In this document: positions 1 through 64,000 of the stretch, piece after piece
How the letters are laid out: every line of letters starts with the position of its first letter
How positions within the stretch are numbered: the stretch's first letter is position 1
DNA from: Streptomyces griseoluteus
Lineage (GTDB): Bacteria; Actinomycetota; Actinomycetes; Streptomycetales; Streptomycetaceae
NCBI GenBank assembly: GCA_000717735.1
Contig: JOBE01000035.1
Coordinates: forward strand, 62,001 to 126,000
Length of the DNA stretch: 64,000 bases
Direction of reading: 5' to 3'
The notes under the pieces: generated by a model
What the model was told of the DNA's origin: nothing
Seen by the model: the letters and a program-made list of their open reading frames with translations, nothing else
Database searches by the model: none
Position numbers and translations under genes: made by a program

Positions 1-125
1 GTCAGCACGAGAGGGGGCCAGCCGCGGTGTGGGCACGTTCATACGTACGTGGCTGACCACATTCGCTCACGGGTACGCCGGCACTAGCGAGCTCGTGCAC
101 GGTAGGCACATCGGAACAGCCGAAA

Positions 126-159
126 GGGCGCCCGGCCCGGAACTTCAGGCCGGGCGCCC
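126..159 (-). terminator. Perfect hairpin after the symporter gene
   Basis: Two 12-base arms at 126-137 and 148-159 are exact reverse complements (GGGCGCCCGGCC) around a 10-base loop. The hairpin lies just past the stop codon of the leftward symporter gene, so it most likely ends that transcript. There is no clear T-run, which is common for Streptomyces terminators. Confidence 0.7.
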
Positions 160-177
160 TCCGTCGGGGCGTGCGCG

Positions 178-1797
178 TCAGGACGCGGAGGCGCTGTTCG
201 CCGCGGGTGTGCCGGCCAGGATCGTCTCCTCCACCGCTTCGTACCGCATGCGCTGGTCGGCCGGGTCCCGTTCAGAGAGCACCGTGCCGAGCCAGCCCGC
301 GAGGAAGCCCAGCGGGGCCGAGAGGATGCCCGACGTGGTGAACGGGAACCAGTTGAAGTCCTGGTCCGGGAAGATCGCCTGGGGCGATCCGGACACCAGG
401 TTGCTGCCGGTCATGAGGATGAACGCGGAGGCGCTGCCCACGATGAGGGTGCAGAGCAGTCCCGTACGGGAGTAGCGGCGCCAGAAGAGGCTGTAGATGA
501 GGGCCGGTGAGACCGCGGACGCGCCGATGCAGAACGACAGGGTGAGCAGTGCCTGGAGGTTCAGATGCCGTGCACCGGCGGCGATCGCGATCGCCACGAG
601 CCCGACGCCCGCCGCGGCGGTCCGGGCGATGGCCATCTCTGCGGAGTCCTTCAGTGGCGCCTTGCGGCGCAGCCCGTGCGTGATGAGGTCGTGCGCCAGG
701 GTGTTGGCGCAGGCGAGGGTGATCCCGGCGATCGAGGCCAGCAGGGTGAGGAAGATGGCTGTCGCCACGGCCGTGAACAGCAGTGTCTCGACGGTCGTCT
801 GGTCCGTGCCCATGACGGCCTGGCTGACCATGAGGAACGCTGTCTTGCCCTGCGGGTCGCCGGCGACGATCCCCTGGTGGCCGACGATCGCCGCCGCGCC
901 GAAGCCGATGACGGCGATCAACAGACAGGTCACGACGACGGTCGACACGGCCCAGGACATCGAGCGCCGCACGGCTGCCGCGCTGCGCGCGGTGAACATG
1001 CGCATGGTGATCTGCGGCAGCACCGCGGCGCCGAGCACGACTGTCAACTGAGTGCTGATCATGTCGAGTTCGTTGCCGCCGAACTGCAGACCGGAGGCGA
1101 GGTAGGCGTCTCCCGCCCCGCTGCCGCGCTTGGCGGCGTCCAGCAGGGAAGGCAGGCTGAAGTCGAAGCGGTTGAGGATGAGCGCGGCGATCGCGAGGGA
1201 CGCGCCGAGCAGAACGACGGTCTTGACGATCTGGATGAAGGCGGTGCCCTTCATGCCCCCGATCGCCGCGTACGCGATCATCAGCAGGCCCAGGAACACG
1301 ATCGAGCCGGTCTTGAAGCCGTCGGCGTCGAAGCCGAGGACGACGGAGAGGAGATCGCCGGCGCCCGCGAGCTGGAAGATCACCAGCGGCAGCAGTGCGG
1401 TCAGGGTGACCGCGGCCGTGGTGATCCGCACGGCGGGACCGGGGAGACGCCGGGTGAAGACGTCGCCGATCGTGAACCGGCCGGCATTACGCAGCGGTTC
1501 GGCGAGCAGGAACATCATCAGGACCAGCGAGAGCACGGTGCTCAGAGCGAGCGTGACGCCGTCGTAGCCGACGAGCGCGATGATGCCGATGGTGCCGAGC
1601 ACGGTGCCGGCGGAGATGTAGTCGCCGGCGATCGCGAGGCCGCTCTGCACGGAGGAGAGCGAGCGGTAGCCGGTGTAGAACTCGCCCAGGTCGTCACGAT
1701 CGGGGCCGGTCATCACGCACAGCAGCAGCGTGACAGTGATGACCGCGATGAACGCCATCAGCGACATGGTCTGGGCCCCGGAGCTGAAGCTGGTCAT
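178..1797 (-). CDS. Sodium:solute symporter (acetate/monocarboxylate type)
   Basis: A polytopic membrane protein of about 539 residues, the usual length for the SSS family (ActP/MctC-like), which imports acetate, pyruvate or other short organic acids with Na+ or H+. Early segments read FYTGYRSLSSVQSGLAIAGD and SAGTVLGTIGIIALVGYDG, the conserved TM1-TM3 region of this family, followed by many hydrophobic helices. I start it at the ATG at 1797, because this ATG overlaps the stop of the upstream DUF485-type gene as ATGA; the frame is also open upstream to 1827. The two genes are transcribed leftward and translationally coupled. Pairing with a DUF485 protein is typical of the acetate permease subgroup. 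The exact substrate is inferred. Confidence 0.9.
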   Translation of the reverse strand: MTSFSSGAQTMSLMAFIAVITVTLLLCVMTGPDRDDLGEFYTGYRSLSSVQSGLAIAGDYISAGTVLGTIGIIALVGYDGVTLALSTVLSLVLMMFLLAEPLRNAGRFTIGDVFTRRLPGPAVRITTAAVTLTALLPLVIFQLAGAGDLLSVVLGFDADGFKTGSIVFLGLLMIAYAAIGGMKGTAFIQIVKTVVLLGASLAIAALILNRFDFSLPSLLDAAKRGSGAGDAYLASGLQFGGNELDMISTQLTVVLGAAVLPQITMRMFTARSAAAVRRSMSWAVSTVVVTCLLIAVIGFGAAAIVGHQGIVAGDPQGKTAFLMVSQAVMGTDQTTVETLLFTAVATAIFLTLLASIAGITLACANTLAHDLITHGLRRKAPLKDSAEMAIARTAAAGVGLVAIAIAAGARHLNLQALLTLSFCIGASAVSPALIYSLFWRRYSRTGLLCTLIVGSASAFILMTGSNLVSGSPQAIFPDQDFNWFPFTTSGILSAPLGFLAGWLGTVLSERDPADQRMRYEAVEETILAGTPAANSASAS

Positions 1798-2396
1798 GCG
1801 CGCGCACCTCCGGTCGGCTGCTGCCATACGGGACGTCCGGAGCGGCTCTGGCGTTCTGGCCGGGGCGCGGCTGCCGCGGCCGCCCGCTCGGCGCGTTCGC
1901 GGATCGCCGCGACGAGCGGGTCGACGCGTTTGCGTGCGATCCGCTCGTACAGCGCGATCGCAGCCAGCGCCACGGGCAGCTGGAGGAGCCCCAGGACCAG
2001 ACCGGTGGTGAGACCACCGGTGATGTTGCTGGTCATCATCGAGGGGGCGTAGCCGGACAGGAATAGGAAGATGACGAAGTAGCCGAGCGCGGTGAAGGTG
2101 GCGACGCGGCGGAGCCTGCGGTAGGCCGATCCGAGCCGGCGCAGATCATCACGATCGTCGGTGGAGGCGGGCGGTTGCGGCTGCGGGGACGCGTCCCAGG
2201 GCTGCTGCGCGGAGTCCCAGCCCTGCGGCGAGGAGTCCCACGCTCGCGGGGACGAGTCCCAGGCTGCCTGTGGATCGGTGTCCCAGGACGGCGATCCACC
2301 CTCCCAGGAATGCGACGCCGCCTCTTGGCGGTGCCGCCCGGCATTCCGGTGCTGCGGTACGGGCGGTGGGCCGGGGAAAGGCTGGTGATACGACAT
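1794..2396 (-). CDS. DUF485 family small membrane protein
   Basis: About 200 residues. The first half is low-complexity and rich in Pro, Trp, Asp and Ser (repeats of the SPQ-WDS type). The second half carries two membrane segments and the LGSAYRRLRRVATFTALGYF region typical of DUF485 proteins, which accompany SSS acetate symporters. The start at 2396 is chosen because AAGGAG lies 8 bases upstream of it; an in-frame ATG at 2462 lacks such a site. The 3' end overlaps the symporter start by 4 bases. The extended Trp-rich N-terminus is longer than the usual compact family member and may interact with the membrane surface (inference). Confidence 0.85.
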   Translation of the reverse strand: MSYHQPFPGPPPVPQHRNAGRHRQEAASHSWEGGSPSWDTDPQAAWDSSPRAWDSSPQGWDSAQQPWDASPQPQPPASTDDRDDLRRLGSAYRRLRRVATFTALGYFVIFLFLSGYAPSMMTSNITGGLTTGLVLGLLQLPVALAAIALYERIARKRVDPLVAAIRERAERAAAAAAPRPERQSRSGRPVWQQPTGGARA

Positions 2397-2639
2397 CGAT
2401 CTTGCTCCTTGCCGCCCCGGGGAACGGGCGGGTGGCGCTGGTGGTCCGCGTACGTTACTCATGGGTATAGCCCCTGCGTAAGGGGGTTCCGACCGCTCGG
2501 TATGTCGGTTCGGTGACGATCCTGTGCGCGTGCCGACGAAACCGGCGATAACCCCCGTCGTGGATCTTTCCGCAGGTCACGGGTGAGTCTCGGGCCGCCC
2601 ATGGGGCCGGGCAGGCCGCTCGGCACGACCAGTCCGGCG

Positions 2640-3101
2640 ACTGCTCCGGGCGGGCCGACGATGTGGTCGGGTGGATGCACTCGGCTGCTTCCGGCGCGGA
2701 TCGGCTGGTCCCGCGCCGCCACGGTCACCCAGGTCCGCGCCCTCTACGTCGCGGACGGCCTGTTACCGCGCGGCCTGAACGAACCGATGCTGTGCCGGTG
2801 GGAACACGACTCCGGCGAGCGCCCTGACCGCGAGTACACCGTCATGCTCTGCCGCACCTATGGCGCCGCCCCCGCGCAGCTCGGACTGGGCTTCCCCGAA
2901 CACCTCGGCTCGGGAAGCAAGTTGTCGGCGGTGATCCGGTACGGTCGGCCCCAGACCGCACGTGCAGCGCTGGCGCACGGGAAATGGTGGTGCACATGAC
3001 CACAGCCGCCGGCCTTCCGACCGTCCGTGAATCCCTCCAGCTCGCCCTCCGCGCCGCCCCCACGCAAGCACCGCAGTCACCGAGCCGGCAGACGCCGCCG
3101 T
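2640..3101 (+). pseudogene. Broken XRE/helix-turn-helix regulator remnant
   Basis: In one frame (ending at 2999) the translation contains TVTQVRALYVADGLLPRGLN followed by CRWEHDSGERP, the pattern of the DNA-binding region of actinobacterial XRE-type regulators. A second frame (from 2996) continues with MTTAAGLPTVRESLQLALRA, which looks like the next part of such proteins. The two are offset by a frameshift, and the reading is cut at about 3102 by an IS630-type terminal repeat. No convincing start is seen. I read it as a decayed regulator interrupted by an insertion element. Confidence 0.5.
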
Positions 3102-3126
3102 CGGTGAACCTTCCCGGCCACAGCAC
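3102..3126. repeat. Solo IS630-type terminal repeat
   Basis: CGGTGAACCTTCCCGGCCACAGCAC matches, with a few differences, the right terminal repeat of the complete IS630-type element at 9136-10878 and is in the same orientation. No matching left end or transposase lies beside it. It coincides with the end of the broken regulator reading. Confidence 0.6.
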
Positions 3127-3148
3127 AAGCCGCTGGCCGGAACGTGAC

Positions 3149-3181
3149 GGAGCCCGGGAGCATGTCCAGCTCCCGGGCTCC
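3149..3181 (-). terminator. Strong hairpin downstream of the permuted tRNA pair
   Basis: Arms 3149-3161 and 3169-3181 are perfect 13-base complements (GGAGCCCGGGAGC) with a 7-base loop. It lies about 55 bases beyond the last tRNA-like half on the leftward strand and could end that transcript. Confidence 0.65.
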
Positions 3182-3234
3182 AGCTTGCCACCCATTTGCG
3201 CACACCGGCGGCGTTTAAGAGCCGCGGGTCATGT

Positions 3235-3311
3235 TGAGATCGACGTGTTCTGCCTTTGAACTACAGCGCCACGAGAGAGGCGCCGAGGGGACTTGAACCC
3301 CCATCCGTCGA
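3235..3311 (-). tRNA. Circularly permuted tRNA gene (anticodon probably CTC)
   Basis: On the minus strand the 3' half comes first. It has an anticodon-stem strand CGACG (3310-3306), a short variable region, a T arm with TTCAAGT loop, and a 3' acceptor strand CGGCGCC (3285-3279). Eight bases later the 5' half follows: acceptor GGCGCTG (3270-3264), TA, D arm GTTC-AAAGGCA-GAAC, A26, and anticodon-stem strand CGTCG (3245-3241). The acceptor strands pair over 7 bp with one G-U, and the anticodon stem over 5 bp. Joining the halves at 35/36, 36/37 or 37/38 gives the same loop ATCTCAT, hence anticodon CTC (Glu code). The variable loop is short (about 3-4 nt) and no CCA is encoded. Flanking bases 3326-3318 and 3228-3219 can pair (9 bp, one bulged G). 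Confidence 0.7.
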
Positions 3312-3377
3312 TGTTCGCCCACGCTCGGTCGATCCGGTGTTCGGCGGCGAATACTGAGACTGGAGCGAGAATCTGAG

Positions 3378-3461
3378 TTTCACGGGGCCGCCTCTGCCAG
3401 CCTTGGGCCACCCCCGCACGCGGTGCGGGGAGAGGGATTCGAACCCCCAACTGACACCCCT
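3378..3461 (-). tRNA. Circularly permuted tRNA gene (anticodon probably GAA)
   Basis: The minus strand again shows the 3' half first. It has an anticodon-stem strand GGGGT (3460-3456), variable region, T arm GGGGG-TTCGAAT-CCCTC, acceptor TCCCCGC (3431-3425), then A73 and CC. After a 7-base spacer (ACCGCGT) comes the 5' half: acceptor GCGGGGG (3417-3411), TG, D arm from 3408 to 3390, and anticodon-stem strand GCCCC (3388-3384). The acceptor pairs over 7 bp (one G-U) and the anticodon stem over 5 bp (one G-U). Joining at 36/37 or 37/38 gives loop GTGAAAA, anticodon GAA (Phe); joining at 35/36 would give GAG. No ordinary 5' half lies upstream of the 3' half. Flanks 3376-3369 and 3472-3465 pair over 7 of 8 positions. 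Confidence 0.7.
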
Positions 3462-3536
3462 TCATCAGCTTCAACATCAGTTTCAGCTTGCGCTCATCGC
3501 GCACCCTCCGCTCGCGACGGAGGGCGTATGTGGGGG

Positions 3537-4268
3537 CTACCGGAAGAGGTAGCCGAATACCGCGTCGCCGACCCGCTGGTCGGTGACCTCGGTGTTGTTC
3601 GCCTCCTCGCGAGCGAACTTGACGGACTGCTGGAGCTTCTCGACGCGGTCGAGGAGCTCGTTGACCCGCCGGGCGGGCAGCGCGCCGGAGAACTTCACCG
3701 TGGTCCAGTAACCGACCGGGACGTCCTCGTAGTACACCTCGACCTGCGCCGGGTGCTTCTCCGTGGCCTCAGCTTTCACGTGGTTGCGCGGAACCTTCTT
3801 CGTGCGGATGGTCCGCACCGGGTCCGTCTTCCACGAGTCCGTCGAAGGGTCCAGGTTCCACGACTCGGAGGCGTCGAGCACTGGCAGCTTGCGCACGAAG
3901 GTGTGCAGGTCAGTGAGTTGCTTCTCCAGGAACAACAGGTACGGGACGGGCACCTGGGGCAACAGCACCGTACCGTCGACCACCACGTCCGCGACCGCGG
4001 ACCGGTTCGCCCAGTCCTTCGTCGCGGTCACGTCGAAGAGCCGCGTCAGCGTCCCGGCGGTCGCCCGCAGAGCGTCCTCGGCCTTGATCTGCACCCGCGT
4101 GGACTCGGGCGGCAGCTGCTCGCCCTCCTCGTCCTTGGGCTGGTAGGTCCGGGAGATGCCGGCCAGCAGGGCGGGCTTCTGCACGTCCTGGTGAGCCTGG
4201 GTGAGCTCCTGGAGAGCCTTGGACTTGACGCCCTTTTCGACTGCGATGATCTGATTCAGCTTCGGCAC
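3537..4268 (-). CDS. Conserved phage-like protein (DUF7873-type)
   Basis: A complete 243-residue protein beginning MPKLNQIIAVEKGVKSKA, with GISRTYQPKDEEGEQLPPES near residue 40 and a conserved C-terminal region with VYYEDVPVGYW. From memory, relatives occur in Streptomyces and in actinobacteriophages and carry the name DUF7873; no biochemical role is known to me. It contains no membrane segment or signal peptide. It is on the same strand as the permuted tRNA pair and ends about 75 bases before it, so gene and tRNAs may share a transcript. Phage-type gene next to tRNA genes suggests a phage or plasmid origin. Confidence 0.65.
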   Translation of the reverse strand: MPKLNQIIAVEKGVKSKALQELTQAHQDVQKPALLAGISRTYQPKDEEGEQLPPESTRVQIKAEDALRATAGTLTRLFDVTATKDWANRSAVADVVVDGTVLLPQVPVPYLLFLEKQLTDLHTFVRKLPVLDASESWNLDPSTDSWKTDPVRTIRTKKVPRNHVKAEATEKHPAQVEVYYEDVPVGYWTTVKFSGALPARRVNELLDRVEKLQQSVKFAREEANNTEVTDQRVGDAVFGYLFR

Positions 4269-4320
4269 ACGGCGAATCTAACAACCCCGCGTCGCACGCA
4301 CATCCGATTAAAATCGTCCC

Positions 4321-4480
4321 TTCCGGCTGAGAGGACGGGGCGACGACTGTGAGACCGGGCCGGGCCCGAAGGTCACCAACCGTAAGGAGGCCGCCCGGCA
4401 GGCCGCCCGGCAGGCGGCCCGTGCAGCGCATCGCAAGGCGGAGGGCACGTCTCCTGACGGACGTACCTCGGTGGTCTGAC
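4321..4480 (+). pseudogene. Ala/Lys/Arg-rich C-terminal gene fragment
   Basis: The frame ending at the TGA at 4478-4480 reads TNRKEAARQAARQAARAAHR and ends GTSPDGRTSVV, a basic helical tail with A-A-R-Q repeats. No start or upstream domain is visible, and an IS630-type terminal repeat follows about 30 bases later. It is probably the surviving 3' end of a deleted gene; the family is not recognised. Confidence 0.35.
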
Positions 4481-4509
4481 AACACGTCGAGGCGCCGTGC
4501 CAGCCGTCG

Positions 4510-4539
4510 CGGCACGGTGAACCTTTCCGGTCACAGCAC
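4510..4539. repeat. Second solo IS630-type terminal repeat
   Basis: CACGGTGAACCTTTCCGGTC followed by ACAGCAC and TA is nearly identical to the right end of the element at 9136-10878, in the same orientation. The last two codons and stop of the leftward DciA-like gene lie within it, so the gene's own 3' end was replaced here. Confidence 0.65.
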
Positions 4540-5285
4540 TAGGGCCTGCTGCAGGACATCCCCCAAGGACGTCGGCGCCTCGTCCTCCTGGCCCTGCTCG
4601 GGGTCGGGGAAGACGGTGGCGGCGAGGTCGCGGCGGACCTGCTCCTGTCGTCCGACGGCGGCGGCAAGGGCGGGGTCCTGCTGAAAGGGCGTCCACGCCG
4701 TGTGGTGAGCGGCAAGCGTGCGCCGGAATCCCTCGGAGGCGGACTCCCTCGTCTTCACCGGCCCGGCGGGCGCGGGGACGCTGGCGGCGGAGGCCGGGGT
4801 GCTCGGGGCGGAGCCGGACTGACCGACCCGGATCGTGCGCACGGCGGCCGCGCCAGCCCGCTGGTTCGCGGCGGCGATGATCCGGGGCGTCATCAGGCGC
4901 AGCTGGGTGGCGTAGGCAGGCGGGTCGGGGAGCAGGTCGGGCTGACCGGTCTCCGCTTCGAATGCGACGGCGATGCTGTGGGTGGCGAGCTTGGGCGCGA
5001 CGGCGGTGGCGATGTCGGGCCGGCGATCCAGGATGCCGCCGTCGGCGGCCGGTACGTCCCGGCCCCGGTCGGCCATCAGGCCCCGGAAGAGCCCGCCGCC
5101 CGACCGGCGCGCGCCCGTGGAACTGGATGGCTGCCTTCCTCCGGGGGCGGGGTGCATTTCGGCCTGTCGTTGCCGCGCTGCTTGGCGTCCTGGCGGGCTT
5201 GGAAGAGCGCGAGGCGGGCGAGGTCGACTCCTGACGGCCCCGAGGCGGCGTCCTGCTGGGCGGAGACGGGGGCGGTGTCGGTCAT
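4531..5285 (-). pseudogene. DciA/DUF721-like protein gene with a frameshift
   Basis: The N-terminal part starts at ATG 5285 behind AAGGAGG and reads MTDTAPVSAQQ...SGVDLARLALFQARQDAK, typical of DUF721/DciA proteins, which in many bacteria load the replicative helicase. That frame runs to a stop near 5076. The family's central part (LMADRG, then AVAPKLATHSIAVAFEAETG and PAYATQLRLMTPRIIAAAN) is in a second frame, open from 5157 to 4531. The shift must lie between about 5157 and 5090. The 3' end runs into an IS630-type repeat. I infer a formerly intact plasmid- or phage-type gene inactivated by a frameshift and by 3' replacement; a sequencing error could mimic the shift. Confidence 0.6.
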
Positions 5286-5720
5286 GATCGGGGCCTCCTT
5301 CAGGCGCCGTAGGTGGTGCGCGGTGTGCGTGCTGCGGGCGAGGGCGTCGAGCTGGTGGGCACGGCGAATCAGGCCGTCGCCATAGACGCGCACGGCCTCC
5401 TCGATGCCGCAGCCGTGGACCGTGTCGTTGATCAGGGTGGTGTCGCCGCTCTCCAGCTCGCCCTGGGCGACCGCGCGGATGTCCACGAGCTCCTGGTCGT
5501 CAATCTCGTACGACGTGACGCCAGTGCCCTCGGCGTCGTCCACGAGGTCCTGCACGACGGCACGCGAAGCGCTCTTGAGCTGGGCGACGGCACTGTCCAT
5601 CTCGCTGTGGACGGCGTGGCTCTCCGGGAGCTGCCAGTCACCCTCGTAGCGCTCGCGTGCAGCGCGAACCTGCTCGATGCGGTGACGACGCTGGGCCTCC
5701 TGGGCTCCGCGTTCGCCCCG
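5286..5720 (-). pseudogene. Truncated gene of unknown function upstream of the DciA-like gene
   Basis: The frame entering the DciA-like start is open upstream to a TGA at about 5720 and reads like a real protein: QRRHRIEQVRAARERYEGDW, then helical segments with DIRAVAQGELESGD and ending LRRAHQ-type basic helices. There is no good start codon before the ATG at 5600, so the beginning has probably been lost at a junction near 5720. I do not recognise the family. It may have been a separate gene just before the DciA-like one. Confidence 0.4.
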
Positions 5721-5773
5721 CCCTCAGGGCGTGTGAACTTTGAGCGGGCCGCCCGTTCGGCCACCATGGCCGC

Positions 5774-6196
5774 ATGAGCCACGGATTCGAGACCCGTACC
5801 CTGGACGTCACCACCGGCACATCGGAGACGGTCTACGACCTGACCCAGGAGTGTGCCTCCTTCCTGGCGGAGGTCGCGCAGGGTCGAGACGGACTCCTGA
5901 ACGTCTTCGTGCCGCACGCGACCATGGGTGTGGCGCTGATCGAGACCGGCGCGGGCAGCGATGACGACCTGCTGGCCGCTCTTCACCACCTGCTCCCCGC
6001 CGACGAACGGTGGCAGCACCGCCACGGAAGCCAAGGGCACGGCCGTGATCATGTGATGCCGGCCATCGTCCCGCCCCACGCGACCCTTCCTGTGATCGGC
6101 GGCGAACTGGCGCTCGGTACCTGGCAGTCGGTGTGCCTGGTGGACACGAACAAGGACAACCCGGAACGCCAGGTGCGGTTGAGCTTCCTGGGGTAG
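5774..6196 (+). CDS. YjbQ/UPF0047 family protein
   Basis: 140 residues, the normal length for PF01894. Conserved features are PHATMGVALIETG near residue 47, the histidine cluster HRHGSQGHGRDHVMPAIVPP near residues 82-100 and the C-terminal TWQSVCLVDTN. Family members form trimers with a metal-like His site; some have weak thiamine-phosphate synthase activity, but the cellular role is unclear. Transcribed rightward, it faces the PaaX-type gene tail to tail with only about 14 bases between stops. It looks intact. Confidence 0.9.
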   Translation: MSHGFETRTLDVTTGTSETVYDLTQECASFLAEVAQGRDGLLNVFVPHATMGVALIETGAGSDDDLLAALHHLLPADERWQHRHGSQGHGRDHVMPAIVPPHATLPVIGGELALGTWQSVCLVDTNKDNPERQVRLSFLG

Positions 6197-6210
6197 GCAG
6201 CTCCGGCTGC

Positions 6211-7125
6211 TCACGCGTCCAGCGCGTCGGCGTACAGCGTGAACAGGCGCAGCTCGGAGGTGTCGGGGGCGCTGCCGGCCGCCCGGGCTTCGCGGAGGTG
6301 TCTCCAGCAGTCGGCGGCCAGGCGGCGGGCCTGGCCGCCCGGCCAGGGAGTGGGCAGGAGTTCGGGCGGCAGGAGGGGGTCGGGGGTCATGGCCGCGCTG
6401 AAGAGGGCGGCGAGTTCGACGGCCGTCGTGAGCCGCTCGGCGTCCGACGGCGCGGGCCCCTGAGTGAGCCGGGTGAGGCGGGCCTCGGCGAAGGACGCGA
6501 GCTGCCGGTGCCGCGCGGCGATCTCCTCCAGGGGCCACAGCGCGGCGGCCAGGCCCCGGGGGTCGGTGGTCCTTCCGATCCGCAGGTCCGTGGTGGTCAG
6601 GCAGGTGAGGCTGTCGAGGACGCCGAGGTGGTGGGCCTGCGTTTCGACGAGGTCCGTGACGGGGTTGGCGGTGACGTACAGGCCGCTCTGGAGGGGTGCG
6701 GCGCCAATGCGGAGGAGGCTCTCGCGCAGGGTGTCGCGGGCGGCGCGACGCGATTCGGGGATGGCGAAGCCGAACAGGTGCCAGGTGCCGTCCCACGGGG
6801 CGAGCCCTGCGTCCTGCCGGTAGGCGTGCCGGACGTAGGCGGCGTCCGGTGCCAGGGATCCCGTGACATCGGCGACGGCGCGGAGAACGGCTTTGCGCCC
6901 GCGGCCCTCCTGGGTGAAGCGACCCTCGTCGACGAGGCGTTTGACGCACAGCCGCACCTGTTGGTCGGTCATGTGGAGAAGGCCGGCGACGGTGTAGAGC
7001 TCGCCCGCGTCGACGGTGCCGTCCTCGCGCACGAGGGCGTGGACGAGCAGCCGGGTGGGGATGTCCGGCGCGCCGGGCCCGCCGGCGGCAGGGTCGGTGG
7101 CGTGGCCGGTGGTGCTGGTGTTCAT
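6211..7125 (-). CDS. PaaX-family transcriptional regulator
   Basis: 304 residues. An N-terminal winged helix (LLVHALVREDGTVDAGELYT...QQVRLCVKRLVDEGRF) is followed by the central PaaX region WDGTWHLFGFAIPESRRAAR and a C-terminal helical domain, the layout of PaaX-type repressors that control phenylacetate or other acyl-CoA pathways. It is the second gene of a two-gene operon: its ATG overlaps the stop of the GNAT gene by 4 bases. No paa catabolic genes are nearby, so its target is more likely local, for example the divergent hydrolase and its own promoter (inference). Confidence 0.85.
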   Translation of the reverse strand: MNTSTTGHATDPAAGGPGAPDIPTRLLVHALVREDGTVDAGELYTVAGLLHMTDQQVRLCVKRLVDEGRFTQEGRGRKAVLRAVADVTGSLAPDAAYVRHAYRQDAGLAPWDGTWHLFGFAIPESRRAARDTLRESLLRIGAAPLQSGLYVTANPVTDLVETQAHHLGVLDSLTCLTTTDLRIGRTTDPRGLAAALWPLEEIAARHRQLASFAEARLTRLTQGPAPSDAERLTTAVELAALFSAAMTPDPLLPPELLPTPWPGGQARRLAADCWRHLREARAAGSAPDTSELRLFTLYADALDA

Positions 7126-7778
7126 CGTGCCTCTCTCGCGCCCGGCGCGTCCGCCCGGGTGACCTGGCGGTGCATGGTCGTGACGGCGCCGAAGCCCAGC
7201 AGACCGCGCAGGTACGGGGTCTGCTCGGTGCGGACGGCGGTGAAGCCGTGCCGTTCGTACAGCGCCTTGGCGCGGGGGTTGGCGTCGATGACGTCCAGCC
7301 GGATCCGCCGGCAGTCGTGCTCGGCGGCGAGTGTCGCCATCTCCCGCAGCAGCAGGCTACCGATGCCGGAACCGCGGTGCGCCGCCTCCACGGCGATCCC
7401 GTCCATGACCAGTTCGCCCTCGGCGGGTTCCCGCTCGAAGAGGGTGAGGATAGCCAGCCGGGGCAGGCCCCGGATCAGGCCGTAGGTGGACAGCACGTCC
7501 TTCACGCCGCCGCCGGTGAGCGCGCGGCCGCCGAGCCGGTAGCCCGCCACGCCGACCACCCGGCCGTCTGCGAGCGCGGTGACACCCCGGTCGTGGTGCA
7601 GATGGGCCGCGATGAACGCCCGCCCCACCTCGGGCGGGTTGAGCGCCGGGCCGAGCTTGCGGCCGAACGCCTCCCAGTAGAGCGCCGCCACCCGCTCCTC
7701 GCTGCCCTCGGGTATCCCCCGGCGCACGACCGGTCGCCCGCCTTCCGCCGTGTGGGCCGTTCCCGCTGTCGTCTCCAT
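7122..7778 (-). CDS. GNAT-family N-acetyltransferase
   Basis: About 218 residues with a C-terminal GNAT fold. The acetyl-CoA binding motif is GIAVEAAHRGSGIGSLLLRE around residues 125-145, followed by IRLDVIDANPRAKALYERHG. The start at 7778 is chosen because GGAGGGG lies a few bases before it; the frame is open to 7838. It is the first gene of an operon with the PaaX-type regulator. The substrate is unknown. Confidence 0.85.
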   Translation of the reverse strand: METTAGTAHTAEGGRPVVRRGIPEGSEERVAALYWEAFGRKLGPALNPPEVGRAFIAAHLHHDRGVTALADGRVVGVAGYRLGGRALTGGGVKDVLSTYGLIRGLPRLAILTLFEREPAEGELVMDGIAVEAAHRGSGIGSLLLREMATLAAEHDCRRIRLDVIDANPRAKALYERHGFTAVRTEQTPYLRGLLGFGAVTTMHRQVTRADAPGAREAR

Positions 7779-7821
7779 GCCACCCCTCCGTATGACCGAT
7801 TCACCTTTCCCGATCGAGTGT

Positions 7822-7861
7822 AATACGCTCACTCTCAATACGAGCGTTTTTAATTCGAACG
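7822..7861. promoter_or_regulatory. Possible operator between GNAT-PaaX operon and hydrolase
   Basis: Unusually AT-rich DNA for this window holds three related copies: AATACGCTC (7822-7830), AATACGAGCG (7838-7847) and AATTCGAACG (7852-7861). The first and second also form an imperfect inverted repeat (AATACGCTC with GAGCGTTTT). It lies in the divergent promoter region, so binding by the adjacent PaaX-type protein is plausible but untested. Confidence 0.45.
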
Positions 7862-7874
7862 ATTGGGGCGGGGT

Positions 7875-9095
7875 GTGTTCGAGATCCGTCGGGCGCCGGG
7901 GCGGCGCAGAGGCCGGTGGGCGGTGTGGCTGCTGGCAGGAGTCCTGCTGGTGAGCACCGGACTCGCCGGGGTGGCGGTGTGGCAGAACACGTACGCGCTC
8001 CGCGAGGAGAAGGTGTCGTTACGGCACGACGGGAAGCTGCTCGAAGGAGTGCTGGCCAGGCCCGACGCGGCTGACGGGCCCTTCGGCCTGGTCGTCTTCG
8101 TGCACGGCGACGGTCCGGTCGACGCGACGCACGAAACGTTCTACCGACCGCTGTGGGAGTCCTTCGCCCGGGCCGGGTACGCCTCGCTGTCGTTCAGCAA
8201 GCCCGGGGTCGGCGGCTCGGAGGGCGACTGGCTGGAGCAGAGCATGGCGGACCGGGCGGACGAGACCCTGGCCGCGGTGGCCTGGGCCCGTGGGCGTCCG
8301 GACATCGACGGCCGCCGCGTCGGCCTGTGGGGAGCGAGCCAGGCGGGCTGGGTCCTGCCCAAGGTCGCCGCGGAGGACCGGCGGCTGCAGTTCGTCGTCG
8401 CCGTCTCCCCGGCCGTCAACTGGCTGCGCCAGGGGCGCTACAACCTCCTCGCCGAACTGGGCCGGGACGGCGCCGGCGCCGGCGCCGAGGAGCGCGACAC
8501 GGCGCTGCGCAGGCGGGAGACCACTCTGGGGCTGCTGGACCGCGGTGCGTCCTTCGCCGAGTACCGCGCCGCGGTCGGCGACGTGGGCGACATGACCGCC
8601 GCCCGGTGGTCGTTCATCGCCAGGAACTACCGGTCGGACGCGACCGCGGACCTGCGCGCCATGCGCGGCACGCCGGTCCTGTTGGTACTGGCCGGCCACG
8701 ACGTCCATGTCGACGTCGCCGACACCGAAGCCGTCTACCGCGCAATCCTTCCGGCGGCATCCCTGACGGTGGCGCGCTACCCCGGCGCCGCGCATTCCCT
8801 GGTCGACCACGCGGTGGAGAGCTCGCAGTGGCGCTTGACGCTGACCGCCGTCCTCGCCCCCAGGAAGCTGTACGCCGACGGCTTCCTGGCCGATCAAGCA
8901 CGGCTGCTCCGGCGACTGGGCTCAGGAGAGGGGCCGGCATCGCCCAGACCCTCGAACGCGACATCCGGTCCTGGCTCACCGACTGGAACGAACACCCCCG
9001 GCCCTTCGGCTGGACGAAAACCGCCGACGAGATCCACGACAGAGTCGCCGCTTCCTGCCGACGAATCTGCGACTCAGGACAGTAGTACCAGGTAG
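7875..9095 (+). CDS. Membrane-anchored alpha/beta hydrolase with a replaced C-terminus
   Basis: An N-terminal membrane anchor (WAVWLLAGVLLVSTGLAGVAV) is followed by an alpha/beta-hydrolase domain: GLVVFVHGDGP (oxyanion region), GLWGASQAGW (nucleophile elbow G-x-S-x-x-G), an Asp in LAGHDVHVDV and His in PGAAHSLVDH. GTG 7875 is my preferred start; a TTG at 7863 is in frame. From about residue 355 the protein becomes low-complexity Pro/Thr/Ser because the DNA there (8936-9085) is the end of a transposase gene read out of frame. The catalytic core looks complete, so it may still fold with a foreign tail. The substrate is unknown. Confidence 0.75.
   Translation: MFEIRRAPGRRRGRWAVWLLAGVLLVSTGLAGVAVWQNTYALREEKVSLRHDGKLLEGVLARPDAADGPFGLVVFVHGDGPVDATHETFYRPLWESFARAGYASLSFSKPGVGGSEGDWLEQSMADRADETLAAVAWARGRPDIDGRRVGLWGASQAGWVLPKVAAEDRRLQFVVAVSPAVNWLRQGRYNLLAELGRDGAGAGAEERDTALRRRETTLGLLDRGASFAEYRAAVGDVGDMTAARWSFIARNYRSDATADLRAMRGTPVLLVLAGHDVHVDVADTEAVYRAILPAASLTVARYPGAAHSLVDHAVESSQWRLTLTAVLAPRKLYADGFLADQARLLRRLGSGEGPASPRPSNATSGPGSPTGTNTPGPSAGRKPPTRSTTESPLPADESATQDSSTR
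8936..9085 (+). pseudogene. IS630-family transposase C-terminal remnant
   Basis: In the frame ending at the stop 9083-9085 the DNA reads LERDIRSWLTDWNEHPRPFG and WTKTADEIHDRVAASCRRI, the standard C-terminus of one IS630-type transposase group. It is a different subgroup from the complete element that starts 50 bases later. The rest of the transposase is gone. Confidence 0.75.
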
Positions 9096-9219
9096 ATCGT
9101 CATCTCCCGAGAGGCCTCGCCGTCAAGCCCAGCTAGTGCTGTGACCGTGAAGGTTCGCCGGGTTGGTGGTCGCGACGGTTGGATGTGCGGTGACGTCCGA
9201 TCCGATCGCTGGAGGCGCG

Positions 9220-10346
9220 GTGGCTGAGCCTGTCCGTGTACGCAGACTGACCGACCAGGAGGGGCAGAAGCTGCAGCAGATCGTGCGCCGGGGCAGCACG
9301 AGTTCGGTGCGCTACCGGCGCGCGATGATGCTGCTCGCCACGGCGGGCGGGAACCGGGTGCCGGTGATCGCCCAGCTGGTCCAGGCCGACGAGGACACGG
9401 TGCGCGATGCGATCCACCGCTTCAGCGAGATCGGCCTGGCCTGCCTGGACCCTCAGTGGGCGGGAGGCCGTCCCCGCCTACTGAGTCGTGACGACGAGGA
9501 CTTCGTCATCCGGACGGCCACCACTCGCCCCAGCAAGCTCGGCCAGCCCTTCACCCGCTGGTCGATCCGCAAACTCGCCGCCTACCTGCGGAAAGCGCAC
9601 GGGCGTGTCATCCGCATCGGCCGTGAAGCCTTACGGTGCCTGCTCCGGCGCCGCGGCATCACCTTCCAGCGCACCAAGACCTGGAAGGAGTCACCCGACC
9701 CTGATCGCGATGCCAAGCTCGACCGGATCGAGCAGGTGCTGGACCGCTTCCCGGACCGGGTCTTCGCCTTCGACGAGTTCGGCCCCCTGGGGATCCGGCC
9801 CATCGCGGGCTCCTGCTGGGCGAAGCAGGCCAAGCCCAACCGGCTGCCGACGACCTACCGTCGCACCCACGGCGTCACCTACTTCCATGGCTGCTACTCC
9901 GTGGGCGACGACCGCCTGTGGGGCGTCAACCGCCGCCGCAAGGGCACCGCCAATACCCTGGCCGCGCTGAAGTCGATCCGCGCCGCCCGCCCCGACGGCA
10001 CTCCGATCCACGTCATTTTGGACAACCCTCCTCCCACACCGGGGCGGACATCCGCCGCTGGGCGAAGAAGAACAAGGTCGAGCTGTGCTTCACCCCGACC
10101 TACGCTTCCTGGGCCAACCCGATCGAGGCCCACTTTGGTCCGCTGCGGCAGTTCACCCTGGCCAACTCCAACCATCGCAGCCACTCTGCGCAGACGCAGA
10201 CGCAGGCACTGCACCGCTACCTGCGCTGGCGCAACACCGACGCCCGCCACCCCGACGTACTCGCCGCCCAACGCAAGGAACGTGCCCGCATCCGCAGCGA
10301 AAAGGGCATCCGCTGGGGCGGACGCCCCCTCAGCACCGCAGCCTGA
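9220..10346 (+). CDS. IS630-family DDE transposase, frameshifted
   Basis: An N-terminal helix-turn-helix (RVRRLTDQEGQKLQQIV...VIAQLVQADEDTVRDAIHRF) is followed by the DDE catalytic core: first Asp in VFAFDEFGPLGI, second in VILDN, and Glu in NPIEAHFGPL. GTG 9220 has GGAGG just upstream. Directly after the second Asp (about 10022) the reading must move to another frame to continue with SSHTGADIRRWAKKNK to the stop at 10346. This could be an inactivating 1-base deletion or a programmed frameshift, which some IS630 members use. Confidence 0.8.
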
Positions 10347-10418
10347 CCATCTGCGAACCGCAGCCCCCGAGCGCCGAAGGGGGCAAGTTCAGGAGAAGGA
10401 CAGCGACAGAAGGATGAC

Positions 10419-10796
10419 TCAGGAGGCGGACGGCTCGATCTCCCCCGCAAAGACGATGACCTGGTCGATGAGGCTCCGCCGCAGATGGACGACGTCCGTT
10501 CCCGCCAGGCGGGGGCCTCCATCCGGCGTGGTGAAGACCCACTGGTACCGGGCCCACTCGTCAGGCATGTCCACCGCTGAGCAGCGCACCATCGTGCCGG
10601 TCCCCGCCGGGTGGCGCCGGATGTCCAGCACGAACCGCTCGACCGCCGCGATTCCTTCGCTGCGGCCCAACGGCCCCCAGAAGACCACATCTGAGGTCAG
10701 GGCCTGGGAGAGCAGAGCAGTCACATAGCTGTCGTCCGAGGCGTTGAACGCGGAGATGAACGTGTCGATCGCGGAGCGTGCGGTCTCTTCCTGCAT
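10419..10796 (-). CDS. NTF2/SnoaL-like protein carried inside the IS element
   Basis: 125 residues with the pattern of small SnoaL-like/NTF2-fold proteins: ARSAIDTFISAFNASD at the N-terminus, DVVFWGPLGRSEGIAAVERF in the middle and an aromatic beta-strand (ARYQWVFTTPDG). Such folds serve as small hydrolases, isomerases or ligand-binding proteins; the role here is unknown. It is intact, on the opposite strand from the transposase, and within the terminal repeats, so it would move with the element. Confidence 0.75.
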   Translation of the reverse strand: MQEETARSAIDTFISAFNASDDSYVTALLSQALTSDVVFWGPLGRSEGIAAVERFVLDIRRHPAGTGTMVRCSAVDMPDEWARYQWVFTTPDGGPRLAGTDVVHLRRSLIDQVIVFAGEIEPSAS

Positions 10797-10880
10797 GCCC
10801 CAGTAATACCAGCCGTTTCGCGTGCGCTCGTCCCGCGAGCCGCCTTCCGATCACGGTGAACCATCCCGTTCACAGCACTA

Positions 10881-11112
10881 GGCGGGCGGTCCGGTGCTCC
10901 TGCAGTCCCGGCGCGGAAGCCCGATCCAGGAGCGTTTCCCCGATCTCGTTCGCGCCGCCGCGCAGCTGCCCGCGGGCGTCGTTCTCGACGGCGAACTCGT
11001 GGTGTGGCACGAAGGCCGATGCAGCTTCGAGGGCCCTTCAGCGGCGGGCGGTCTCCGGCCGGCGCACCACCGAGACGCTGGCAGCGGCGTTCCCCGCCCA
11101 CTACAGGCCTTC
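10881..11112 (+). pseudogene. ATP-dependent DNA ligase fragment
   Basis: The first frame reads VLLQSRRGSPIQERFPDL then GVVLDGELVVWHEGRCSFE, the region of the adenylation domain downstream of the KxDG lysine in LigC/LigD-type ligases. It shifts at about 11030 to another frame with ALQRRAVSGRRTTETLAAAF. The catalytic lysine region and the C-terminal OB domain are absent. The left edge is the TA next to the IS630-type element, so the element marks one border of the surviving piece. Confidence 0.65.
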
Positions 11113-11171
11113 GGCGAGCGGGGTGGCGGCGAGGGCGCCCACGTCAGCCGTTCACGCCGGCCTCGTGGGAT

Positions 11172-12653
11172 TCAGGCGTGCTCTGTGGACGTGGCCTCCA
11201 CCGGCCCCGTGACCTTAACGGGTTCCGTCTCGGCGGTGCTGTGCCGTTCGGCCCAGGTCTCCAGGGCCGTGCGGCAGGCGTGGTCGAGGTGGTGCAGGCC
11301 GGACAGGTCGACCACGACCGGTCGGTCTTGGGGCAGTGCCTCCAGGCTGTCGAGTATCTTCGGCAGCTGCAGGAAGGTCGCGTTGCCCGACAGGTACGCC
11401 TGGATCGGGCCCGCGCCCTTGTCTATGACCTCCAGCTTGATGTGGGACGTCTCCCAGGCGGTCTTGATCACGGACAGGGCAAGTCCGATCAGCACGCCTT
11501 CGAACATGTTCACCGTGACGATGGCCACAGCCGTGACCACGAGGATCATTGCCTCGCCCCGGTGCGCCCGCCACAGCGAGACGACCCCGCGGAAGGGGAT
11601 CAGCTTCCAGCCCGCGTGGACCAGGATGCCGGCGAGTGCGGGCAGCGGGATCAGTGCCAGAGCCCAGGGCAGCATCGCCGCGAACAACAGCAGCCACACT
11701 CCGTGCAGGACCCGGGACGCCTTGGTCTTGGCACCCGCCGCCACGTTGGCGGAGCTGCGCACGATGACGGCGGTCATCGGCAGGGCACCGAGCATGCCGC
11801 AGATCGCGTTGCCCGCGCCCTGCGCCATGAGTTCCTTGTCGTACTGGGTGCGCGGTCCGTCGTGCAGCCGGTCCACCGCGGCCGCGCTGAACAGGCTCTC
11901 GGCGGAGGCGATCAGGGTGAAGGCGAGGATCGTGCCGATGACAGCCGGGCCGGCGAGCTCACCGAAGGCGTCGGGCCCGGGCAGCTGGATGGAGTCGATC
12001 AGGCCGTTCACCTCGACGGTGGCCACCGGCAGGCTGAACGCCAGGGTGACCGTTGTCGCCAGGATCACCGCGGCGAGCGCGCCCGGCACGGTCTGGGCCT
12101 TCTTCGGCAGCTTCTTCCATCCCACCATCACGGCGATGGTGCCCGCGCCGATCGCGAGCGAGGCCAGCGCCTCGATGCTGCCGAGCGCGGTGGCGGCGGC
12201 CCCGGGGAGCCCCAGGATCTTGTCGATGCCGGAGGAGGGGGCCTTCAGGCCGGCCGCAGCGTAGAGCTGACCGGCGATGATCACCAGACCGATACCGGCG
12301 AGCATGCCCTCGACGACCGAGACGGAGATCGCCCGGAACCAGCGCCCCATCTTCAGGACGCCCATGACGAGCTGGAGCACCCCGGCGGCCAGCACGATCA
12401 CACCGAGCAGGGGAAGCCCGAATTCGCTGACGGCCTCGAAGACGAGCACGGTCAGGCCGGCGGCGGGCCCGGACACCTGGAGGCTGCTGCCTCGCATGAG
12501 CCCGGTGACGATGCCTCCCACGATGCCGGTGACGAGTCCGAGCTCGGCCGGGACACCGGAGGCGACGGCGACGCCCACGCACAGGGGGAGGGCGACGAGG
12601 AACACGACGAGCGAGGCGGCGAAGTCCTGCCGCAGGTAAGGGAACCTGGTCAT
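11172..12653 (-). CDS. SulP-family anion transporter with STAS domain
   Basis: About 493 residues. It begins MTRFPYLRQDFAASLVVFLV, has the SulP core (VSGPAAGLTVLVFEAVSEFG, SLFSAAAVDRLHDGPRTQYD) with about 10-12 membrane helices, and a C-terminal STAS domain (DRPVVVDLSGLHHLDHACRT) from about residue 420. The start at 12653 has GGGAGG upstream. It follows a beta-carbonic anhydrase gene by only 11 bases. SulP-carbonic anhydrase pairs are known as probable bicarbonate importers, so bicarbonate is the likely substrate, with sulfate as the alternative. Confidence 0.9.
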   Translation of the reverse strand: MTRFPYLRQDFAASLVVFLVALPLCVGVAVASGVPAELGLVTGIVGGIVTGLMRGSSLQVSGPAAGLTVLVFEAVSEFGLPLLGVIVLAAGVLQLVMGVLKMGRWFRAISVSVVEGMLAGIGLVIIAGQLYAAAGLKAPSSGIDKILGLPGAAATALGSIEALASLAIGAGTIAVMVGWKKLPKKAQTVPGALAAVILATTVTLAFSLPVATVEVNGLIDSIQLPGPDAFGELAGPAVIGTILAFTLIASAESLFSAAAVDRLHDGPRTQYDKELMAQGAGNAICGMLGALPMTAVIVRSSANVAAGAKTKASRVLHGVWLLLFAAMLPWALALIPLPALAGILVHAGWKLIPFRGVVSLWRAHRGEAMILVVTAVAIVTVNMFEGVLIGLALSVIKTAWETSHIKLEVIDKGAGPIQAYLSGNATFLQLPKILDSLEALPQDRPVVVDLSGLHHLDHACRTALETWAERHSTAETEPVKVTGPVEATSTEHA

Positions 12654-12664
12654 GGCGGCCTCCC

Positions 12665-13249
12665 TTACAGAGCTTCGAACGTGTCGCTGTCCGGGCGGTG
12701 TTCGCGCACGGATCCGGTGTGGACCTCGTAGTACCAGCCGTGGAGACGCAATCGGCCTGACGTCAGCCGCTTGTCGACGCAGGGATAGGAGCGCAACCGC
12801 AGCAGCTGTGTCAGGACGTGGTGCTGTACGGCCTCGGCGACCGTCGGGTCGCCGGGGTCCGAGCACATGGGCGGCTCCTCCGCGGCGTGCGCGAGCCAGT
12901 CGCGTACGGCGGGGACGGCGTTCAGGTCGTCGCCACGCACCACCGCGCCCACGGCGCCGCAGTGCGAGTGGCCGCAGATCACGATGTGCTGGACGCCGAG
13001 GACCTCCACGGCGTACTCGATGGTGGCCGCCTCGCCGGTGGGGGTGCCGGAGCCGTACGGCGGGACGATGTTGCCCGCCGTACGCAGCTCGAAGAGCTGG
13101 CCGGGCCGGGCGCCGGTGATCAGGGCGGGTACGACCCGGGAGTCCGCGCAGGTGATGAAAAGGACCTCGGGTGACTGGCCCACGGCCAGTCGGGCGAACT
13201 CCTCAGGGCGCTGTCCGAACGTACGGGCGTTGTCGATGAGGGGTTGCAT
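12665..13249 (-). CDS. Beta-class carbonic anhydrase
   Basis: 194 residues, full length for the class. Zinc ligands are visible in CADSRVVP (Cys, with Asp-Arg dyad) and in GHSHCGAV (His and Cys). It interconverts CO2 and bicarbonate in the cytoplasm. It is the first gene of a two-gene leftward operon with the SulP transporter, which suggests the pair supplies bicarbonate for carboxylases. Confidence 0.93.
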   Translation of the reverse strand: MQPLIDNARTFGQRPEEFARLAVGQSPEVLFITCADSRVVPALITGARPGQLFELRTAGNIVPPYGSGTPTGEAATIEYAVEVLGVQHIVICGHSHCGAVGAVVRGDDLNAVPAVRDWLAHAAEEPPMCSDPGDPTVAEAVQHHVLTQLLRLRSYPCVDKRLTSGRLRLHGWYYEVHTGSVREHRPDSDTFEAL

Positions 13250-13331
13250 GGCGTGGTGACTCCTCCTGGCGCGTCGTGGGGACGCGTCCGGTGTGCAGGG
13301 CAGGTGCGTGGTGGTGGGCCTGGTCTGCCGA

Positions 13332-13727
13332 TCAGCAGCGGACCACCTGGAGTGCCGTGAGGGAGCGCGCTATCGACGGTCTCGCCGTAGGGGAGGCTGC
13401 GGAACCGGGCGTGGCCGGTCGGAGCGTGGTCGAGGCGCGGTGGGCCGGCAACGGATGTTCAGACACCCCTGGGTAGTCGGAGGTGCGTTGCCGGCCGCGG
13501 GCGCGCAGGGGACCGGTCGGGTCACCCGGCAGCTCGGTCTCGTGACAGGTGATGACCTGGTCGCGCGAGGCCGCCCCGGAGGGCTTTGTTCCGGATTGAT
13601 CCTTGGCCACGACGTGACGTGCCGTGTGCGCAGATGCGAAGGAGGCGGCAGGGGCGAGGAACTGAAGAACGATCAGGAGGGCGCCCAGCATCGAGAACGC
13701 GGGCAGCGCCGACGGACCTCGGTTCAT
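13332..13727 (-). CDS. Small secreted or membrane-anchored protein
   Basis: About 131 residues. It starts at ATG 13727 behind GGAGGGAGG and opens with a hydrophobic signal-like segment (FSMLGALLIVLQFLAPAASF) with A-S-A sites that could be cleaved. The remainder is basic, Ser/Thr/Pro-rich and has two cysteines, one at the extreme C-terminus. No known domain is recognised. Confidence 0.6.
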   Translation of the reverse strand: MNRGPSALPAFSMLGALLIVLQFLAPAASFASAHTARHVVAKDQSGTKPSGAASRDQVITCHETELPGDPTGPLRARGRQRTSDYPGVSEHPLPAHRASTTLRPATPGSAASPTARPSIARSLTALQVVRC

Positions 13728-13769
13728 GCGCCTCCCTCCGGGCGGATCGCAATGCCTAGGGAACACCAA

Positions 13770-14323
13770 GGATTGGTCAACGACCAGTCAAGTACGACGA
13801 TAACTCGGCAAAGCCGTTTGCAGAGATAACCGAACGTTACGAGTGAAAGTGAGCCCGAAAACCATCGGTCCGTTGACGCGGAGCGCCTCTTGAACGACGG
13901 ATGCCAGCCGTGTATGGAGCGTGCGGATCATGGCCCTCAGGTGCCCCAAGCGTGAGCCAATGCGTCGACCCGAGTGGCCCTTCAGTCATGTGGTTCCGCA
14001 GACGGTCGGCGGTGAGAGCCACACCAGGACGCCGCGTGGCCGCACGGACGTCCGGGACGTCGACCGCCTCCCGGATCACGCACAGCGGCGGCGAACGCCG
14101 CGCCTCCCTGACCTTCATCCGCAAGTACCGGCCTTGGCGTCTCTCTCCCCCCAGGCCGGCCCCGGCCTCGACCACGCCATGGTGTTTGTCGACGTCGAGG
14201 AGGTCAGTGTTCAACCAGGGGCTGGTCACGTGGAGCGGAGGGCCTGGGGTGCGGGCGGGCCACGGGGCGGGTACGAGTTCCATCCGTCCAGCGGCATGCC
14301 GGCCAGGCGGCCGGGTGCGGCCG
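13770..14323. other. Stretch with no convincing intact gene
   Basis: The only protein-like reading is on the minus strand, 13837-14283, with PLCVIREAVDVPDVRAATRR and LGSTHWLTLGAPEGHDPH in a frame of 148 residues. It has no ribosome binding site that I can see and no recognised family, and could be a decayed gene. No RNA structure was found. Confidence 0.35.
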
Positions 14324-14491
14324 CTAGGGGGTGTCTGACAATTCCCCGTGGAAGAAGGAGCGGCGTCCGGTGCGTGCGATCGCAAGGCGCCGGAGAGCCC
14401 TCGTAGCGGAGCTACTAGGGCTGTTCGGCAACGCGGCGAGCGTGCGTGCCGAACGCCGCGACGCCGCGGGGAATTGTCAGACACCCCCTAG
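14324..14491. mobile_element. MITE-like element with perfect 25-bp inverted repeats
   Basis: A 168-bp segment bounded by CTAGGGGGTGTCTGACAATT... (14324-14348) and its exact 25-base reverse complement (14467-14491). The inner DNA has further complementary stretches and no plausible protein. Size, perfect ends and lack of a transposase fit a miniature inverted-repeat element mobilised in trans. The outer CTAG is part of the palindrome and may include target sequence. Confidence 0.75.
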
Positions 14492-14559
14492 GGGTTGTAG
14501 AGGGCGAGGCCCCCTCAGCAGGCACGGCGTGGCGCCGATGTGCATGGCGTGCGGGTCGT

Positions 14560-14880
14560 CGGGGCTCAGGAGGTGAACCTGTATGTGTCCGGCCCGAGCC
14601 GGGCCCGCAGGCGCTCGGCCCCGGAGCGGTCGGAGACGTGGCTGAGCGGGCCGACGACCCTCCCCTGCCCGAGCCGCAGGAAGTCCGCGGCGTCCCGGGC
14701 GGGACGCGCCTCCCCCACACCGAGGGTTACGGCCGCGACGGACCCGAGGCGAACGGGGTGACCGGATGGATGTCGAGGTCCACCTCGGCTGGCAGCCACG
14801 GGCACCCGCCCGGCGTCAGGCCCGTGATCAGAGGCCAGTACGCCAGCCGTTCGTGGCCACGGCTCCGCCACGCCCTGGGC
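14560..14880 (-). pseudogene. Unidentified C-terminal gene fragment
   Basis: On the minus strand, two frames carry protein-like sequence that would join across a shift near 14745: PAEVDLDIHPVTPFASG, then VAAVTLGVGEARPARDAADF and a C-terminus ending LGPDTYRFTS. No start or domain is recognised. It lies directly beside the MITE-like element. The rest of 14880-15500 shows no gene I can support. Confidence 0.3.
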
Positions 14881-15531
14881 GCTTCGACCAGCCGGTCTCC
14901 AACCGGCGTGCCCTGCGGTTTTCCCCCGTGCTGCCGGGGCACGCTCTCCTCACCGCCAGACGTGGGGCGCGGGCGGGCCGGCAGGCCCCACTCCGCCACG
15001 AGAACGACATCGCCCCCATTCGCCCCCGCCGCCCCACACGCGGCCTCGCCACACCGCCTGGGAGCCGCGGCCACTCCATGCTCGTTCAACGCCAGGCCAC
15101 GGCTGGCCGGGGACCAGACGGCTGGGCCTCTCCCCTGCCCCTCCGCCACGTCGTGGCCTCGTGGGAGGTCCTGGTCGCCCCCGAGCCCGATCCGATCGGC
15201 GAGCACCTGCTGCGGATCGCCTCGATGCTGCGCGCGCTCGGACGCTGGGGCTTCGAACCGATCCTGTGCGACCTGCCGCACTACTCGCCGTTCGGCCACT
15301 CGTACCACTGAGCGACCCTCGACACCCCACGCCCAGGCACGCTCACGTCGCACTTCCCATGATGCGCCGCCGAGGATCAGCACCAAGCCTCCAGGCTCGG
15401 CGTGCCGCCCAGGGCCGCCGGCGCGAACGCCGCCGCGCCATGTGCCGCCGCGCCACAGCGAGCCGAATGGCGCAGACTCCTGAATAGGGGTCGGCACACC
15501 TTCGTGCCGGCCATGGCGAAGGCGGCTCAGC

Positions 15532-16782
15532 GTGCTCGATGTCCCGCTCTGGCTGTGGGGGGCGTTCGCCGCGACGGTGGTGGTCTCGCTCGCGGTGGAC
15601 TTGCTGGCGCACCGGACCGCACACGTCATCGGCTTCAAGGAGGCGGCCGGCTGGAGCGCCCTGTGGGTCAGCCTCGCGCTGATCTTCGGAGCAGTCGTCT
15701 TCCTCGTCCTGGGGACGACGGCGGGAACCGAGTACACAACGGCCTGGCTGCTGGAGAAGAGCCTGTCGGTCGACAACCTCTTCGTCTTTGCCGTGATCTT
15801 CGCGTACTTCAAAGTGCCCCGCGCCTACCAGCACCGCGTGTTGTTCTTCGGCGTCATCGGCGCCCTCGTCTTCCGTGCGATCTTCCTCTCCCTCGGCGTG
15901 GCCGTGGTCAGCCGCTTCACCGCGGTTCTGTTCGCCTTCGCAGCGGTGCTCTTCTACAGCGCCTACAAACTCCTCAAGGACGAGGAGGAGAGCTTCGACC
16001 CGGGCAAGAGCTTTGCCGTACGGATGCTCCGCAAGCTCATCCCGGTGCGGAACGAGTACGCCGGGGCGAAGTTCTTCGTCAAAGAGGCCGGCAAGCGCGT
16101 GGGGACCCCGCTGCTCGCTGTGGTCGCCGCGATCGAGGCAGCCGACCTGATCTTCGCGGTCGACAGCGTCCCCGCCGTCCTGGCCGTCAGCGACGACGCG
16201 TTCATCGTCTACACCAGCAACGCGTTCGCCATCCTCGGCCTGAGGGCCCTCTACTTCATGCTCTCAGGGCTCCTGGACCGCTTCCACTATCTGAGTCAAG
16301 GCCTGGCGATCATTCTCGCCTTCATCGGCGTCAAGCTCATCCTGCAGGCGTCCCACAAGATGATCAGCCCCAGCATCCCGGAGATTCCCTCGCCGATCAG
16401 CCTCGCGGTCATCGTCGTCGTACTGACAGGTTCTGTGGTGCTCAGCATCAGAAGGCCGACCCCGACAGGCGTCCTGGATGACCTTGACCCCGCAAAGGGC
16501 ACCCCGGGTGGGGACGGTGAAGCCGAGCGGCGCCCGGGTCTGCGAGCAAGTCGGGGACTTCCCGACACGCCAGCAAGGGCATATCGTAAAAATATGGTCA
16601 AAATGAAGCGGAAGGTCGACGCGTACGTGTGTCTGACCTGTAAGAAGCCCGTGCCGACCGCGGTCCATCGCCATAAGACCCTCGGGGTGTTCGTGCCTGT
16701 GTGGGGCCCGGGCGCATGTCAGAACCGCGACTGTCCCGACTACCGGTTGGACCCTAGGCGCAATCACCCTCCCGTCCAGTAG
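15532..16782 (+). CDS. TerC-family membrane protein with a Cys-rich C-terminal extension
   Basis: GTG start; 416 residues. Residues 1-305 are a TerC/Alx-type integral membrane domain, with EKSLSVDNLFVFAVIFAYF in the third helix region and AADLIFAVDSVPAVLAVSDD later, the two conserved acidic motifs. Such proteins are linked to tellurium resistance or metal (Mn2+) efflux. The last ~60 residues, from the in-frame ATG at 16594, are a separate-looking module with CLTC and CQNRDC pairs, suggestive of a zinc ribbon. A stand-alone TerC would end near residue 330. The tail may be a genuine fusion or a separate small gene read through in frame; base composition drops just before it. Confidence 0.85.
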   Translation: MLDVPLWLWGAFAATVVVSLAVDLLAHRTAHVIGFKEAAGWSALWVSLALIFGAVVFLVLGTTAGTEYTTAWLLEKSLSVDNLFVFAVIFAYFKVPRAYQHRVLFFGVIGALVFRAIFLSLGVAVVSRFTAVLFAFAAVLFYSAYKLLKDEEESFDPGKSFAVRMLRKLIPVRNEYAGAKFFVKEAGKRVGTPLLAVVAAIEAADLIFAVDSVPAVLAVSDDAFIVYTSNAFAILGLRALYFMLSGLLDRFHYLSQGLAIILAFIGVKLILQASHKMISPSIPEIPSPISLAVIVVVLTGSVVLSIRRPTPTGVLDDLDPAKGTPGGDGEAERRPGLRASRGLPDTPARAYRKNMVKMKRKVDAYVCLTCKKPVPTAVHRHKTLGVFVPVWGPGACQNRDCPDYRLDPRRNHPPVQ

Positions 16783-16896
16783 CGGCCACCGCTGACCCGC
16801 GGTGAACCAGGTGGCAAGCACCCGTGCCCGCCCGCCTTGACGGCCTTCAGGCGGCCGGTGGTCGTGCCACGCCTTCAGGCAGGCTGAACACCGGCA

Positions 16897-17362
16897 TCAC
16901 GAAACCGCGTCCGCGGGTGCCTCAAGGCCGCGGGCGGTGACCAGGCGGGCCGTTCCGTCGGCCAGCCGATACGACAGCCCCACCACAGCGACCTGCCCGG
17001 CTTCGACCGCCTGCGCCAGGACGCGGGAGCGGTCCAGGAGGAGGTCCACGGTGTGCCGGATGTGCTCCGCGATGAAATCGGCGTCCTCAGTACGCCCGGC
17101 GGCGCGGGCCGCCAGCACGCTGGGAGTCACCCGCTCGATCACGTCCCTCACGTAGCCGCCCGCCGACATGCCGCCCTCGATGGCGGCGCGGGTGGCCGCG
17201 ACCGCGCCGCACGCGTCGTGGCCGAGGACCACGACCAGCGGAGCGCCGAGCACGCTCACCCCGTACTCGATGCTGCCCAGCACCTCCGGCCCCGCGACGT
17301 GCCCGGCGGTGCGGACCACGAACAGGTCGCCCAGCCCTCGGTCGAAGATGATCTCGGCCGCG
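16897..17362 (-). pseudogene. N-terminally truncated beta-carbonic anhydrase
   Basis: The reading AAEIIFDRGLGDLFVVRTAG...GHDACGAVAA is a beta-carbonic anhydrase from just after the first zinc-binding motif to the C-terminus. The C-x-D-S-R motif itself is missing: upstream residues come from a TniQ-type protein in the same frame. The remaining His-x-x-Cys is intact, but without the first Cys and the Asp-Arg dyad it should be inactive. Confidence 0.75.
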
Positions 17363-17369
17363 CTTGAAC

Positions 17370-17685
17370 ACAGACCCAGGCGGGGTACATCCCGGCGGGG
17401 GTGGGCGCGCAGGCGGGGGGTGCGAAGGCATGCCGGGCAGCGGTCGGCGAGCAGGACGTGGTGACGGGTGCAGGCGAAGGACCAGCCCAGTCGCCAGGCC
17501 AGCTGCCAGCGACCACCGCTGCCCGCCTGGCAGGCGGGGCAGAAGCGAGACCCCGCCCGTCCCCACACGAGTTGCCGGTGCACGCGACGCTGTCCCGGCA
17601 CGATCACCACCGCATGGCCGTCGTAGGGCCGCAGGGTCATGGCCGCGAGAACATCAGCGGCAACTCCGGTGACTTCGCTTGCCGG
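17370..17685 (-). pseudogene. TniQ-family transposition protein fragment
   Basis: In the same frame as the truncated carbonic anhydrase, this piece reads VTGVAADVLAAMTLRPYDGH, then RFCPACQAGSGGRWQLAWRL and CTRHHVLLADRCPAC, the zinc-binding core of TniQ proteins of Tn5053/Tn7-like transposons. Both ends are cut: the upstream side joins an alcohol dehydrogenase fragment, the downstream side a carbonic anhydrase. It is evidence of an old Tn7/Tn5053-type insertion. Confidence 0.75.
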
Positions 17686-18412
17686 AGGCAGCGAGTTCGA
17701 GGGCCTCGGGGATGTGGGCCCGGACGTTGTCGCGGGCGATGCGCAGGGTGACGCCGGTGAGGTACATGTCGAGGAGCGGCAGCTCGCCGGGGCGGAAGTG
17801 GTTGCCTGCCGACTCGCAGATGCCTTCGGGGGCGAGGGACCGGACCACGAGGGCGAGCTGGTCGACCCTTCCGGTGGCCTCGACGGCCAGATCGAAGCCA
17901 TGGCGAATCGGCTCGATCGCCTCGGCGGTGCGGGCGCCGAAGCTCTCGGCGAGCTTGCGGTGCTCGGGGTCGGGGTCGACGTAGAGCACGTCGGAGGCGC
18001 CGAGGGCGCGGGCGATGTCGCACACGTACAGGCCGATGCTGCCCCGGGCGACGACCAGGACCCGGGCACCGGGCCGGGCCTTGAGGTGGGGTGCGACCAG
18101 GCGCCAGGACAGGGACCAGTTGTCGCTCGCCGATGCCATCGCGGCCGGGTCGAGGCCGGCGGGCAGGAGCACCAGCATGGCGTCCGCGTAGGGGACGCGG
18201 ACCAGGTCGGAGAAGAGTCCGCCCCACTTGCCGCCGATGGGTGCGCCGTACATGGCCATGTGCGGTACGGCCGCGCAGTGGGCGGTCAGCCCGGCGCGGC
18301 AGGGGCCGCAGGTGCCGCAGGTGCCGCAGGTGCCGCAGGTGCCGCAGGTGCCGCAGGTGCCGCAGGTGCCGCAGGTGCCGCAGGTGCCGCAGGTGATGGA
18401 CCAGGGGACGAC
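17654..18412 (-). pseudogene. Zinc alcohol dehydrogenase fragment with expanded repeat
   Basis: The frame begins after a TAG with VVPWSITCG and runs through the structural-zinc lobe (CRAGLTAHCAAVP), MAMYGAPIGGKWGGLF, a Rossmann fold (GARVLVVARGSIGLYVCDIA) and LVVRSLAPEGICESAGNHF, as in MDR-family zinc-dependent dehydrogenases. The catalytic N-terminal ~90 residues are missing, and the C-terminus breaks at ELAASGK where the TniQ piece starts. Within the zinc lobe the Thr-Cys-Gly triplet is repeated about ten times because of a 9-bp tandem repeat (18312-18392). Confidence 0.7.
18312..18392. repeat. Nine tandem copies of a 9-bp unit
   Basis: Nine exact copies of GTGCCGCAG, with partial copies at each edge. 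On the minus strand the repeat encodes Thr-Cys-Gly units within the structural-zinc lobe of the dehydrogenase fragment. The exactness suggests recent slippage expansion. Confidence 0.95.
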
Positions 18413-18439
18413 CTATGTCGACGAGGCGGGCGACGCACT

Positions 18440-18634
18440 CGCGGCGCTGGGAAGTCGGTCGCCGAGGCCCGCGAGCGGCGCGGCGAGACCGGCCCCGCCG
18501 ACGGGTCCGAGGCGACGGTGCACGAGATGCCGAAGCCGAAGAAGACGACCGCCAAGCAGACCACGTCGAAGAAGGCGCCGGCCAAGAAGACCGCGACGAA
18601 GAAGACGACCCCCCGGCGCCGGAAGTCGGCCTGA
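18440..18634 (+). pseudogene. Ku-like C-terminal lysine-rich tail
   Basis: The frame ending at TGA 18632-18634 reads KSVAEARERRGETG, then HEMPKPKKTTAKQTTSKKA and a run of AKK/TKK repeats ending RRRKSA. This is the typical tail of streptomycete Ku proteins (non-homologous end joining), but histone-like proteins have similar tails, and the Ku core domain is absent. It begins abruptly where the dehydrogenase fragment starts on the other strand. Confidence 0.5.
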
Positions 18635-18659
18635 CCCTCGCGCGGAGGGAGACGTCATC

Positions 18660-18941
18660 ATGCGCCTCCACACCGTTGAGGACGGGGTCCTGCACGTCAC
18701 ACTGCCCTGCGACCTCGACGTCACCGCCCGGGCCGCCGCCACGCTGGAGGCCCAGGCCCCCCTCTACGCCCACCGTCCCCGGCTCGTCCGCGTCCAGCTC
18801 GACGGCCCCGACCCCTCGCCCGCCTCGCTCAGCACGCTCGCGCGCGCCCGCAGGGCGTGCGAGCACCTCGGCATCCCCCTCACCGTCGTCGGCCCCGCCG
18901 CCGCGGATCCCGGAGCCCCGGCCGCACACACGTCCATGTGA
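18660..18941 (+). CDS. Small STAS-like protein
   Basis: 93 residues starting at ATG 18660, with GGAGGGAG about 9 bases upstream. The alternation of short strands and helices (LHVTLPCDLDVTARAAATLE, LVRVQLDGPDPSPASLSTLA, LGIPLTVVGPA) resembles STAS/anti-sigma-factor-antagonist folds. The usual phosphorylated Ser region (D-S-x-G) is only loosely present as PSPASLS. It is probably a regulatory protein; the partner is unknown. Confidence 0.55.
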   Translation: MRLHTVEDGVLHVTLPCDLDVTARAAATLEAQAPLYAHRPRLVRVQLDGPDPSPASLSTLARARRACEHLGIPLTVVGPAAADPGAPAAHTSM

Positions 18942-19006
18942 GGGGACGGCGTCTGGGCGCGGCCCACGAGCTCGCGGAGGCGCCCCAGCTCGGCGCCGGC
19001 ACAGCT

Positions 19007-19195
19007 CTAATGCCAGCCGGTGTAGCCGTCCGGCGTCCCAGGCCCGGTGCCCTCGTACGCGAAACCGATGACGAAGAGAACCAGCACGATCAGGACGAGC
19101 AGCCACAGCCAGAATCGGTCAGGCAGATCTGAATGACGCGGGCCCTGCGGACGATCGTCACCCCGGCCCTCAGCGTCGCTGTCCTCGTCGGTCAC
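19007..19195 (-). CDS. Small single-span membrane protein
   Basis: 62 residues with an acidic N-terminus and one hydrophobic segment (FWLWLLVLIVLVLFVIGFAY). A GTG start overlaps the stop of the upstream DUF6233-like gene by 4 bases (GTGA), which supports it being real and translationally coupled. Function unknown. Confidence 0.55.
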   Translation of the reverse strand: MTDEDSDAEGRGDDRPQGPRHSDLPDRFWLWLLVLIVLVLFVIGFAYEGTGPGTPDGYTGWH

Positions 19196-19869
19196 CCCGC
19201 ACCCCCTGCCTCCACATTCATGGCACTACGCCGCACGGTCGGCGTCAAGCCTTCCGGCTCTCCCGTCCAGTGGGCTTCCGCCTGGGCGCGCCTGTGCCGC
19301 TCGCGGTGCACGGCGGCCTGCATTTTGGCCTGGCCTGGTGCTGCCCGGGTCGGTGGTCGGTCGAGGAGGCCGAGGTCGGAGTCCGGGCGGCGGATTTCGC
19401 AGGCAGGGAGGGCGCCTTCGGTCAGGGCATGCCGGGCTTCGTCGCGGGTGAGGGGTTTGGTGTGCTCCCCAGCGAGGCTGCAGTCGTCGGTGGGGACGGT
19501 GGCGGGTACGGGGCGGCCGCGCTCGCGGAGGTAGGCCAGGACCCAGCCGGGTTCCGCCGGTCCGGCGCGGACGGTCCGCATCGCGGCCTCACGCTGTTCG
19601 GCCTCGGCTATCCGGCGGCGGACCCGGTCCAGGGACATCACGAGCCACGTCTCCAGGATGCGAAGACGCGGAAGGTCGGGTGGTAGCTCGGAGATCAGAG
19701 CGCCGCGGGACTGGGCTTCTGCAGAGCCTCCGCCTCGGTCTTGTGCGTCTTGCAGAGCGGGCCCCGCCGACCCCGTACCGGTGGCACGGGGCCTGGCAGC
19801 GGGCGCAGTGGCCCAGGAGCTGGGGCGGGCACTGTGGCGGGGGGGGGTGACCGGAACGGCGGTGGTCAT
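19192..19869 (-). CDS. DUF6233-like protein
   Basis: About 225 residues from ATG 19869. The centre has DLPRLRILETWLVMSLDRVR followed by RRRIAEAEQREAA, the signature helix of the Streptomyces DUF6233 family, with the GWVLAYLRERGRPVP and ARHALTEGALPACEIRRPD regions following. No function is known. It is cytoplasmic with no membrane segment. An in-frame ATG at 19965 gives a longer version without a good ribosome binding site. Confidence 0.6.
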   Translation of the reverse strand: MTTAVPVTPPRHSARPSSWATAPAARPRATGTGSAGPALQDAQDRGGGSAEAQSRGALISELPPDLPRLRILETWLVMSLDRVRRRIAEAEQREAAMRTVRAGPAEPGWVLAYLRERGRPVPATVPTDDCSLAGEHTKPLTRDEARHALTEGALPACEIRRPDSDLGLLDRPPTRAAPGQAKMQAAVHRERHRRAQAEAHWTGEPEGLTPTVRRSAMNVEAGGAG

Positions 19870-20212
19870 GGCGAATCCTCGGGTCGGGCAAGGGGCGGCC
19901 GGGCCAGGGTAGAACGGGCGTTCTGCTGGATCCGTTGGGCACACGTGGCGCCGCCATTCGCACACATGCCCTACTCAAAGTAGGAGGCACCACCCCTTCC
20001 CCGACTTCTCTGCACTACGGCCTCACCGCCCCGGGGCCTCACTCCAGTGTCTTGATCGTCTTCATATGGCCGAATGGAATCGGACAGTCCGGTTCCAGCC
20101 GCCGCTCTGGCTGATTGATGCCTGGTACATACAGATTCCGCGTGCAACTGTTCATGATCCGTCCGTACGGGCGGGCCTCTGCCGGCCCGTCCACCCTGCG
20201 CCAGGTGATGGA

Positions 20213-21706
20213 ATGACGTTGAAAGTACTGCTCGCGAATGCCCCCAACCCCACCGCAAACAGGAACGCATCGAACTACGCCTGCTACCCGCACATAGGGA
20301 TCATCCAGCTCGCCACGGCGACGCGAGAAGCGTTGGGTGACCGTGTCGACATCCGGGTCGTCGACGGCGGCATCAGCAACACCGAGACCGTGCAGCAGGC
20401 CGTTCGGGCCTTCGCGCCCGATGTCGTCGGGGTCAGCGCGCTGACCCCGACCTACTCCGAGGCCCTGAAGATCGCCGATACCGCCAAGGCGTGCGGGGCC
20501 AAGGTCGTTCTCGGCGACGACCACGCAATCTTTTTTCCCGAGATGATCCTTCGTAACAGGCCCCAGATCGACTACGTGATAGCCAACGACGGGGGCGAGA
20601 TTCCGTTCGTGGAACTGGTCCGCGCTCTGCTCGACGGCAGCAGCATGTCCGAGGTGTCCTCGCTCGCCTACCGGCAAGACGGCCGGGTTCACCTCAATCC
20701 GGCACCGAAGTACGCGCTCTCACTGCGCAACACGATTCCGGATTTATCCTTCATCGACGACGTGCTCGACGTCTATGCCGACAATTACCGCACGCAGTTC
20801 GGCCACCTCCACGGTCACCAGGTGCGGCCGGTGACGGTGAACAACGCACGCGGCTGCGAGAACGGTTACAAGCGCTGCACCTACTGCTCCATCGCGGACC
20901 TGACCGTCAACACGGGTGATCCCCGCGGATTCTGGAAAGCGATCGACCAGTACAACCGCGAGCATGGAATCAATCTGTTCTTTGAGGTCTACGACAGCTT
21001 CACCGCCAGTCCCCGCTACGTGGACGCCCTCATCGACGCCACGCCGCCGCACCTGAAGCGCCGTATCGACGACGGCGAGCTGCAGGTCATGGTGTATGCG
21101 CGCGCCCTCGGGCTGACCAAGCGCAACAACGTCGACAAGCTCCGGCGGCTCGGCGTCACGCGTGCCAACATCGGGCTGGACGCCGCCGACCCCGAAATGC
21201 TCGAGGCGCAGCGGAAGAACAAGACGACCGGCGAAACCAATCTCGAAGCCATCCGCATGCTGAACAAGGCGGGCATATCGGTTCACGCCTCGTACATCGC
21301 CGGCGCTCCGGGAGAGCGGCCGGAGACGCTGGACCGCACCATCACCGGGATCCGGCAGATGCTGGGCGAGGTGGAGCTCTCCTCGGTTGAGTTCTCCCGG
21401 TTTATTCCGTTGCCGAACAGTCCGGCATGGGATCTGCTGGTCGACTACGAGCGGCCGAACTTCTTCAAAAGCAGCGCCGAGATCGACAGCTACCTGGCTG
21501 CTCTAGGGATCACCGTGACGCGGGAGGACCGGGAGGAGATGTTCGCCAGGTTCGGTGATCAGGACTTGCTCGACATCGACGAACTGGGCGCTTTTTGGGC
21601 TGACAACTTCACCCACATCAGTGAGAAGTATGCCCTGGAGCGCATCGGCGAGGTGGATGAGATGGTGAGCGCGCACAACGTGCGCACGGGAAACAACGTC
21701 GGATAG
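20213..21706 (+). CDS. B12-binding domain radical SAM protein
   Basis: About 497 residues. An N-terminal cobalamin-binding Rossmann domain (LKVLLANAPNP...VVGVSALTPTYSEALKIADT, IDYVIANDGGEIPF) precedes a radical SAM domain. The cluster motif reads GCENGYKRCTYCSI, that is C-x6-C-x2-C instead of the usual C-x3-C-x2-C; no other cysteines offer a canonical motif. Later, NIGLDAADPEMLEAQRK and ASYIAGAPGER match conserved strands of this superclass. I start at ATG 20213, where the homologous domain begins. Such enzymes often methylate or rearrange unreactive carbons. The next gene is a LysE/LeuE-type exporter 80 bases downstream, so the product may be an exported amino-acid-like compound (inference). 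Confidence 0.85.
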   Translation: MTLKVLLANAPNPTANRNASNYACYPHIGIIQLATATREALGDRVDIRVVDGGISNTETVQQAVRAFAPDVVGVSALTPTYSEALKIADTAKACGAKVVLGDDHAIFFPEMILRNRPQIDYVIANDGGEIPFVELVRALLDGSSMSEVSSLAYRQDGRVHLNPAPKYALSLRNTIPDLSFIDDVLDVYADNYRTQFGHLHGHQVRPVTVNNARGCENGYKRCTYCSIADLTVNTGDPRGFWKAIDQYNREHGINLFFEVYDSFTASPRYVDALIDATPPHLKRRIDDGELQVMVYARALGLTKRNNVDKLRRLGVTRANIGLDAADPEMLEAQRKNKTTGETNLEAIRMLNKAGISVHASYIAGAPGERPETLDRTITGIRQMLGEVELSSVEFSRFIPLPNSPAWDLLVDYERPNFFKSSAEIDSYLAALGITVTREDREEMFARFGDQDLLDIDELGAFWADNFTHISEKYALERIGEVDEMVSAHNVRTGNNVG

Positions 21707-21785
21707 CCGTGCCGCATGGGGCCCGGCCGGCCGCCGGACCCCGGCGGGCCGCCGGACCCCGGCGGGCGAAGAGAAGGGTGCCGGA

Positions 21786-22442
21786 ATGCTGGGAGTGGAG
21801 AATCTGCTGACCTATGCCCTGGGCGCGCTGCTGATCATTCTGTTGCCGGGGCCGAGTTCCTTGTTCACGCTGTCGGTCGCCGCACGGCTCGGGGTCAGGG
21901 CTGGCTATCGCGCCGCGGCGGGGGTGTTCCTGGGCGAGACCCTGCTCATGGTGGCGACGGCTGCTGGGCTCGCTTCGCTGCTGCAGACCAACGAGCTGCT
22001 GTTCGCCATCGTGAAGTACGTCGGCGCCGGCTACCTGAGCTGGATCGCGATGGGCATGATCCGGGCGGCGTGGGCGATGTGGCGACGCCGCAACGAGAAG
22101 GCCGCGGAGGATGCCGCGGCCACCCCGGACCCCTCGGCGGGCGGAAGGTTGTTCCGGCGCTCGTTGGTGATCACCGTCCTGAACCCGAAGGCGATCTTGT
22201 TCTTCATCTCGTTCTTCGTGCAGTTCGTCGATCCCCAGTACGCGTACCCGGGGCTGTCCTTCGCGCTGCTCGCACTCGTCTACCAAGTCATCAGCATCGC
22301 GTACGTCACCGCGTTGATCCTCGGCGGTACGTACCTCGCCACGCAGTTCCGCCGCCGCCGGAAGCTGTCAGCGGGCCTCACGACGGGGGCGGGAGCGCTG
22401 TTCCTCGGTTTCGCGGCGAAGCTGGCAACAACGAGCAACTGA
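21786..22442 (+). CDS. LysE/LeuE-family amino acid exporter
   Basis: 218 residues with six hydrophobic segments. The N-terminus has ALLIILLPGPSSLFTLSVAA, the conserved P-G-P motif of LysE/RhtB transporters, and the second half starts at SLVITVLNPKAILFFISFF, the N-P-K motif typical of the LeuE group. It exports amino acids or derivatives. It follows the radical SAM gene on the same strand. The gap contains two copies of GCCGCCGGACCCCGGCGG. Confidence 0.88.
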   Translation: MLGVENLLTYALGALLIILLPGPSSLFTLSVAARLGVRAGYRAAAGVFLGETLLMVATAAGLASLLQTNELLFAIVKYVGAGYLSWIAMGMIRAAWAMWRRRNEKAAEDAAATPDPSAGGRLFRRSLVITVLNPKAILFFISFFVQFVDPQYAYPGLSFALLALVYQVISIAYVTALILGGTYLATQFRRRRKLSAGLTTGAGALFLGFAAKLATTSN

Positions 22443-22566
22443 GCGTCGCGTCGGCGTCCCGCACGCCCTGGCCGCTTTGCTCGGCGGCTGGGGCGCAGCG
22501 CGCAAGAGAGGACACTTTTGGAAGTGGGCGGCATCTCGCCCGTCTAGCGAGCCGAAGAAGGTGCAG

Positions 22567-22881
22567 TTAGCTGATCAAGCGCTGCATCAGACGGCGCTTC
22601 TGGCCTCTGCGGTGCTGATCACGACCCTTTGACCTGCTTTCCCTGAGGAGGAACCGTAGGAAGCCCAGCGACACAGGCCCGTGACGCTCGAAGCGTGCAG
22701 CCTGCTGTCGCTTGCTCCGCAGGAAGCTGAGGGTGAGGTCGATGCCATCGATCTCACCCCGCCAGTCCTCCGCGATGGCCCGTTCACGACGAGCGAGGAG
22801 GTCCTCCTCCAACTCGTCCAGGCGGGGCAGCATCTTCGGGTCGAGCGTCAGCATCGGACAGCGGAGGCAGGCTTCTCTGAA
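22567..22881 (-). pseudogene. C-terminal fragment of a large tyrosine recombinase
   Basis: The leftward reading contains REACLRCPMLTLDPKMLPRL and DWRGEIDGIDLTLSFLRSKR, which parallels the C-terminal region of the intact recombinase at 23940-26210 (ACVRCSLLRPDP, EGWLGEVEGLRVSL). No catalytic domain remains. The true C-terminus of the lost gene ends at about 22567. Confidence 0.65.
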
Positions 22882-22951
22882 CTGGCGATCGCTACTCGAG
22901 GCTCTGTGTAAATTGCTGGCAGCTGGGTCCTCGCCGGGCGAGGATGCAGCC

Positions 22952-23575
22952 ATGCGCTATGCCAGCACCGACCCCGAGCTCATGGACCTGGTCCGGCGAT
23001 TCGTCACGCCCGGCCGGCGGTACCTGCGGCTGGGTGGAAGCTCGCTGCGGTTGAGCGGGCCTGAGCGCGACTTGTTCATGAGGGAGCTGGTCCAGGCTGC
23101 CGGGGAGATCACTCCCGCTGAGCTCGGCGTCCTTTTCGAAGGCGGTTGGCGAGAGCGTAGGACTGCCTCCTGGCTGGTTGTTGTAGCTGGCAGGACCGAG
23201 TTCCGCAGCCGCATCGGCGAGCTCCTGCTGGCGAGCGGAGGCCCCTACGGCGGGTCCTACTGCATCACTCTTGCCACTTTCGGCACCAGCGCGGACGCTG
23301 ATCTGGTCTGCAGATACCTTGATCGCTACTTGCCTCAACCCGACCTCGTCTACGACCAGACCTTTGCTCTCAGCACACTGCTTCACCTCGATGCCGTCCT
23401 TGGGACCGAGCGAGCATCCCGATACCTTGCCGCCGGTGGCCTGTGGCAGCAGTGGACCGATGCCACGTCGAACATGGTGCGGGATCCGCAGGAGTACCGG
23501 CAGGTCGTGGACCAGCTCTGTTCCTTCGCCAGCGAGTGCGCTGAACTCTTCGCCAGAATGGAAACCAGGCGCTGA
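22952..23575 (+). CDS. DUF6000-like protein
   Basis: 207 residues starting MRYASTDPELMDLVRRFVTP. The motifs YLRLGGSSLRL, ITPAELGVLFEGGWRERRTA and SYCITLATFGTSADADLVCR fit the Streptomyces DUF6000 family as I remember it. Function unknown; no signal or membrane segment. It is followed 60 bases later by a short gene on the same strand and lies between integrase fragments, so it is probably cargo of the integrative element. Confidence 0.65.
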   Translation: MRYASTDPELMDLVRRFVTPGRRYLRLGGSSLRLSGPERDLFMRELVQAAGEITPAELGVLFEGGWRERRTASWLVVVAGRTEFRSRIGELLLASGGPYGGSYCITLATFGTSADADLVCRYLDRYLPQPDLVYDQTFALSTLLHLDAVLGTERASRYLAAGGLWQQWTDATSNMVRDPQEYRQVVDQLCSFASECAELFARMETRR

Positions 23576-23634
23576 TCCTCCCGGCCTGACCGCTGGATGC
23601 CGACTGCTTCGGACTCCTCGGTAGAGTCTGGGCA

Positions 23635-23910
23635 ATGACAGGAAACCAGGGCCGCTGGCCAAAGTTCGACCAGGATGGTGGCATCGAGGACGTGACACTC
23701 CTCATCCTGGAATGGCTGGGTGGGCAGGGCGTGAATGCCATGATCAGGATTGATGCCGAGAGGGTGGCTGATAGCGCGCCAGCGTGGACGTTCGCAGCCA
23801 GCGGCGGTCCCTTGGAGCATGGCATGCGTGCTGATGGGAGGACTGTGCAGCAGTGCATGTCCACAGCCCTCTCCCAGCTGCGCGAGGCCGGGCTGTCGGT
23901 TCCGTTTTGA
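23635..23910 (+). CDS. Hypothetical protein in the integrase region
   Basis: 91 residues, MTGNQGRWPKFDQDGGIEDV at the start. A compact alpha/beta-looking sequence (VTLLILEWLGGQGVNAMIRI; WTFAASGGPLEH) with no recognised domain. It follows the DUF6000-like gene on the same strand and probably belongs to the same cargo unit. Confidence 0.6.
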   Translation: MTGNQGRWPKFDQDGGIEDVTLLILEWLGGQGVNAMIRIDAERVADSAPAWTFAASGGPLEHGMRADGRTVQQCMSTALSQLREAGLSVPF

Positions 23911-23939
23911 TCCTCGTCTTCGCTCGCCTCTGGCTTCGA

Positions 23940-26210
23940 TCATGACGTTGGTCGCGGCGTCCCAGCGGTTCCTCCGGCCCGGCTGAAGCCCGGCATGCCG
24001 AGCGGGACCGCAGCCGACTGTCTCTCGGCTAGTGCGTCGACCTGGGCGAGCTTATCTTTGGCGCCGGTCAAGCTGACACGAAGCCCCTCAACCTCACCGA
24101 GCCAGCCTTCGCGCTCGGCCTCGGCGATGCGGGCATCGAGGTTGTCGCGGATCTCCTCCAACCGGCTGCGCTGGGCCGGGTCCGGCCGGAGGAGCGAGCA
24201 ACGAACACAAGCGTGTTCATGAATACATGGGCTGGAAAAGGCGCGAGCACAAGTGCCGATGGAGACCTTGCGCTTCTCAAAGTGTGCGAGGAATGCGTCC
24301 CATTCCTCCTCCGTGGGGGTCCGATACTCATCGCCGGGTCGGGTGGCCCTGCGGCGGGCGATGAAGGCGCGATGGGCCTCGATGGTCTCGGCCGGGTAGA
24401 TCGCCTTGTAGCCCATCGTCGTGTCCAGGCTCTTATGCCCGCAGATCACTTGGGCGATGTGCGGTGGCAGACCGTTAATGATGGCGTCGGTCACGAAGAT
24501 CCTGCGGAAGTCGTGCGGGGAGAAGACGAGCGGCTCGCCGGCGGCGTCCGTCAGCCCGGTGGCGGCCAGCGCATTGATCAGAAGCTTGCGGACCGCGGTC
24601 GGGGTGAAAGCGCGATGTTCGGTGCCGATATCGCGCTGGAACAGCAGCGGCATCGGCGGGTTCCAGACCCGCTCGTGGACGTCGTAGGAGGTCACCAGCG
24701 GGATCGCGCCGCTGCTTCCTCGCAGACGACGGATGATGGTGGACAGCATGTCCGCCAGCTCCGGGCTGACCAGCAGGAGTCGTTCGCTGTCGGTCTTGGA
24801 CGGTGCGACCTGCAGCAGAGGCACGACTTCGCCGGTGCTGGGGAGCCGGTATTCGGTGATGCTGTGGTGGGTCAGCTCCAGGAGCTCCTCGTTGCGGATG
24901 CCGGTCAGACGCAGGACCTCGATCGCGGCGAAGGCCCAGAAGGCTTCGCTCTCCTCGTAGGTGAGGTTCCGCCGCCGCCCGGTCGAGGTCTCCTCGGCCC
25001 AGGTCAGGTGCCCGGCGGCCTTGGGCGCGACGGCTCTGCGCAAGGCTCCGGCGGTGTCGGGGATCAGATCCCCGGGCCGGGTGTGCTTGGCGGCAGTCAG
25101 TAGTTCGGCTGCGGCGCGTCGCCTGCGGTCGACGGTGTTGGTCAGCACCGGCAGGACGGGAAGCCGTTCGCGGGTGCGCTGATCCATCCGGGCCTTGCGG
25201 TGTTTGCGGTCCTTGGCCTTGCTGATCTCTTCGTCGCTGATCGGGCAGGGCACCACCCACGGAGCCCAGCGGGCTGGCTCTTCCGGAGCCCAATGGGCGA
25301 TGTCCAGATAGAAGGCGCGGACGCGGATGAGCTCGTCCTTGGCGTTCAGCCTGGGGCTGGCGACCTCGACGGCGGTGCCGTCCGGACCGATCGTGGTGCG
25401 CTTCTTGGTGGCGATGTCTGTCTTCCAGGCCCGGGCCAGTGCGGGTGGCAGCCGCAGGGAGTCGATGCCCGGTGAGAGCGCTTCGATCCGGGTCCAGAAC
25501 AGCCCGGCCAGCGTCCGCGACACCGCGTCCACACTGGTGTAGTCCAACGACGGCTGCCGTTCGCGCAGGTAGTCCACGATCAGGTCGCGGACCGGGCGGC
25601 ACCGGATCGGATAGCGATCCACGAGTTCTTCGATGCTCAGCTGGCTGCCTCGCGCGCTGGCTGGCCCGGACTCGGCCAGCTGTGCCAGCCGTGCGAACCC
25701 CTCGGGGTCGCGGACCTCGGCCATGACCGGAGCCAGATGCTTGTGGGTGCGGGTGAGCATCCAGGCGAGGTCGGGACGGATGACGTCGCCGCAGACCAGC
25801 ATCAGCAGCCCGGAGGTCAGCTCAACGCGCTCATACGACGGCGACAGCCCGCTCTGGCGCAAGAAACGCAGCGGGAGATCCGTCCAGTCCGCGCCGGGGA
25901 TCTCCTCGGCGCAGCTGGCCTTCCACCGCTGCTGCCAGGTATCCCCAGGGAAGCTGGACAGCCAGCGCAGAAGCTTGGCGACCCCGCGCCGCCGCCCGGC
26001 CTGGGTGGCGTTGGCCGCTGGCAAGAACGGTGGCGCCGTCAGCCGACGCAGCACCTCATCCGTCGACTGCGCTGTCGCCGGCCACCACGCCTCCGCGGCG
26101 CGGGGCGGGAAGCGTTCCCGCAGGACGTTGTTCCGCGCCCGGGCCTGTTCGGCTGTCGCATTCGTGGTCTGCAGTTGTCGGCGCGTCGAGTGTTTCGTGG
26201 TGATAGTCAT
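23940..26210 (-). CDS. Large tyrosine recombinase/integrase
   Basis: 756 residues, much larger than a simple XerC. A long N-terminal DNA-binding portion precedes the catalytic domain, where the tyrosine-recombinase residues can be read: Arg in TGIRNEELLEL, Lys in APSKTDSERLL, His-x-x-Arg in SPHDFRRIFV, His in CGHKSLDTTMGY and the Tyr nucleophile within that stretch. A Cys-containing tail follows (CIHEHACVRCSLL). The start at 26210 overlaps the stop of the upstream recombinase gene by 4 bases (ATGA), so both are made from one transcript. It is probably part of an integrative element using several recombinases. Confidence 0.9.
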   Translation of the reverse strand: MTITTKHSTRRQLQTTNATAEQARARNNVLRERFPPRAAEAWWPATAQSTDEVLRRLTAPPFLPAANATQAGRRRGVAKLLRWLSSFPGDTWQQRWKASCAEEIPGADWTDLPLRFLRQSGLSPSYERVELTSGLLMLVCGDVIRPDLAWMLTRTHKHLAPVMAEVRDPEGFARLAQLAESGPASARGSQLSIEELVDRYPIRCRPVRDLIVDYLRERQPSLDYTSVDAVSRTLAGLFWTRIEALSPGIDSLRLPPALARAWKTDIATKKRTTIGPDGTAVEVASPRLNAKDELIRVRAFYLDIAHWAPEEPARWAPWVVPCPISDEEISKAKDRKHRKARMDQRTRERLPVLPVLTNTVDRRRRAAAELLTAAKHTRPGDLIPDTAGALRRAVAPKAAGHLTWAEETSTGRRRNLTYEESEAFWAFAAIEVLRLTGIRNEELLELTHHSITEYRLPSTGEVVPLLQVAPSKTDSERLLLVSPELADMLSTIIRRLRGSSGAIPLVTSYDVHERVWNPPMPLLFQRDIGTEHRAFTPTAVRKLLINALAATGLTDAAGEPLVFSPHDFRRIFVTDAIINGLPPHIAQVICGHKSLDTTMGYKAIYPAETIEAHRAFIARRRATRPGDEYRTPTEEEWDAFLAHFEKRKVSIGTCARAFSSPCIHEHACVRCSLLRPDPAQRSRLEEIRDNLDARIAEAEREGWLGEVEGLRVSLTGAKDKLAQVDALAERQSAAVPLGMPGFSRAGGTAGTPRPTS

Positions 26211-27451
26211 GAAGACCGCCCGAACAGCACGTCCAAGGCATCCGGGTCGTAGCCGGGTGCCGGAGGCGGCGGCACCGGCTCGGCATGCCGGTCGGCGCGC
26301 CGGGCGTGGTGGGCCAGCACCTCGGCCACGACCTCGTCCTGGCGCGGCGCGAGGTAGATCTCGGTCGTGGTCAGATGCGCGTGCCCGAGGACCCACTGCA
26401 CGTCGGTCAGCGTCAGCGTCGGGTCGCGCACCATGCGGGCGGCGGCGCTGTGACGAAGGTCGTGAAGGGTCCAGTCGGCGCCGAAGGTTGCGTTTACCCG
26501 CTCGAACATGCGGTGGGCGCCGTGGTAGGTCAGCGGCTGAAACGGACGCCGCAGCGTCCACCACACCGGCTGCGTCCGGCCCCGCGGCACCAGCCCGTGC
26601 AGCTCCTGCTGGTAGAGCCGCAGCCATACGAACGCGTCCGCCGAGGCCGGCACCTGCTGCCGTGCTCGGGAGCCCTTCCGTACAACGCTGATCAGCTGCT
26701 GTCCCGGGTCGATGTCGCAATGCCGGACGCCGATCAGCTCCGAGGCCCGGACTCCGCTGGAGATCCAGAACGCGATCAGGGCCCGGTCCCGGTTCGACGG
26801 CAGCGCCGCGAACAGCGTGTTGAACCACTCGTCGGGGATCGAGCGCGGAATCCGGCGCGGGACCGTGGGTCGGTAGCGGCCTGTCCGCTTCGGCGCCCAG
26901 GCGTCCATCGGGTTGTGGTGTGCGTGCGCGCGGCCGGAGCGACGCTCCAGGTCGAGCGGGAACGGGTTGAGCAGCGGTCCGGATCCGGCATCACGGTGCA
27001 GGCCGTAGAACCTGCGCAGCACCGTTTCGCTGTGGGCGACGGTCGACGGGGCATAGCCGGGCCCCGGGGTGGTTTTCCCGGTCACCGGGTTCGGGGCGCC
27101 GACGGTGCGGGCCGGCCGCCGCTTGCCCGCGGTCGCTCGCGGCTTGACTGTCAGCTGGATCCAGCTGCTGAAATCCCGAGCGTCCACGCGTGTCGCTCGA
27201 TCCCACGGCACTTCGACCGCGTGCAGGAATCGCCACCACCGCAGCAGGTCCATCCCGTAGGAGCGGACGGTCGCCGCCGCCTTCCCGGCAGCGAGCAGTT
27301 CCTGGAAGAACACCGCGACCGGCGCCACGGCCGCGCCGTTGGCGTCGACGAGCCGGTAGGGCTCGTACCGGTCGCCGGTCTCCATCAGCCGACCCCACCG
27401 AGGAACGGCCAACCTCGACAGATCCCGCTCAGGCACACGATCGTCCATCAC
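26207..27451 (-). CDS. Second tyrosine recombinase, coupled to the first
   Basis: 414 residues. A SAM-like N-terminal core-binding domain (FFQELLAAGKAAATVRSYGM) and a catalytic domain with Arg in SSGVRASELIGV, Lys in VVRKGSR, HDLRH, and GHAHLTTTEIY carrying the final His and Tyr. All catalytic residues are present. The Pro-rich C-terminus overlaps the start of the larger recombinase. Two start codons (27451, 27448) are adjacent. Confidence 0.9.
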   Translation of the reverse strand: MMDDRVPERDLSRLAVPRWGRLMETGDRYEPYRLVDANGAAVAPVAVFFQELLAAGKAAATVRSYGMDLLRWWRFLHAVEVPWDRATRVDARDFSSWIQLTVKPRATAGKRRPARTVGAPNPVTGKTTPGPGYAPSTVAHSETVLRRFYGLHRDAGSGPLLNPFPLDLERRSGRAHAHHNPMDAWAPKRTGRYRPTVPRRIPRSIPDEWFNTLFAALPSNRDRALIAFWISSGVRASELIGVRHCDIDPGQQLISVVRKGSRARQQVPASADAFVWLRLYQQELHGLVPRGRTQPVWWTLRRPFQPLTYHGAHRMFERVNATFGADWTLHDLRHSAAARMVRDPTLTLTDVQWVLGHAHLTTTEIYLAPRQDEVVAEVLAHHARRADRHAEPVPPPPAPGYDPDALDVLFGRSS

Positions 27452-27529
27452 GACCGCAGACCGTACTGGGCCGCAACGTCACCTGTGCCCTGAACTGCAC
27501 AATCAACCTGGTTCGTTCAGTCAACGGGG

Positions 27530-29600
27530 CGTGTTCGTGCGTGCAAGGGGTGCCGTAGGGACGGCCGCAGGAGCCGAGTTCGACGCGGCGCTTGTCGAAG
27601 TGCTCGTTGAACTCGGTCCACTCCTCCTCGGTCGGCTTCCGGTACTCGTTCTCCGGCCGCTTGGCATGCGCCAGTCAAGGAACTGCTAGTGCGCGACGAC
27701 GTCGTCGTTGAACACCGCGACGTAGCCGCGGGTGGTCTGGAGATTCGTTTGGCCGGGCAGGGCCGCGCCGATGTGGATCGGCAAACCGTTGTTGACCAGC
27801 TCGGTGGCGTAGAACCTCCGGAAGTCGTGGGACGACCACTTGATCCCCGCGAACTGCGGCTGCGTGACCGCCAGCGCATCGGTGGCCCGCCGGATCATGC
27901 GCGACATCGTTGTGGCGGACATCGCCCTGATCTCACCGCCGAACCGAACTTGGAACAAGTAGGGAAGCGGCTCGCTCCAGACCTTTTCGTGCAGGTCATA
28001 GCGAGTGCAGACCGGGACGGTGTCATGGATACTGACATGGCGGCGGATGATCTGCGCTATGACGTGGAACAGCTCGCCGGACATCGGGATCACGCGCTCC
28101 CGGTCTGTCTTGGACGGGCTGACGACCAGCAAGGCGACCACCTCGCCGTTGGCCCGCTGGTAGTTGCGGACGCTCAGGTGTGTCGACTCAGTGAGCTCCT
28201 CGGCGCGCAGGCCGGCCAGCCGCAGCGTCTCCACCACTGCCCACTGCCAGAAGGCCTGGTTCTCGGTATGGCTCAGCTCCGCCAGCTTCCCGGTCTCCCT
28301 GTTGATGGCCCGGACCGGCGTGGCGGCATCAGTGCGGGCGAGGTCGGATCGGGAGGCCGCCCGTTGCCAAGTCACACCGTCGCCGGTGAACTCCTCGCCC
28401 AGGCCGACAGCGCGGGCGGCTTCCAGCAGTTTGCGCTGCTGCTGCCACTGGCCGTTGACGTGCTGGGAGAGGACGGGGAGCACCGGCTGGCGCTCCCGGG
28501 TGCGGTTGGCCATGCGTTCCTGGACGCGTCGGCGCCGGACGTGAAACCAGCGCAGATCTGCGTCGCGGACCGGGCAGGGAGCCGTCCACTGTCCCCAACG
28601 CTCCGGCTCGGCTACTGCCCAGGTGTGAATGTCCAGGTAGAGGGCCCGCACCGCCACGACCGGGGCGTCCACATGCTGGCGGGGTTTGCCATCCGGACGG
28701 ACTGCGAGCCGTTCCCGCCAGTGGGTGATGGCCTCCTCGTCCAGCCGGAGATCAGCCTGATCGGGGCGGACCTCTTCGATCACCTTCCAGAAGAGCTCCA
28801 CCAGATTGTGTACCAGCGCCTGGAGCGTGGAGTAGTCGACCTCCGCCCGGCGGCGGGCGATGTAGTCGACAAACAGATCGCGGACATCCGGGTTGCGGAT
28901 CTGATGGCGATCGACGAGTTCGTCAGCGCTGCGCTGGCCGCGGACAACGGCCGAGCGCATTGAGCGCGGTGCCGACTCCGGGAAGTGGCCCACGTCCACC
29001 AGCACGGGCCAGCACTTCATGCCGGCGAAGCAGCCGCCGGCCGGATGTTCCCCCAGGGTGACACCGTGCTTGCGGCTCTCTGTCGCGTAGTGGAGCAGTC
29101 CTTCCCGCGTCAGGTCGGCCAGCTCGATGCCGTAGACCGTCAATGCCGCGCAGATGTCGAACCTGGACTGCCGGTGAGACTTCTGTGCCATCGGCCTGGC
29201 GTTGGACCGCTCGAAGAACTCATCCAGCAGCTTGTCCCTGGCGGTCTCGCGGAAGATGTCGGTGTAGTGGAGGAAGTTGTAGGAGCGGAAGGCCAGAAGC
29301 GAGGGTTGAACCAGGCGGATGGCGAAGGCGTAGCCCGCAGCCGTGTTCAAGCGCCCGGCCTGCGTGCTACCGGACCTGCCTCCGCGCAGGTCCGCAGCTC
29401 GATGGCCGCGTTGTTGGAGGCCGGCCGCCTCCCATCGTTCCTGCCAGGTCCCGCCGGGGCTCAATGACGAAGTCAAGCCGCCTGCGCGACCGGCGGGTCG
29501 TCGGCTGCTGCGGGCGGCTGTAGTGCTCGGCGAGTTTGTCGACCAGTCCACGACTTCTGGGCTTCCAGCCAGCCCACCGCCGCCGCCATGCTCGCCTTCC
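27530..29600 (-). pseudogene. Decayed third tyrosine recombinase
   Basis: The main frame (about 29340 to 27686) is clearly related to the 756-residue recombinase: DLFVDYIARRRAEVDYSTL, TRERQPVLPVLS, LAGLRAEELTESTHL, SPSKTDRERVIP, SSHDFRRFYAT. It then has a TAG after VFNDDVVAH, a frameshift, and in another frame ENEYRKPTEEEWTEFNEHF ending at CTHEHAP. The expected catalytic His (GHTNLQTT pattern) reads GQTNLQTTRGY. The N-terminal part above 29340 is also shifted. These changes make it inactive. Confidence 0.85.
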
Positions 29601-30097
29601 TCGGCCGCCGCAACACCCGCGCCCGCATGATCGAGTTCCGACGTGGTGTCCTCCCGCCGTACCCCACCCTCCTTCACGGACTCCGCCACCACCGCATCAC
29701 CGCCGACGCCTGACACCCCTGGATGCTGCGCATCCTCGACGCCCCCGGGGCCATCCGGCTCCGCGGCTGGCCCACCGACGTCACCACCTCCGTACCGATC
29801 GAGATCGAGAGCGAGACCAGCGGCTCCTGGGACCGGTGGATGCTCCACATGAAGGCCGGAGCGGCCGAGATCGTACCGACCCACGTCGAAGGACAGGTCG
29901 CCTTCACACGGCGCCAGCTCGCGGTCCGGAACGCCGGCGGCTACCGCTCCACCACATCCGCCCGCATGGCCGGGGTCCACGCCGTATCGGAGAAAGCGCT
30001 CGCGACCCTCGTCCGCAGCACAGCCGAGTTCGAGCCCTGGCTCCCCGACCACTTCACTTCTAGTCTTCCGAGTCAGGAATTCTGTTCAGATAGCTAG
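29588..30097 (+). pseudogene. Eis-like GNAT acetyltransferase C-terminal pseudogene
   Basis: The frame reads FRRGVLPPYPTLLHGLRHHR, then a TGA at 29711-29713 where HPWMLRILDAPGAIRLRGWP expects a Trp, followed by the SCP-like C-terminal domain (WMLHMKAGAAEIVPTHVEGQ, RSTAEFEPWLPDHF). This matches the C-terminal part of Eis-type acetyltransferases. The GNAT domains are missing, and the end runs past the normal C-terminus through a small shift. Confidence 0.65.
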
Positions 30098-30315
30098 TGC
30101 TTGTACGTTTCGACGTCAAAGCCGGGAAGGCGTCCGCGGGCGAGCCCCGTCGCAGGCGATGCCCAGCCTGGTCTCGTCAAGCCGCCGTGCGAGTGGCCTA
30201 GATGATCAATTTCAAGGGATGCTTGCGGAGGGTTGGCGTGGGCGGCGGCCGAAGCCACCGCGAGACGGTCAGGCGGCGGGCTGCCTGCCCTGGTTGTCGA
30301 GGTGGCAGCGGGCGG

Positions 30316-30705
30316 TCAGGCGTCAGGGTCGACTTCGGGGTGCGTGAACCGCACGGGCTTGCCAAGCGACCGGGCGTAGGCGATTTCGGCTCGGGTGCTG
30401 TCTCCGATGTAGTCGCCGACTACGAGCACCTCATCAGCGAGCCGGATCTTCGCCCGGTGCAGATCGTCGAGTCGAACCTTCAGCGCCTCGGCCTCGACAG
30501 GATCGGACCAAAGCTCGTGCGGCGACTTCATGTCACAGCCCGGTTTGACGACAATCTTTCCGGCTCTGGTCTCCCGCAGATCGGCCTCGTTCATCTCGGT
30601 CATGAAGCGGGTGGAGCCGCAGATCACGACGATACGCGGGAGGCTCAACAGCTTCTTCGCGTCGGCGAGCTTCTCCGCGGGGGTGAGCAGTTGCGGGGAT
30701 GACAC
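30316..30705 (-). CDS. DUF4406/nucleoside deoxyribosyltransferase-like protein
   Basis: 129 residues from GTG 30705, which has AGGAGG 5 bases upstream. It contains RIVVICGSTRFMTEMNEADL, then LDDLHRAKIRLADEVLVVGD and STRAEIAYARSLGKPV, the nucleotide-binding pattern of DUF4406 and nucleoside 2-deoxyribosyltransferase-like proteins common in phages and plasmids. The exact reaction is unknown. It looks intact. Confidence 0.75.
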   Translation of the reverse strand: MSSPQLLTPAEKLADAKKLLSLPRIVVICGSTRFMTEMNEADLRETRAGKIVVKPGCDMKSPHELWSDPVEAEALKVRLDDLHRAKIRLADEVLVVGDYIGDSTRAEIAYARSLGKPVRFTHPEVDPDA

Positions 30706-30775
30706 TGGTTCCTCCTGGTGGTGTGGTCCAAGGGGTGCCTGCGGAGACGAGAACGAGGGTGTCCAAGATCGTTTT

Positions 30776-30892
30776 GTGACGAACGACGTGGACACCCTCG
30801 CGACAGCACTCTATGCGACGACCGACGACATGCTGAAGGAACATCCCGACCTGGCGCCGTGGCGCCCGCCGTCGGCATTACGCCCCGCCTGA
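30776..30892 (+). pseudogene. IS982-type transposase N-terminal fragment
   Basis: A GTG-started 38-residue reading, VTNDVDTLATALYATTDDML then KEHPDLAPWRPP, looks like the first residues of streptomycete IS982-family transposases. It shifts frame immediately after (AVGITPRLS in another frame) and no catalytic part remains. Confidence 0.5.
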
Positions 30893-31036
30893 GCAGCACG
30901 AATGCGTACCAGCAGGGCAGGGCGGTCAAAGCTGATCCAGGACCAGATCAACAGGGCCTCGGACCTGACCTACGGCCCACGCGGTGGCGGTGGTCACCGG
31001 CTCGATGCCAACGAGACGGGCAACGGGACGTGTGTG

Positions 31037-31813
31037 TCAGTAGGTCAGGACGACGCAGCCGTTCGCGCCGGGGAGGCTCTCGGTGTGCTGGTGGGCAAGG
31101 CCGTTCGCGGAGCCCGATCCGCCTGTTCCGCCGCTGCCCGCTCCGGATCCGCAGCTGCTGGGCGGAGCTGTCCCGGGTGCGCCGCCGGGGCCTCCCGCGT
31201 GGGTATCGGCATTCGCTGCAGCACCTGCCTGGCCCGTGTAAAGGTTGGCGAAGCTGCCGGCGCACCAGCTCATTCCGCGATCGCCGCCCGCGCCTCCGGT
31301 GCCGGGAGAGGCGTTCCCACTGTGGTGTCCGCCGGCACCGCCCTGCGCACCGGCGCCGCCGGCCGTGTTGTTGACTGTGACGGCCGAGTTCCCACCGGGC
31401 GCGCCGTCTCGGTCCAGGCCACTGGCCGGTCCGCCGGCGCCGCCCGCGGCGACGGTGATGGTGATCCTGTCGCCGGGCTGGACGGCCAGGACGCAGGAGG
31501 AGTTCGCTCCCCCGCCCCCGCCACCGCCGCCTGGCTGGACCGTGCCGTCCCCGAACGCGGGGCCGGATCCGACCCCGCCGCCCCCGCCGCCCCCGCCGGT
31601 CAGGCTCACCGCGACATAGGTCACGCCGGTGGGCACCGTGACGGTGTAGCTTCCCGGCGTGCTGTAGGTCCACGTCTCAAGGGCGTGGGCGGGAGCGGCC
31701 GTGGCCAAGGACTGCAGTACCCCGGCCATCGCCATGAGGCCCACGATCCCCACTCGCGTACGGCAGGTGGAGCGAGGGCCGGACCGGCGCCGCGCGCCAG
31801 GGATGGTGATCAT
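31037..31813 (-). CDS. Secreted glycine-rich protein
   Basis: 258 residues. An N-terminal Arg-rich stretch and hydrophobic segment (VGIVGLMAMAGVLQSLATAA, then PAHA) form a signal peptide, possibly Tat-like because of its arginines. The mature part begins ETWTYSTPGSYTVTVPTGVT and then consists of Gly/Ala/Asn-rich repeats with two blocks of eight consecutive glycines, four cysteines and an ending GANGCVVLTY. This resembles extracellular polyglycine proteins; no enzymatic domain is seen. ATG 31813 has AAGGAG upstream. Confidence 0.7.
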   Translation of the reverse strand: MITIPGARRRSGPRSTCRTRVGIVGLMAMAGVLQSLATAAPAHALETWTYSTPGSYTVTVPTGVTYVAVSLTGGGGGGGGVGSGPAFGDGTVQPGGGGGGGGANSSCVLAVQPGDRITITVAAGGAGGPASGLDRDGAPGGNSAVTVNNTAGGAGAQGGAGGHHSGNASPGTGGAGGDRGMSWCAGSFANLYTGQAGAAANADTHAGGPGGAPGTAPPSSCGSGAGSGGTGGSGSANGLAHQHTESLPGANGCVVLTY

Positions 31814-32151
31814 GTGTATGACGTCTCCTTGTGTCCTGCCGTCGATGCCACACCGTAAGACTTCAGGGATCGCGGCCGGGAGGCGGTGAAGGGTCGGTTC
31901 ACCCGTACGAGCTCCCGGCGGGGGAACATACCGGCACCCTGGCCTGATGCGTCGCAACCCCGCGCCGTGGGCGGAGATCGGCCGCTCACACGACGCCGTC
32001 GCCGCCGCCGACCAGGAGCAGCAGGCAATGAAGCCGTTCACCCACGGGTCGAAGGCCGCCGCAACGAGCAGCGGCGCCACCAGCAGCAGTTGGACCAGCC
32101 CGCTGACCAGGCCGCGCCGACTGGTCAGCCGCCGGCCTGACGGCGGTATGT

Positions 32152-32303
32152 CTACCGGCGACGGCGGCCGCCGTCGCCGGTGCGGTAGCGGGTGAGGATG
32201 TCCAGGCTCGCCTGGTGGATCCGGCGGGCAGCGTGCACTCGGCATCCGGCTTGGCGTGGCACACGGGGCAGGAGATCTTCATCAGCCGGTAGTAGGGGAC
32301 CAT
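32152..32303 (-). pseudogene. Short zinc-finger protein with a frameshift
   Basis: Starts MVPYYRLMKISCPVCHAKPD with C-x2-C...C spacing (CHAKPDAEC), like small phage/plasmid zinc-finger proteins. After TLPAG the sense continues in the next frame with RIHQASLDILTRYRTGDGG to a TAG. A one-base shift near 32230 probably breaks it. Nothing else is recognisable between 31814 and 32152. Confidence 0.4.
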
Positions 32304-32408
32304 GCTCGCGCTCCCCCGCTGAGTGCGCCGGTCCTCCGGTTCGCGGGCTTCTTGGCCTTCGTCGCCGCCTCGCGCTCCTTCAACCAGCCGGTGCCTCTCT
32401 ACCGGATG

Positions 32409-32527
32409 GGGACCATCCCCCCGTGCAACCCCCCGGCCGAGTTCCGCCCGTCTGCTCCCCGCACCCGCGGGGATGGTCCCACTCCATGTGGAGGCGAACC
32501 ACCACGAGCACTCTGCTCCCCGCACCC
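32409..32527. CRISPR. Relict CRISPR piece, type I-E-like repeat
   Basis: CTGCTCCCCGCACCCGCGGGG followed by ATGGTCCC at 32452-32480 matches the 29-base type I-E repeat form seen in streptomycetes. A second copy begins at 32513, exactly 61 bases later (29 + 32), and agrees for 15 bases (CTGCTCCCCGCACCC) before it breaks off. An inverted fragment, GGGACCATCCCCCCGTGC, lies at about 32410-32427. No cas genes are in the window. It therefore looks like a decayed remnant holding one spacer. Confidence 0.55.
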
Positions 32528-32581
32528 ACCTTGACGAGCGACAGCACCGCGCGCGTGGTGACGGACTGGTTGACGAGGCGG

Positions 32582-32836
32582 TCAGGGGCCGGCGAACAGC
32601 CACAGGACCGGGACGGCGTCGAGGTCGGCGTCGTGCCGGTAGACGACGGAGATACCGCGGCCGCCGGTCTGCTCGGGAAGGGCTCCGACGGCGAGGGTGT
32701 CGGTGCCAGGCAGCGGCCGGCCCTGGCCGGGGTCTTCCTCGAGGGAGCGGCGGATGGTCTCGACGGCGGCCTGCTCGCGTCTGGTGAGTTCGGCGAGGAT
32801 CTTCTCGGCGGCGTCGGAGTGGAACGCGTGGGTCAC
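32582..32836 (-). CDS. ParE/RelE-like toxin candidate
   Basis: 84 residues: AAEKILAELTRREQAAVETI then GISVVYRHDADLDAVPVLWL, which fits the short two-helix plus beta-sheet plan of RelE/ParE-type toxins. Its ATG overlaps the stop of the preceding small gene by 4 bases. The order antitoxin-toxin and the coupling support a type II toxin-antitoxin pair; activity is not demonstrated. Confidence 0.55.
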   Translation of the reverse strand: MTHAFHSDAAEKILAELTRREQAAVETIRRSLEEDPGQGRPLPGTDTLAVGALPEQTGGRGISVVYRHDADLDAVPVLWLFAGP

Positions 32837-33129
32837 CGACTGCTGGCCTCGTGGAGCTTGCGGCGGAGTTCGGCAGCAACGTCGTCGGCGGTGCGGGCGA
32901 TCGCGGCCTCGGCGTTCGGGTCGCGGCGGAGCAGGACGCGGTGGCGGTAGGCCTGGGTGATCTCGCGGACGCGGGTGAGGTCGTCAAGGTCGACGGCGCC
33001 GAGTTCGGCGTCGAATCGCTGCCGGTCCCCGGGGAAACCGTGCGCGGTGAGGGCTTCACGGAGTTCGGCGAGGGTCCGCATGGGCGGCACAGGGCCGGTC
33101 TGGCCGGCGTACCCGGGTTGTGCGGTCAC
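32833..33129 (-). CDS. Antitoxin-like protein (DUF6247-type)
   Basis: 98 residues from GTG 33129, with GGGGAGG 5 bases upstream. It reads MRTLAELREALTAHGFPGDR then FDAELGAVDLDDLTRVREIT, a helical protein like the DUF6247 group found beside small toxins in Streptomyces. It ends by overlapping the ParE-like gene. Family name is from memory. Confidence 0.5.
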   Translation of the reverse strand: MTAQPGYAGQTGPVPPMRTLAELREALTAHGFPGDRQRFDAELGAVDLDDLTRVREITQAYRHRVLLRRDPNAEAAIARTADDVAAELRRKLHEASSR

Positions 33130-33316
33130 GTGGGCCTCCCCGGGGCGTCGTTCCTGTCGCCTGCCAGGGTACGCGGCTGCGGACTGGCGGGACCGGCAGC
33201 GGGCGACCTTCTCGCCCCCCCCAGTGATCAGCGCCCTCGCGAGGCGGTCGTCAGATCGCACTCACGGCCGACCGGTTCGTAGACAGCACCACCGGAAGGA
33301 TTGGTCGTCGAGCACT

Positions 33317-33649
33317 GTGATCCGGCTATTCCTGGTGAAGTCGCGGCGCGGCAACGCGCTGCTTGAGTACGAGGCGCAGGTGCGGGCCAGGTTGGAGCAG
33401 CCTCACCTTGAGGTGAGCACCAGATCGTTCACGGTGGTGTTGTGGGCGCACGCGTTGTGCGCGGTGCTGCTGGGTGTGGCCGCGGGGGTCGGCTGGATCG
33501 GTAGGGGGTGGATGGTCCTCGCGCTGGCGCAGTTGATCGGGACCTCTGTGTTCTACCCGGCAGGGCGGAAGCCCCTGCCGGGTTGGGCCGCGGGCTACCG
33601 CCTGGCCGATGATGCGAGCGGGGCCGGCGCGAGGAAGGCGAAGGCGTGA
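33317..33649 (+). CDS. Small two-span membrane protein
   Basis: 110 residues from GTG 33317: RLFLVKSRRGNALLEYEAQV, then VVLWAHALCAVLLGVAAGVG and a second hydrophobic segment. The basic C-terminus has GAGARKAKA. The stop overlaps the GTG of the next gene (GTGA). No family recognised; it seems to form a unit with the coiled-coil gene that follows. Confidence 0.5.
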   Translation: MIRLFLVKSRRGNALLEYEAQVRARLEQPHLEVSTRSFTVVLWAHALCAVLLGVAAGVGWIGRGWMVLALAQLIGTSVFYPAGRKPLPGWAAGYRLADDASGAGARKAKA

Positions 33650-34451
33650 GCGGATACGACTCCCTGAACGTGGGCGAGGAACACGGCCGCCGCATCGACG
33701 CGCTCAAGCGCAGCCAGGACACCTTCGAACGCGCCACCGAACACGCCTTGGCCAACCTCAAGTCGATGCTGTCCGACATCGGGAGACGGTGGAGCGCTTG
33801 GAGGACGGGGAGCGCAGCACGACGCGGCGCTTCGACACCCTGGAGGCGGACCCTCAGGAAGCGAAGGAGACCGCCGAGGCACGCTCCGACGAGCTGGAGG
33901 AGTCCGTCTCCACGACGCAGACGGGGCTGGAGAGGCTGACCACGCGGGTGAGCGCCCTGGAGCGGCACCTGCGGCAGGCCGAGGGCGCCGTCGTTGTCGA
34001 CCTGGACGTCGACCGCGGAGGGAAGCCCAGAGGTCTCGGTCTCGTTGTCGAGGAGGGACTCGATGCCGAGGAAGCGCTCCTCTCCGCGTACCAGCGCAAC
34101 CTCCTCCGTCTCCGGATCACCCACTACCAGCAGGCGAAGCAGGCGCTGGCCGGGCACCGCTCCACCGTCCGCGACGCCGCGGCCGTACTGGCGTCCACGG
34201 CGGCCGGCGACCCGCGCCGCAGGAAGGCCGAGCAGACGTTCCCCAAGGCCGCGGCCGAGGCGCAGAAGGGCGAGGAACGGATCGGGCGGCTGGCCGAGAG
34301 CGCCCAGGGTGCACGAGCCGAGCAGGCTGCGGACAACGCGCGCCGTGCAAAGTCGGCAGCGGTCATCGAAGCCGGCCAACGGTCACACACCCAGCTGCGG
34401 ATGCGCCTACGCAGCCGCCTGTCCGACGCGGAGTTCCTGGAGAAGGGCTGA
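33646..34451 (+). pseudogene. Coiled-coil protein gene with a frameshift
   Basis: The GTG-started frame reads SGYDSLNVGEEHGRRIDALK...LANLKSMLSDI. The sense then continues in another frame from about 33780 with ETVERLEDGERSTTRRFDTL, heptad-rich coiled coil to about residue 110 and an Ala/Arg/Glu-rich helical end (QLRMRLRSRLSDAEFLEKG). A single-base shift would restore one protein of about 268 residues. Function unknown. Confidence 0.55.
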
Positions 34452-34892
34452 CGAGAGAGCGGAGCGAGTCAGCGGTAATCCATCCGGACGATCCGCCCAG
34501 CGAAACCGCCCCGCTCGCCCGCTGTAGGTGCCCATTTCCGATGTCCTTTCACCTTGACGGTGATCTCTGTGCGGCCCATGGGACAAAGCAGTGAGACGAA
34601 CTCCTGTCTGATTGTTCGCCCGCAGTAGTACTGATCCCGGTCCCCATCTATGCAGCCGTGTTCTCCGGCGTGATCGTTGAGATCGCAGGTGGTCGAGACC
34701 GGGGGCGTCGGCCGCCGGTCTCGCTGTTCGGGGGTGGGGTATGCCGTATGTGGTCGGCGAGATCTCTGGCGGCGGCGGTGCCTGCCGGGGCCGCTTGCCG
34801 GGGCTGTCAGTCGTGGCGATGTGATCGTTTGCCTGACCGGCACCGTACGAGCGTCCTATGGTTTGCCGCGTGGACGTCAGCGGAGGGGTTCG
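34452..34892. other. Region before the diterpene cluster
   Basis: No confident gene. On the minus strand a possible C-terminal fragment (34469 to about 34680) reads DQYYCGRTIRQEFVSLLCPM and TEITVKVKGHRKWAP to MDYR, without a recognised family. The rest presumably holds the promoter for the P450 gene. Confidence 0.3.
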
Positions 34893-36293
34893 GTGCCGAC
34901 TGTGGCGGAGCGGATGTCGGGTCTGGTGAAGGACGCGCCGGGGGCGTGGCCTCTCCTCGGGCACCTTCCGCAATTGCGGCGCGGGCCGTTGGGGTTCATG
35001 AAGTCGTTATCGGGCCACGGTGCGCTGGTCCGGATCCGACTGGGTCCGGTGCGGGCGTATGTGGTCTGCGAGCCAAGGTTGGTGCAGCAGATGCTCCGCG
35101 AGCCGGCGGTATTCGACAAGGGCGGGATGCTCTTCGACAAAGCCCGCCAGATCGTGGCGAACGGGCTGGCGACCAGTGCGTGGACCGAGCACCAGCGCCA
35201 GCGTCCGCTGGTACAGCCCGCCTTCACGCGGGCCAGGCTGGAGGCGTATACGCAGGTCATGGCTGAGGAGTCCGACGTACTGATCGGGGCGTGGCAAGCC
35301 GAACGGCCGGTCGACATCGCGGAACAGATGGTCGTGTTGTTCGCGCGGATCACCGCACGCACGCTGTTCGGTTCCGATCTGGACCGAGCTTCCATCGCGA
35401 CTGTCCAGCGAGCCATCCCCATCGTCGCCGAGGGCGTCTACCGGCAGATGACCGCACCGCTACGGGTGTGGGAGAAGCTGCCCACATCCGCCAACCGGAA
35501 GTACCGCCGGGCGGCGGCGGACCTGCACGCAGTCATCGACCGGGTCATCGACGAGCACGAGGGCGTCAAGGGCGACCGCCCCGACGGCGAGGACATGCTG
35601 TCGGCGTTGTCGGAAGCCCGTGAGGGCGAGGACAGGCTGAGCAGGGCGGAGGTCCACGAGCAGATCTTCACGTTCATGATGGCCGGAGTCGAGACCACCG
35701 CGACCGCCATGTCGTGGACCCTGCACCTGCTCGCCCGGCACCCCGAAGTCCAGGAACGTCTGCACTCCGAAATCGTCGGCGTCCTCGGAGGGCAGGTGCC
35801 CACCGTCAAGGACCTCTCCCGCCTGGAGTACACCCGCGGCGTACTGACCGAGGCGATGCGCCTGTACCCGCCGGTCTGGCTGCTCACCCGTTCCACGACC
35901 GCCGACGCCGGCCTGGGCGAGTGGCGCGTGCCCGCGGGAAGCGCCGTGGTGTTCAGCCCCTACATGCTCCACCATGACGCGCGGCTCTTCCCCGATCCCG
36001 AGCGTTTCGACCCCGACCGCTGGTGCTCCCCGCGTGGCGACAACGCCGGTCAGCGTGGCCTGTTCCAGTTCGGCGGCGGCGCACGCAAGTGCATCGGTGA
36101 CGTCTTCAGCCTCACCGAGGAGTTGATCGCCCTCGTGGCGATCAGCACCCGATGGCGCCTGACTCCGGGGCCTGGCCCCGAGCCCCGGCCGGTTGCCAAG
36201 GCCGTGCTGACGCCCGACCGCGTCAGCGTCGTCGCCCACCCGCGCCCGGCGCCCGGCCGCGACGGCGGCGGCCGGGGGCCCGACCGGCCGTAG
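34893..36293 (+). CDS. Cytochrome P450 of a diterpene cluster
   Basis: 466 residues from GTG 34893, behind GGAGG. The P450 landmarks are all present: I-helix AGVETTATAMSW, ExxR in TEAMRLYPP, and the heme loop FQFGGGARKCIG with the cysteine ligand. The N-terminus (PGAWPLLGHLPQL) lacks a membrane anchor, as usual for bacterial P450s. Two genes downstream encode a prenyl diphosphate synthase and a terpene synthase on the same strand, so the enzyme probably oxidises the cyclised diterpene. It needs separate ferredoxin partners, which are not in this window. Confidence 0.9.
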   Translation: MPTVAERMSGLVKDAPGAWPLLGHLPQLRRGPLGFMKSLSGHGALVRIRLGPVRAYVVCEPRLVQQMLREPAVFDKGGMLFDKARQIVANGLATSAWTEHQRQRPLVQPAFTRARLEAYTQVMAEESDVLIGAWQAERPVDIAEQMVVLFARITARTLFGSDLDRASIATVQRAIPIVAEGVYRQMTAPLRVWEKLPTSANRKYRRAAADLHAVIDRVIDEHEGVKGDRPDGEDMLSALSEAREGEDRLSRAEVHEQIFTFMMAGVETTATAMSWTLHLLARHPEVQERLHSEIVGVLGGQVPTVKDLSRLEYTRGVLTEAMRLYPPVWLLTRSTTADAGLGEWRVPAGSAVVFSPYMLHHDARLFPDPERFDPDRWCSPRGDNAGQRGLFQFGGGARKCIGDVFSLTEELIALVAISTRWRLTPGPGPEPRPVAKAVLTPDRVSVVAHPRPAPGRDGGGRGPDRP

Positions 36294-36468
36294 AACAGGC
36301 CCGGGCGTGTAGCTCTCCCACCTCGGCTCATCCCCTAGCGGCGGCCACAGCGTGCCCACCCGCGTGGCGAACCATGTCCGGGGCCAGCCCGCCGCGCACC
36401 GCACCAGCCGCTCCGCACCACACACGCGCCGTCACCATCCACCACGACCGCACAGACGAGGAGCCAGC

Positions 36469-37512
36469 ATGGCAGCGCAACCGACAGCAGTGCCCCGGGC
36501 CAGAACAGCAGGTCAGATCCTGGCCGGTGCCGCGCGTGCGGTCGACCCGGCCCTGCGCCAGGCCGCCCGCCACTTAGCACCGCCGGTACGCCGACTGACG
36601 GACTACCACCTCGGCTGGACCGACGCCCAGGGGCGCCCGGCCACCGTGCCGGGCAAGGCCCTGCGCCCGGCACTGGTCCTCCTGGCATGCCAGGCCGTGG
36701 GCGGCCGGGCGGCCCAGGCCCTGCCCGCCGCGGTCGCGGCCGAACTCGTCCACAACGCCTCCCTGTTGCACGACGACGTCATCGACAACGACCAGCTGCG
36801 GCGTCACCGGCCCACCGTTCAGGCCCTGTTCGGCATGCCCGCGGCCATTCTCGCCGGCGACGCGTTGTTCTTCCTCGCCGTACAGACCCTGGCACAGGCG
36901 CCCGAACCACTGTGCGGCACCGGCCTGCAGTGGCTGACGACGACCGTGCAGGAGCTGATCGACGGTGAGTACGCCGACACCACCCTCGAACAGCGCCCCG
37001 ATCCGGTCAGCCTGAGCGAGGCCGCCGCGATGGCCGACGCGAAGACCGGCTCGCTGATCGCCGTCTCCTGCGCCCTGGGGGCCCTGGCGGGCGGAGCCGA
37101 CGCGCGGCGCACCGCCCATCTACGTGACTTCGGTACGCACCTGGGCCAGTGCTTCCAGCTCGCGGACGACATCCTCGGCATCTGGGGTGACCCGGCCGTG
37201 ACGGGCAAGCCGCGTCTGGCCGACCTGCAGGCGCGCAAGAAGAGCCTGCCCGTGGTGGCCGCACTGTCGGCGGACAACGAACCCGCCCGTGAACTCGGTG
37301 CCCTGTACGCCACTTCCCGCCCGCTGGGCTCCGGCGAACTCGAACGGGCCGCCCACCTCGTCGAGGCCGCCGGCGGACGTGACTGGGCCGTCGGCCAGAG
37401 CCGCCACCACCTGGGTCGGGCCCTGGAGAACCTGCGCGCAGCCGACCCCGCGCCGGTGGCCGAAGCCGACCTCACCCGTCTGGCCCACCTCGCCGCCGAC
37501 CGGACCCGCTGA
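36469..37512 (+). CDS. Polyprenyl (probably geranylgeranyl) diphosphate synthase
   Basis: 347 residues. The first Asp-rich motif is in LLHDDVIDNDQLRRHRPT, the second in QLADDILGIWGDPAVTGKP, plus GKALRPALVLLACQAVGG near residue 60. ATG 36469 has GAGGAG upstream. It condenses IPP with allylic diphosphates. The chain length is inferred as C20 from the neighbouring class I terpene synthase and similar streptomycete clusters. Confidence 0.88.
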   Translation: MAAQPTAVPRARTAGQILAGAARAVDPALRQAARHLAPPVRRLTDYHLGWTDAQGRPATVPGKALRPALVLLACQAVGGRAAQALPAAVAAELVHNASLLHDDVIDNDQLRRHRPTVQALFGMPAAILAGDALFFLAVQTLAQAPEPLCGTGLQWLTTTVQELIDGEYADTTLEQRPDPVSLSEAAAMADAKTGSLIAVSCALGALAGGADARRTAHLRDFGTHLGQCFQLADDILGIWGDPAVTGKPRLADLQARKKSLPVVAALSADNEPARELGALYATSRPLGSGELERAAHLVEAAGGRDWAVGQSRHHLGRALENLRAADPAPVAEADLTRLAHLAADRTR

Positions 37513-37535
37513 AACCCGCACCCCAGGAGCACCCC

Positions 37536-38600
37536 ATGACCGCATCCGCCCGCGCCGCCGCATTCGAGCTGCCCACCTTCTGGGCCCCGATCGCCCCCCT
37601 CGCCAACGCCGACACCCAGGCCATGGCCGGGGAGATCGGCCACTGGCTTCAGCGGACCGGGGTGTGCCCCGACGCCGAGCACGCCGCCCTGATGGGCGCC
37701 GTCGGCGCCTACGGCACCGCCGCCACCATCCCCTCCGCCACCGGCCTGAGCGCCCGGACCATGGCCCGCTACATGGCCTGGGGCTTCGCCCTGGACGACG
37801 AAGGCGACCGCGCCGGCGCGTCCGAGGACAGCCTCCACCAGCTCATCCGCCGCGCCGCCCGCCTCGTCCAGGTCATGGAAGCACCCGACGTCCTCACACC
37901 CGATGACGACGTCTGGGTCCGGGCCTGGGCCGACATCGCCCAGGACCTGCACACCATCGCCCAGCCCTCAGCCCTGCGCCGGGCCATCGACGGATTCCGC
38001 GGCTACGCACTGGGCATGGTCCACGAAGCCTCCCTCCAGCGGACCGCCACCCTGCCGTCCCTCGACGACTACCTCGCCTTCCGCTACGCCCACGGCGCCG
38101 GCGACGCCGTAGCCGCCATGGTCGAAATCTCCACCGGCGTCGACATCCCCGCCCACGAGATCGACTCGCCCGCCGCACGCGCCGCCACCCAGACCGCCCT
38201 GACCATCGCGCTGCTCGACAACGAACTCCTCTCCCGCCACAAGGAGACGGAACGCGGCGAATACGACTGCAGCCTCATCCGCGTCCTGCGGAACGAAGAC
38301 CCCCACCTCACCCTCCAGGAAGCCGTCGAGGGGGCCAATGCCCTACGCAACCGCATCCTGGACACCTTCCTCAAACTCCGCGACACCCTCCACCTCCATG
38401 CCGGCCCCCAACTGCGCACCTACCTCGAAGCCCTGGGCCACCTGATCGCCGGCGTCACGATGTGGAGCGCCACCTCCCCCCGCTACGTCAGCGACACCTC
38501 TCCGACCGGCGAACCCCGGCTGTCCGACACCGACACCGACCGGCACCGCCCGCTGACCCTTCCGATGGACATCGCACGCTGGAACCGCTTCACCGAATGA
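37536..38600 (+). CDS. Class I terpene synthase (diterpene-type)
   Basis: 354 residues. Metal-binding motifs are visible: DDEGD at residues 87-91 and the NSE triad Asn229-Ser233-Glu237 in DNELLSRHKE. The C-terminal Arg-Tyr pair is in SPRYVSD. It would ionise the prenyl diphosphate made by the gene 23 bases upstream and cyclise it. Overall similarity is to bacterial diterpene cyclases; the skeleton cannot be told from sequence alone. It is the last gene of the cluster. Confidence 0.88.
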   Translation: MTASARAAAFELPTFWAPIAPLANADTQAMAGEIGHWLQRTGVCPDAEHAALMGAVGAYGTAATIPSATGLSARTMARYMAWGFALDDEGDRAGASEDSLHQLIRRAARLVQVMEAPDVLTPDDDVWVRAWADIAQDLHTIAQPSALRRAIDGFRGYALGMVHEASLQRTATLPSLDDYLAFRYAHGAGDAVAAMVEISTGVDIPAHEIDSPAARAATQTALTIALLDNELLSRHKETERGEYDCSLIRVLRNEDPHLTLQEAVEGANALRNRILDTFLKLRDTLHLHAGPQLRTYLEALGHLIAGVTMWSATSPRYVSDTSPTGEPRLSDTDTDRHRPLTLPMDIARWNRFTE

Positions 38601-38825
38601 AGCGGAACGGGACGGGACAGCGCGCCCGGTCGACCGGCTCGGGGTGCCCGGCGGCGATCCGTACGGTCGAGCGGGTAGTCGCCCCTGTCGTAAGCCTGCT
38701 CGGGAGAACCAGCCCTGGGCATCGAAGGCGAGCGCGAGGTCTCGCGGGACGTGAGGTCGGCCGGATCCCGCTCGTGAAGGTCCACGGCCCCTGTGCACTG
38801 AATATCGGGGACGGCGTCCGCAGCG

Positions 38826-39077
38826 AGCCCAGCACGCAACATCCGCGCCGCTCAAGCAGCCGGCGTCGACGCCGTGGTGTCCGTGGGGCAGGCCGAGGGG
38901 CGACGCTGGTGCTCCCTCGAAGGAACCGCCGTCATCAAGGACGACCCGGCCTCCGTGGCCGACGCCGAGCGCCGGTACACCGCGCGGTACAAGACGCCGC
39001 GGGTGAACCCGAACCGGGTCGTCATCGAGATCACCGTCACCCGCGCCCTGGGCACCGCGAAGCCTTCCGGATGGTAG
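38826..39077 (+). pseudogene. F420/FMN-dependent (PPOX-type) oxidoreductase fragment
   Basis: The frame ending at TAG 39075-39077 reads VVSVGQAEGRRWCSLEGTAV then SVADAERRYTARYKTPRVNP and RVVIEITVTRALG, the C-terminal half of PPOX-class F420-dependent enzymes. The N-terminal half is missing. The 225 bases between the terpene synthase and this fragment show no gene. Confidence 0.65.
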
Positions 39078-39111
39078 CCCTCCAGCGTCACCGGGAGGTC
39101 GGAATACAGCC

Positions 39112-39144
39112 GACGATCCCCGGTTTCCGAAACCGGGGATCGTC
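39112..39144. terminator. Perfect 15-bp hairpin
   Basis: GACGATCCCCGGTTT (39112-39126) and its exact complement (39130-39144) surround a 3-base loop. It lies downstream of the rightward terpene cluster and fragment, and downstream of the leftward nuclease-like gene, so it could stop transcription in both directions. Confidence 0.75.
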
Positions 39145-39225
39145 CGGACCATAGAGGGCACACCGCCACTCCCTGCCCCCGTCGAAAAGCCCCGCCCAGT
39201 CACCACCAGGACCTCGGCACTACGC

Positions 39226-40094
39226 CTACGCGTACGACAGCCGGAACAGCTCCAGCGCTCGCTCCACGTCCTTCTCGGAGCGCAGCTGGACCTCCAGGTC
39301 GCCCGTGCCGTGATGGCCCAGCCCCGTCACGTCCCGGGTGAAGCCCGGCACGAGCTCGACCGTGTCCGGCACGACCTTGAGGTACACCAGCAGCTTGGCC
39401 TGCCTCGGCGTGACGCAGGCGAAGTTCCGCAGCCGCTGGTACGCGTCGTACTGCTTGCGCTCGACCTTCGTCACGCCCTCGCCCAGCCCCAGCGCGTCTC
39501 GTCGACGACGGCCGCCAGCTCCGTCATGGCCTCGGCCCGCCGGCGGGGCGACTCCCCTTGCCCGCCCCGGATGCGCTTCCTGCGGGGCGGGCTGCCCTGG
39601 GCAGCGACCGAGGCGACGGTCTCCAGCGCGATGTGGTGCTCGCCGAGCATGGTGTAGCGCACGAGGTCGATGGAGCGGCGGTGCTCGCGCACCGCGTGCA
39701 GGTCGTAGCGGGTGAAGCCGCCGGCGACGCAGATCAGCCGGGGCGCGCTCCACAGAACTCCGGCGGCAGCCGCCGGACCGAGCCGCTCGCGGACCAGGAC
39801 CTCGAACTCCTCTCGATGGTCCATCAGCCAGGCCACGTAGAACAGGCCCTGCGACAGCACCCCGGGGGCCGTCGCCCGCTTGTACTCGACGATCACCGGC
39901 GAACCGTTCTCGTCCAGCCCGAGCGAGTCGATGCGCCCACCATGAGCGGGGCCGGTGCTGTACTCGGTCGCCAGGAAGCGGACCCCGAGCGTGGGCTCCA
40001 TCGCGCTCTCGACGAGCGCCTGCACATCAGCCTCAGCCAGCCACGGAGCGACCTCGGTCACGCCGTTCGTCGTGTCGAACAGCTTCAGGTTCAC
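39226..40094 (-). pseudogene. RecB-like nuclease/DUF5655-type protein with a frameshift
   Basis: The N-terminal 200 residues (MNLKLFDTTNGVTEVAPWLA, GRIDSLGLDENGSPVIVEYK) carry a D...ExK core like restriction/RecB-type nucleases. This frame stops at 39471. The C-terminal domain continues in another frame: GVTKVERKQYDAYQRLRNFA, PDTVELVPGFTRDVTGLGHH, ending LFRLSYA, like DUF5655 domains. A one-base shift near 39500 separates them. Family members are about 290 residues, so it would be complete if the shift were corrected. Confidence 0.65.
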
Positions 40095-40329
40095 CCACCC
40101 CCGCGCTTGTGATCACCAGCACAACACCGTTGGCGTCCACTCCGGAAGCTCCGCTGCAGCACCAACCGCATCACCGGCATCGTGAAGGCCGTCCTCGCCC
40201 TCCCCCACGCCTCGACCTGAGGAACCTGAGGTTGGAAAACGCTCAGCGGTGGGCCTAGCAGGGTCAGATCGCGTCTGGGACACACGAGAAGCCGCGGCTG
40301 CCGTTCGTGCACTGACCACTCGGCTCCGC

Positions 40330-40480
40330 CACGGCCACGGCCACGGCCACGGCCACGGCTGATCATGGACGGCGTGACACGGCCTTGAGAAGCGTGTGCC
40401 GGATCCATTGACGCCCCCTCCGCTCAGCACCTACAACACTGAACACATAGATGACAGTGCACATAGGAGCGGTGGGCCGG
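40330..40480 (+). promoter_or_regulatory. Upstream region of the PadR operon with short repeats
   Basis: At about 40333-40357 there are several copies of CCACGG. Just before the PadR start, CACTGAACACATAGATGACAGTG (about 40437-40459) has inverted ends CACTG/CAGTG, a possible PadR operator. The assignment is by position only. Confidence 0.35.
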
Positions 40481-41073
40481 TGAAGTTCGAGTACGTGCTG
40501 CTCGCGTTGATCGCGGGACGTCCGCGGAGTGGTTTCGATCTGGGGCGCTGGGTCGAGTCGGAGGGGCAGTTCCTTCGGTCGCGGGCGCATCACAGCCAGA
40601 TCTACCGGCTGCTCGGCCGGATGACGGCCGACGGCTGGGTGGCGTTCGAGGTCGACCCGCGGGAGGGGCGGCCGGACGCGAAGGTGTACCGGCTCACCCC
40701 GCGTGGGCGCGAGGTGCTGTGGGAGTGGGTGCGTTCGCCGTACGAGCCGACCAGCCGGTTCCAGGATCCGGACTTCCTGGCCCGGTTCGCCTTCACCGCC
40801 CCGCTCGACCGGCAGGCCGCGATCGAGCTGATCGACACCGAACTCGCCTACCGGCGCGCCCAGATCGCCCGCAACCGCGACCGGGACCGCGTTCTGCGTT
40901 TCGAGAGCCCGCTGCCCGAGATGGACATGGGGCTGGCTCAGGAGGTCTTCGACGAGCTGCACGCGTACGGCTCGTCGGCGGTCGACGCCTGGGTGGTTTG
41001 GCTGGAGGGCATGCGCGAACGCCTCGAACAACACCGGACGCCGGACACCGAGAGAGGGGATTCCCCCGCATGA
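40480..41073 (+). CDS. PadR-family transcriptional regulator
   Basis: 197 residues from GTG 40480. A winged helix (KFEYVLLALIAGRPRSGFDL...HHSQIYRLLGRMTADGWVAF, VYRLTPRGREVLWEW) and a C-terminal helical dimerisation domain match the PadR family. It is the first gene of a five-gene rightward unit and its stop overlaps the sulfatase ATG (ATGA). It probably represses the operon and is released by a substrate-related ligand. Confidence 0.88.
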   Translation: MKFEYVLLALIAGRPRSGFDLGRWVESEGQFLRSRAHHSQIYRLLGRMTADGWVAFEVDPREGRPDAKVYRLTPRGREVLWEWVRSPYEPTSRFQDPDFLARFAFTAPLDRQAAIELIDTELAYRRAQIARNRDRDRVLRFESPLPEMDMGLAQEVFDELHAYGSSAVDAWVVWLEGMRERLEQHRTPDTERGDSPA

Positions 41074-42836
41074 AGGCCATCATGGTCATGTTCGACAGCC
41101 TCAACCGGCGCATGCTGCCGCCGTACGGATCCGACTGGACGCATGCGCCGAACTTCGCGCGCCTCGCCGAGCGGGCGGTCACCTTCGACAACGCGTACGC
41201 GGGCTCGCTGCCCTGCATGCCGGCGCGCCGGGAGCTGCACACCGGCCGGTACAACTTCCTGCACCGCAGCTGGGGACCGCTGGAGCCGTTCGATGACTCC
41301 ATGCCCGAACTGCTCGCGCAGAACGGCGTCTACACCCATCTCGCGAGCGATCACCCGCACTACTGGGAGGACGGCGGAGCCACCTACCACGGCCGGTACA
41401 ACACCTGGGAGTTCTTCCGCGGGCAGGAGGGCGATCCGTGGAAGGGCCACGTCACCGACCCCGAGATGCCCGAGGGACTCAAGCGGATGCGTACCCCCGC
41501 GTACCGCCAGGACTGGATCAACCGTTCCTACATGGCGACGGAGGACCGGCATCCGCAGACGCTGACCTTCGACGCCGGTCTGGAGTTCGTCCGCACCAAC
41601 AAGGACGCGGACCGGTGGTTCGTACAGATCGAGACCTTCGACCCGCACGAGCCGTTCTTCTCCCACCAGCGGTACAAGGACCTCTACCCGCACGAGTACG
41701 ACGGTCCGCACTTCGACTGGCCCGACTACAAGCGGGTGACCGAGACCGACGACCAGGTGGCGCACGCCCGCTACGAGTACGCGGCGCTGCTGTCCATGTG
41801 CGACCGCTCCCTCGGTCGCGCCCTGGACACCATGGACGAGCTGGACCTGTGGGACGACACCCTGCTGATCGTCAACACCGATCACGGCTTCCTGCTGGGC
41901 GAGAAGGGCTGGTGGGCCAAGTGGGTGCAGCCCTGGTACAACGAACTCGTCCATCTGCCGCTGTTCGTGTGGGATCCGCGCCATCCGGGGACGGCCGGCG
42001 AGCGCCGTGAACCGCTCGTGCAGACGATCGACCTGGCGCCGACGATCCTGGAGTACTTCGGCGTCGACCGCCCGGCCGACACGCAGGGTGCGCCGCTGCC
42101 GGTCGCAGACGGCACTCCCGTACGAGAGGCCTGTCTCTTCGGCGCGCACGGCGGGCACGTCAACGTCACCGACGGGCGGCACGTGTACATGCGGGCCCCC
42201 GTCTCGCCCGGCAACACTCCCCTGTACGAGCACACCCTGATGCCCACCCACATGCGCGGCCGGTTCAGCCCGGCCGAACTCGTCGACGCGGAGCTGGCCG
42301 AGCCGTTCGGCTTCACCAAGGGCATCCGTACCCTGCGCACGCCCGGACGCAGCCTCCTCAACCCCTATCAGCACGGCACTCTCCTGTTCGACCTGGAGAG
42401 CGATCCGGAGCAGCTGACCCCGCTGGTCGACGACGAGGCCGAGCTGCGCATGGCCTCCCTGCTGGTCGGACTGCTGCGCGAGAGCGACGCGCCGCCGAGC
42501 CAGTACGAGAGGCTCGGGCTGCCCGCCGACGGCCCGGTGACCGAGAAGCACCTGCTGGTACGTGCCCAGCGGGAGCAGGCCGAGCGTGCTGTGGAGCCGT
42601 TGCCGCGCCTTGAGGAGTTCCCCGTGGGGCGGGTGTCGGTCCGGACACCGATGCGGACGCTGATGTCCGACCCGGTGACCTCCGTCGTGCTGCGCCGGCA
42701 TCTGCCCGGCCTGTTCGACTCCGAGCTCCTTCAGCTCCTCGGACCCATGCCGCTGATCGACGTCGCGGCGGTGGCGGCCGGGGCCATGCCTCGCGACGCA
42801 CTCCTGGCGGTCGCGGAGGAACTCGCCGCGCTCTGA
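41070..42836 (+). CDS. Type I sulfatase
   Basis: 588 residues. The modification motif CMPAR (Cys49-x-Pro-x-Arg53) is where a formylglycine would be formed, in SLPCMPARRELHTGR. Other family landmarks are MFDSLNRR (metal ligand Asp), VNTDHGFLLGEKGWWAKW and a C-terminal domain. No signal peptide is visible, so it acts in the cytoplasm unless exported otherwise. The operon also encodes a formylglycine-generating enzyme, its expected activator, plus a transporter. The substrate is an organic sulfate ester, identity unknown. Confidence 0.9.
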   Translation: MKAIMVMFDSLNRRMLPPYGSDWTHAPNFARLAERAVTFDNAYAGSLPCMPARRELHTGRYNFLHRSWGPLEPFDDSMPELLAQNGVYTHLASDHPHYWEDGGATYHGRYNTWEFFRGQEGDPWKGHVTDPEMPEGLKRMRTPAYRQDWINRSYMATEDRHPQTLTFDAGLEFVRTNKDADRWFVQIETFDPHEPFFSHQRYKDLYPHEYDGPHFDWPDYKRVTETDDQVAHARYEYAALLSMCDRSLGRALDTMDELDLWDDTLLIVNTDHGFLLGEKGWWAKWVQPWYNELVHLPLFVWDPRHPGTAGERREPLVQTIDLAPTILEYFGVDRPADTQGAPLPVADGTPVREACLFGAHGGHVNVTDGRHVYMRAPVSPGNTPLYEHTLMPTHMRGRFSPAELVDAELAEPFGFTKGIRTLRTPGRSLLNPYQHGTLLFDLESDPEQLTPLVDDEAELRMASLLVGLLRESDAPPSQYERLGLPADGPVTEKHLLVRAQREQAERAVEPLPRLEEFPVGRVSVRTPMRTLMSDPVTSVVLRRHLPGLFDSELLQLLGPMPLIDVAAVAAGAMPRDALLAVAEELAAL

Positions 42837-42949
42837 GTCTCACCGGAACGGCCGGTGACGGGGTGGCCGCCCCGTCACCAGCCGACACACCCCTTTTCCC
42901 CCGGTATCTCCCGCAAAAGAGACCACACACCTAGAGGAGACGAGGCGCC

Positions 42950-44290
42950 ATGCCCGAGCTTATCCACGATCCCGCCGGGACCGCACAGACCCCGAACACG
43001 AGAGTTCCCGGCCGGTGGCGGCAGCTGTCGCTCCTGGGCGGAGCCATGCTCGTCGACAACACCGAGGCCGGGATGATCGGCGGTCTGTTCCCGGTGATCC
43101 GGCAGGCCCTCGGGCTCTCGCTCGGCGCCCTGGGCGTCCTGACCGCCGCCGGCAAGCTGATCGGCGTGATCACCACGCCGCTGTGGGTGTGGGCCGCCCA
43201 CCGCTGGTCCCGCAAGACGGTGCTCGTCATCTGCGCGGGTATGTGGGGAGTCTGGGGCGTGGCCGCGGGTTTCGCGCAGAACTTCACCCAGCTCCTGCTG
43301 TTCTCGACCCTACTCACCGCCGGATACGCCGGAGCACATCCGATCATCACCACCTTCGTCGGTGACCTGTTCGACAGTTCGTCCCGGGGCCGGGCCATCG
43401 GCATGCTCTTCGGGGCGACCGCGCTGGCGTCGTCGGTCTTCGCCACCCTCAAGGGCCAACTGGCGGGCGTCGAGGACGGGTGGCGCTGGGGCCTGTGGGC
43501 GATCGGCGCCTTCAGCGTCCTCTTCGGCCTCGTGCTCTGGCGGTACCTGCGCGACCCCGGCCAGGGCGCCACCGAGCCACAGCTCGCCGACCTCGACCGC
43601 GCCACTCGGGACGCCTCCGGCCTGGTGAGCCGACGCCAGGTCGCGTCCCTCCTGAAGATCCCCACCCTGGTGGTCCTCCTGGTCTCCAGGCTCCTCTCCG
43701 GCCACCTGCTCGTCTTCTCCTTCGCCGTCGTCTTCCTCGTCGAGGTCTACGGATTCACCACCCAGACCGCGTCCGTCGTCCTCATGCCCATCGGCATCGG
43801 CTACTTCGCCGGGACGATCCTCGGCGGCCTGGCCGCCGACTGGACCGCCCGGCTCAGCCCGCGCCACGGTCTGCCCGCCGTGCTCCAGGCGGCCCAGGTC
43901 CTCTTCGCCGTCCTCGCCTTCTTCGGCACCCAGTTCCACTACGGCGGCATCGGCCTGTACGCGCTGTTCTTCGGCCTCATGGGCGTGGCCCAGGGCGTCA
44001 ACCCCGGCATCAACCGGCCGATGATCATGGCCGTGGTGCCGCCCGAGCTGCGCCCGGCGGCCTTCACCCTCTACATCTCCGTCTTCGAGGCGATCGCCTG
44101 GGCCCTGATCGGCCTCGGCGCCGGCTTCCTCGGCGACGCGATCGGGCTGCGCTCCGTCTTCCTGTGGGTCCTGGTCGTCCTCATGCTGGTCAACGGGGCG
44201 TTCCTGACCCTGCTGCACCGCACGTATGCCCGCGACACCGCCCGCCTGCAGGCCGAGCTCGACCAGCGGCGCGAGCAGGCCCTGTCATGA
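42950..44290 (+). CDS. MFS transporter of the sulfatase operon
   Basis: 446 residues with twelve predicted hydrophobic segments; starts GRWRQLSLLGGAMLVDNTEA. The loop RWSRKTVL after helix 2 and RGRAIGMLFGATALASS match major facilitator motifs. ATG 42950 has GGAG upstream. Its stop overlaps the formylglycine-generating enzyme start by 4 bases, tying the genes together. It probably imports the sulfated substrate or exports a product; direction is not evident from sequence. Confidence 0.88.
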   Translation: MPELIHDPAGTAQTPNTRVPGRWRQLSLLGGAMLVDNTEAGMIGGLFPVIRQALGLSLGALGVLTAAGKLIGVITTPLWVWAAHRWSRKTVLVICAGMWGVWGVAAGFAQNFTQLLLFSTLLTAGYAGAHPIITTFVGDLFDSSSRGRAIGMLFGATALASSVFATLKGQLAGVEDGWRWGLWAIGAFSVLFGLVLWRYLRDPGQGATEPQLADLDRATRDASGLVSRRQVASLLKIPTLVVLLVSRLLSGHLLVFSFAVVFLVEVYGFTTQTASVVLMPIGIGYFAGTILGGLAADWTARLSPRHGLPAVLQAAQVLFAVLAFFGTQFHYGGIGLYALFFGLMGVAQGVNPGINRPMIMAVVPPELRPAAFTLYISVFEAIAWALIGLGAGFLGDAIGLRSVFLWVLVVLMLVNGAFLTLLHRTYARDTARLQAELDQRREQALS

Positions 44291-45285
44291 ACCAGGGACC
44301 CCTGGCGCCGGTTCACGGCGGCGAGGCTGAACGACACGCCCCCACCGCCTGCTGCACCCCCGCACGGTCGCCCGGTCGGTCCGCCCCGTCTCTACGGCTG
44401 CTCTCCTCACCGCCGGTACGGCACGACGGGTCGGCCGTCGGGATGGTGATGGTGCCCGGAGGCGAGTTCCTCATGGGCACGAACGACTCGGAGGGCCTTC
44501 CCGGCGATGGTGAGGGACCCATCAGGAGGGTGCGGCTGGAACCGTTCCTCATCGACACCTGCGCCGTCACCAACGACGCCTTCGCCCGGTTCGTCGCCGA
44601 CACCGGTCATGTCACCGAAGCCGAACGCTTCGGCTGGTCGTACGTGTTCGCGGGGTTCCTCCCCGCCGCGGTGCGTCGGGGCGTCCCGCGCCCGGAGCGG
44701 ACGCCGTGGTGGTGCGGGGTGACCGGAGCCGCCTGGAGCCGGCCCGAGGGGCCTGGCAGCGACGTCACGGGCCGAGGAGACCATCCGGTCGTCCACGTCT
44801 CCTGGAACGACGCGGCCGCCTACGCCGCCTGGGCCGGCAAGCGCCTGCCGACCGAGGCCGAGTGGGAGTACGCCGCCCGCGGGAGCCTGGAACAGAAGAG
44901 GTACCCCTGGGGCGACGAACTCGACCCGGACAGCACCTACCGCTGCAACATCTGGCGGGGTACCTTCCCCGCGAAGAACACCGCCGCCGACGGCTTCCGC
45001 GGCACCGCGCCGGTCGACGCCTTCGAGCCGAACGGATACGGCCTCTACAACACCTCGGGCAACGTGTGGGAGTGGTGCGCCGACTGGTGGACCACCGACC
45101 ATCCCGCCCAGCGCCCGCTGGCCGATCCGGCCGGCCCCGCTACCGGAACCGCGAAGGTCATCCGCGGCGGTTCCCACCTGTGCCACCGCTCGTACTGCAA
45201 CCGCTACCGCGTCGCCGCCCGCACCGCGAACACCCCCGACAGCACCAGCGGCCACGCCGGATTCCGCTGCGCCCGCAGCGTCTGA
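44287..45285 (+). CDS. Formylglycine-generating enzyme (sulfatase maturase)
   Basis: 332 residues. The FGE-sulfatase fold begins at VMVPGGEFLMGTNDSEGLPG; PTEAEWEYAARG and GNVWEWCADWW are hallmark motifs, and SHLCHRSYCNRYRVAAR carries the copper-binding Cys-x4-Cys pair near the C-terminus. It oxidises the sulfatase active-site cysteine to formylglycine with O2. The ~50-residue N-terminal extension is Pro/Ala-rich. Position directly behind the sulfatase and transporter indicates a dedicated maturase. Confidence 0.93.
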   Translation: MNQGPLAPVHGGEAERHAPTACCTPARSPGRSAPSLRLLSSPPVRHDGSAVGMVMVPGGEFLMGTNDSEGLPGDGEGPIRRVRLEPFLIDTCAVTNDAFARFVADTGHVTEAERFGWSYVFAGFLPAAVRRGVPRPERTPWWCGVTGAAWSRPEGPGSDVTGRGDHPVVHVSWNDAAAYAAWAGKRLPTEAEWEYAARGSLEQKRYPWGDELDPDSTYRCNIWRGTFPAKNTAADGFRGTAPVDAFEPNGYGLYNTSGNVWEWCADWWTTDHPAQRPLADPAGPATGTAKVIRGGSHLCHRSYCNRYRVAARTANTPDSTSGHAGFRCARSV

Positions 45286-45313
45286 CCACCCTCGCACCCG
45301 CCTGGAGACCACC

Positions 45314-46144
45314 ATGCGTAAGAGCCGTACCTTCGGCATGCCCAGAACCCACGTCCGCGCCCTCGCGGTCGTCCTCGCCGCGCTGACGACAGCGGCGCTC
45401 GGCCTCACCACCACCGGTCACGCCGTCGCCGCCCCCGCCCCGGAGGTCCACTACGTGGCACTCGGCGACTCCTACTCCGCCGGCGGCGGCTCCTCCGCCA
45501 CGTACCTCAACGACTGCAACCAGAGCGTCAACTCCTACCCCTACCTCTACAACCAGTTCACCGCCCCCGACACCTTCGACTTCCAGGCGTGCGGAGCCGC
45601 GAAGACCACCGACGTCCTCACCAACCAGCTGACCCCGCTGAACGGCACCACCACCCTGGTCAGCATGACCATCGGAGGCAACGACATCGGTCTCGGCACA
45701 GTCATGACGACCTGCCTGTTCGGCACCGACAGCGCCTGCCTCGACGCCGTCGCCACCGCCGAAACCACCGCGCGCACCACGCTCCCCGGTAAGCTCGAGA
45801 CCGTCTACGACGCCGTCCGCGCCCGCGCCCCCCAGGCCCGCGTCGTGATCCTCGGCTACCCCAGGTTCTACGACCTCGCCATCACCGCCTGCCCCGGCAT
45901 CAGCACCACCAAGCGCACCGCGCTCAACAACGGAGCCGACGCCCTCAACACCGTGATCCGCGACGAGGTCGCCCAACACAGCGGCTTCGTCCACGAAGAC
46001 GTCGCCGACCGCTTCGCCGGCCACCAGCTGTGCGACCCCGCCCCCTGGCTTCACGCCCTCAACTGGCCCCTCGGACAGTCCTTCCACCCCACGGCGGCCG
46101 GGCAGGCAGGCGCCTACCTGCCCGCCCTCCAGGCCGCCGCCTGA
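45314..46144 (+). CDS. Secreted SGNH/GDSL esterase or lipase
   Basis: 276 residues. A signal peptide (ALAVVLAALTTAALGLTTTG, then HAVAAPA) precedes an SGNH domain: GDSYSAGGGSS (catalytic Ser), IGGNDIG (Gly/Asn block), and SFHPTAAGQ (catalytic Asp/His region is FHP). Six cysteines would form the disulfides usual in streptomycete extracellular lipases/phospholipases. It lies 28 bases after the FGE gene, so it probably belongs to the sulfatase operon and may release the fatty or acyl part of a sulfated lipid. Confidence 0.88.
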   Translation: MRKSRTFGMPRTHVRALAVVLAALTTAALGLTTTGHAVAAPAPEVHYVALGDSYSAGGGSSATYLNDCNQSVNSYPYLYNQFTAPDTFDFQACGAAKTTDVLTNQLTPLNGTTTLVSMTIGGNDIGLGTVMTTCLFGTDSACLDAVATAETTARTTLPGKLETVYDAVRARAPQARVVILGYPRFYDLAITACPGISTTKRTALNNGADALNTVIRDEVAQHSGFVHEDVADRFAGHQLCDPAPWLHALNWPLGQSFHPTAAGQAGAYLPALQAAA

Positions 46145-46163
46145 CCCGGTCCTCGCCGCGTCC

Positions 46164-47378
46164 TCATGCGGTTCGTTCGAGGAAGGCGGCGAGGTGCTTG
46201 TCGTAGGTGTCGGGGTCGGCGTTCCAGGCGCCGGTGTGGCTCGCCCCCTCGACGGTCACGAGGGTGACCGCGCCGGGCCAGTCGTGCGCGAAGGCGACGC
46301 TGGTGGAGTGGGGAACGACGCGGTCGCCGGTGCCGTGGAAGAGGAGCACGGGCTGCCGGGGTCCGCCGGCCCGCCGATTCGCGGACAGGGCGTCGACGGC
46401 GTCGAGGTCGGCTCCGGAGCGGAGCTCCACGAAGGCGGCGGTGATGCCGCCGACGGCGGTGGGCAGGCCGAGGCCGCTCGCGATCGTGTCGATGGCGGCG
46501 CGGTAGTCGAGTGCGGGCGAGTCGAGGATGACGGATCGGACCGCACTGGTGTGGGTGGCGCGGTGCAGGTAGGTCTCGACGACGCCGCCACCCATCGAGT
46601 AGCCGTAGAGCACCACGTCGTCGGCGCCTTCGGCGCGGGCATGGCGGACGGCGGCTTCCAGATCGCGCCACTCGCTGTCGCCGAACTGTCGTTTCCCGCC
46701 GGCGTCGTGCGGGGAGCCGGGGTCGTTGCGGTAGGTGATGTCGAGGACGGGGTAGCCCAGTGCGTGGAGCTGGGGCAGGGTGCGCAGTCCCGCGCTGCGG
46801 CCGGCCCCGAGGCCGTGGACCTGGATGACCCAGGTGCTCTTGGTGCCGGGGACGAACCAGGCGGGCATCGGGCCGTTCTCGGTGGGGTAGGTGACGTCCC
46901 GGTAGTCGAGGCCCAGTGCCCGCTTCGGGTCGGTGGCCCACACGGTCACGGAGATCTTCGCTTCGGCGTCCGCGGCGGGTGGGGGGCCGTCGTGGGTGAG
47001 CTCGCGGGTCACCGTGGCCTCGTCGGACCGGACGATCGGGCCGAGGGTGCCCTGTCGGCGCTCGCCGGTGGCGTCGTCCTTCCAGATCAGGCCGTAGACA
47101 CCGGTCTGCCGGCTCTCGCCGGTGGCGGGCAGGGTCACCGTCCCCCGGCCCGCCGAGACGACGTGGGTGTTCAGCGAGGTGTCGTCGACGGGCTGTACGA
47201 ACTTGCCCGTGATGAGCCACATCGCGCCCGCCCCGAGGACGACGGCGAGAACGAGCACGCACGCGAGCCCGGTCAGCAGGCGCCGGCGCAGACGGGACCG
47301 GTGGGCCGCCGGACGCCGAGCGGTGTCGGTGCGGGCGGCATGCCGTTCGGGAACCGCTGAATCGTGGTTTCTGTTCAT
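46164..47378 (-). CDS. Membrane-anchored alpha/beta hydrolase
   Basis: 404 residues from ATG 47378. A signal anchor (LLTGLACVLVLAVVLGAGAM) is followed by a long beta-rich N-terminal region and an alpha/beta hydrolase: VIQVHGLGAGRS, nucleophile GYSMGGGV, Asp in HGTGDRVVP and His in GASHTGAW. It probably works outside the membrane on esters or peptides. It is 8 bases after the end of another hydrolase gene on the same strand. Confidence 0.85.
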   Translation of the reverse strand: MNRNHDSAVPERHAARTDTARRPAAHRSRLRRRLLTGLACVLVLAVVLGAGAMWLITGKFVQPVDDTSLNTHVVSAGRGTVTLPATGESRQTGVYGLIWKDDATGERRQGTLGPIVRSDEATVTRELTHDGPPPAADAEAKISVTVWATDPKRALGLDYRDVTYPTENGPMPAWFVPGTKSTWVIQVHGLGAGRSAGLRTLPQLHALGYPVLDITYRNDPGSPHDAGGKRQFGDSEWRDLEAAVRHARAEGADDVVLYGYSMGGGVVETYLHRATHTSAVRSVILDSPALDYRAAIDTIASGLGLPTAVGGITAAFVELRSGADLDAVDALSANRRAGGPRQPVLLFHGTGDRVVPHSTSVAFAHDWPGAVTLVTVEGASHTGAWNADPDTYDKHLAAFLERTA

Positions 47379-47386
47379 CGTCGCCC

Positions 47387-48337
47387 CTACTCGCCGGGGT
47401 GGGGCGGGTGCGAGAGTGCGGTCCGCGTCGGAACGCGGCAGGCGTCGATGACGAGGGCGCGGGCGGTGCGGCCTTCGGGGGTCGGCATGAGGGGGAAGGC
47501 GTGCGGCATGGCGGCGGCTTCGTGGTAGTCGACCGGGACTCCGGCCGCACGGGCCTTGTCGGTCAGGGCGCGGCTGTCGGTGACGAGGATGTCGTGGGAG
47601 CCGCACAGGACGGTGAGCGGGGCGAGGCCCTTCATGGTTCCGTTCAGTGGGCTGACCAGGGGGTCGGCCGGGTCGAGGCCTCCGGCGTAGAGCCGTCCGG
47701 CCTCGGCGAGTCCGGGCCGGGCGAGCATCGGGTCGAGGGGTTCGATGGCCGCCTGGTCGGGGTGGTTCGTCGTCACGTCGAGCCAGGGCGAGATGAGGAC
47801 GGTACGGGCGGGCTGCAGGCCGTGGTGGTCGCGCAGGTACTGGGCGGTGGCGAGTGCCAGGCCGCCGCCCGCCGAGTCACCCATGAGGATCACGTTGTCC
47901 GGACCTGCCTCCTCGATCACGCGGGCCAGGATGCCCGCGGTGGCGGGAACCAGGTCGGAGGCGTGGCGGCGCGGGGCCAGGGGGTAGATCGGCACGGTGA
48001 CCCGCGCCGGGGTGCGGCGGGCGAGCTGGGCGACGAAACGCCAGTGGGCGGGGAGGATCTCGAAGAGGTAGCAGCCGCCGTGCAGGTACAGCACCCTCCG
48101 GCTCGCCGCTTCGGTGGCCGGGCCGACGTCGTACAGGGGCCAGTCGCCGTGGAGGTCGACCGTGAGGGCGGTCCTGCCCTCCAGCGATTTCGGCGGCGCG
48201 TACGGAGCGGGGCGCACAGCACGCTGGGCGACGCGGGCGCGAGTGCGGTCCGCGGACGCGAGCACCTTCTTGCCTCCGCGCAGCCGCAGGATCGTGCCGA
48301 CCGCTCTGGCCTGCCGGCTGGGCCCGGTCGTCGTCAT
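47387..48337 (-). CDS. HSL-type alpha/beta hydrolase (esterase)
   Basis: 316 residues. Hormone-sensitive-lipase family signs: LYLHGGCYLFEILPAHW (HGG oxyanion motif), MGDSAGGGLALATA (nucleophile), Asp in CGSHDILVTDS and His in MPHAFPL. It is cytoplasmic with no signal. ATG 48337 has AAAGGG upstream. It is co-directional with the membrane-anchored hydrolase after it, so the two may act on the same class of ester. Confidence 0.88.
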   Translation of the reverse strand: MTTTGPSRQARAVGTILRLRGGKKVLASADRTRARVAQRAVRPAPYAPPKSLEGRTALTVDLHGDWPLYDVGPATEAASRRVLYLHGGCYLFEILPAHWRFVAQLARRTPARVTVPIYPLAPRRHASDLVPATAGILARVIEEAGPDNVILMGDSAGGGLALATAQYLRDHHGLQPARTVLISPWLDVTTNHPDQAAIEPLDPMLARPGLAEAGRLYAGGLDPADPLVSPLNGTMKGLAPLTVLCGSHDILVTDSRALTDKARAAGVPVDYHEAAAMPHAFPLMPTPEGRTARALVIDACRVPTRTALSHPPHPGE

Positions 48338-48430
48338 GCGGATCCCTTTCTTCCTTCGGTGCTCGTGTGGTCGCGTCGGGCGCGGGTCAGGTCCCGCAGA
48401 GGGACCGGGTAGGTGCCTGCGTGGGTCCGC

Positions 48431-49672
48431 TCACGCCAGGCGGCTCAGCGCCGCCGACACCAGTGTCCGGACACCCGGCACGAGCACGGACGGGTCGGGG
48501 GCGAACAGCGGGCTGTGGTTGCCAGGCACCTTGCCGATCTTCTCCGCCAGGTCCGTGCCGGGGGCCGCCTCCCACACGTCGGCCGGCGTCGAGGTGACGT
48601 ACCAGTAGTCGTACGGGACACCGGCGGGTGCCAGCAGGGAGAAGTCCTCGCTGCCCATCGCCGGTCCGAAGTCGAACACCGTCTCGGCGCCGAAGAGTTC
48701 GCGGTGCGCGGCCGCGATCTGCCCGTCGAGTGCGGTGTCGTTGACGGTGTTCGGGTAGCCGGGCCGGAGCGTGACCTCGGGCGGCACCGGGCAGCCGGCG
48801 GTCCGGCACTCGCCCGCGACGATGCGGCGGACGGCTCCGATGACCCGGTGGCGCACCTGCGGGTCCTGGGTGCGCAGGTTGAGGGAGAGCCGGGCCTCGG
48901 CGGGGATGATGTTGTGCTTCGTACCGGAGTGGAACTGTCCCACCGTCAGCACCACCGAGTGCGCTGCCGCGACCTCACGCGACACCACGGTCTGCAGGCG
49001 GGTGACGATGTAGGCGGCAGTCACGACCGGGTCGATCGTCGACTCGGGGCGTGAGCCGTGGCCGCCTACGCCGTGCACGACGACGTCGATGTCGTCGGAG
49101 GCCGACATGGTGAGGCCCGGGGTGTGCGGGTAGAACCCGGCGAGGCCGGGCGTGACGTGCTGGCCGAGCAGCGCGTCGGGGCGGGGGAAGCGGGTGTGCA
49201 GCCCGGCGGCGACCATGGCCGACGCGCCGCCGCCGGACTCCTCGGCGGGCTGCCCGATGACGACCAGCGTGCCGGACCAGGTGGCGCGGGCGTCGGCCAG
49301 CGCCTCGGCGGCGCCGGCGAGCCAGGTGACGTGCAGGTCGTGGCCGCAGGCGTGCATGACGCCGTCGACGGTGGAGGCGTACTCCAGTCCGGTGGCCTCC
49401 TGGACCGGCAGGGCGTCCATGTCGCCGCGCAGCCAGACGACGGGGCCGTCGCCGTTGGCGAGGACGCCGACCACACCAGTGCGGGCGACGCCTTCCGTCA
49501 CGTCGTAGCCGGCGGCGCGCAGGCAGGCGGCGAGCTTCGCCGCGGTGCGGTGTTCCTGGAAGGCGAGCTCGGGGTGGCGGTGCAGGTCCCGGTAGAAGTC
49601 CTCCAGTGCGGCGGGCTTCAGACCGGCGGTGATCTCCCGCGTGCGGCCGGCGACGGCGATCGGCTCGTTCAC
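48431..49672 (-). CDS. M20-family amidohydrolase
   Basis: 413 residues. Metal ligands are seen in LHRHPELAFQEH, MHACGHDLHV, and GQPAEESGGGASAM; the dimerisation insert contains GHGSRPE and the C-terminal GPAMGSEDFS. This is the IAA-amino-acid/hippurate hydrolase subgroup, which cleaves N-acyl amino acids or similar amides. Its GTG overlaps the stop of the ABC ATPase gene (GTGA), so it is the last gene of the importer operon and probably acts on the imported compound. Confidence 0.9.
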   Translation of the reverse strand: MNEPIAVAGRTREITAGLKPAALEDFYRDLHRHPELAFQEHRTAAKLAACLRAAGYDVTEGVARTGVVGVLANGDGPVVWLRGDMDALPVQEATGLEYASTVDGVMHACGHDLHVTWLAGAAEALADARATWSGTLVVIGQPAEESGGGASAMVAAGLHTRFPRPDALLGQHVTPGLAGFYPHTPGLTMSASDDIDVVVHGVGGHGSRPESTIDPVVTAAYIVTRLQTVVSREVAAAHSVVLTVGQFHSGTKHNIIPAEARLSLNLRTQDPQVRHRVIGAVRRIVAGECRTAGCPVPPEVTLRPGYPNTVNDTALDGQIAAAHRELFGAETVFDFGPAMGSEDFSLLAPAGVPYDYWYVTSTPADVWEAAPGTDLAEKIGKVPGNHSPLFAPDPSVLVPGVRTLVSAALSRLA

Positions 49673-50460
49673 GCGGCTGTCTCCTTCTCGTCGAATGTCG
49701 GCACGCTCGCCAGCAGACCGCGTGTGTAGGGGTGTTGCGGCGCGCGATATACGTCGCGCACCGGTCCCTGCTCCACCAGTTCTCCGTGGCGCAGGACGGC
49801 GACCTCGTCGCTGACGTGGCGGACGACGGCCAGGTCGTGGGAGATGAAGACCATCGTCAGGGACAGTGAACGCCGCAGCTCTTCGAGGAGGTTGAGCACC
49901 TCGGCCTGCACGGAGGCGTCCAGTGCCGAGGTGATCTCATCGGCGATCACTACCTCGGGTTCCACGGCGAGGGCTCGGGCCACGGCGATGCGCTGGCGCT
50001 GGCCGCCGGAGAACTCGTGCGGGTACTTGACCGCCGCCGAGCCGTCCAGCGCGACGGTCTCCAGCCACCGTTCGACGGTCACCGCGTGCTTCCTGGCGTC
50101 GGCCCGTACGGGGTCGACGGCCTCGGCGATGGCCTCACCGATGGTCATGCGTGGGTTGAGCGAGGCGTACGGGTCCTGGGAGACGAGCTGTACCCGGCGG
50201 CGGACCGCGACGAGCTCCCTGCCCTTGAGGCCGGTGAGGTCTTCTCCGTCGAGGGTGATGCGGCCTGCGCGGACGGGGTGGATGCCGACGATCGCCTTGG
50301 CGATCGTCGACTTGCCCGATCCGGACTCGCCGACCAGGCCGAGCGTCTGCCCGGCCCGGACGCCGGTGGACACGCCGTGCAGTACTTCGCGGGCGCGCCT
50401 GCCGTGCCCGAAGGTGACGGTCAGATCCTCGACGGCCAGCTTGTGGGGGGACGCGTTCAT
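49669..50460 (-). CDS. Peptide-type ABC transporter ATPase (OppF/DppF-like)
   Basis: 263 residues. Walker A GLVGESGSGKSTIAK, signature FSGGQRQRIAVARAL, Walker B VVIADEITSALD. It is the second ATPase of a dipeptide/oligopeptide/nickel-type importer. The start overlaps the stop of the upstream permease-ATPase fusion (50457-50460). It energises uptake in the membrane complex with the fused subunit. Confidence 0.92.
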   Translation of the reverse strand: MNASPHKLAVEDLTVTFGHGRRAREVLHGVSTGVRAGQTLGLVGESGSGKSTIAKAIVGIHPVRAGRITLDGEDLTGLKGRELVAVRRRVQLVSQDPYASLNPRMTIGEAIAEAVDPVRADARKHAVTVERWLETVALDGSAAVKYPHEFSGGQRQRIAVARALAVEPEVVIADEITSALDASVQAEVLNLLEELRRSLSLTMVFISHDLAVVRHVSDEVAVLRHGELVEQGPVRDVYRAPQHPYTRGLLASVPTFDEKETAA

Positions 50461-52295
50461 ACGGGCTGAACCTCCTGGTGTACGGCATGGCAGGCGACGG
50501 CGTCGGTGAGGTCCGGCCGTTCGGTCGCGCAGAGGCCGTCGAGTGCCACCGGGCAGCGGTCGGCGAACGCGCAGCCAGCCGGTCGGTCGGCGGGCGCCGG
50601 CGGTCGGCCCGGGATCGTGGCGAGCAGTACGCGCTCCTCGGTGTCCGTGTCCTGAAGGCGCGGGCTCGCCGCCAGCAGCGCCTTGGTGTAGGGGTGTCGG
50701 GCACGTCCGGCCCGCAGGTCGGCCGCGGACAGCTCCTCGACGACACGGCCGGCGTACATCACCACGACGCGGTGGCAGACCGTGCCGATCACACCGATGT
50801 CGTGGGAGATGAGAAGGATGCTCGTGCCGTGCGTGTGGTTGATGTCCTTCAGGAGGTCGAGGACGTCGGCCTGGACGGTCACGTCGAGGGCGGTGGTCGG
50901 TTCGTCGGCGACGATCAGCCGTGGACCGGGCAGGAGGGCGGCGGCGATCATCGCGCGCTGCCGCATGCCGCCGGACAGCTCGTGCGGGTACTGCTTCACG
51001 ACCCGGGCCGGGTTCTCGATCCGCACCTGCTCAAGGGCGTCGACGGCGCGCTTGTACGCCTCCGCCCTGCCTGCACGCTGGTGCACGCGGAGTGTCTCGG
51101 TCAGCTGACCGCCCATCTTCAGGGCCGGGTTGAAGGAGGCCGACGGGTCCTGGTAGACGATGCCGATCTCGGTGGCCAGGCGCCTGGGGTCGGCTTCGGG
51201 GCCTGCCAGGTCGAGGTCGTCCAGGGTCAGTTCCGCCGCGTGCGCGGACAGCCCCTCCGGCAGGAGCCGGGCCACGCTCATCGCCGTCAACGACTTTCCG
51301 GAACCGGACTCTCCGACGAGGCCGACGATCTCGCCGGGCGCGACGTGGAAGGAGACGCCGTCGACGAGACGGGTGCCGTCGGGCAGGGCGACGACGAGGC
51401 CGTCCACCTTCAGCAGGGCGTCCGCGGGTGCCCTGAGTGAGCTGGGGTGCACCGGAGCGGGACGCCTCGTCCTGGCTTTCGTATCACCGCCGCGGGGGTC
51501 GAGTGCCGTGGCGAGGCCGTCGCCGACGAAGCCCGCGAGGACGCCGGTGAGGGTGATGGCCGCCACCGGGCCGATCGCCTCGGCCGGATTGGTGTAGAGG
51601 GATTCCAGGCCGGAGTTGAGCAGCGACCCCCAGTCGTAGTCCGGCGACTGCACGCCGACCCCCAGGAAGGAGAGGCCGGACAGCGCGACGAGCACGTTCG
51701 CGAAGGCCACCGAGAGCAGCACGAGCAGCGGCCCGGAGATGTTGGGCAGCAGGTGGCGCGCGAGCAGGCGGTGTGGCGGCACGCCCATCAGGCGGGCCTG
51801 CGTCACGAAGTCGCGCTGGGCGACCGAGGCCGCCATGTTGGCGGTCAGACGGGCGAACGCGGGTGCGCCGCCCAGGCCGATCGCGAGGATCGAGGCGGCG
51901 GGCCCCGTACCGAGGACCGTGGCGATGACCATCGCCAGCAGGAGCGCCGGGTAGCAGATCATCACGTCGATCAGGCGCAGCCCCAGCTCGCGTACGCGAC
52001 GGCCCGAGACCCACACGACGGTGCCGAGCAGGATGCCCGCCACCGAGGCGATCGCGGTCGCGGCGAGGGACATCTCCAGGGTGAGGCGGGTGGCGACCAG
52101 GGTGCGGGCCAGTACGTCGCGGCCGAGGGCGTCGGTGCCGAGCCAGTGCTCGGCACTCGCCGACGCACGAGCGGCTCCGCTCAGCGCGGTCGCCTCCTCC
52201 TCCCAGAGGAAGGGGGCGGCGATGCCGAGGAGGGCGATCAGTCCGAGGCCGCTGAGGGCCACCACCAGAGGCGTGTTCCACCGTATGCGTCGCAT
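50457..52295 (-). CDS. ABC permease-ATPase fusion (DppC-DppD type)
   Basis: 612 residues. Residues 1-270 form a DppC-like permease (HWLGTDALGRDVLARTLVAT, EAIGPVAAITLTG) with about six membrane segments; residues ~290-610 are an ATPase with GLVGESGSGKSLTAMS, LSGGMRQRAMIAAALL and ADEPTTALDV, and a C-terminal CAFADRCPVA oligopeptide-ATPase tail. Such fusions are known in actinobacteria. Its ATG directly meets the stop of the DppB-like gene. Confidence 0.9.
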   Translation of the reverse strand: MRRIRWNTPLVVALSGLGLIALLGIAAPFLWEEEATALSGAARASASAEHWLGTDALGRDVLARTLVATRLTLEMSLAATAIASVAGILLGTVVWVSGRRVRELGLRLIDVMICYPALLLAMVIATVLGTGPAASILAIGLGGAPAFARLTANMAASVAQRDFVTQARLMGVPPHRLLARHLLPNISGPLLVLLSVAFANVLVALSGLSFLGVGVQSPDYDWGSLLNSGLESLYTNPAEAIGPVAAITLTGVLAGFVGDGLATALDPRGGDTKARTRRPAPVHPSSLRAPADALLKVDGLVVALPDGTRLVDGVSFHVAPGEIVGLVGESGSGKSLTAMSVARLLPEGLSAHAAELTLDDLDLAGPEADPRRLATEIGIVYQDPSASFNPALKMGGQLTETLRVHQRAGRAEAYKRAVDALEQVRIENPARVVKQYPHELSGGMRQRAMIAAALLPGPRLIVADEPTTALDVTVQADVLDLLKDINHTHGTSILLISHDIGVIGTVCHRVVVMYAGRVVEELSAADLRAGRARHPYTKALLAASPRLQDTDTEERVLLATIPGRPPAPADRPAGCAFADRCPVALDGLCATERPDLTDAVACHAVHQEVQPV

Positions 52296-53290
52296 CAGCG
52301 GCCTCCCTTTCCGGCCAGGGTGCGCGGGTCGAGAAGCGCGAGGACGACGTCGACGAGCAGGTTGAGCAGGGCGGCGAGCAGGCCGAGGACCAGGACGCAG
52401 CCCTGGATCACGGGGTAGTCGCGGACGAGGAGCGCCTCGACGACCCGCTGGCCGATGCCGGGCCAGGCGAAGACCGTCTCCACGACGACCGTGCCGCCGA
52501 GCAGGCCCGCGAGGATCAGCCCGCCGAGGGTGAGCGTGGCGGTCAGCAGATTGGGCAGGGCATGGCGGGCGTACAGGCGCAGCGGGGGCAGGCGGCGTCC
52601 GCGCGCCGTGCGCATGTAGTCCTGGGCGAGGACGTGCGCGGCCTCGCTGCGCACGATGCGGGCCATGACGCAGGTCCCGGGCAGGACCAGCGCGGCGATG
52701 GGAAGCACCATCGACGTCACCGTCTCGGCGCCCGCCGCCGGGAGCCAGCCCAGTCTGATCGCGAAGCCGAGGACGAGGAGCGTGCCGATGATGTACTCGG
52801 GTGTGGCGCCGACCAGGCCGGTCACGAAGGTGAACGCCCCGTCGGTACGTCGGCTTCCGCGTGCGGCGACGGCGAGTCCGATCGGCACAGCGAGCAGCAG
52901 CACCGCCAGGACGGAGAGGAACGCGATCTCGGCGGTGAACGGCAGGCGGTTGCCGATGATCTCGGCGACGGGCTCCTTCGTCTGGAAGGCCGTGCCCAGG
53001 TCACCGCGCAGCAGTCCGCTCGCGTACGTGCCGAACTGCGTCAACAGGGGCCGGTCCAGGCCCAGCTCGTGGCGGGCCAGCTCCACGTCGGCGGGCGTCG
53101 CGTCGGCGCCCGCGACCACGCGCGCCGGGTCGCCGGGGATGAGCTGCACCATCAGGAACGTGCCGACGACGAGCGTGACCGCGACGGCTACGAGCCCGAC
53201 AAGCCGCCGGACGACAAAGGTGCCCCAGGGGCCGAGCACCGTCGCGCGCCCGGCCCCCGCTGCCGGCTTGCCGGTCAGTGTCGCCGCCAT
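52295..53290 (-). CDS. Peptide-type ABC permease (DppB-like)
   Basis: 331 residues. TFLMVQLIPGDPARVVAGAD, LGLDRPLLTQFGTYASGLLR and the C-terminal GTVVVETVFAWPGIGQRVVE are typical DppB features, with about six membrane helices. The ATG at 53290 overlaps the stop of the substrate-binding protein gene (TGATG). It forms the channel with the fused permease. Confidence 0.92.
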   Translation of the reverse strand: MAATLTGKPAAGAGRATVLGPWGTFVVRRLVGLVAVAVTLVVGTFLMVQLIPGDPARVVAGADATPADVELARHELGLDRPLLTQFGTYASGLLRGDLGTAFQTKEPVAEIIGNRLPFTAEIAFLSVLAVLLLAVPIGLAVAARGSRRTDGAFTFVTGLVGATPEYIIGTLLVLGFAIRLGWLPAAGAETVTSMVLPIAALVLPGTCVMARIVRSEAAHVLAQDYMRTARGRRLPPLRLYARHALPNLLTATLTLGGLILAGLLGGTVVVETVFAWPGIGQRVVEALLVRDYPVIQGCVLVLGLLAALLNLLVDVVLALLDPRTLAGKGGR

Positions 53291-54858
53291 CAGCGGGTGA
53301 CCCTGAGCGTGGAGACGGTCAGGAGTCCGCCCGGCATCGCGAAGGAGATTCCCTTGCGGGCGACGTAGTGCACGTCGACCGTGGCGAGCGGGATCACGTC
53401 GTTCGCCTTGAGCAGCGCCTCCTGGGCCTTCTGCCAGGCGGCACACTTGGCACCCTGATCGGTGGTGGACGTGGCCGCGACGTAGTTATCGGCGTACGCC
53501 GTGTTCTTGATCGCGCCGTAGTTCTGGCCGCCCTTGGCCGGCTCGGGCCCCAGGAAGTAGCTGCCGCCGCGCGCGAGGGTCCCGCTGATCAGCGGGAAGA
53601 CGGTGACGTCCCAGTCGCCCTGGTTCGCGGTGACGTCGGTGGCCCAGGTGGCGTTGTCGGCGTTGGTGAGCTTCACCTCGGCGCCGGCGGTGCGCAGTGC
53701 CTCGGCGACGTAGGAGTTGCCGGCGCCGCCTGCGACGCCGTTGGTTCCCTCCAGCTTGAGGGACACCCCTGTGAGGGTCTTCTTCGCCGAGGCCGGGTCG
53801 GTCGTGGTCAGCAGGGTGGTGTCGGTGGAGACGCAGGCGGCCTTCTCGTCCACGTACGAGGTCATCGTCTGCCCGGCGCCGCCGAAGACCTTGTTGAAAG
53901 CGGAGGCGCTGACGGCCTGCGCGACCGCCTTGCGGATCTCGGGGTCGGCGCCCGGGTGCCCGGGGCGCTGGTTGAAGGCGATGTAGTTGCGGATGAACGG
54001 CGTCGACCTGATCGCGTACCCGGTCTTGCCGGTGAACCGTGTGACGTCCGTGCCGGTGATGGGGGCCAGGTCGAGGGCGCCGGTCTGCAGCTGGTTGGCG
54101 AGGGTCGACTCGTTCTTCGCGATCTGGATCCGCAGTGTGTCGGCCGGCTTCCCGGCGGGCGTCGAGGCGTAGCGCGGGTACGCGTCGAAGCCCTTGCGCA
54201 GCCGCAGTTCGTACGAGGCTCCGCGCCGGGCCGTCGCCATCTCGTACGGGCCGGAGGCCGCACCCTTGACGGCGCCCTGGGCGAGCGCGGCGGCCCCCGC
54301 GTCGAGACCGGCCTTGCACACGATCCCGGCGCCGGTGCTGGACAGGCCGCTCAGGACCTCACCCCACGGGGTGGCGGTGGTGATGGCGACGGTCCCGGCC
54401 GCGTCGTCGCCCGTGATCGTGGTCTTCTCGCCGGCGTTCGCGGCACCGAAGGTGAGCAGGGCTCCGGCCGAGGTCGCCCGGTAGCGCTGCAGGGAGGCGA
54501 CTACCTGCGAGGCGGTCAGCGGTGAGCCGTCGGAGCAGGTCAGGCGCTTCTTCAAGGTCAGGGTCGTCTTCGTCGGCGTGGACGTCCAGGTCTCGGCCAG
54601 ACCCGCGACGAAGGTGCCTCCGTCGTCCTGCCCGATCAGCGGCTGGTACAGCAGCGACGTCATCACGTAGTCCGTCGCGCTCGCGCCCTTCGCCGGGTCG
54701 AACGAGGTGACGTCGGAGGTGACGCCGACCTTGACGGTGCCCCCGCTCGTGTCGCCGCTCGACGAAGGCCCGTCGGCGGAGCCGGTGGTGCAGGCGGAGG
54801 CCAGGAGGGACGTGGCGGCGACCGTGATGGAGCAGGCGAGGAACCGCGAACGGTGCAT
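53290..54858 (-). CDS. ABC substrate-binding lipoprotein (peptide/nickel type)
   Basis: 522 residues from ATG 54858. Lipoprotein signal with lipobox LLASAC, then the SBP family 5 fold: VKVGVTSDVTSFDPAKGASA, QPLIGQDDGGTFVAGLAETW and RNYIAFNQRPGHPGADPEIR. It is tethered outside the cell and captures the substrate for the importer. It is the first gene of a five-gene leftward operon, divergent from the Lrp-type regulator. Confidence 0.92.
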   Translation of the reverse strand: MHRSRFLACSITVAATSLLASACTTGSADGPSSSGDTSGGTVKVGVTSDVTSFDPAKGASATDYVMTSLLYQPLIGQDDGGTFVAGLAETWTSTPTKTTLTLKKRLTCSDGSPLTASQVVASLQRYRATSAGALLTFGAANAGEKTTITGDDAAGTVAITTATPWGEVLSGLSSTGAGIVCKAGLDAGAAALAQGAVKGAASGPYEMATARRGASYELRLRKGFDAYPRYASTPAGKPADTLRIQIAKNESTLANQLQTGALDLAPITGTDVTRFTGKTGYAIRSTPFIRNYIAFNQRPGHPGADPEIRKAVAQAVSASAFNKVFGGAGQTMTSYVDEKAACVSTDTTLLTTTDPASAKKTLTGVSLKLEGTNGVAGGAGNSYVAEALRTAGAEVKLTNADNATWATDVTANQGDWDVTVFPLISGTLARGGSYFLGPEPAKGGQNYGAIKNTAYADNYVAATSTTDQGAKCAAWQKAQEALLKANDVIPLATVDVHYVARKGISFAMPGGLLTVSTLRVTR

Positions 54859-54977
54859 GGAGGACTCCCCAGGGCTGAGGGTGGGAGGGCGGTGCTGCGC
54901 TGTGATGCGGGATACAAAACAGGCCACTTCCCTCCCCACCTCGAAATTGCAAGAATCCGCACGGGAAAGGTGATCGC
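54859..54977. promoter_or_regulatory. Divergent promoter between ABC operon and Lrp-type gene
   Basis: The 119 bases between the two starts contain an A/T-richer stretch (GGATACAAAACAGG; AAATTGCAAGAATCC). TGCGGGAT and AATCCGCA near its two ends are roughly complementary. An Lrp-type binding site is likely from the arrangement, but no firm motif can be assigned. Confidence 0.4.
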
Positions 54978-56042
54978 ATGCACGAATCCACAACATCCGT
55001 CGGCTCGGTCAGGGGTGACACCCCGTCCCGGGGAACACTCGATGAACTCGATCTCGCGCTCGTCAACGCCCTGCAGATGGCACCCCGCGCCCCCTGGGCG
55101 CAGCTGGCCCGCCCGCTCGGAGTGGACGCGGCGACGCTCTCACGACGCTGGGCCCGGCTGCGCGATTCCGGCGAGGCGTGGATCACCTGCCACGCGGCTC
55201 CCTCCCAAGTGACGTACGGCGCCCTCGCCTTGATCGAGGTGTCGTGCGTGCCCCAGGCCCGGGAGGCCCTGGCCGGGCGGCTCGCCCGTCACCCGCAGGC
55301 GACGAGCGTGGAACTGGTGGCGGGATCGTGCGACCTGCTGCTGACGGTGGCCACGGCGACGAAGTCGTTGATGACCGCGTACGTCCTCGCCCTCGGCCGC
55401 GACGAGGCGGTGACCGCCACCCGCACCCACCTGGTGCAGCACCTGCACCAGGACGGAAGCGAGTGGCGTCTGGACTCGCTCTCCCGCGACCAGCGGCGCG
55501 ATCTGGCGGAGACCGAGGAAGGCGCCTCCCACACCGCGGCCGCGACCTTGAGCCCCGAGGACCGCGCCCTGCTGCTCGCCCTCGCTCAGGACGGGCGCCG
55601 CTCCATCGCCTCGATCGCCGGCGAGTTGGACCGCCCCGAGTCGACGGTACGACGGCTGCTGCACTCGCTCCTCCACGGCGGCAGAGCGGTGCTGCGCTGC
55701 GACACCGCCCACCTGCACGCGGGATGGCGCAGTTCGGCGACGCTCTGGATGTCCGTGCCGCCCGCGCAGCTCACGACGGCCGGAGAGGAGTTGACCCGGC
55801 TGCGGAACACCCGCATGGCGGCGTCCGTGTCCTCCGAGGCCAACCTGCTGAGCGTCGCGTGGCTGCACGCCCTGGACGACCTCGCCCGCTACGAGGCCCA
55901 GGCCGCCGCACGGATCCCCTCGCTGCGGGTGCTGAACCGCACGGTCACTCTGCACTGGGTCAAACGCATGGGCCGCCTGCTCGGAGACGACGGCCGCAGC
56001 ACCGGCTGCGTCCCGATCGACCTGTGGCACCCGATCGCCTGA
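54978..56042 (+). CDS. Lrp/AsnC-family regulator, duplicated-domain type
   Basis: 354 residues, about twice a normal Lrp. Two winged helices can be seen: LDELDLALVNALQMAPRAPW...DAATLSRRWARLRDSG and LSPEDRALLLALAQDGRRSI...RPESTVRRLLHSLL, each followed by a ligand-binding (RAM-like) half. It is divergent from the peptide-type ABC operon and 155 bases upstream of the amidase gene, so it may control both. A metabolite with an amino acid or amide group is the likely effector. Confidence 0.85.
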   Translation: MHESTTSVGSVRGDTPSRGTLDELDLALVNALQMAPRAPWAQLARPLGVDAATLSRRWARLRDSGEAWITCHAAPSQVTYGALALIEVSCVPQAREALAGRLARHPQATSVELVAGSCDLLLTVATATKSLMTAYVLALGRDEAVTATRTHLVQHLHQDGSEWRLDSLSRDQRRDLAETEEGASHTAAATLSPEDRALLLALAQDGRRSIASIAGELDRPESTVRRLLHSLLHGGRAVLRCDTAHLHAGWRSSATLWMSVPPAQLTTAGEELTRLRNTRMAASVSSEANLLSVAWLHALDDLARYEAQAAARIPSLRVLNRTVTLHWVKRMGRLLGDDGRSTGCVPIDLWHPIA

Positions 56043-56196
56043 ATCCCCCTCTCAGCGGGCTGCGGTTTCCCGCACACAGCCACTGGTTCTGGCGGATCCG
56101 TGCAATCCCCAGGGCGGGTGGGACGGGTACCCGAGGCTGAGGCACCACCGCCGGACGGCCGACCGGCCTCAGCCCAAGACCGAGAGGGACACACCC

Positions 56197-57651
56197 ATGC
56201 CCATGCCCAGCAACCCGCCCGCCGGCGACGACCTCGTCCGCCTCAGCGCCACCGAGGCCCTCCGGCTCTTCGCCCGGCGCGAGGTCTCCCCCGTCGAGCT
56301 GATGCGGGCCGTCGCCGAACGCGCCGAGAAGGTCGAACCGCGGATCAACGCCTTCAGCGAGCGCCTCTTCGACGAGGCCCTGGAGCAGGCCCGGCACGCC
56401 GAGGACCGCTATCTCGGCAAGAACGGTCTCACCCCCCGCCCCCTGGAGGGCATCCCGGTCGCGGCCAAGGAGAAGCACGCCATCCTGGGCCGCACCCTGA
56501 CCGAGGGCTCCCTCGCCAGGAAGGGCCAAGTCGCCACCGAGAACGCCCCCGTCGTCGACCGCATACTCGACGCGGGCGGCATCATCCACGCCCGTACCAC
56601 CACCCCCGAGTTCTCCCTCTCCACCTACACCCACTCCCGCATGTGGGGCGTCACCCGCAACCCGTGGAACCTCGACTTCACCCCCGGCGGCTCCTCCGGC
56701 GGCTCCGGCGCCGCCCTCGCCGCCGGCACGACCGTGCTCGCCTCCGCCTCCGACATCGGCGGCTCCACCCGCATCCCGGCCGCGTTCACCGGAACCGTCG
56801 GCTTCAAGGCCCCCTACGGCCGCAATCCCGGCCTCGGCGTGCTCACCGCCGACCACTACCGCGGCGACGGCCCGATGGCCCGCACGGTCGACGACGTCAT
56901 CGCCTTCCAGAACGTCCTGGCCGGTCCCGACCCCCGCGACCACACCTCGATCCGCCCCAAGCTGACCCTGCCCACCTCGTACGAGGACGTCACCGGCATG
57001 CGGATCGCCCTGTGCGTGCGGTTGGGCGAGTACGACGTCCACCCGGAGGTCGAGGCCAACACCCGCGCCGCCGCCCAGGCACTCTCCGACGCCGGCGCGC
57101 ACGTGGAGGAGATCACCCTCCCCTGGACCCACCTCGACCTGCTGACCGCCGTCGCCGGCCACTTCTCCACCATCTTCGGCGCCCTCGTCATCGAGGCCGC
57201 CGAAACCCATCGCGACCTGCTCAGCCCGTACGCGGTCGCCTTCGCCGACACCATGGCGTACGCCCGCACCCAGGTCAGCTACCTCGACTCCCTGCGCGCC
57301 GAACACCGGCTGCAACGCGGGCTCGCCACCGCCATGGACGGATTCGACGCCCTGATCTGCCCCACCACCGCCATCCCCGGCTGGCACGCGGGCGACGACC
57401 TCGCGGGCGACAAGGTCGTGGTGCACGGCGAGGAGGTGGCCGACACCCTGTGGAGCGCCATGACCACCCCCTTCAACATCAACAACCGCTGCCCCGTCCT
57501 CAACGTCCCCTCCGGCATGTCGAGCTGGGGACTCCCCACCGGCCTCCAGATCGTCGGCCACCCCTACGACGACCCCTCCGTCTTCCGCGTCGGCAAGGCC
57601 CTGGAGGCCCACCGCCCCTGGTCGTACGAGCAGATCGAAGGTCAGCTGTAG
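56197..57651 (+). CDS. Amidase (amidase-signature family)
   Basis: 484 residues. The Ser-cisSer-Lys triad is present: Lys in PVAAKEKHAILG, cis-Ser in TPGGSSGGSGAALAAG, and nucleophile Ser in SDIGGSTRIPAAF. It hydrolyses amides to carboxylic acids and ammonia or amine. The stop TAG shares its G with the GTG of the acyl-CoA synthetase gene, so acid release and CoA activation are probably coupled in one pathway. The amide substrate is unknown. Confidence 0.9.
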   Translation: MPMPSNPPAGDDLVRLSATEALRLFARREVSPVELMRAVAERAEKVEPRINAFSERLFDEALEQARHAEDRYLGKNGLTPRPLEGIPVAAKEKHAILGRTLTEGSLARKGQVATENAPVVDRILDAGGIIHARTTTPEFSLSTYTHSRMWGVTRNPWNLDFTPGGSSGGSGAALAAGTTVLASASDIGGSTRIPAAFTGTVGFKAPYGRNPGLGVLTADHYRGDGPMARTVDDVIAFQNVLAGPDPRDHTSIRPKLTLPTSYEDVTGMRIALCVRLGEYDVHPEVEANTRAAAQALSDAGAHVEEITLPWTHLDLLTAVAGHFSTIFGALVIEAAETHRDLLSPYAVAFADTMAYARTQVSYLDSLRAEHRLQRGLATAMDGFDALICPTTAIPGWHAGDDLAGDKVVVHGEEVADTLWSAMTTPFNINNRCPVLNVPSGMSSWGLPTGLQIVGHPYDDPSVFRVGKALEAHRPWSYEQIEGQL

Positions 57652-59624
57652 TGACCACAACAGCGAACCAAGGTGCCCACTCCCGAAAGGCAGCTCCGGT
57701 GAACGTCCCTCAACCCGATCTTCTCTGGCCGGCATACGACCAGCCGGGCGACCTGAAGACGATCGAGTCCCTCGCACTCGAGGACCGCGGCCTGCCCGGT
57801 ACTACGTACGACGTTCTGGCCCGGGCCGCCACCCTCTGGCCCGACCAGCCGGCTCTCACCGTGCTGCCCAGCGCGGAGCAGTGGGCGCACGGCGAGACCG
57901 TGGGCTTCGGTCAACTACGCGACCAGGTGCACCGCATCGCGAACCTGTTCCACCAGCACGGTGTCCGCCGCACCACCGCCGTGGGCCTGCTGACCCCCAA
58001 CACCGGCCTGCTGCCCGCCACGCTCCTGGCCGCCCAGCTCGCGGGCATCGCCGCACCGGTCAACCCCTCCCTCGCCGCCGAGCACACCGAACGCCTGCTG
58101 GGCCTGGGCGGGGCAAGGATCCTGGTCGCGGCCGGACCCGAACTGGACCCCGGCGCATGGCGGACGGCCCGCACCGTGGCGGCATCGCTCCGCTGCTCGG
58201 CGCTGTTCGCCCTACGTCCCCTCGGCGCGACCGATCCCGCGCCCGCCCTGGAACCCGTCGCCGGGATCGAGATCGCCTATCTGCACGTCGCGGCCGCCGC
58301 CCAGCCGCCGGGACTCCGCCCCGGGGTGGCGCCCCCGAAAGCCGGTGACCTGGCCGCGTACTTCCACACCGGCGGCACCACCGGCGCCCCCAAGCTGGCC
58401 GCGCACACCCACGCCAACGAGGTGACCGACGCCTGGATGATCGCGGCCAACAGCCTGCTGGACTCCGATTCCGTACTCTTCGCCGGGCTGCCGCTGTTCC
58501 ACGTCAACGCCCTGGTCGTCACCCTGCTGGCACCGCTGCTGCGTGGTCAGCACAGCGTGTGGGCCGGCCCCCTCGGCTACCGCGATCCGGCGCTGTTCAA
58601 GGTCATCTGGAAGATCGTCGAACACTTCCGGATCTCCACCATGTCCGCCGTTCCGACCGTCTACGCCGGGCTCGCCCGGGTGCCGCTCGACGCGGACATC
58701 ACCTCGCTGCGCTTCGCGATCGTCGGGGCGTCCCCTCTGCCGCCGGCGGTACGCGCGGCGTTCGAGGACCACACCGGCGTCCCCCTGTGCCAGGGATACG
58801 GGCTGACCGAGGCCACCTGCGGCAGCGCCCGAAGCTTCCTGCGCGGACACCAGCGCCCCGAGGCGGCGGGCCAGCGCATGCCCTACCAACAGGTGAAGAC
58901 GGTACGGATCGACAGCGACGGCCAGTGGCACGACCTTCCGCAGGGTGAACCCGGCGTCCTCGCCATCAGCGGCCCCACTGTCTTCCCCGGCTACGTCGTC
59001 GGCCACGACGCCGACGGACCGCGCATGGACACCCTCGGCACCGTGCGCGACGGCTGGCTCAACACCGGTGACCTCGCACGCGTGGACGCCGACGGCTTCG
59101 TCCACCTGCTCGGCCGTGCGAAGGACCTGATCATCCGCGGCGGCCACAACATAGACCCCGCCGTCATCGAGGACGCCCTCCTCGCCCACCCGGCCGTCAC
59201 CGGCGCGAGCGCCGTCGGCCGCCCCGACCCGCACTCCGGCGAAGTCCCCGTCGCCTACGTCACCCTGGCCCCCGGCACGACCGACACCGGCCCCGCCGAA
59301 CTGATCGCGTTCGCCGCACGACACGTACCCGAGCGAGCCGCGGCCCCCAAGGACGTCATCATCCTGGCGGCGCTGCCCCTGACCGACATCGGCAAGCCTT
59401 CCAAGGTACCCCTGCACCTCGATGCCACCCGGCGCGCCTTCTCCGGCGCTCTGGCCTCCATCGGCACCGCCTACGCCGACCAGCAGATCCGGTGCGACCT
59501 GGCCGACGGCCGCCCGACAGTATCCCTGCCTCCGGTCGCCGACCCCGACCTACGCCGCCGGATCACCGCCCAGCTCGCCCCATACGGCGTGGACTGGGCG
59601 TTCAGCGACTCCGGCAGCCACTGA
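57651..59624 (+). CDS. Acyl-CoA synthetase (AMP-forming)
   Basis: About 657 residues. Phosphate-binding loop YFHTGGTTGAPKLAAHTHAN, GYGLTEATCGSA, GWLNTGDLARVDADGFVHLL, GRAKDLIIRGGHNIDP and the C-terminal Lys region DIGKPSKVPL identify the ANL family. It joins a carboxylic acid to CoA via an acyl-AMP. GTG 57651 overlaps the amidase stop; GTG 57699, with GAAAGG upstream, is an equally plausible start. The acid made by the amidase is the likely substrate. Confidence 0.87.
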   Translation: MTTTANQGAHSRKAAPVNVPQPDLLWPAYDQPGDLKTIESLALEDRGLPGTTYDVLARAATLWPDQPALTVLPSAEQWAHGETVGFGQLRDQVHRIANLFHQHGVRRTTAVGLLTPNTGLLPATLLAAQLAGIAAPVNPSLAAEHTERLLGLGGARILVAAGPELDPGAWRTARTVAASLRCSALFALRPLGATDPAPALEPVAGIEIAYLHVAAAAQPPGLRPGVAPPKAGDLAAYFHTGGTTGAPKLAAHTHANEVTDAWMIAANSLLDSDSVLFAGLPLFHVNALVVTLLAPLLRGQHSVWAGPLGYRDPALFKVIWKIVEHFRISTMSAVPTVYAGLARVPLDADITSLRFAIVGASPLPPAVRAAFEDHTGVPLCQGYGLTEATCGSARSFLRGHQRPEAAGQRMPYQQVKTVRIDSDGQWHDLPQGEPGVLAISGPTVFPGYVVGHDADGPRMDTLGTVRDGWLNTGDLARVDADGFVHLLGRAKDLIIRGGHNIDPAVIEDALLAHPAVTGASAVGRPDPHSGEVPVAYVTLAPGTTDTGPAELIAFAARHVPERAAAPKDVIILAALPLTDIGKPSKVPLHLDATRRAFSGALASIGTAYADQQIRCDLADGRPTVSLPPVADPDLRRRITAQLAPYGVDWAFSDSGSH

Positions 59625-59785
59625 GGCCGGCCCCGTCGCGGCTCCAAGGGTTGACGACACGATTGGTCTATGCCAACTTCTCCTCGGCACATGATCAGCC
59701 GTTCCCCACACGAGCGTTGAAGCATCAGGCTTCGCCCGCGGCACCGTGCTGCCTTTCCCCCCATCGCCTCCCCGAGAGGAACCCC

Positions 59786-61222
59786 ATGCGCAACGGAACG
59801 GACCAGCGGAGGCCGGGCATGCGCACCGCGCTCGTCGCCGCCACCGTGATCGGCCTCGGCGCCACCGCCCTCACCGCCCTCCCTGCCGCCGCCGCGGACG
59901 AGAGCATCGCCGTCCGGTACCGGCAGGGCGGCACGGGCAGCGACCAGGCCACGCCCTGGCTCACCGTGGTCAACACCGGTACGGCGAACGTCCCGTTGAG
60001 CCAGGTCAAGGTGCGCTACTACTTCAAGGCCGACCCCGGCGCCTCGTACACGTACGCCTGCGACTGGGCCGTCAGGGGCTGCACGCACCTGACCGGCACT
60101 TTCGGCACGCCGGCCAGTCCCACCGCCACGGCGGACCGGTTCCTGGAGGTGGGGTTCACGGCGGGGGCGGGCTCGCTGGCACCGGGCGCCGACACCGGGG
60201 ACGTACAGCTGCGCTTCCACCGCTCCGACTGGCAGTCGCTCGACCAGTCCGACGACTACTCGTTCGGGCCCGCCCAGACCACGTACGAGAACTGGACCAA
60301 GGTCACCGCCACCATCAGCGGGGTCCAGGTCTGGGGCACCGTCCCGGGCGGCGACACGCCCACCCCGACGCCGAGCGCCCCGTCCCCCTCAGGTCCGACG
60401 ACTCCCCCGGCCGGACAGGGTGTCCTCTTCGACGACTTCTCCTACACCGGTCACACCGACCCGGCGATCACCGCACACGGCTGGACCATCCGCGCCGGCG
60501 GAGGCGGCCCCGGCGTCGGCCAGGCGACCTGGGCGCCCGAGAACGTGACCTTCGCCAAAGAGGGCGCGAACTCCGTCATGACGCTGCGCACGTCAACCGC
60601 GGGTAGCGGCGCGTCGACCCGCCAGACCGAAGTGCACACCGACGCACGGAAGTTCAAGAACGGCACGTACGCCGCCCGCGTGCGCTTCGCGGACACCCCG
60701 ACCAGCGGTCCTGACGGCGACCACCTGGTCCAGAGCTTCTTCACCATCAACGACCTCACCGCACCGATGGCCGACGACTACGCCGAGTACGACTTCGAGT
60801 ACCTCCCCAACGGCGGCTGGGGCGAGACGGCGAACGTGCTCTACACCACCTCGTGGGAGACCTTCCGGCCCGACCCCTGGGAGGCCGTCAACCAGCACAC
60901 GGAAGCCCGCACGAGCCACGCCGGCTGGCACGACCTCGTCCTGACCATCGACGACACAACGCTCGTCTACTACCTCGACGGCCAGGAGTTCGCCCGGCAC
61001 GACGCCCGCTACCTGCCGGAACGGCCCATGTCGATCCACTTCAACCAGTGGCTGATCGACCTCGCCGGCCAGACCTCCACAGTGCCCCGCGCATACGAGG
61101 AGCAGGTCGACTACGTCCTCCACGTGAAGGACCAGGTCCTCAGCCCCGCCCAAGTGGCGGCGAAGGTCGCCGCGTACCGCTCGACCGGAACGGCCTTCGA
61201 GGACTCCGTTCCCGCCTCCTGA
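59786..61222 (+). CDS. Secreted CBM3 plus GH16-like glycosidase
   Basis: 478 residues. A signal peptide (ALVAATVIGLGATALTALPA, AAADE) precedes a CBM3-like cellulose-binding module (IAVRYRQGGTGSDQATPWLT; WTKVTATISGVQVWG), a Thr/Pro-rich linker, and a concanavalin-type domain with AEYDFEYLPNGGWG, the ExDxE catalytic pattern of GH16-like glucanases. It should bind crystalline polysaccharide and may cleave beta-glucan. ATG 59786 has GAGAGGA upstream. It is an independent gene. Confidence 0.82.
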   Translation: MRNGTDQRRPGMRTALVAATVIGLGATALTALPAAAADESIAVRYRQGGTGSDQATPWLTVVNTGTANVPLSQVKVRYYFKADPGASYTYACDWAVRGCTHLTGTFGTPASPTATADRFLEVGFTAGAGSLAPGADTGDVQLRFHRSDWQSLDQSDDYSFGPAQTTYENWTKVTATISGVQVWGTVPGGDTPTPTPSAPSPSGPTTPPAGQGVLFDDFSYTGHTDPAITAHGWTIRAGGGGPGVGQATWAPENVTFAKEGANSVMTLRTSTAGSGASTRQTEVHTDARKFKNGTYAARVRFADTPTSGPDGDHLVQSFFTINDLTAPMADDYAEYDFEYLPNGGWGETANVLYTTSWETFRPDPWEAVNQHTEARTSHAGWHDLVLTIDDTTLVYYLDGQEFARHDARYLPERPMSIHFNQWLIDLAGQTSTVPRAYEEQVDYVLHVKDQVLSPAQVAAKVAAYRSTGTAFEDSVPAS

Positions 61223-61262
61223 ACGAACCGGCCCGGGGCCGGGCTGTGGCGGTGCGATCGTC

Positions 61263-62116
61263 CGCTCACACACGGCCGAGGTCACGTTCCTTGGTCTCGG
61301 GGAGCGCGATGGACCAGGGAGAGCAGGGCCATCGCGCTCATGGACCAGCCGCCCACCGACGGACGGTAGCCGTCGCCCAGCGCGGTGACGACGGGCGGCG
61401 CGGCCGCACCGCCCAGGACGCCGCCGAGGTTGTAGGAGAAGCCGGCGCCGGAACAGCGCACACGGGTGGAGAACAGCTCGGGCAGACACGCACCGGACGG
61501 GCCGTAGATGATGCCCATGCAGAGCAGGGCGCCGCTCAGCGCGACGGCGATCAGGAGGTAGTTGCCGGTGTCGAGGAGCGGAAAGAGCACCGCTCCCCAC
61601 ACCGCCCCGAACGCGGCACCGGCGGTGATCAGCTTGCGGCGGCCGACGCGGTCGGACCAGCGGGGGACGGGGAAGGTCGAGATTCCGAGGACTGCCACGG
61701 CGACCAGGGCGAGGGCGAGCATGTGGTTCTTCGGGATGCCGAGCGTCTTGGTGGTGTAGGTCATGCAGTACGTGGCGGCCGTGTAGACCGTCACGTACAC
61801 GACGGTGATCACGCCCGCGCCGAGCAGCACCTCCTTCGGGTGCCTGCGGAACGCCTCCACAAGCGGGGCTTTGGCGGTCTCGCGCCGTTCGGTGACCTTC
61901 GTGAAGGCGGGGGACTCGGCGATCTTCAGCCGGATGACCAGGCCGACGGCGACCAGGACGAAGGAGAGCAGGAAGGGGATGCGCCAGCCCCAACTCTGGA
62001 ACGCCCCGTCGTCGAGGACGGTGGACATGGCCAGGAAGATGATGATGGTGGCGGCGAAGTATCCGACGGGCGACCCCATCTGGGGTGCCGCCGCGTACAG
62101 GCCGCGTTTCTTCTAG
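61263..62116 (-). pseudogene. Truncated MHS-type MFS transporter
   Basis: The reading begins after a TAG with KKRGLYAAAPQMGSPVGYFA and continues through six to eight hydrophobic segments (FLLSFVLVAVGLVIRLKIAE, ALALVAVAVLGISTFPVPRW) as in proline/metabolite MHS transporters. The first ~150-170 residues are missing. At the 3' end the sense moves to another frame (ALPETKERDLGRV). Inactive. Confidence 0.75.
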
Positions 62117-63075
62117 GCCTCCCGCAGGATGTCGACCTTGGGGTTCAGGTGCTCCAGCGCCGCCTCCCGGCCTGCGAACGACCGGCTGACGAGCCGTGTC
62201 CAGAGGCTGTCGCTCCTGTCGAGCCGCGGCGCGATAGGGGTGCGGATGCGCTCGAGTTCTGTGCGGTAGAAGGGGTCGCCCGAGTTGTGCGCGGGAGTGG
62301 ACGCCGTACCCAGGGCGTCCAGTGCCAGCTCGGGTTCCGCAGTGGCCATGGATTCGGCCACGGGCAGCAGGAACCCGAGCGCGTCGTCATGGCGGAGTGT
62401 CACGGCCAGCGACCAGCCGCCGCGCAGGGAGGCTTCAGCGAGCAACCGGGGGGCGTCCGTCAGCGTGGCGACGCGGGGCGCGATGTCTCCGACCCACTGC
62501 GGGTAGCCGGCGTACATGGCGGCGGCAGCGGCCGTGAGCAGGCGCCCGGCGCGCTGATCGGAGTCCGGAGTGAGTTCCGCGGCACGTTCCAGCGCTGTGG
62601 CCGCGGCCGCGTATCCGCCGCGGCGCCGGGAGCGTTCGGCGCTCTCCTCCAGGGCGTCGGCGACCGCTTCGTCCGGTCCGAGTGCGGCGGCGAGGTGCCG
62701 GGCCCGACGGTCGGGTTCGTGTGCGAGCGCCGCGGCGAGTGCCAGGTGGGCCTCGCGACGGTCGGCGAAGGTGGCGGTCTGGTAGATCGCGACGCGGACC
62801 AGCGGATGGCGCAGGAGTATGTCGCCGCTCTCGACCCGTACCAGACCCGCCTGTTCGGCCGGCGCCGCCACACCTCCGGCCTGTCCAGGCCCGCGGGGCT
62901 GCGTGCACGACGTCGGAGAGCCGGTCGGTGCCTGCGGCTGCCGCCAGGAGCAGCGCACGCCGGGTGTGCTCCGGAAGGTCGGGCAGGTCGGCGGCGAACA
63001 GGCGCTCGAGCCGCGCGGTGAGCGGGAGTGAGTCGATCGGGTCGGAAACAGGGTTCCCCGGTTCCTTGGCGCAGG
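62117..63075 (-). pseudogene. LAL-type LuxR regulator fragment
   Basis: An upstream frame reads SLPLTARLERLFAADLPDLP then RALLLAAAAGTDRLSDVVHA. After a shift near 62880 the sense continues with AGLVRVESGDILLRHPLVRV and TPR-like helices (RRRGGYAAAATALERAAELT). This is the middle of a large ATPase-containing LuxR regulator. The Walker motifs and the DNA-binding end are missing. It abuts the MFS fragment at 62116. Confidence 0.7.
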
Positions 63076-63331
63076 CCAACTCGCAGGCATCAGCCTTGCC
63101 CGCCTGAGCTTTGCGGCGGCAATGTCTATATCGTCCGAGCCGGGAGTCCCCATAGCAGCCCCATCCAGGCAACGCCCAGAACTGACGCATCATCACCAAA
63201 GTCAGCATCAGCACCGGCAGGAGGCGCTTCCAGCCGCCGCGCAACGCCAAGATCATCTATCTCCACAACACCACCTGATCTGCGAAGACACAAGCCAAAG
63301 ACCCTTCCGTTAGAGTCACAAGGAGACACCC

Positions 63332-64000
63332 ATGAGGATGCTCATCAACGTTCCCGAGACCGTCGTCGCCGACGCCCTGCGGGGGATGGCCGCCGCTCAT
63401 CCCGAGCTCACCGTGGATGTGGAGCGGCGGGTCGTGGTGCGGCGGGACGCTCCCGTGGCGGGGAAGGTGGCGCTGGTCTCCGGCGGTGGGTCCGGGCACG
63501 AGCCCTTGCACGGGGGGTTCGTGGGACCCGGGATGCTGGCGGCCGCGTGTCCCGGTGAGGTGTTCACGTCGCCCGTGCCCGATCAGATGGTGCGGGCCGC
63601 CGCTGCCGTCGACAGTGGCGCCGGGGTGTTGTTCGTCGTCAAGAACTACACCGGTGACGTGCTGAACTTCGAGATGGCCGCGGAGCTGGCGGAGGACGAG
63701 GGCATCCAGGTCGCCAAGGTCCTCGTCGACGACGACGTCGCGGTCACGGACAGTCTGTACACGGCGGGCCGGCGCGGGACCGGCGGCACGCTCTTCGTGG
63801 AGAAGATCGCGGGCGCCGCCGCCGAGGAGGGCGCGCCTCTTGAGCGGGTGGAGTCGATCGCCCGCCGGGTCAACGAGCGCTGCCGGTCCTTCGGCGTGGC
63901 CCTGAGCGCCTGCACCACCCCCGCGAAGGGCAGCCCCACGTTCGATCTCCCCCCGGGTGAGCTGGAGTTGGGCATCGGCATTCATGGCGAGCCGGGGCGT
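63332..64000 (+). CDS. dhaK: Dihydroxyacetone kinase subunit DhaK, partial
   Basis: 223 residues up to the window edge. ATG 63332 has AGGAG about 6 bases upstream; an ATG at 63338 is also possible. [20 protein letters not shown] binds the substrate, [20 protein letters not shown] and GIGIHGEPG (the His that forms a hemiaminal with dihydroxyacetone) are conserved. DhaK with DhaL phosphorylates dihydroxyacetone from glycerol metabolism; DhaL would lie beyond the edge. Confidence 0.92.

What the first reader, a model, noticed from the sequence alone, without database searches (positions are those of the whole stretch)
3235..3461. Two circularly permuted tRNA genes side by side in a bacterial genome
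Both tRNA sequences on the minus strand have the 3' half first and the 5' half 7-8 bases later. Seen directly: in each, the acceptor strands pair over all 7 positions (TCCCCGC with GCGGGGG; CGGCGCC with GGCGCTG) and the anticodon stem over 5 positions (GGGGT with GCCCC; CGACG with CGTCG), only in the permuted order. T loops (TTCGAAT, TTCAAGT) and D arms are normal. Two independent units built the same way make chance very unlikely. Established knowledge: permuted tRNA genes with circular RNA intermediates were described in red and green algae. Inference: this bacterium makes these tRNAs from circular precursors. Likely anticodons are GAA and CTC, from joining at 37/38.
Basis: partly seen in the sequence, partly recalled or inferred. 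Interest (0 to 1): 0.95.

Follow-up and report, generated by a model that had tools for sequence, protein, structure and literature searches.

The report
Two-armed tRNA-mimic RNA beside DUF7873
What looked like two scrambled tRNA genes is most likely one long structured RNA with two tRNA-shaped arms, kept beside the same unstudied protein in soil bacteria and some of their viruses, which points to an undescribed RNA-protein partnership rather than to unusual tRNAs.

Summary
On the minus strand, two units have the tRNA order 3' half, 7-8 nt, 5' half, with full acceptor and anticodon stems. It is not chance: a finder gives 134 such units in 71,320 nt downstream of DUF7873 in 80 relatives and none in 1.77 Mb (both strands) of the rest of those loci. 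The stems covary across 57 sequences.

They are probably not tRNA genes. Both units are arms of one RNA of about 377 nt (3149-3525). The "anticodons" vary, no strict bulge-helix-bulge is present, seven relatives replace arm 1 with a plain hairpin, and the genome has ordinary tRNA-Phe(GAA) and tRNA-Glu(CTC).

The arms resemble the tRNA-mimic module of bacterial Y RNAs: Rfam YrlA gives the two best, sub-threshold matches, and a covariance model of arm 2 also finds Ro60-linked RNAs. But no Ro60 gene was found in this genome. The RNA goes with DUF7873: all 118 Streptomyces genomes with a listed whole-model match have that gene just upstream. I propose a Ro60-independent, Y RNA-like RNP. Protein binding and function are inferred.

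The parts
3537..4268 (-). DUF7873 (PF25283) gene, 243 aa, immediately upstream of the RNA on the same strand
   Evidence: ORF list; Pfam E 6.9e-121; AlphaFold2 model pLDDT 93.8, pTM 0.78
3149..3525 (-). whole structured RNA, about 377 nt; ends inferred from the first and last conserved hairpin
   Evidence: conserved blocks and consensus structure; sequence
3504..3524 (-). 5' hairpin CCCTCCG/CGGAGGG just after the stop codon
   Evidence: sequence; a hairpin of 8 bp or more in this stretch in 81 of 98 sequences, 16 of 98 after shuffling
3476..3489 (-). 5' strand of the helix enclosing arm 1 (AAGCTGAAACTGA block)
   Evidence: RNAalifold columns 12-24 with 200-212
3353..3366 (-). 3' strand of the helix enclosing arm 1
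3384..3460 (-). arm 1: permuted tRNA-like module (anticodon-3' 3456-3460, T arm 3432-3448, acceptor-3' 3425-3431, linker 3418-3424, acceptor-5' 3411-3417, D arm 3390-3408, anticodon-5' 3384-3388)
   Evidence: YrlA match 25.0 bits
3241..3310 (-). arm 2: permuted tRNA-like module (anticodon-3' 3306-3310, T arm 3286-3302, acceptor-3' 3279-3285, linker 3271-3278, acceptor-5' 3264-3270, D arm 3247-3261, anticodon-5' 3241-3245)
   Evidence: YrlA match 24.1 bits
3311..3348 (-). 5' side of the long stem carrying arm 2 (GCCGCCGA...GGATCGACCG...)
   Evidence: RNAalifold columns 219-247
3187..3240 (-). 3' side of the stem carrying arm 2, with the conserved CTTAAACG and GGGTGGCA blocks
   Evidence: RNAalifold columns 367-407
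3149..3181 (-). terminal hairpin GGAGCCCGGGAGC...GCTCCCGGGCTCC, terminator-like, without a U run
   Evidence: RNAalifold columns 437-471, with compensatory pairs

Best explanation
The locus encodes a two-gene unit: DUF7873 and, directly downstream, a noncoding RNA of about 377 nt. The RNA has two arms, each ending in a module folded like a tRNA but entered through its anticodon stem, with the acceptor stem usually capped by a short loop. Such a module cannot decode, but it presents the tRNA elbow and acceptor helix to tRNA-binding enzymes, as the YrlA module of bacterial Y RNAs does. Shown here: the structure, its covariation, the close link to DUF7873, the likeness to Ro60-linked RNAs, the lack of a Ro60 match in this genome. 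Inferred: DUF7873 binds the conserved body (about 0.75); the arms dock a tRNA-handling enzyme or nuclease, making a Ro60-independent Y-RNP-like particle (about 0.5); the exact task, such as redirecting a nuclease like PNPase or acting as a decoy for tRNA-cutting enzymes in phage conflict, is open (0.2-0.3 each).
For: The finder hits two modules downstream of DUF7873 in 72 of 88 sequences and one in 16 of 88. Covariation: 54 of 81 consensus pairs have double-sided changes; acceptor stems paired in 99.5% and 100% of cells, anticodon stem of arm 2 in 91.5% with 5 of 5 pairs compensatory. One RNA: conserved helices enclose both arms. Arm 1 is replaced by a plain hairpin in 7 of 66 non-redundant sequences. 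Model R1, built on arm 2 and its stem, against PF25283 in the same 246 Streptomyces genomes: 118 with both, 0 RNA only, 1 DUF7873 only (a truncated copy); at 119 of 120 DUF7873 places the arm-2 match starts 26-351 nt beyond the DUF7873 match on the same strand. Phage and viral DUF7873 loci: an R1 match in 20 of 20 at E up to 0.002, 16 of them over the whole model with at least 62 bits, 3 of the other 4 partial (5 of the 16 were in the training set, and two pairs of contigs look near-identical). Reverse test from an RNA-only DNA pattern: of 9 viral loci, the 3 with an R1 match all encode DUF7873, the other 6 show neither. Y RNA likeness: YrlA gives the best two of 12 Rfam matches, is matched (E up to 1) in 6 of 7 other DUF7873 RNA loci, and the 10 listed R1 partial matches that are not of the 28-102 type all lie 1,118-1,181 nt from a TROVE match.
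Against: All YrlA scores on this RNA and its relatives are below the gathering score of 69. The RNA is longer than the 90-150 nt given for YrlA (passage of PMC8394870) and no TROVE gene was found in this genome. DUF7873 has no solved relative by sequence (best E 0.92), no convincing fold match and is not basic (pI 6.5, median 6.3 over the 67 aligned proteins), so RNA binding rests on linkage alone. RNAalifold does not predict the anticodon stem of arm 1 on alignment A1 but a different short helix there, and the tRNA-type stem pairs in only 70.9% of cells, partly through misaligned columns. Arm 1 begins its linker with ACCA in 41 of 86 units, which would also suit a chargeable end. In L089 the Rfam tRNA model just reaches its gathering score (29.0 bits) on the 5' half of arm 1 plus the 3' half of arm 2; such cross-pairing of acceptors is possible in 1 of 73 sequences with both arms. 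No expression data. TROVE lies next to DUF7873 at only one locus held.
Confidence: 0.78

Rival explanations
1. True circularly permuted tRNA genes: the transcript is cut at both sides of each unit, the ends at the anticodon loop are ligated to a circle, then RNase P and tRNase Z remove the linker to give a working tRNA.
For: Gene order 3' half, short linker, 5' half; complete arms; ACCA at the start of the arm-1 linker in 41 of 86 units; GAA and CTC are the commonest triplets; arms covary.
Against: Strict BHB in 0 of 83 and 0 of 84 units; the relaxed form in 9 of 83 arm-1 units (above the shuffled rate of 0.037) and 0 of 84 arm-2 units; anticodon triplets not fixed; arm 1 dispensable; both arms are built into a larger conserved structure; ordinary tRNA-Phe(GAA) and Glu(CTC) present.
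Confidence: 0.05
2. Two-piece, tmRNA-like use: RNase P nicks the capped acceptor stems, CCA is exposed or added, and the arms are charged while the RNA stays in one complex, as in two-piece (permuted) tmRNA.
For: ACCA directly after the acceptor stem in 41 of 86 arm-1 units; TCCA in 4 of 87 arm-2 units.
Against: NCCA in only 4 of 87 arm-2 units; arm-1 linkers of some relatives grow to 17-36 nt, as in a capped stem; no permuted-tmRNA match listed for 3050-3600 at E up to 10. A tag frame was not looked for.
Confidence: 0.1
3. A structured 3' UTR that controls the DUF7873 mRNA (stability or tRNA sensing), not an RNP partner. It overlaps with the best explanation and is not exclusive of it.
For: The arm-2 match lies 26-351 nt beyond DUF7873 on the same strand at 119 of 120 places; terminator-like end hairpin.
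Against: Size, two modules and the invariant bases of the body exceed what a terminator or stability element needs (inference); at Ro60 loci similar modules lie upstream of the protein gene instead. Not excluded.
Confidence: 0.12
4. Decayed junctions of a tandem tRNA array, which show 3' half then 5' half by nature.
For: A tandem tRNA-Asn pair does score weakly with model R1.
Against: No outer halves here; strong covariation over 57 sequences; close protein linkage. It remains a plausible evolutionary origin.
Confidence: 0.01

Closest known systems
Bacterial Y RNA, YrlA (Rfam RF02553), partner of Ro60/Rsr
   Same: Same permuted order of arms in the model alignment (T arm, acceptor 3' strand, loop, acceptor 5' strand, D arm); module entered through a stem; the model of the present RNA also finds Ro60-linked RNAs.
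   Different: Two modules in one RNA of about 377 nt; encoded beside DUF7873, not Ro60; no Ro60 match in this genome; YrlA scores 24-37 bits on the DUF7873-linked RNAs against gathering 69.
Circularly permuted tRNA genes of algae and archaea
   Same: 3' half before 5' half with a short intervening sequence (review PMC3978253, passages).
   Different: No strict BHB, no fixed anticodon, part of a larger RNA, in bacteria and phages.
Permuted (two-piece) tmRNA (Rfam RF04321)
   Same: Permuted tRNA-like end in a bacterial RNA (recalled).
   Different: Not among the Rfam matches listed at 3050-3600; two tRNA-like arms.
DUF7873, Pfam PF25283
   Same: The neighbouring protein matches the profile over nearly its whole length.
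   Different: Listed as a family of unknown function; no paper in the held library names it.
yjdF riboswitch
   Same: A non-tRNA RNA with a tRNA-like fold (PMC9142559, start of abstract and passages).
   Different: An mRNA aptamer whose 5' and 3' ends lie at the acceptor side, as I read the passages; the present modules are entered at the anticodon stem.

Membership tests
Circularly permuted tRNA genes | 3' half precedes 5' half, full tRNA arms | tested here: met
Circularly permuted tRNA genes | bulge-helix-bulge at the junction | tested here: not met
   strict form 0 of 83 and 0 of 84 units; relaxed 9 of 83 and 0 of 84; definition from PMC3978253 passages
Circularly permuted tRNA genes | a fixed anticodon in relatives | tested here: not met
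   19 forms in 86 and 18 in 87 units; commonest GAA 30 and CTC 32
Circularly permuted tRNA genes | circular RNA intermediate | not testable with these tools
   needs RNA
Bacterial Y RNA (YrlA) | tRNA-like module, acceptor stem capped, chain entering at the anticodon stem | tested here: met
Bacterial Y RNA (YrlA) | Rfam gathering score of 69 bits | tested here: not met
   25.0 and 24.1 bits; the one Ro60-linked Streptomyces locus scanned also fails, 41.2 and 31.5
Bacterial Y RNA (YrlA) | encoded with Ro60/Rsr (TROVE) | tested here: not met
   no TROVE match in own genome; DUF7873 in 119, TROVE in 120, both in 65 of 246 genomes, Fisher p 0.097
Bacterial Y RNA (YrlA) | size 90-150 nt with one basal stem of 5' and 3' ends | tested here: not met
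   about 377 nt, two arms; size from PMC8394870 passage
Bacterial Y RNA (YrlA) | binds Ro60 and PNPase; tRNA-type modifications | not testable with these tools
   needs biochemistry
Ordinary tRNA gene | ARAGORN or Rfam tRNA call | tested here: not met
Permuted tmRNA (RF04321) | covariance model match | tested here: not met
   not listed for 3050-3600 at E up to 10
DUF7873 (PF25283) | profile match over the curated cut-off | tested here: met
   403 bits against 27

The most novel reading that the evidence does not exclude
DUF7873 and its RNA form a widespread ribonucleoprotein, independent of Ro60, in which two built-in tRNA mimics act as docking ports for tRNA-handling enzymes. Bacteria and phages share it, and some phages keep it among their tRNA genes, perhaps as a weapon or shield in conflicts over tRNA. 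It would be a second protein family, after Ro60, to have adopted Y RNA-like tRNA mimicry.
Probability: 0.5. Interest if true: 0.85.

Novelty: new variant of a known kind. Interest (0 to 1): 0.72.

Why it matters
About half of the Streptomyces genomes sampled (119 of 246) and several phages carry this protein with an RNA that no Rfam family recognises above threshold in the window, tied to a protein family of unknown function. If it is a Y-RNP analogue, tRNA mimicry as a way to assemble RNA-handling machines does not depend on Ro60, and DUF7873 gets a testable function. The presence of both systems side by side in one viral contig (L099) and the position of some phage copies among tRNA genes give an entry into what bacterial and phage Y RNAs are for, which I take to be an open question.

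Tried and rejected

Results and limits against me: 16 of 88 sequences gave one finder hit only (the 88 include the window's own copy L087 and one plasmid held twice); arm-1 anticodon stem weak in the sequence-only alignment; L060 gave no YrlA match; G597 has a truncated DUF7873 without a listed whole-model RNA match, G570 a remnant with the RNA. From the 66 non-redundant sequences, A1 leaves out the 7 short ones and L093, L094. L087, L055 and L007 were dropped as duplicates, not. In one search I used the listed matches over the whole model 1-135, three of them at 45-56 bits, and left out four second whole-model rows (G446, G447, G517, G560) that lie next to a first one and change no genome count. 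The list was cut at about E 2e-6, and R1 was trained only on RNAs found through DUF7873, so diverged RNA-only cases could be missed. The E <= 0.001 tally (230 of 246) includes weak partial matches. In L099 ARAGORN calls a tRNA-Pro at 6293-6366 that overlaps the second of the three YrlA-like matches. The main Y RNA papers (Chen 2014, Wang 2018, Sim and Wolin 2018, Sim 2020) and Burroughs and Aravind 2016 are not held, so a description there cannot be excluded. That I found nothing in print rests on searches of open papers, several with capped lists. The odds given for the explanations overlap and need not add to one.

Full report
What is there. On the minus strand at 3461-3235 two units read in the order anticodon-stem 3' strand, variable region, T arm, acceptor 3' strand, 7 or 8 nt, acceptor 5' strand, D arm, anticodon-stem 5' strand. 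Both acceptor stems pair over 7 positions (one G-U each) and both anticodon stems over 5. ARAGORN reports no tRNA there and Rfam nothing above gathering in the window.

Is it more than chance. The gene directly upstream, 3537-4268, is a DUF7873. Blast against plasmids and phages found the same region in Streptomyces and Nonomuraea records and the DUF7873 gene in Arthrobacter and Gordonia phages. In the 1,200 nt downstream of DUF7873 the finder gave two hits in 72 and one in 16 of 88 sequences, which include the window, its own copy L087 and one plasmid held twice. Over the 80 genome loci it gave 134 units in 71,320 nt downstream of the gene, 0 in 1,770,452 nt elsewhere (both strands counted) and 0 in 360,000 nt shuffled. 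On a sequence-only alignment of 57 relatives the 42 tRNA-type pairs form in 92.9% of cells, 30 of them with changes on both sides; slid by 1-3 columns only 43-54% form. The acceptor stem of arm 2 shows double-sided changes in 7 of 7 pairs with no broken cell, that of arm 1 in 6 of 7 with two broken cells. The anticodon stem of arm 1 is the weak point: 70.9% of cells, and RNAalifold puts another short helix there.

One RNA, not two genes. RNAalifold on that alignment gives 81 pairs, 54 with double-sided changes. A helix (window 3476-3489 with 3353-3366) encloses arm 1; a long interrupted stem (3311-3348 with 3187-3240) carries arm 2; a terminator-like hairpin follows at 3149-3181. A hairpin of 8 bp or more stands between the stop codon and arm 1 in 81 of 98 sequences, against 16 of 98 after shuffling. 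Bases of the tRNA elbow (TTC and A of both T loops, GG of the arm-1 D loop) are invariant in the 57 sequences. In seven relatives (L024, L038, L040, L075, L079, L082, L083) arm 1 is replaced by a segment of 32-51 nt that folds as a hairpin, with the flanking blocks intact.

Why not tRNAs. The triplet at positions 34-36 takes 19 forms in 86 arm-1 units and 18 in 87 arm-2 units, some through a shifted register of the finder; GAA (30) and CTC (32) are the commonest. NCCA follows the acceptor in 44 of 86 and 4 of 87. The strict bulge-helix-bulge that defines algal and archaeal permuted tRNA genes (PMC3978253, passages) is at the junction in 0 of 83 and 0 of 84 units; a relaxed form occurs in 9 of 83 and 0 of 84, the former above its shuffled rate of 0.037. 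The genome has 71 Rfam tRNA matches, with an ordinary tRNA-Phe(GAA) and three tRNA-Glu(CTC). Arm-1 linkers in some relatives are 17-36 nt long, as expected of a capped stem. One exception points the other way: in L089 the Rfam tRNA model reaches 29.0 bits, its gathering score, on the 5' half of arm 1 plus the 3' half of arm 2, but such acceptors cross-pair in only 1 of 73 sequences.

What it resembles. With Rfam at a permissive threshold on 3050-3600, the two best of 12 matches are YrlA, the Y RNA-like family, one on each arm: 25.0 bits (E 0.0044) and 24.1 bits (E 0.008), below its gathering score of 69. YrlA is also matched, at E up to 1, in 6 of 7 other DUF7873 RNA loci given, not in L060. 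A covariance model R1 from arm 2 and its stem in 29 sequences, run on 246 Streptomyces genomes, gave besides the expected matches two kinds of partial match. Those at model positions 28-102 include a tandem tRNA-Asn pair, the one examined (L156). The 10 others listed lie 1,118-1,181 nt from a TROVE (Ro60) match, 10 of 10. At L159 the gene has TROVE (1.5e-12) and YrlA scores 41.2 and 31.5 bits. So a model trained on DUF7873-linked RNAs finds RNAs at Ro60 loci, and at the one such locus scanned these also fall below the Rfam cut-off. YrlA is described as 90-150 nt, with a basal stem that binds the Ro60 relative Rsr and a tRNA-like domain that binds PNPase and is modified by DusA and TruB (PMC8394870, passages).

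Where it differs. The present genome gave no TROVE match. Across 246 genomes DUF7873 occurs in 119, TROVE in 120, both in 65, which is near independence (Fisher p 0.097). Listed matches over the whole of R1 and DUF7873 coincide: 118 genomes with both, none with the RNA only, one with a truncated DUF7873 only; at 119 of 120 DUF7873 places the R1 match starts 26-351 nt (median 209) further on, same strand. In phages and viral contigs R1 matches 20 of 20 DUF7873 loci at E up to 0.002, 16 over the whole model with at least 62 bits; L006, L088, L089, L090 and L099 were in the training set. In reverse, a DNA pattern from the RNA alone found 9 viral loci; the 3 that R1 confirms all encode DUF7873 at 58-67% identity and the other 6 have neither. 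The protein partner is therefore DUF7873, by linkage.

The protein. 7,623 of 7,998 scored candidates are DUF7873 homologs; the family includes sequences named Pyrinomonadaceae and Myxococcota and is matched in Deinobacterium chartae. Sixteen residues are invariant in the 67 aligned proteins. The predicted structure is confident but matches nothing solved in a useful way. Its pI is 6.5, so nothing in its composition marks it as an RNA binder.

Phage setting. In phages Racecar and Phendrix the unit lies among annotated tRNA genes; L093, L105, L100 and L104 also carry 9-15 tRNAs in the stretch held, while L088-L092, L094, L096, L097 and L101 show none. One viral contig, L099, carries DUF7873 and its RNA and, about 1.5 kb further on, three YrlA-like RNAs, also seen by the finder, and a TROVE gene; an ARAGORN tRNA-Pro call overlaps one of the three. 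No other DUF7873 locus held has TROVE in its flanks.

How it most likely works. I propose that DUF7873 binds the conserved body of the RNA and that the arms present tRNA elbows and acceptor helices to tRNA-handling enzymes, so that the particle recruits, redirects or blocks such an enzyme. Structure, covariation and linkage are shown; binding and recruitment are inferred by analogy with YrlA. It works like a Y RNA but fails three tested features (Rfam score, Ro60 neighbour, size with a single basal stem), so I do not file it as one.

Literature. No paper in the held library names DUF7873. Searches for permuted tRNA in bacteria, Y RNA, YrlA, Ro60 and tRNA-like RNA listed nothing that describes this RNA, judging from titles and abstract openings of lists that were in part capped; passages were read in PMC7790460, PMC7824862, PMC8394870, PMC9142559, PMC8058203 and PMC3978253. 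The core Y RNA papers are not held.

Noticed in passing
L159:2950-3300, L160:2350-2660, L161:2480-2790: Ro60 (TROVE) loci of Streptomyces carry their own permuted tRNA-like RNAs, two R1 matches per locus; at L159 Rfam YrlA scores them only at 41.2 and 31.5 bits (gathering 69), so the current model may miss such Y RNAs.
   Followed up: partly
L099:4001-8307: A viral contig encodes DUF7873 with its RNA and, about 1.5 kb on, three YrlA-like RNAs and a TROVE/Ro60 gene side by side.
   Followed up: partly
L006:7105-7633 (Gordonia phage Phendrix): A tmRNA match (89 bits, gathering 47) lies in a gap of the record's annotation.
   Followed up: no
L156 (G398:C2:672900-673250): Two tandem tRNA-Asn genes a few bases apart give a permuted-looking junction that the covariance model scores: a confounder for permuted-tRNA searches and a possible origin of the modules.
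   Followed up: partly
L089:4849-4986: Rfam tRNA reaches its gathering score on the 5' half of arm 1 plus the 3' half of arm 2, the only one of 73 sequences where these acceptors can cross-pair.
   Followed up: partly
window 29854-29951: ARAGORN calls a tRNA-Ala(GGC) of 98 nt that Rfam does not support at gathering; probably false.
   Followed up: no
L060, L061, L062, L070, L072, L073, L076, L078, L084, L086: The linker capping the arm-1 acceptor stem is 17-36 nt long or more in these loci, some of it hairpin-like by eye.
   Followed up: no
G570:C1:5682699-5682953 and G597:C7:279948-280355: Remnant or truncated DUF7873: the first keeps the RNA, the second has no listed whole-model RNA match.
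   Followed up: no
L001 (S. flavofungini plasmid): A 94% identical copy of the region on a plasmid just after two transposase genes, suggesting mobility.
   Followed up: no
window 4531-5157 and 178-1827: Neighbours: a DciA-domain protein and a sodium:solute symporter; neither was tested for conservation beside DUF7873.
   Followed up: no
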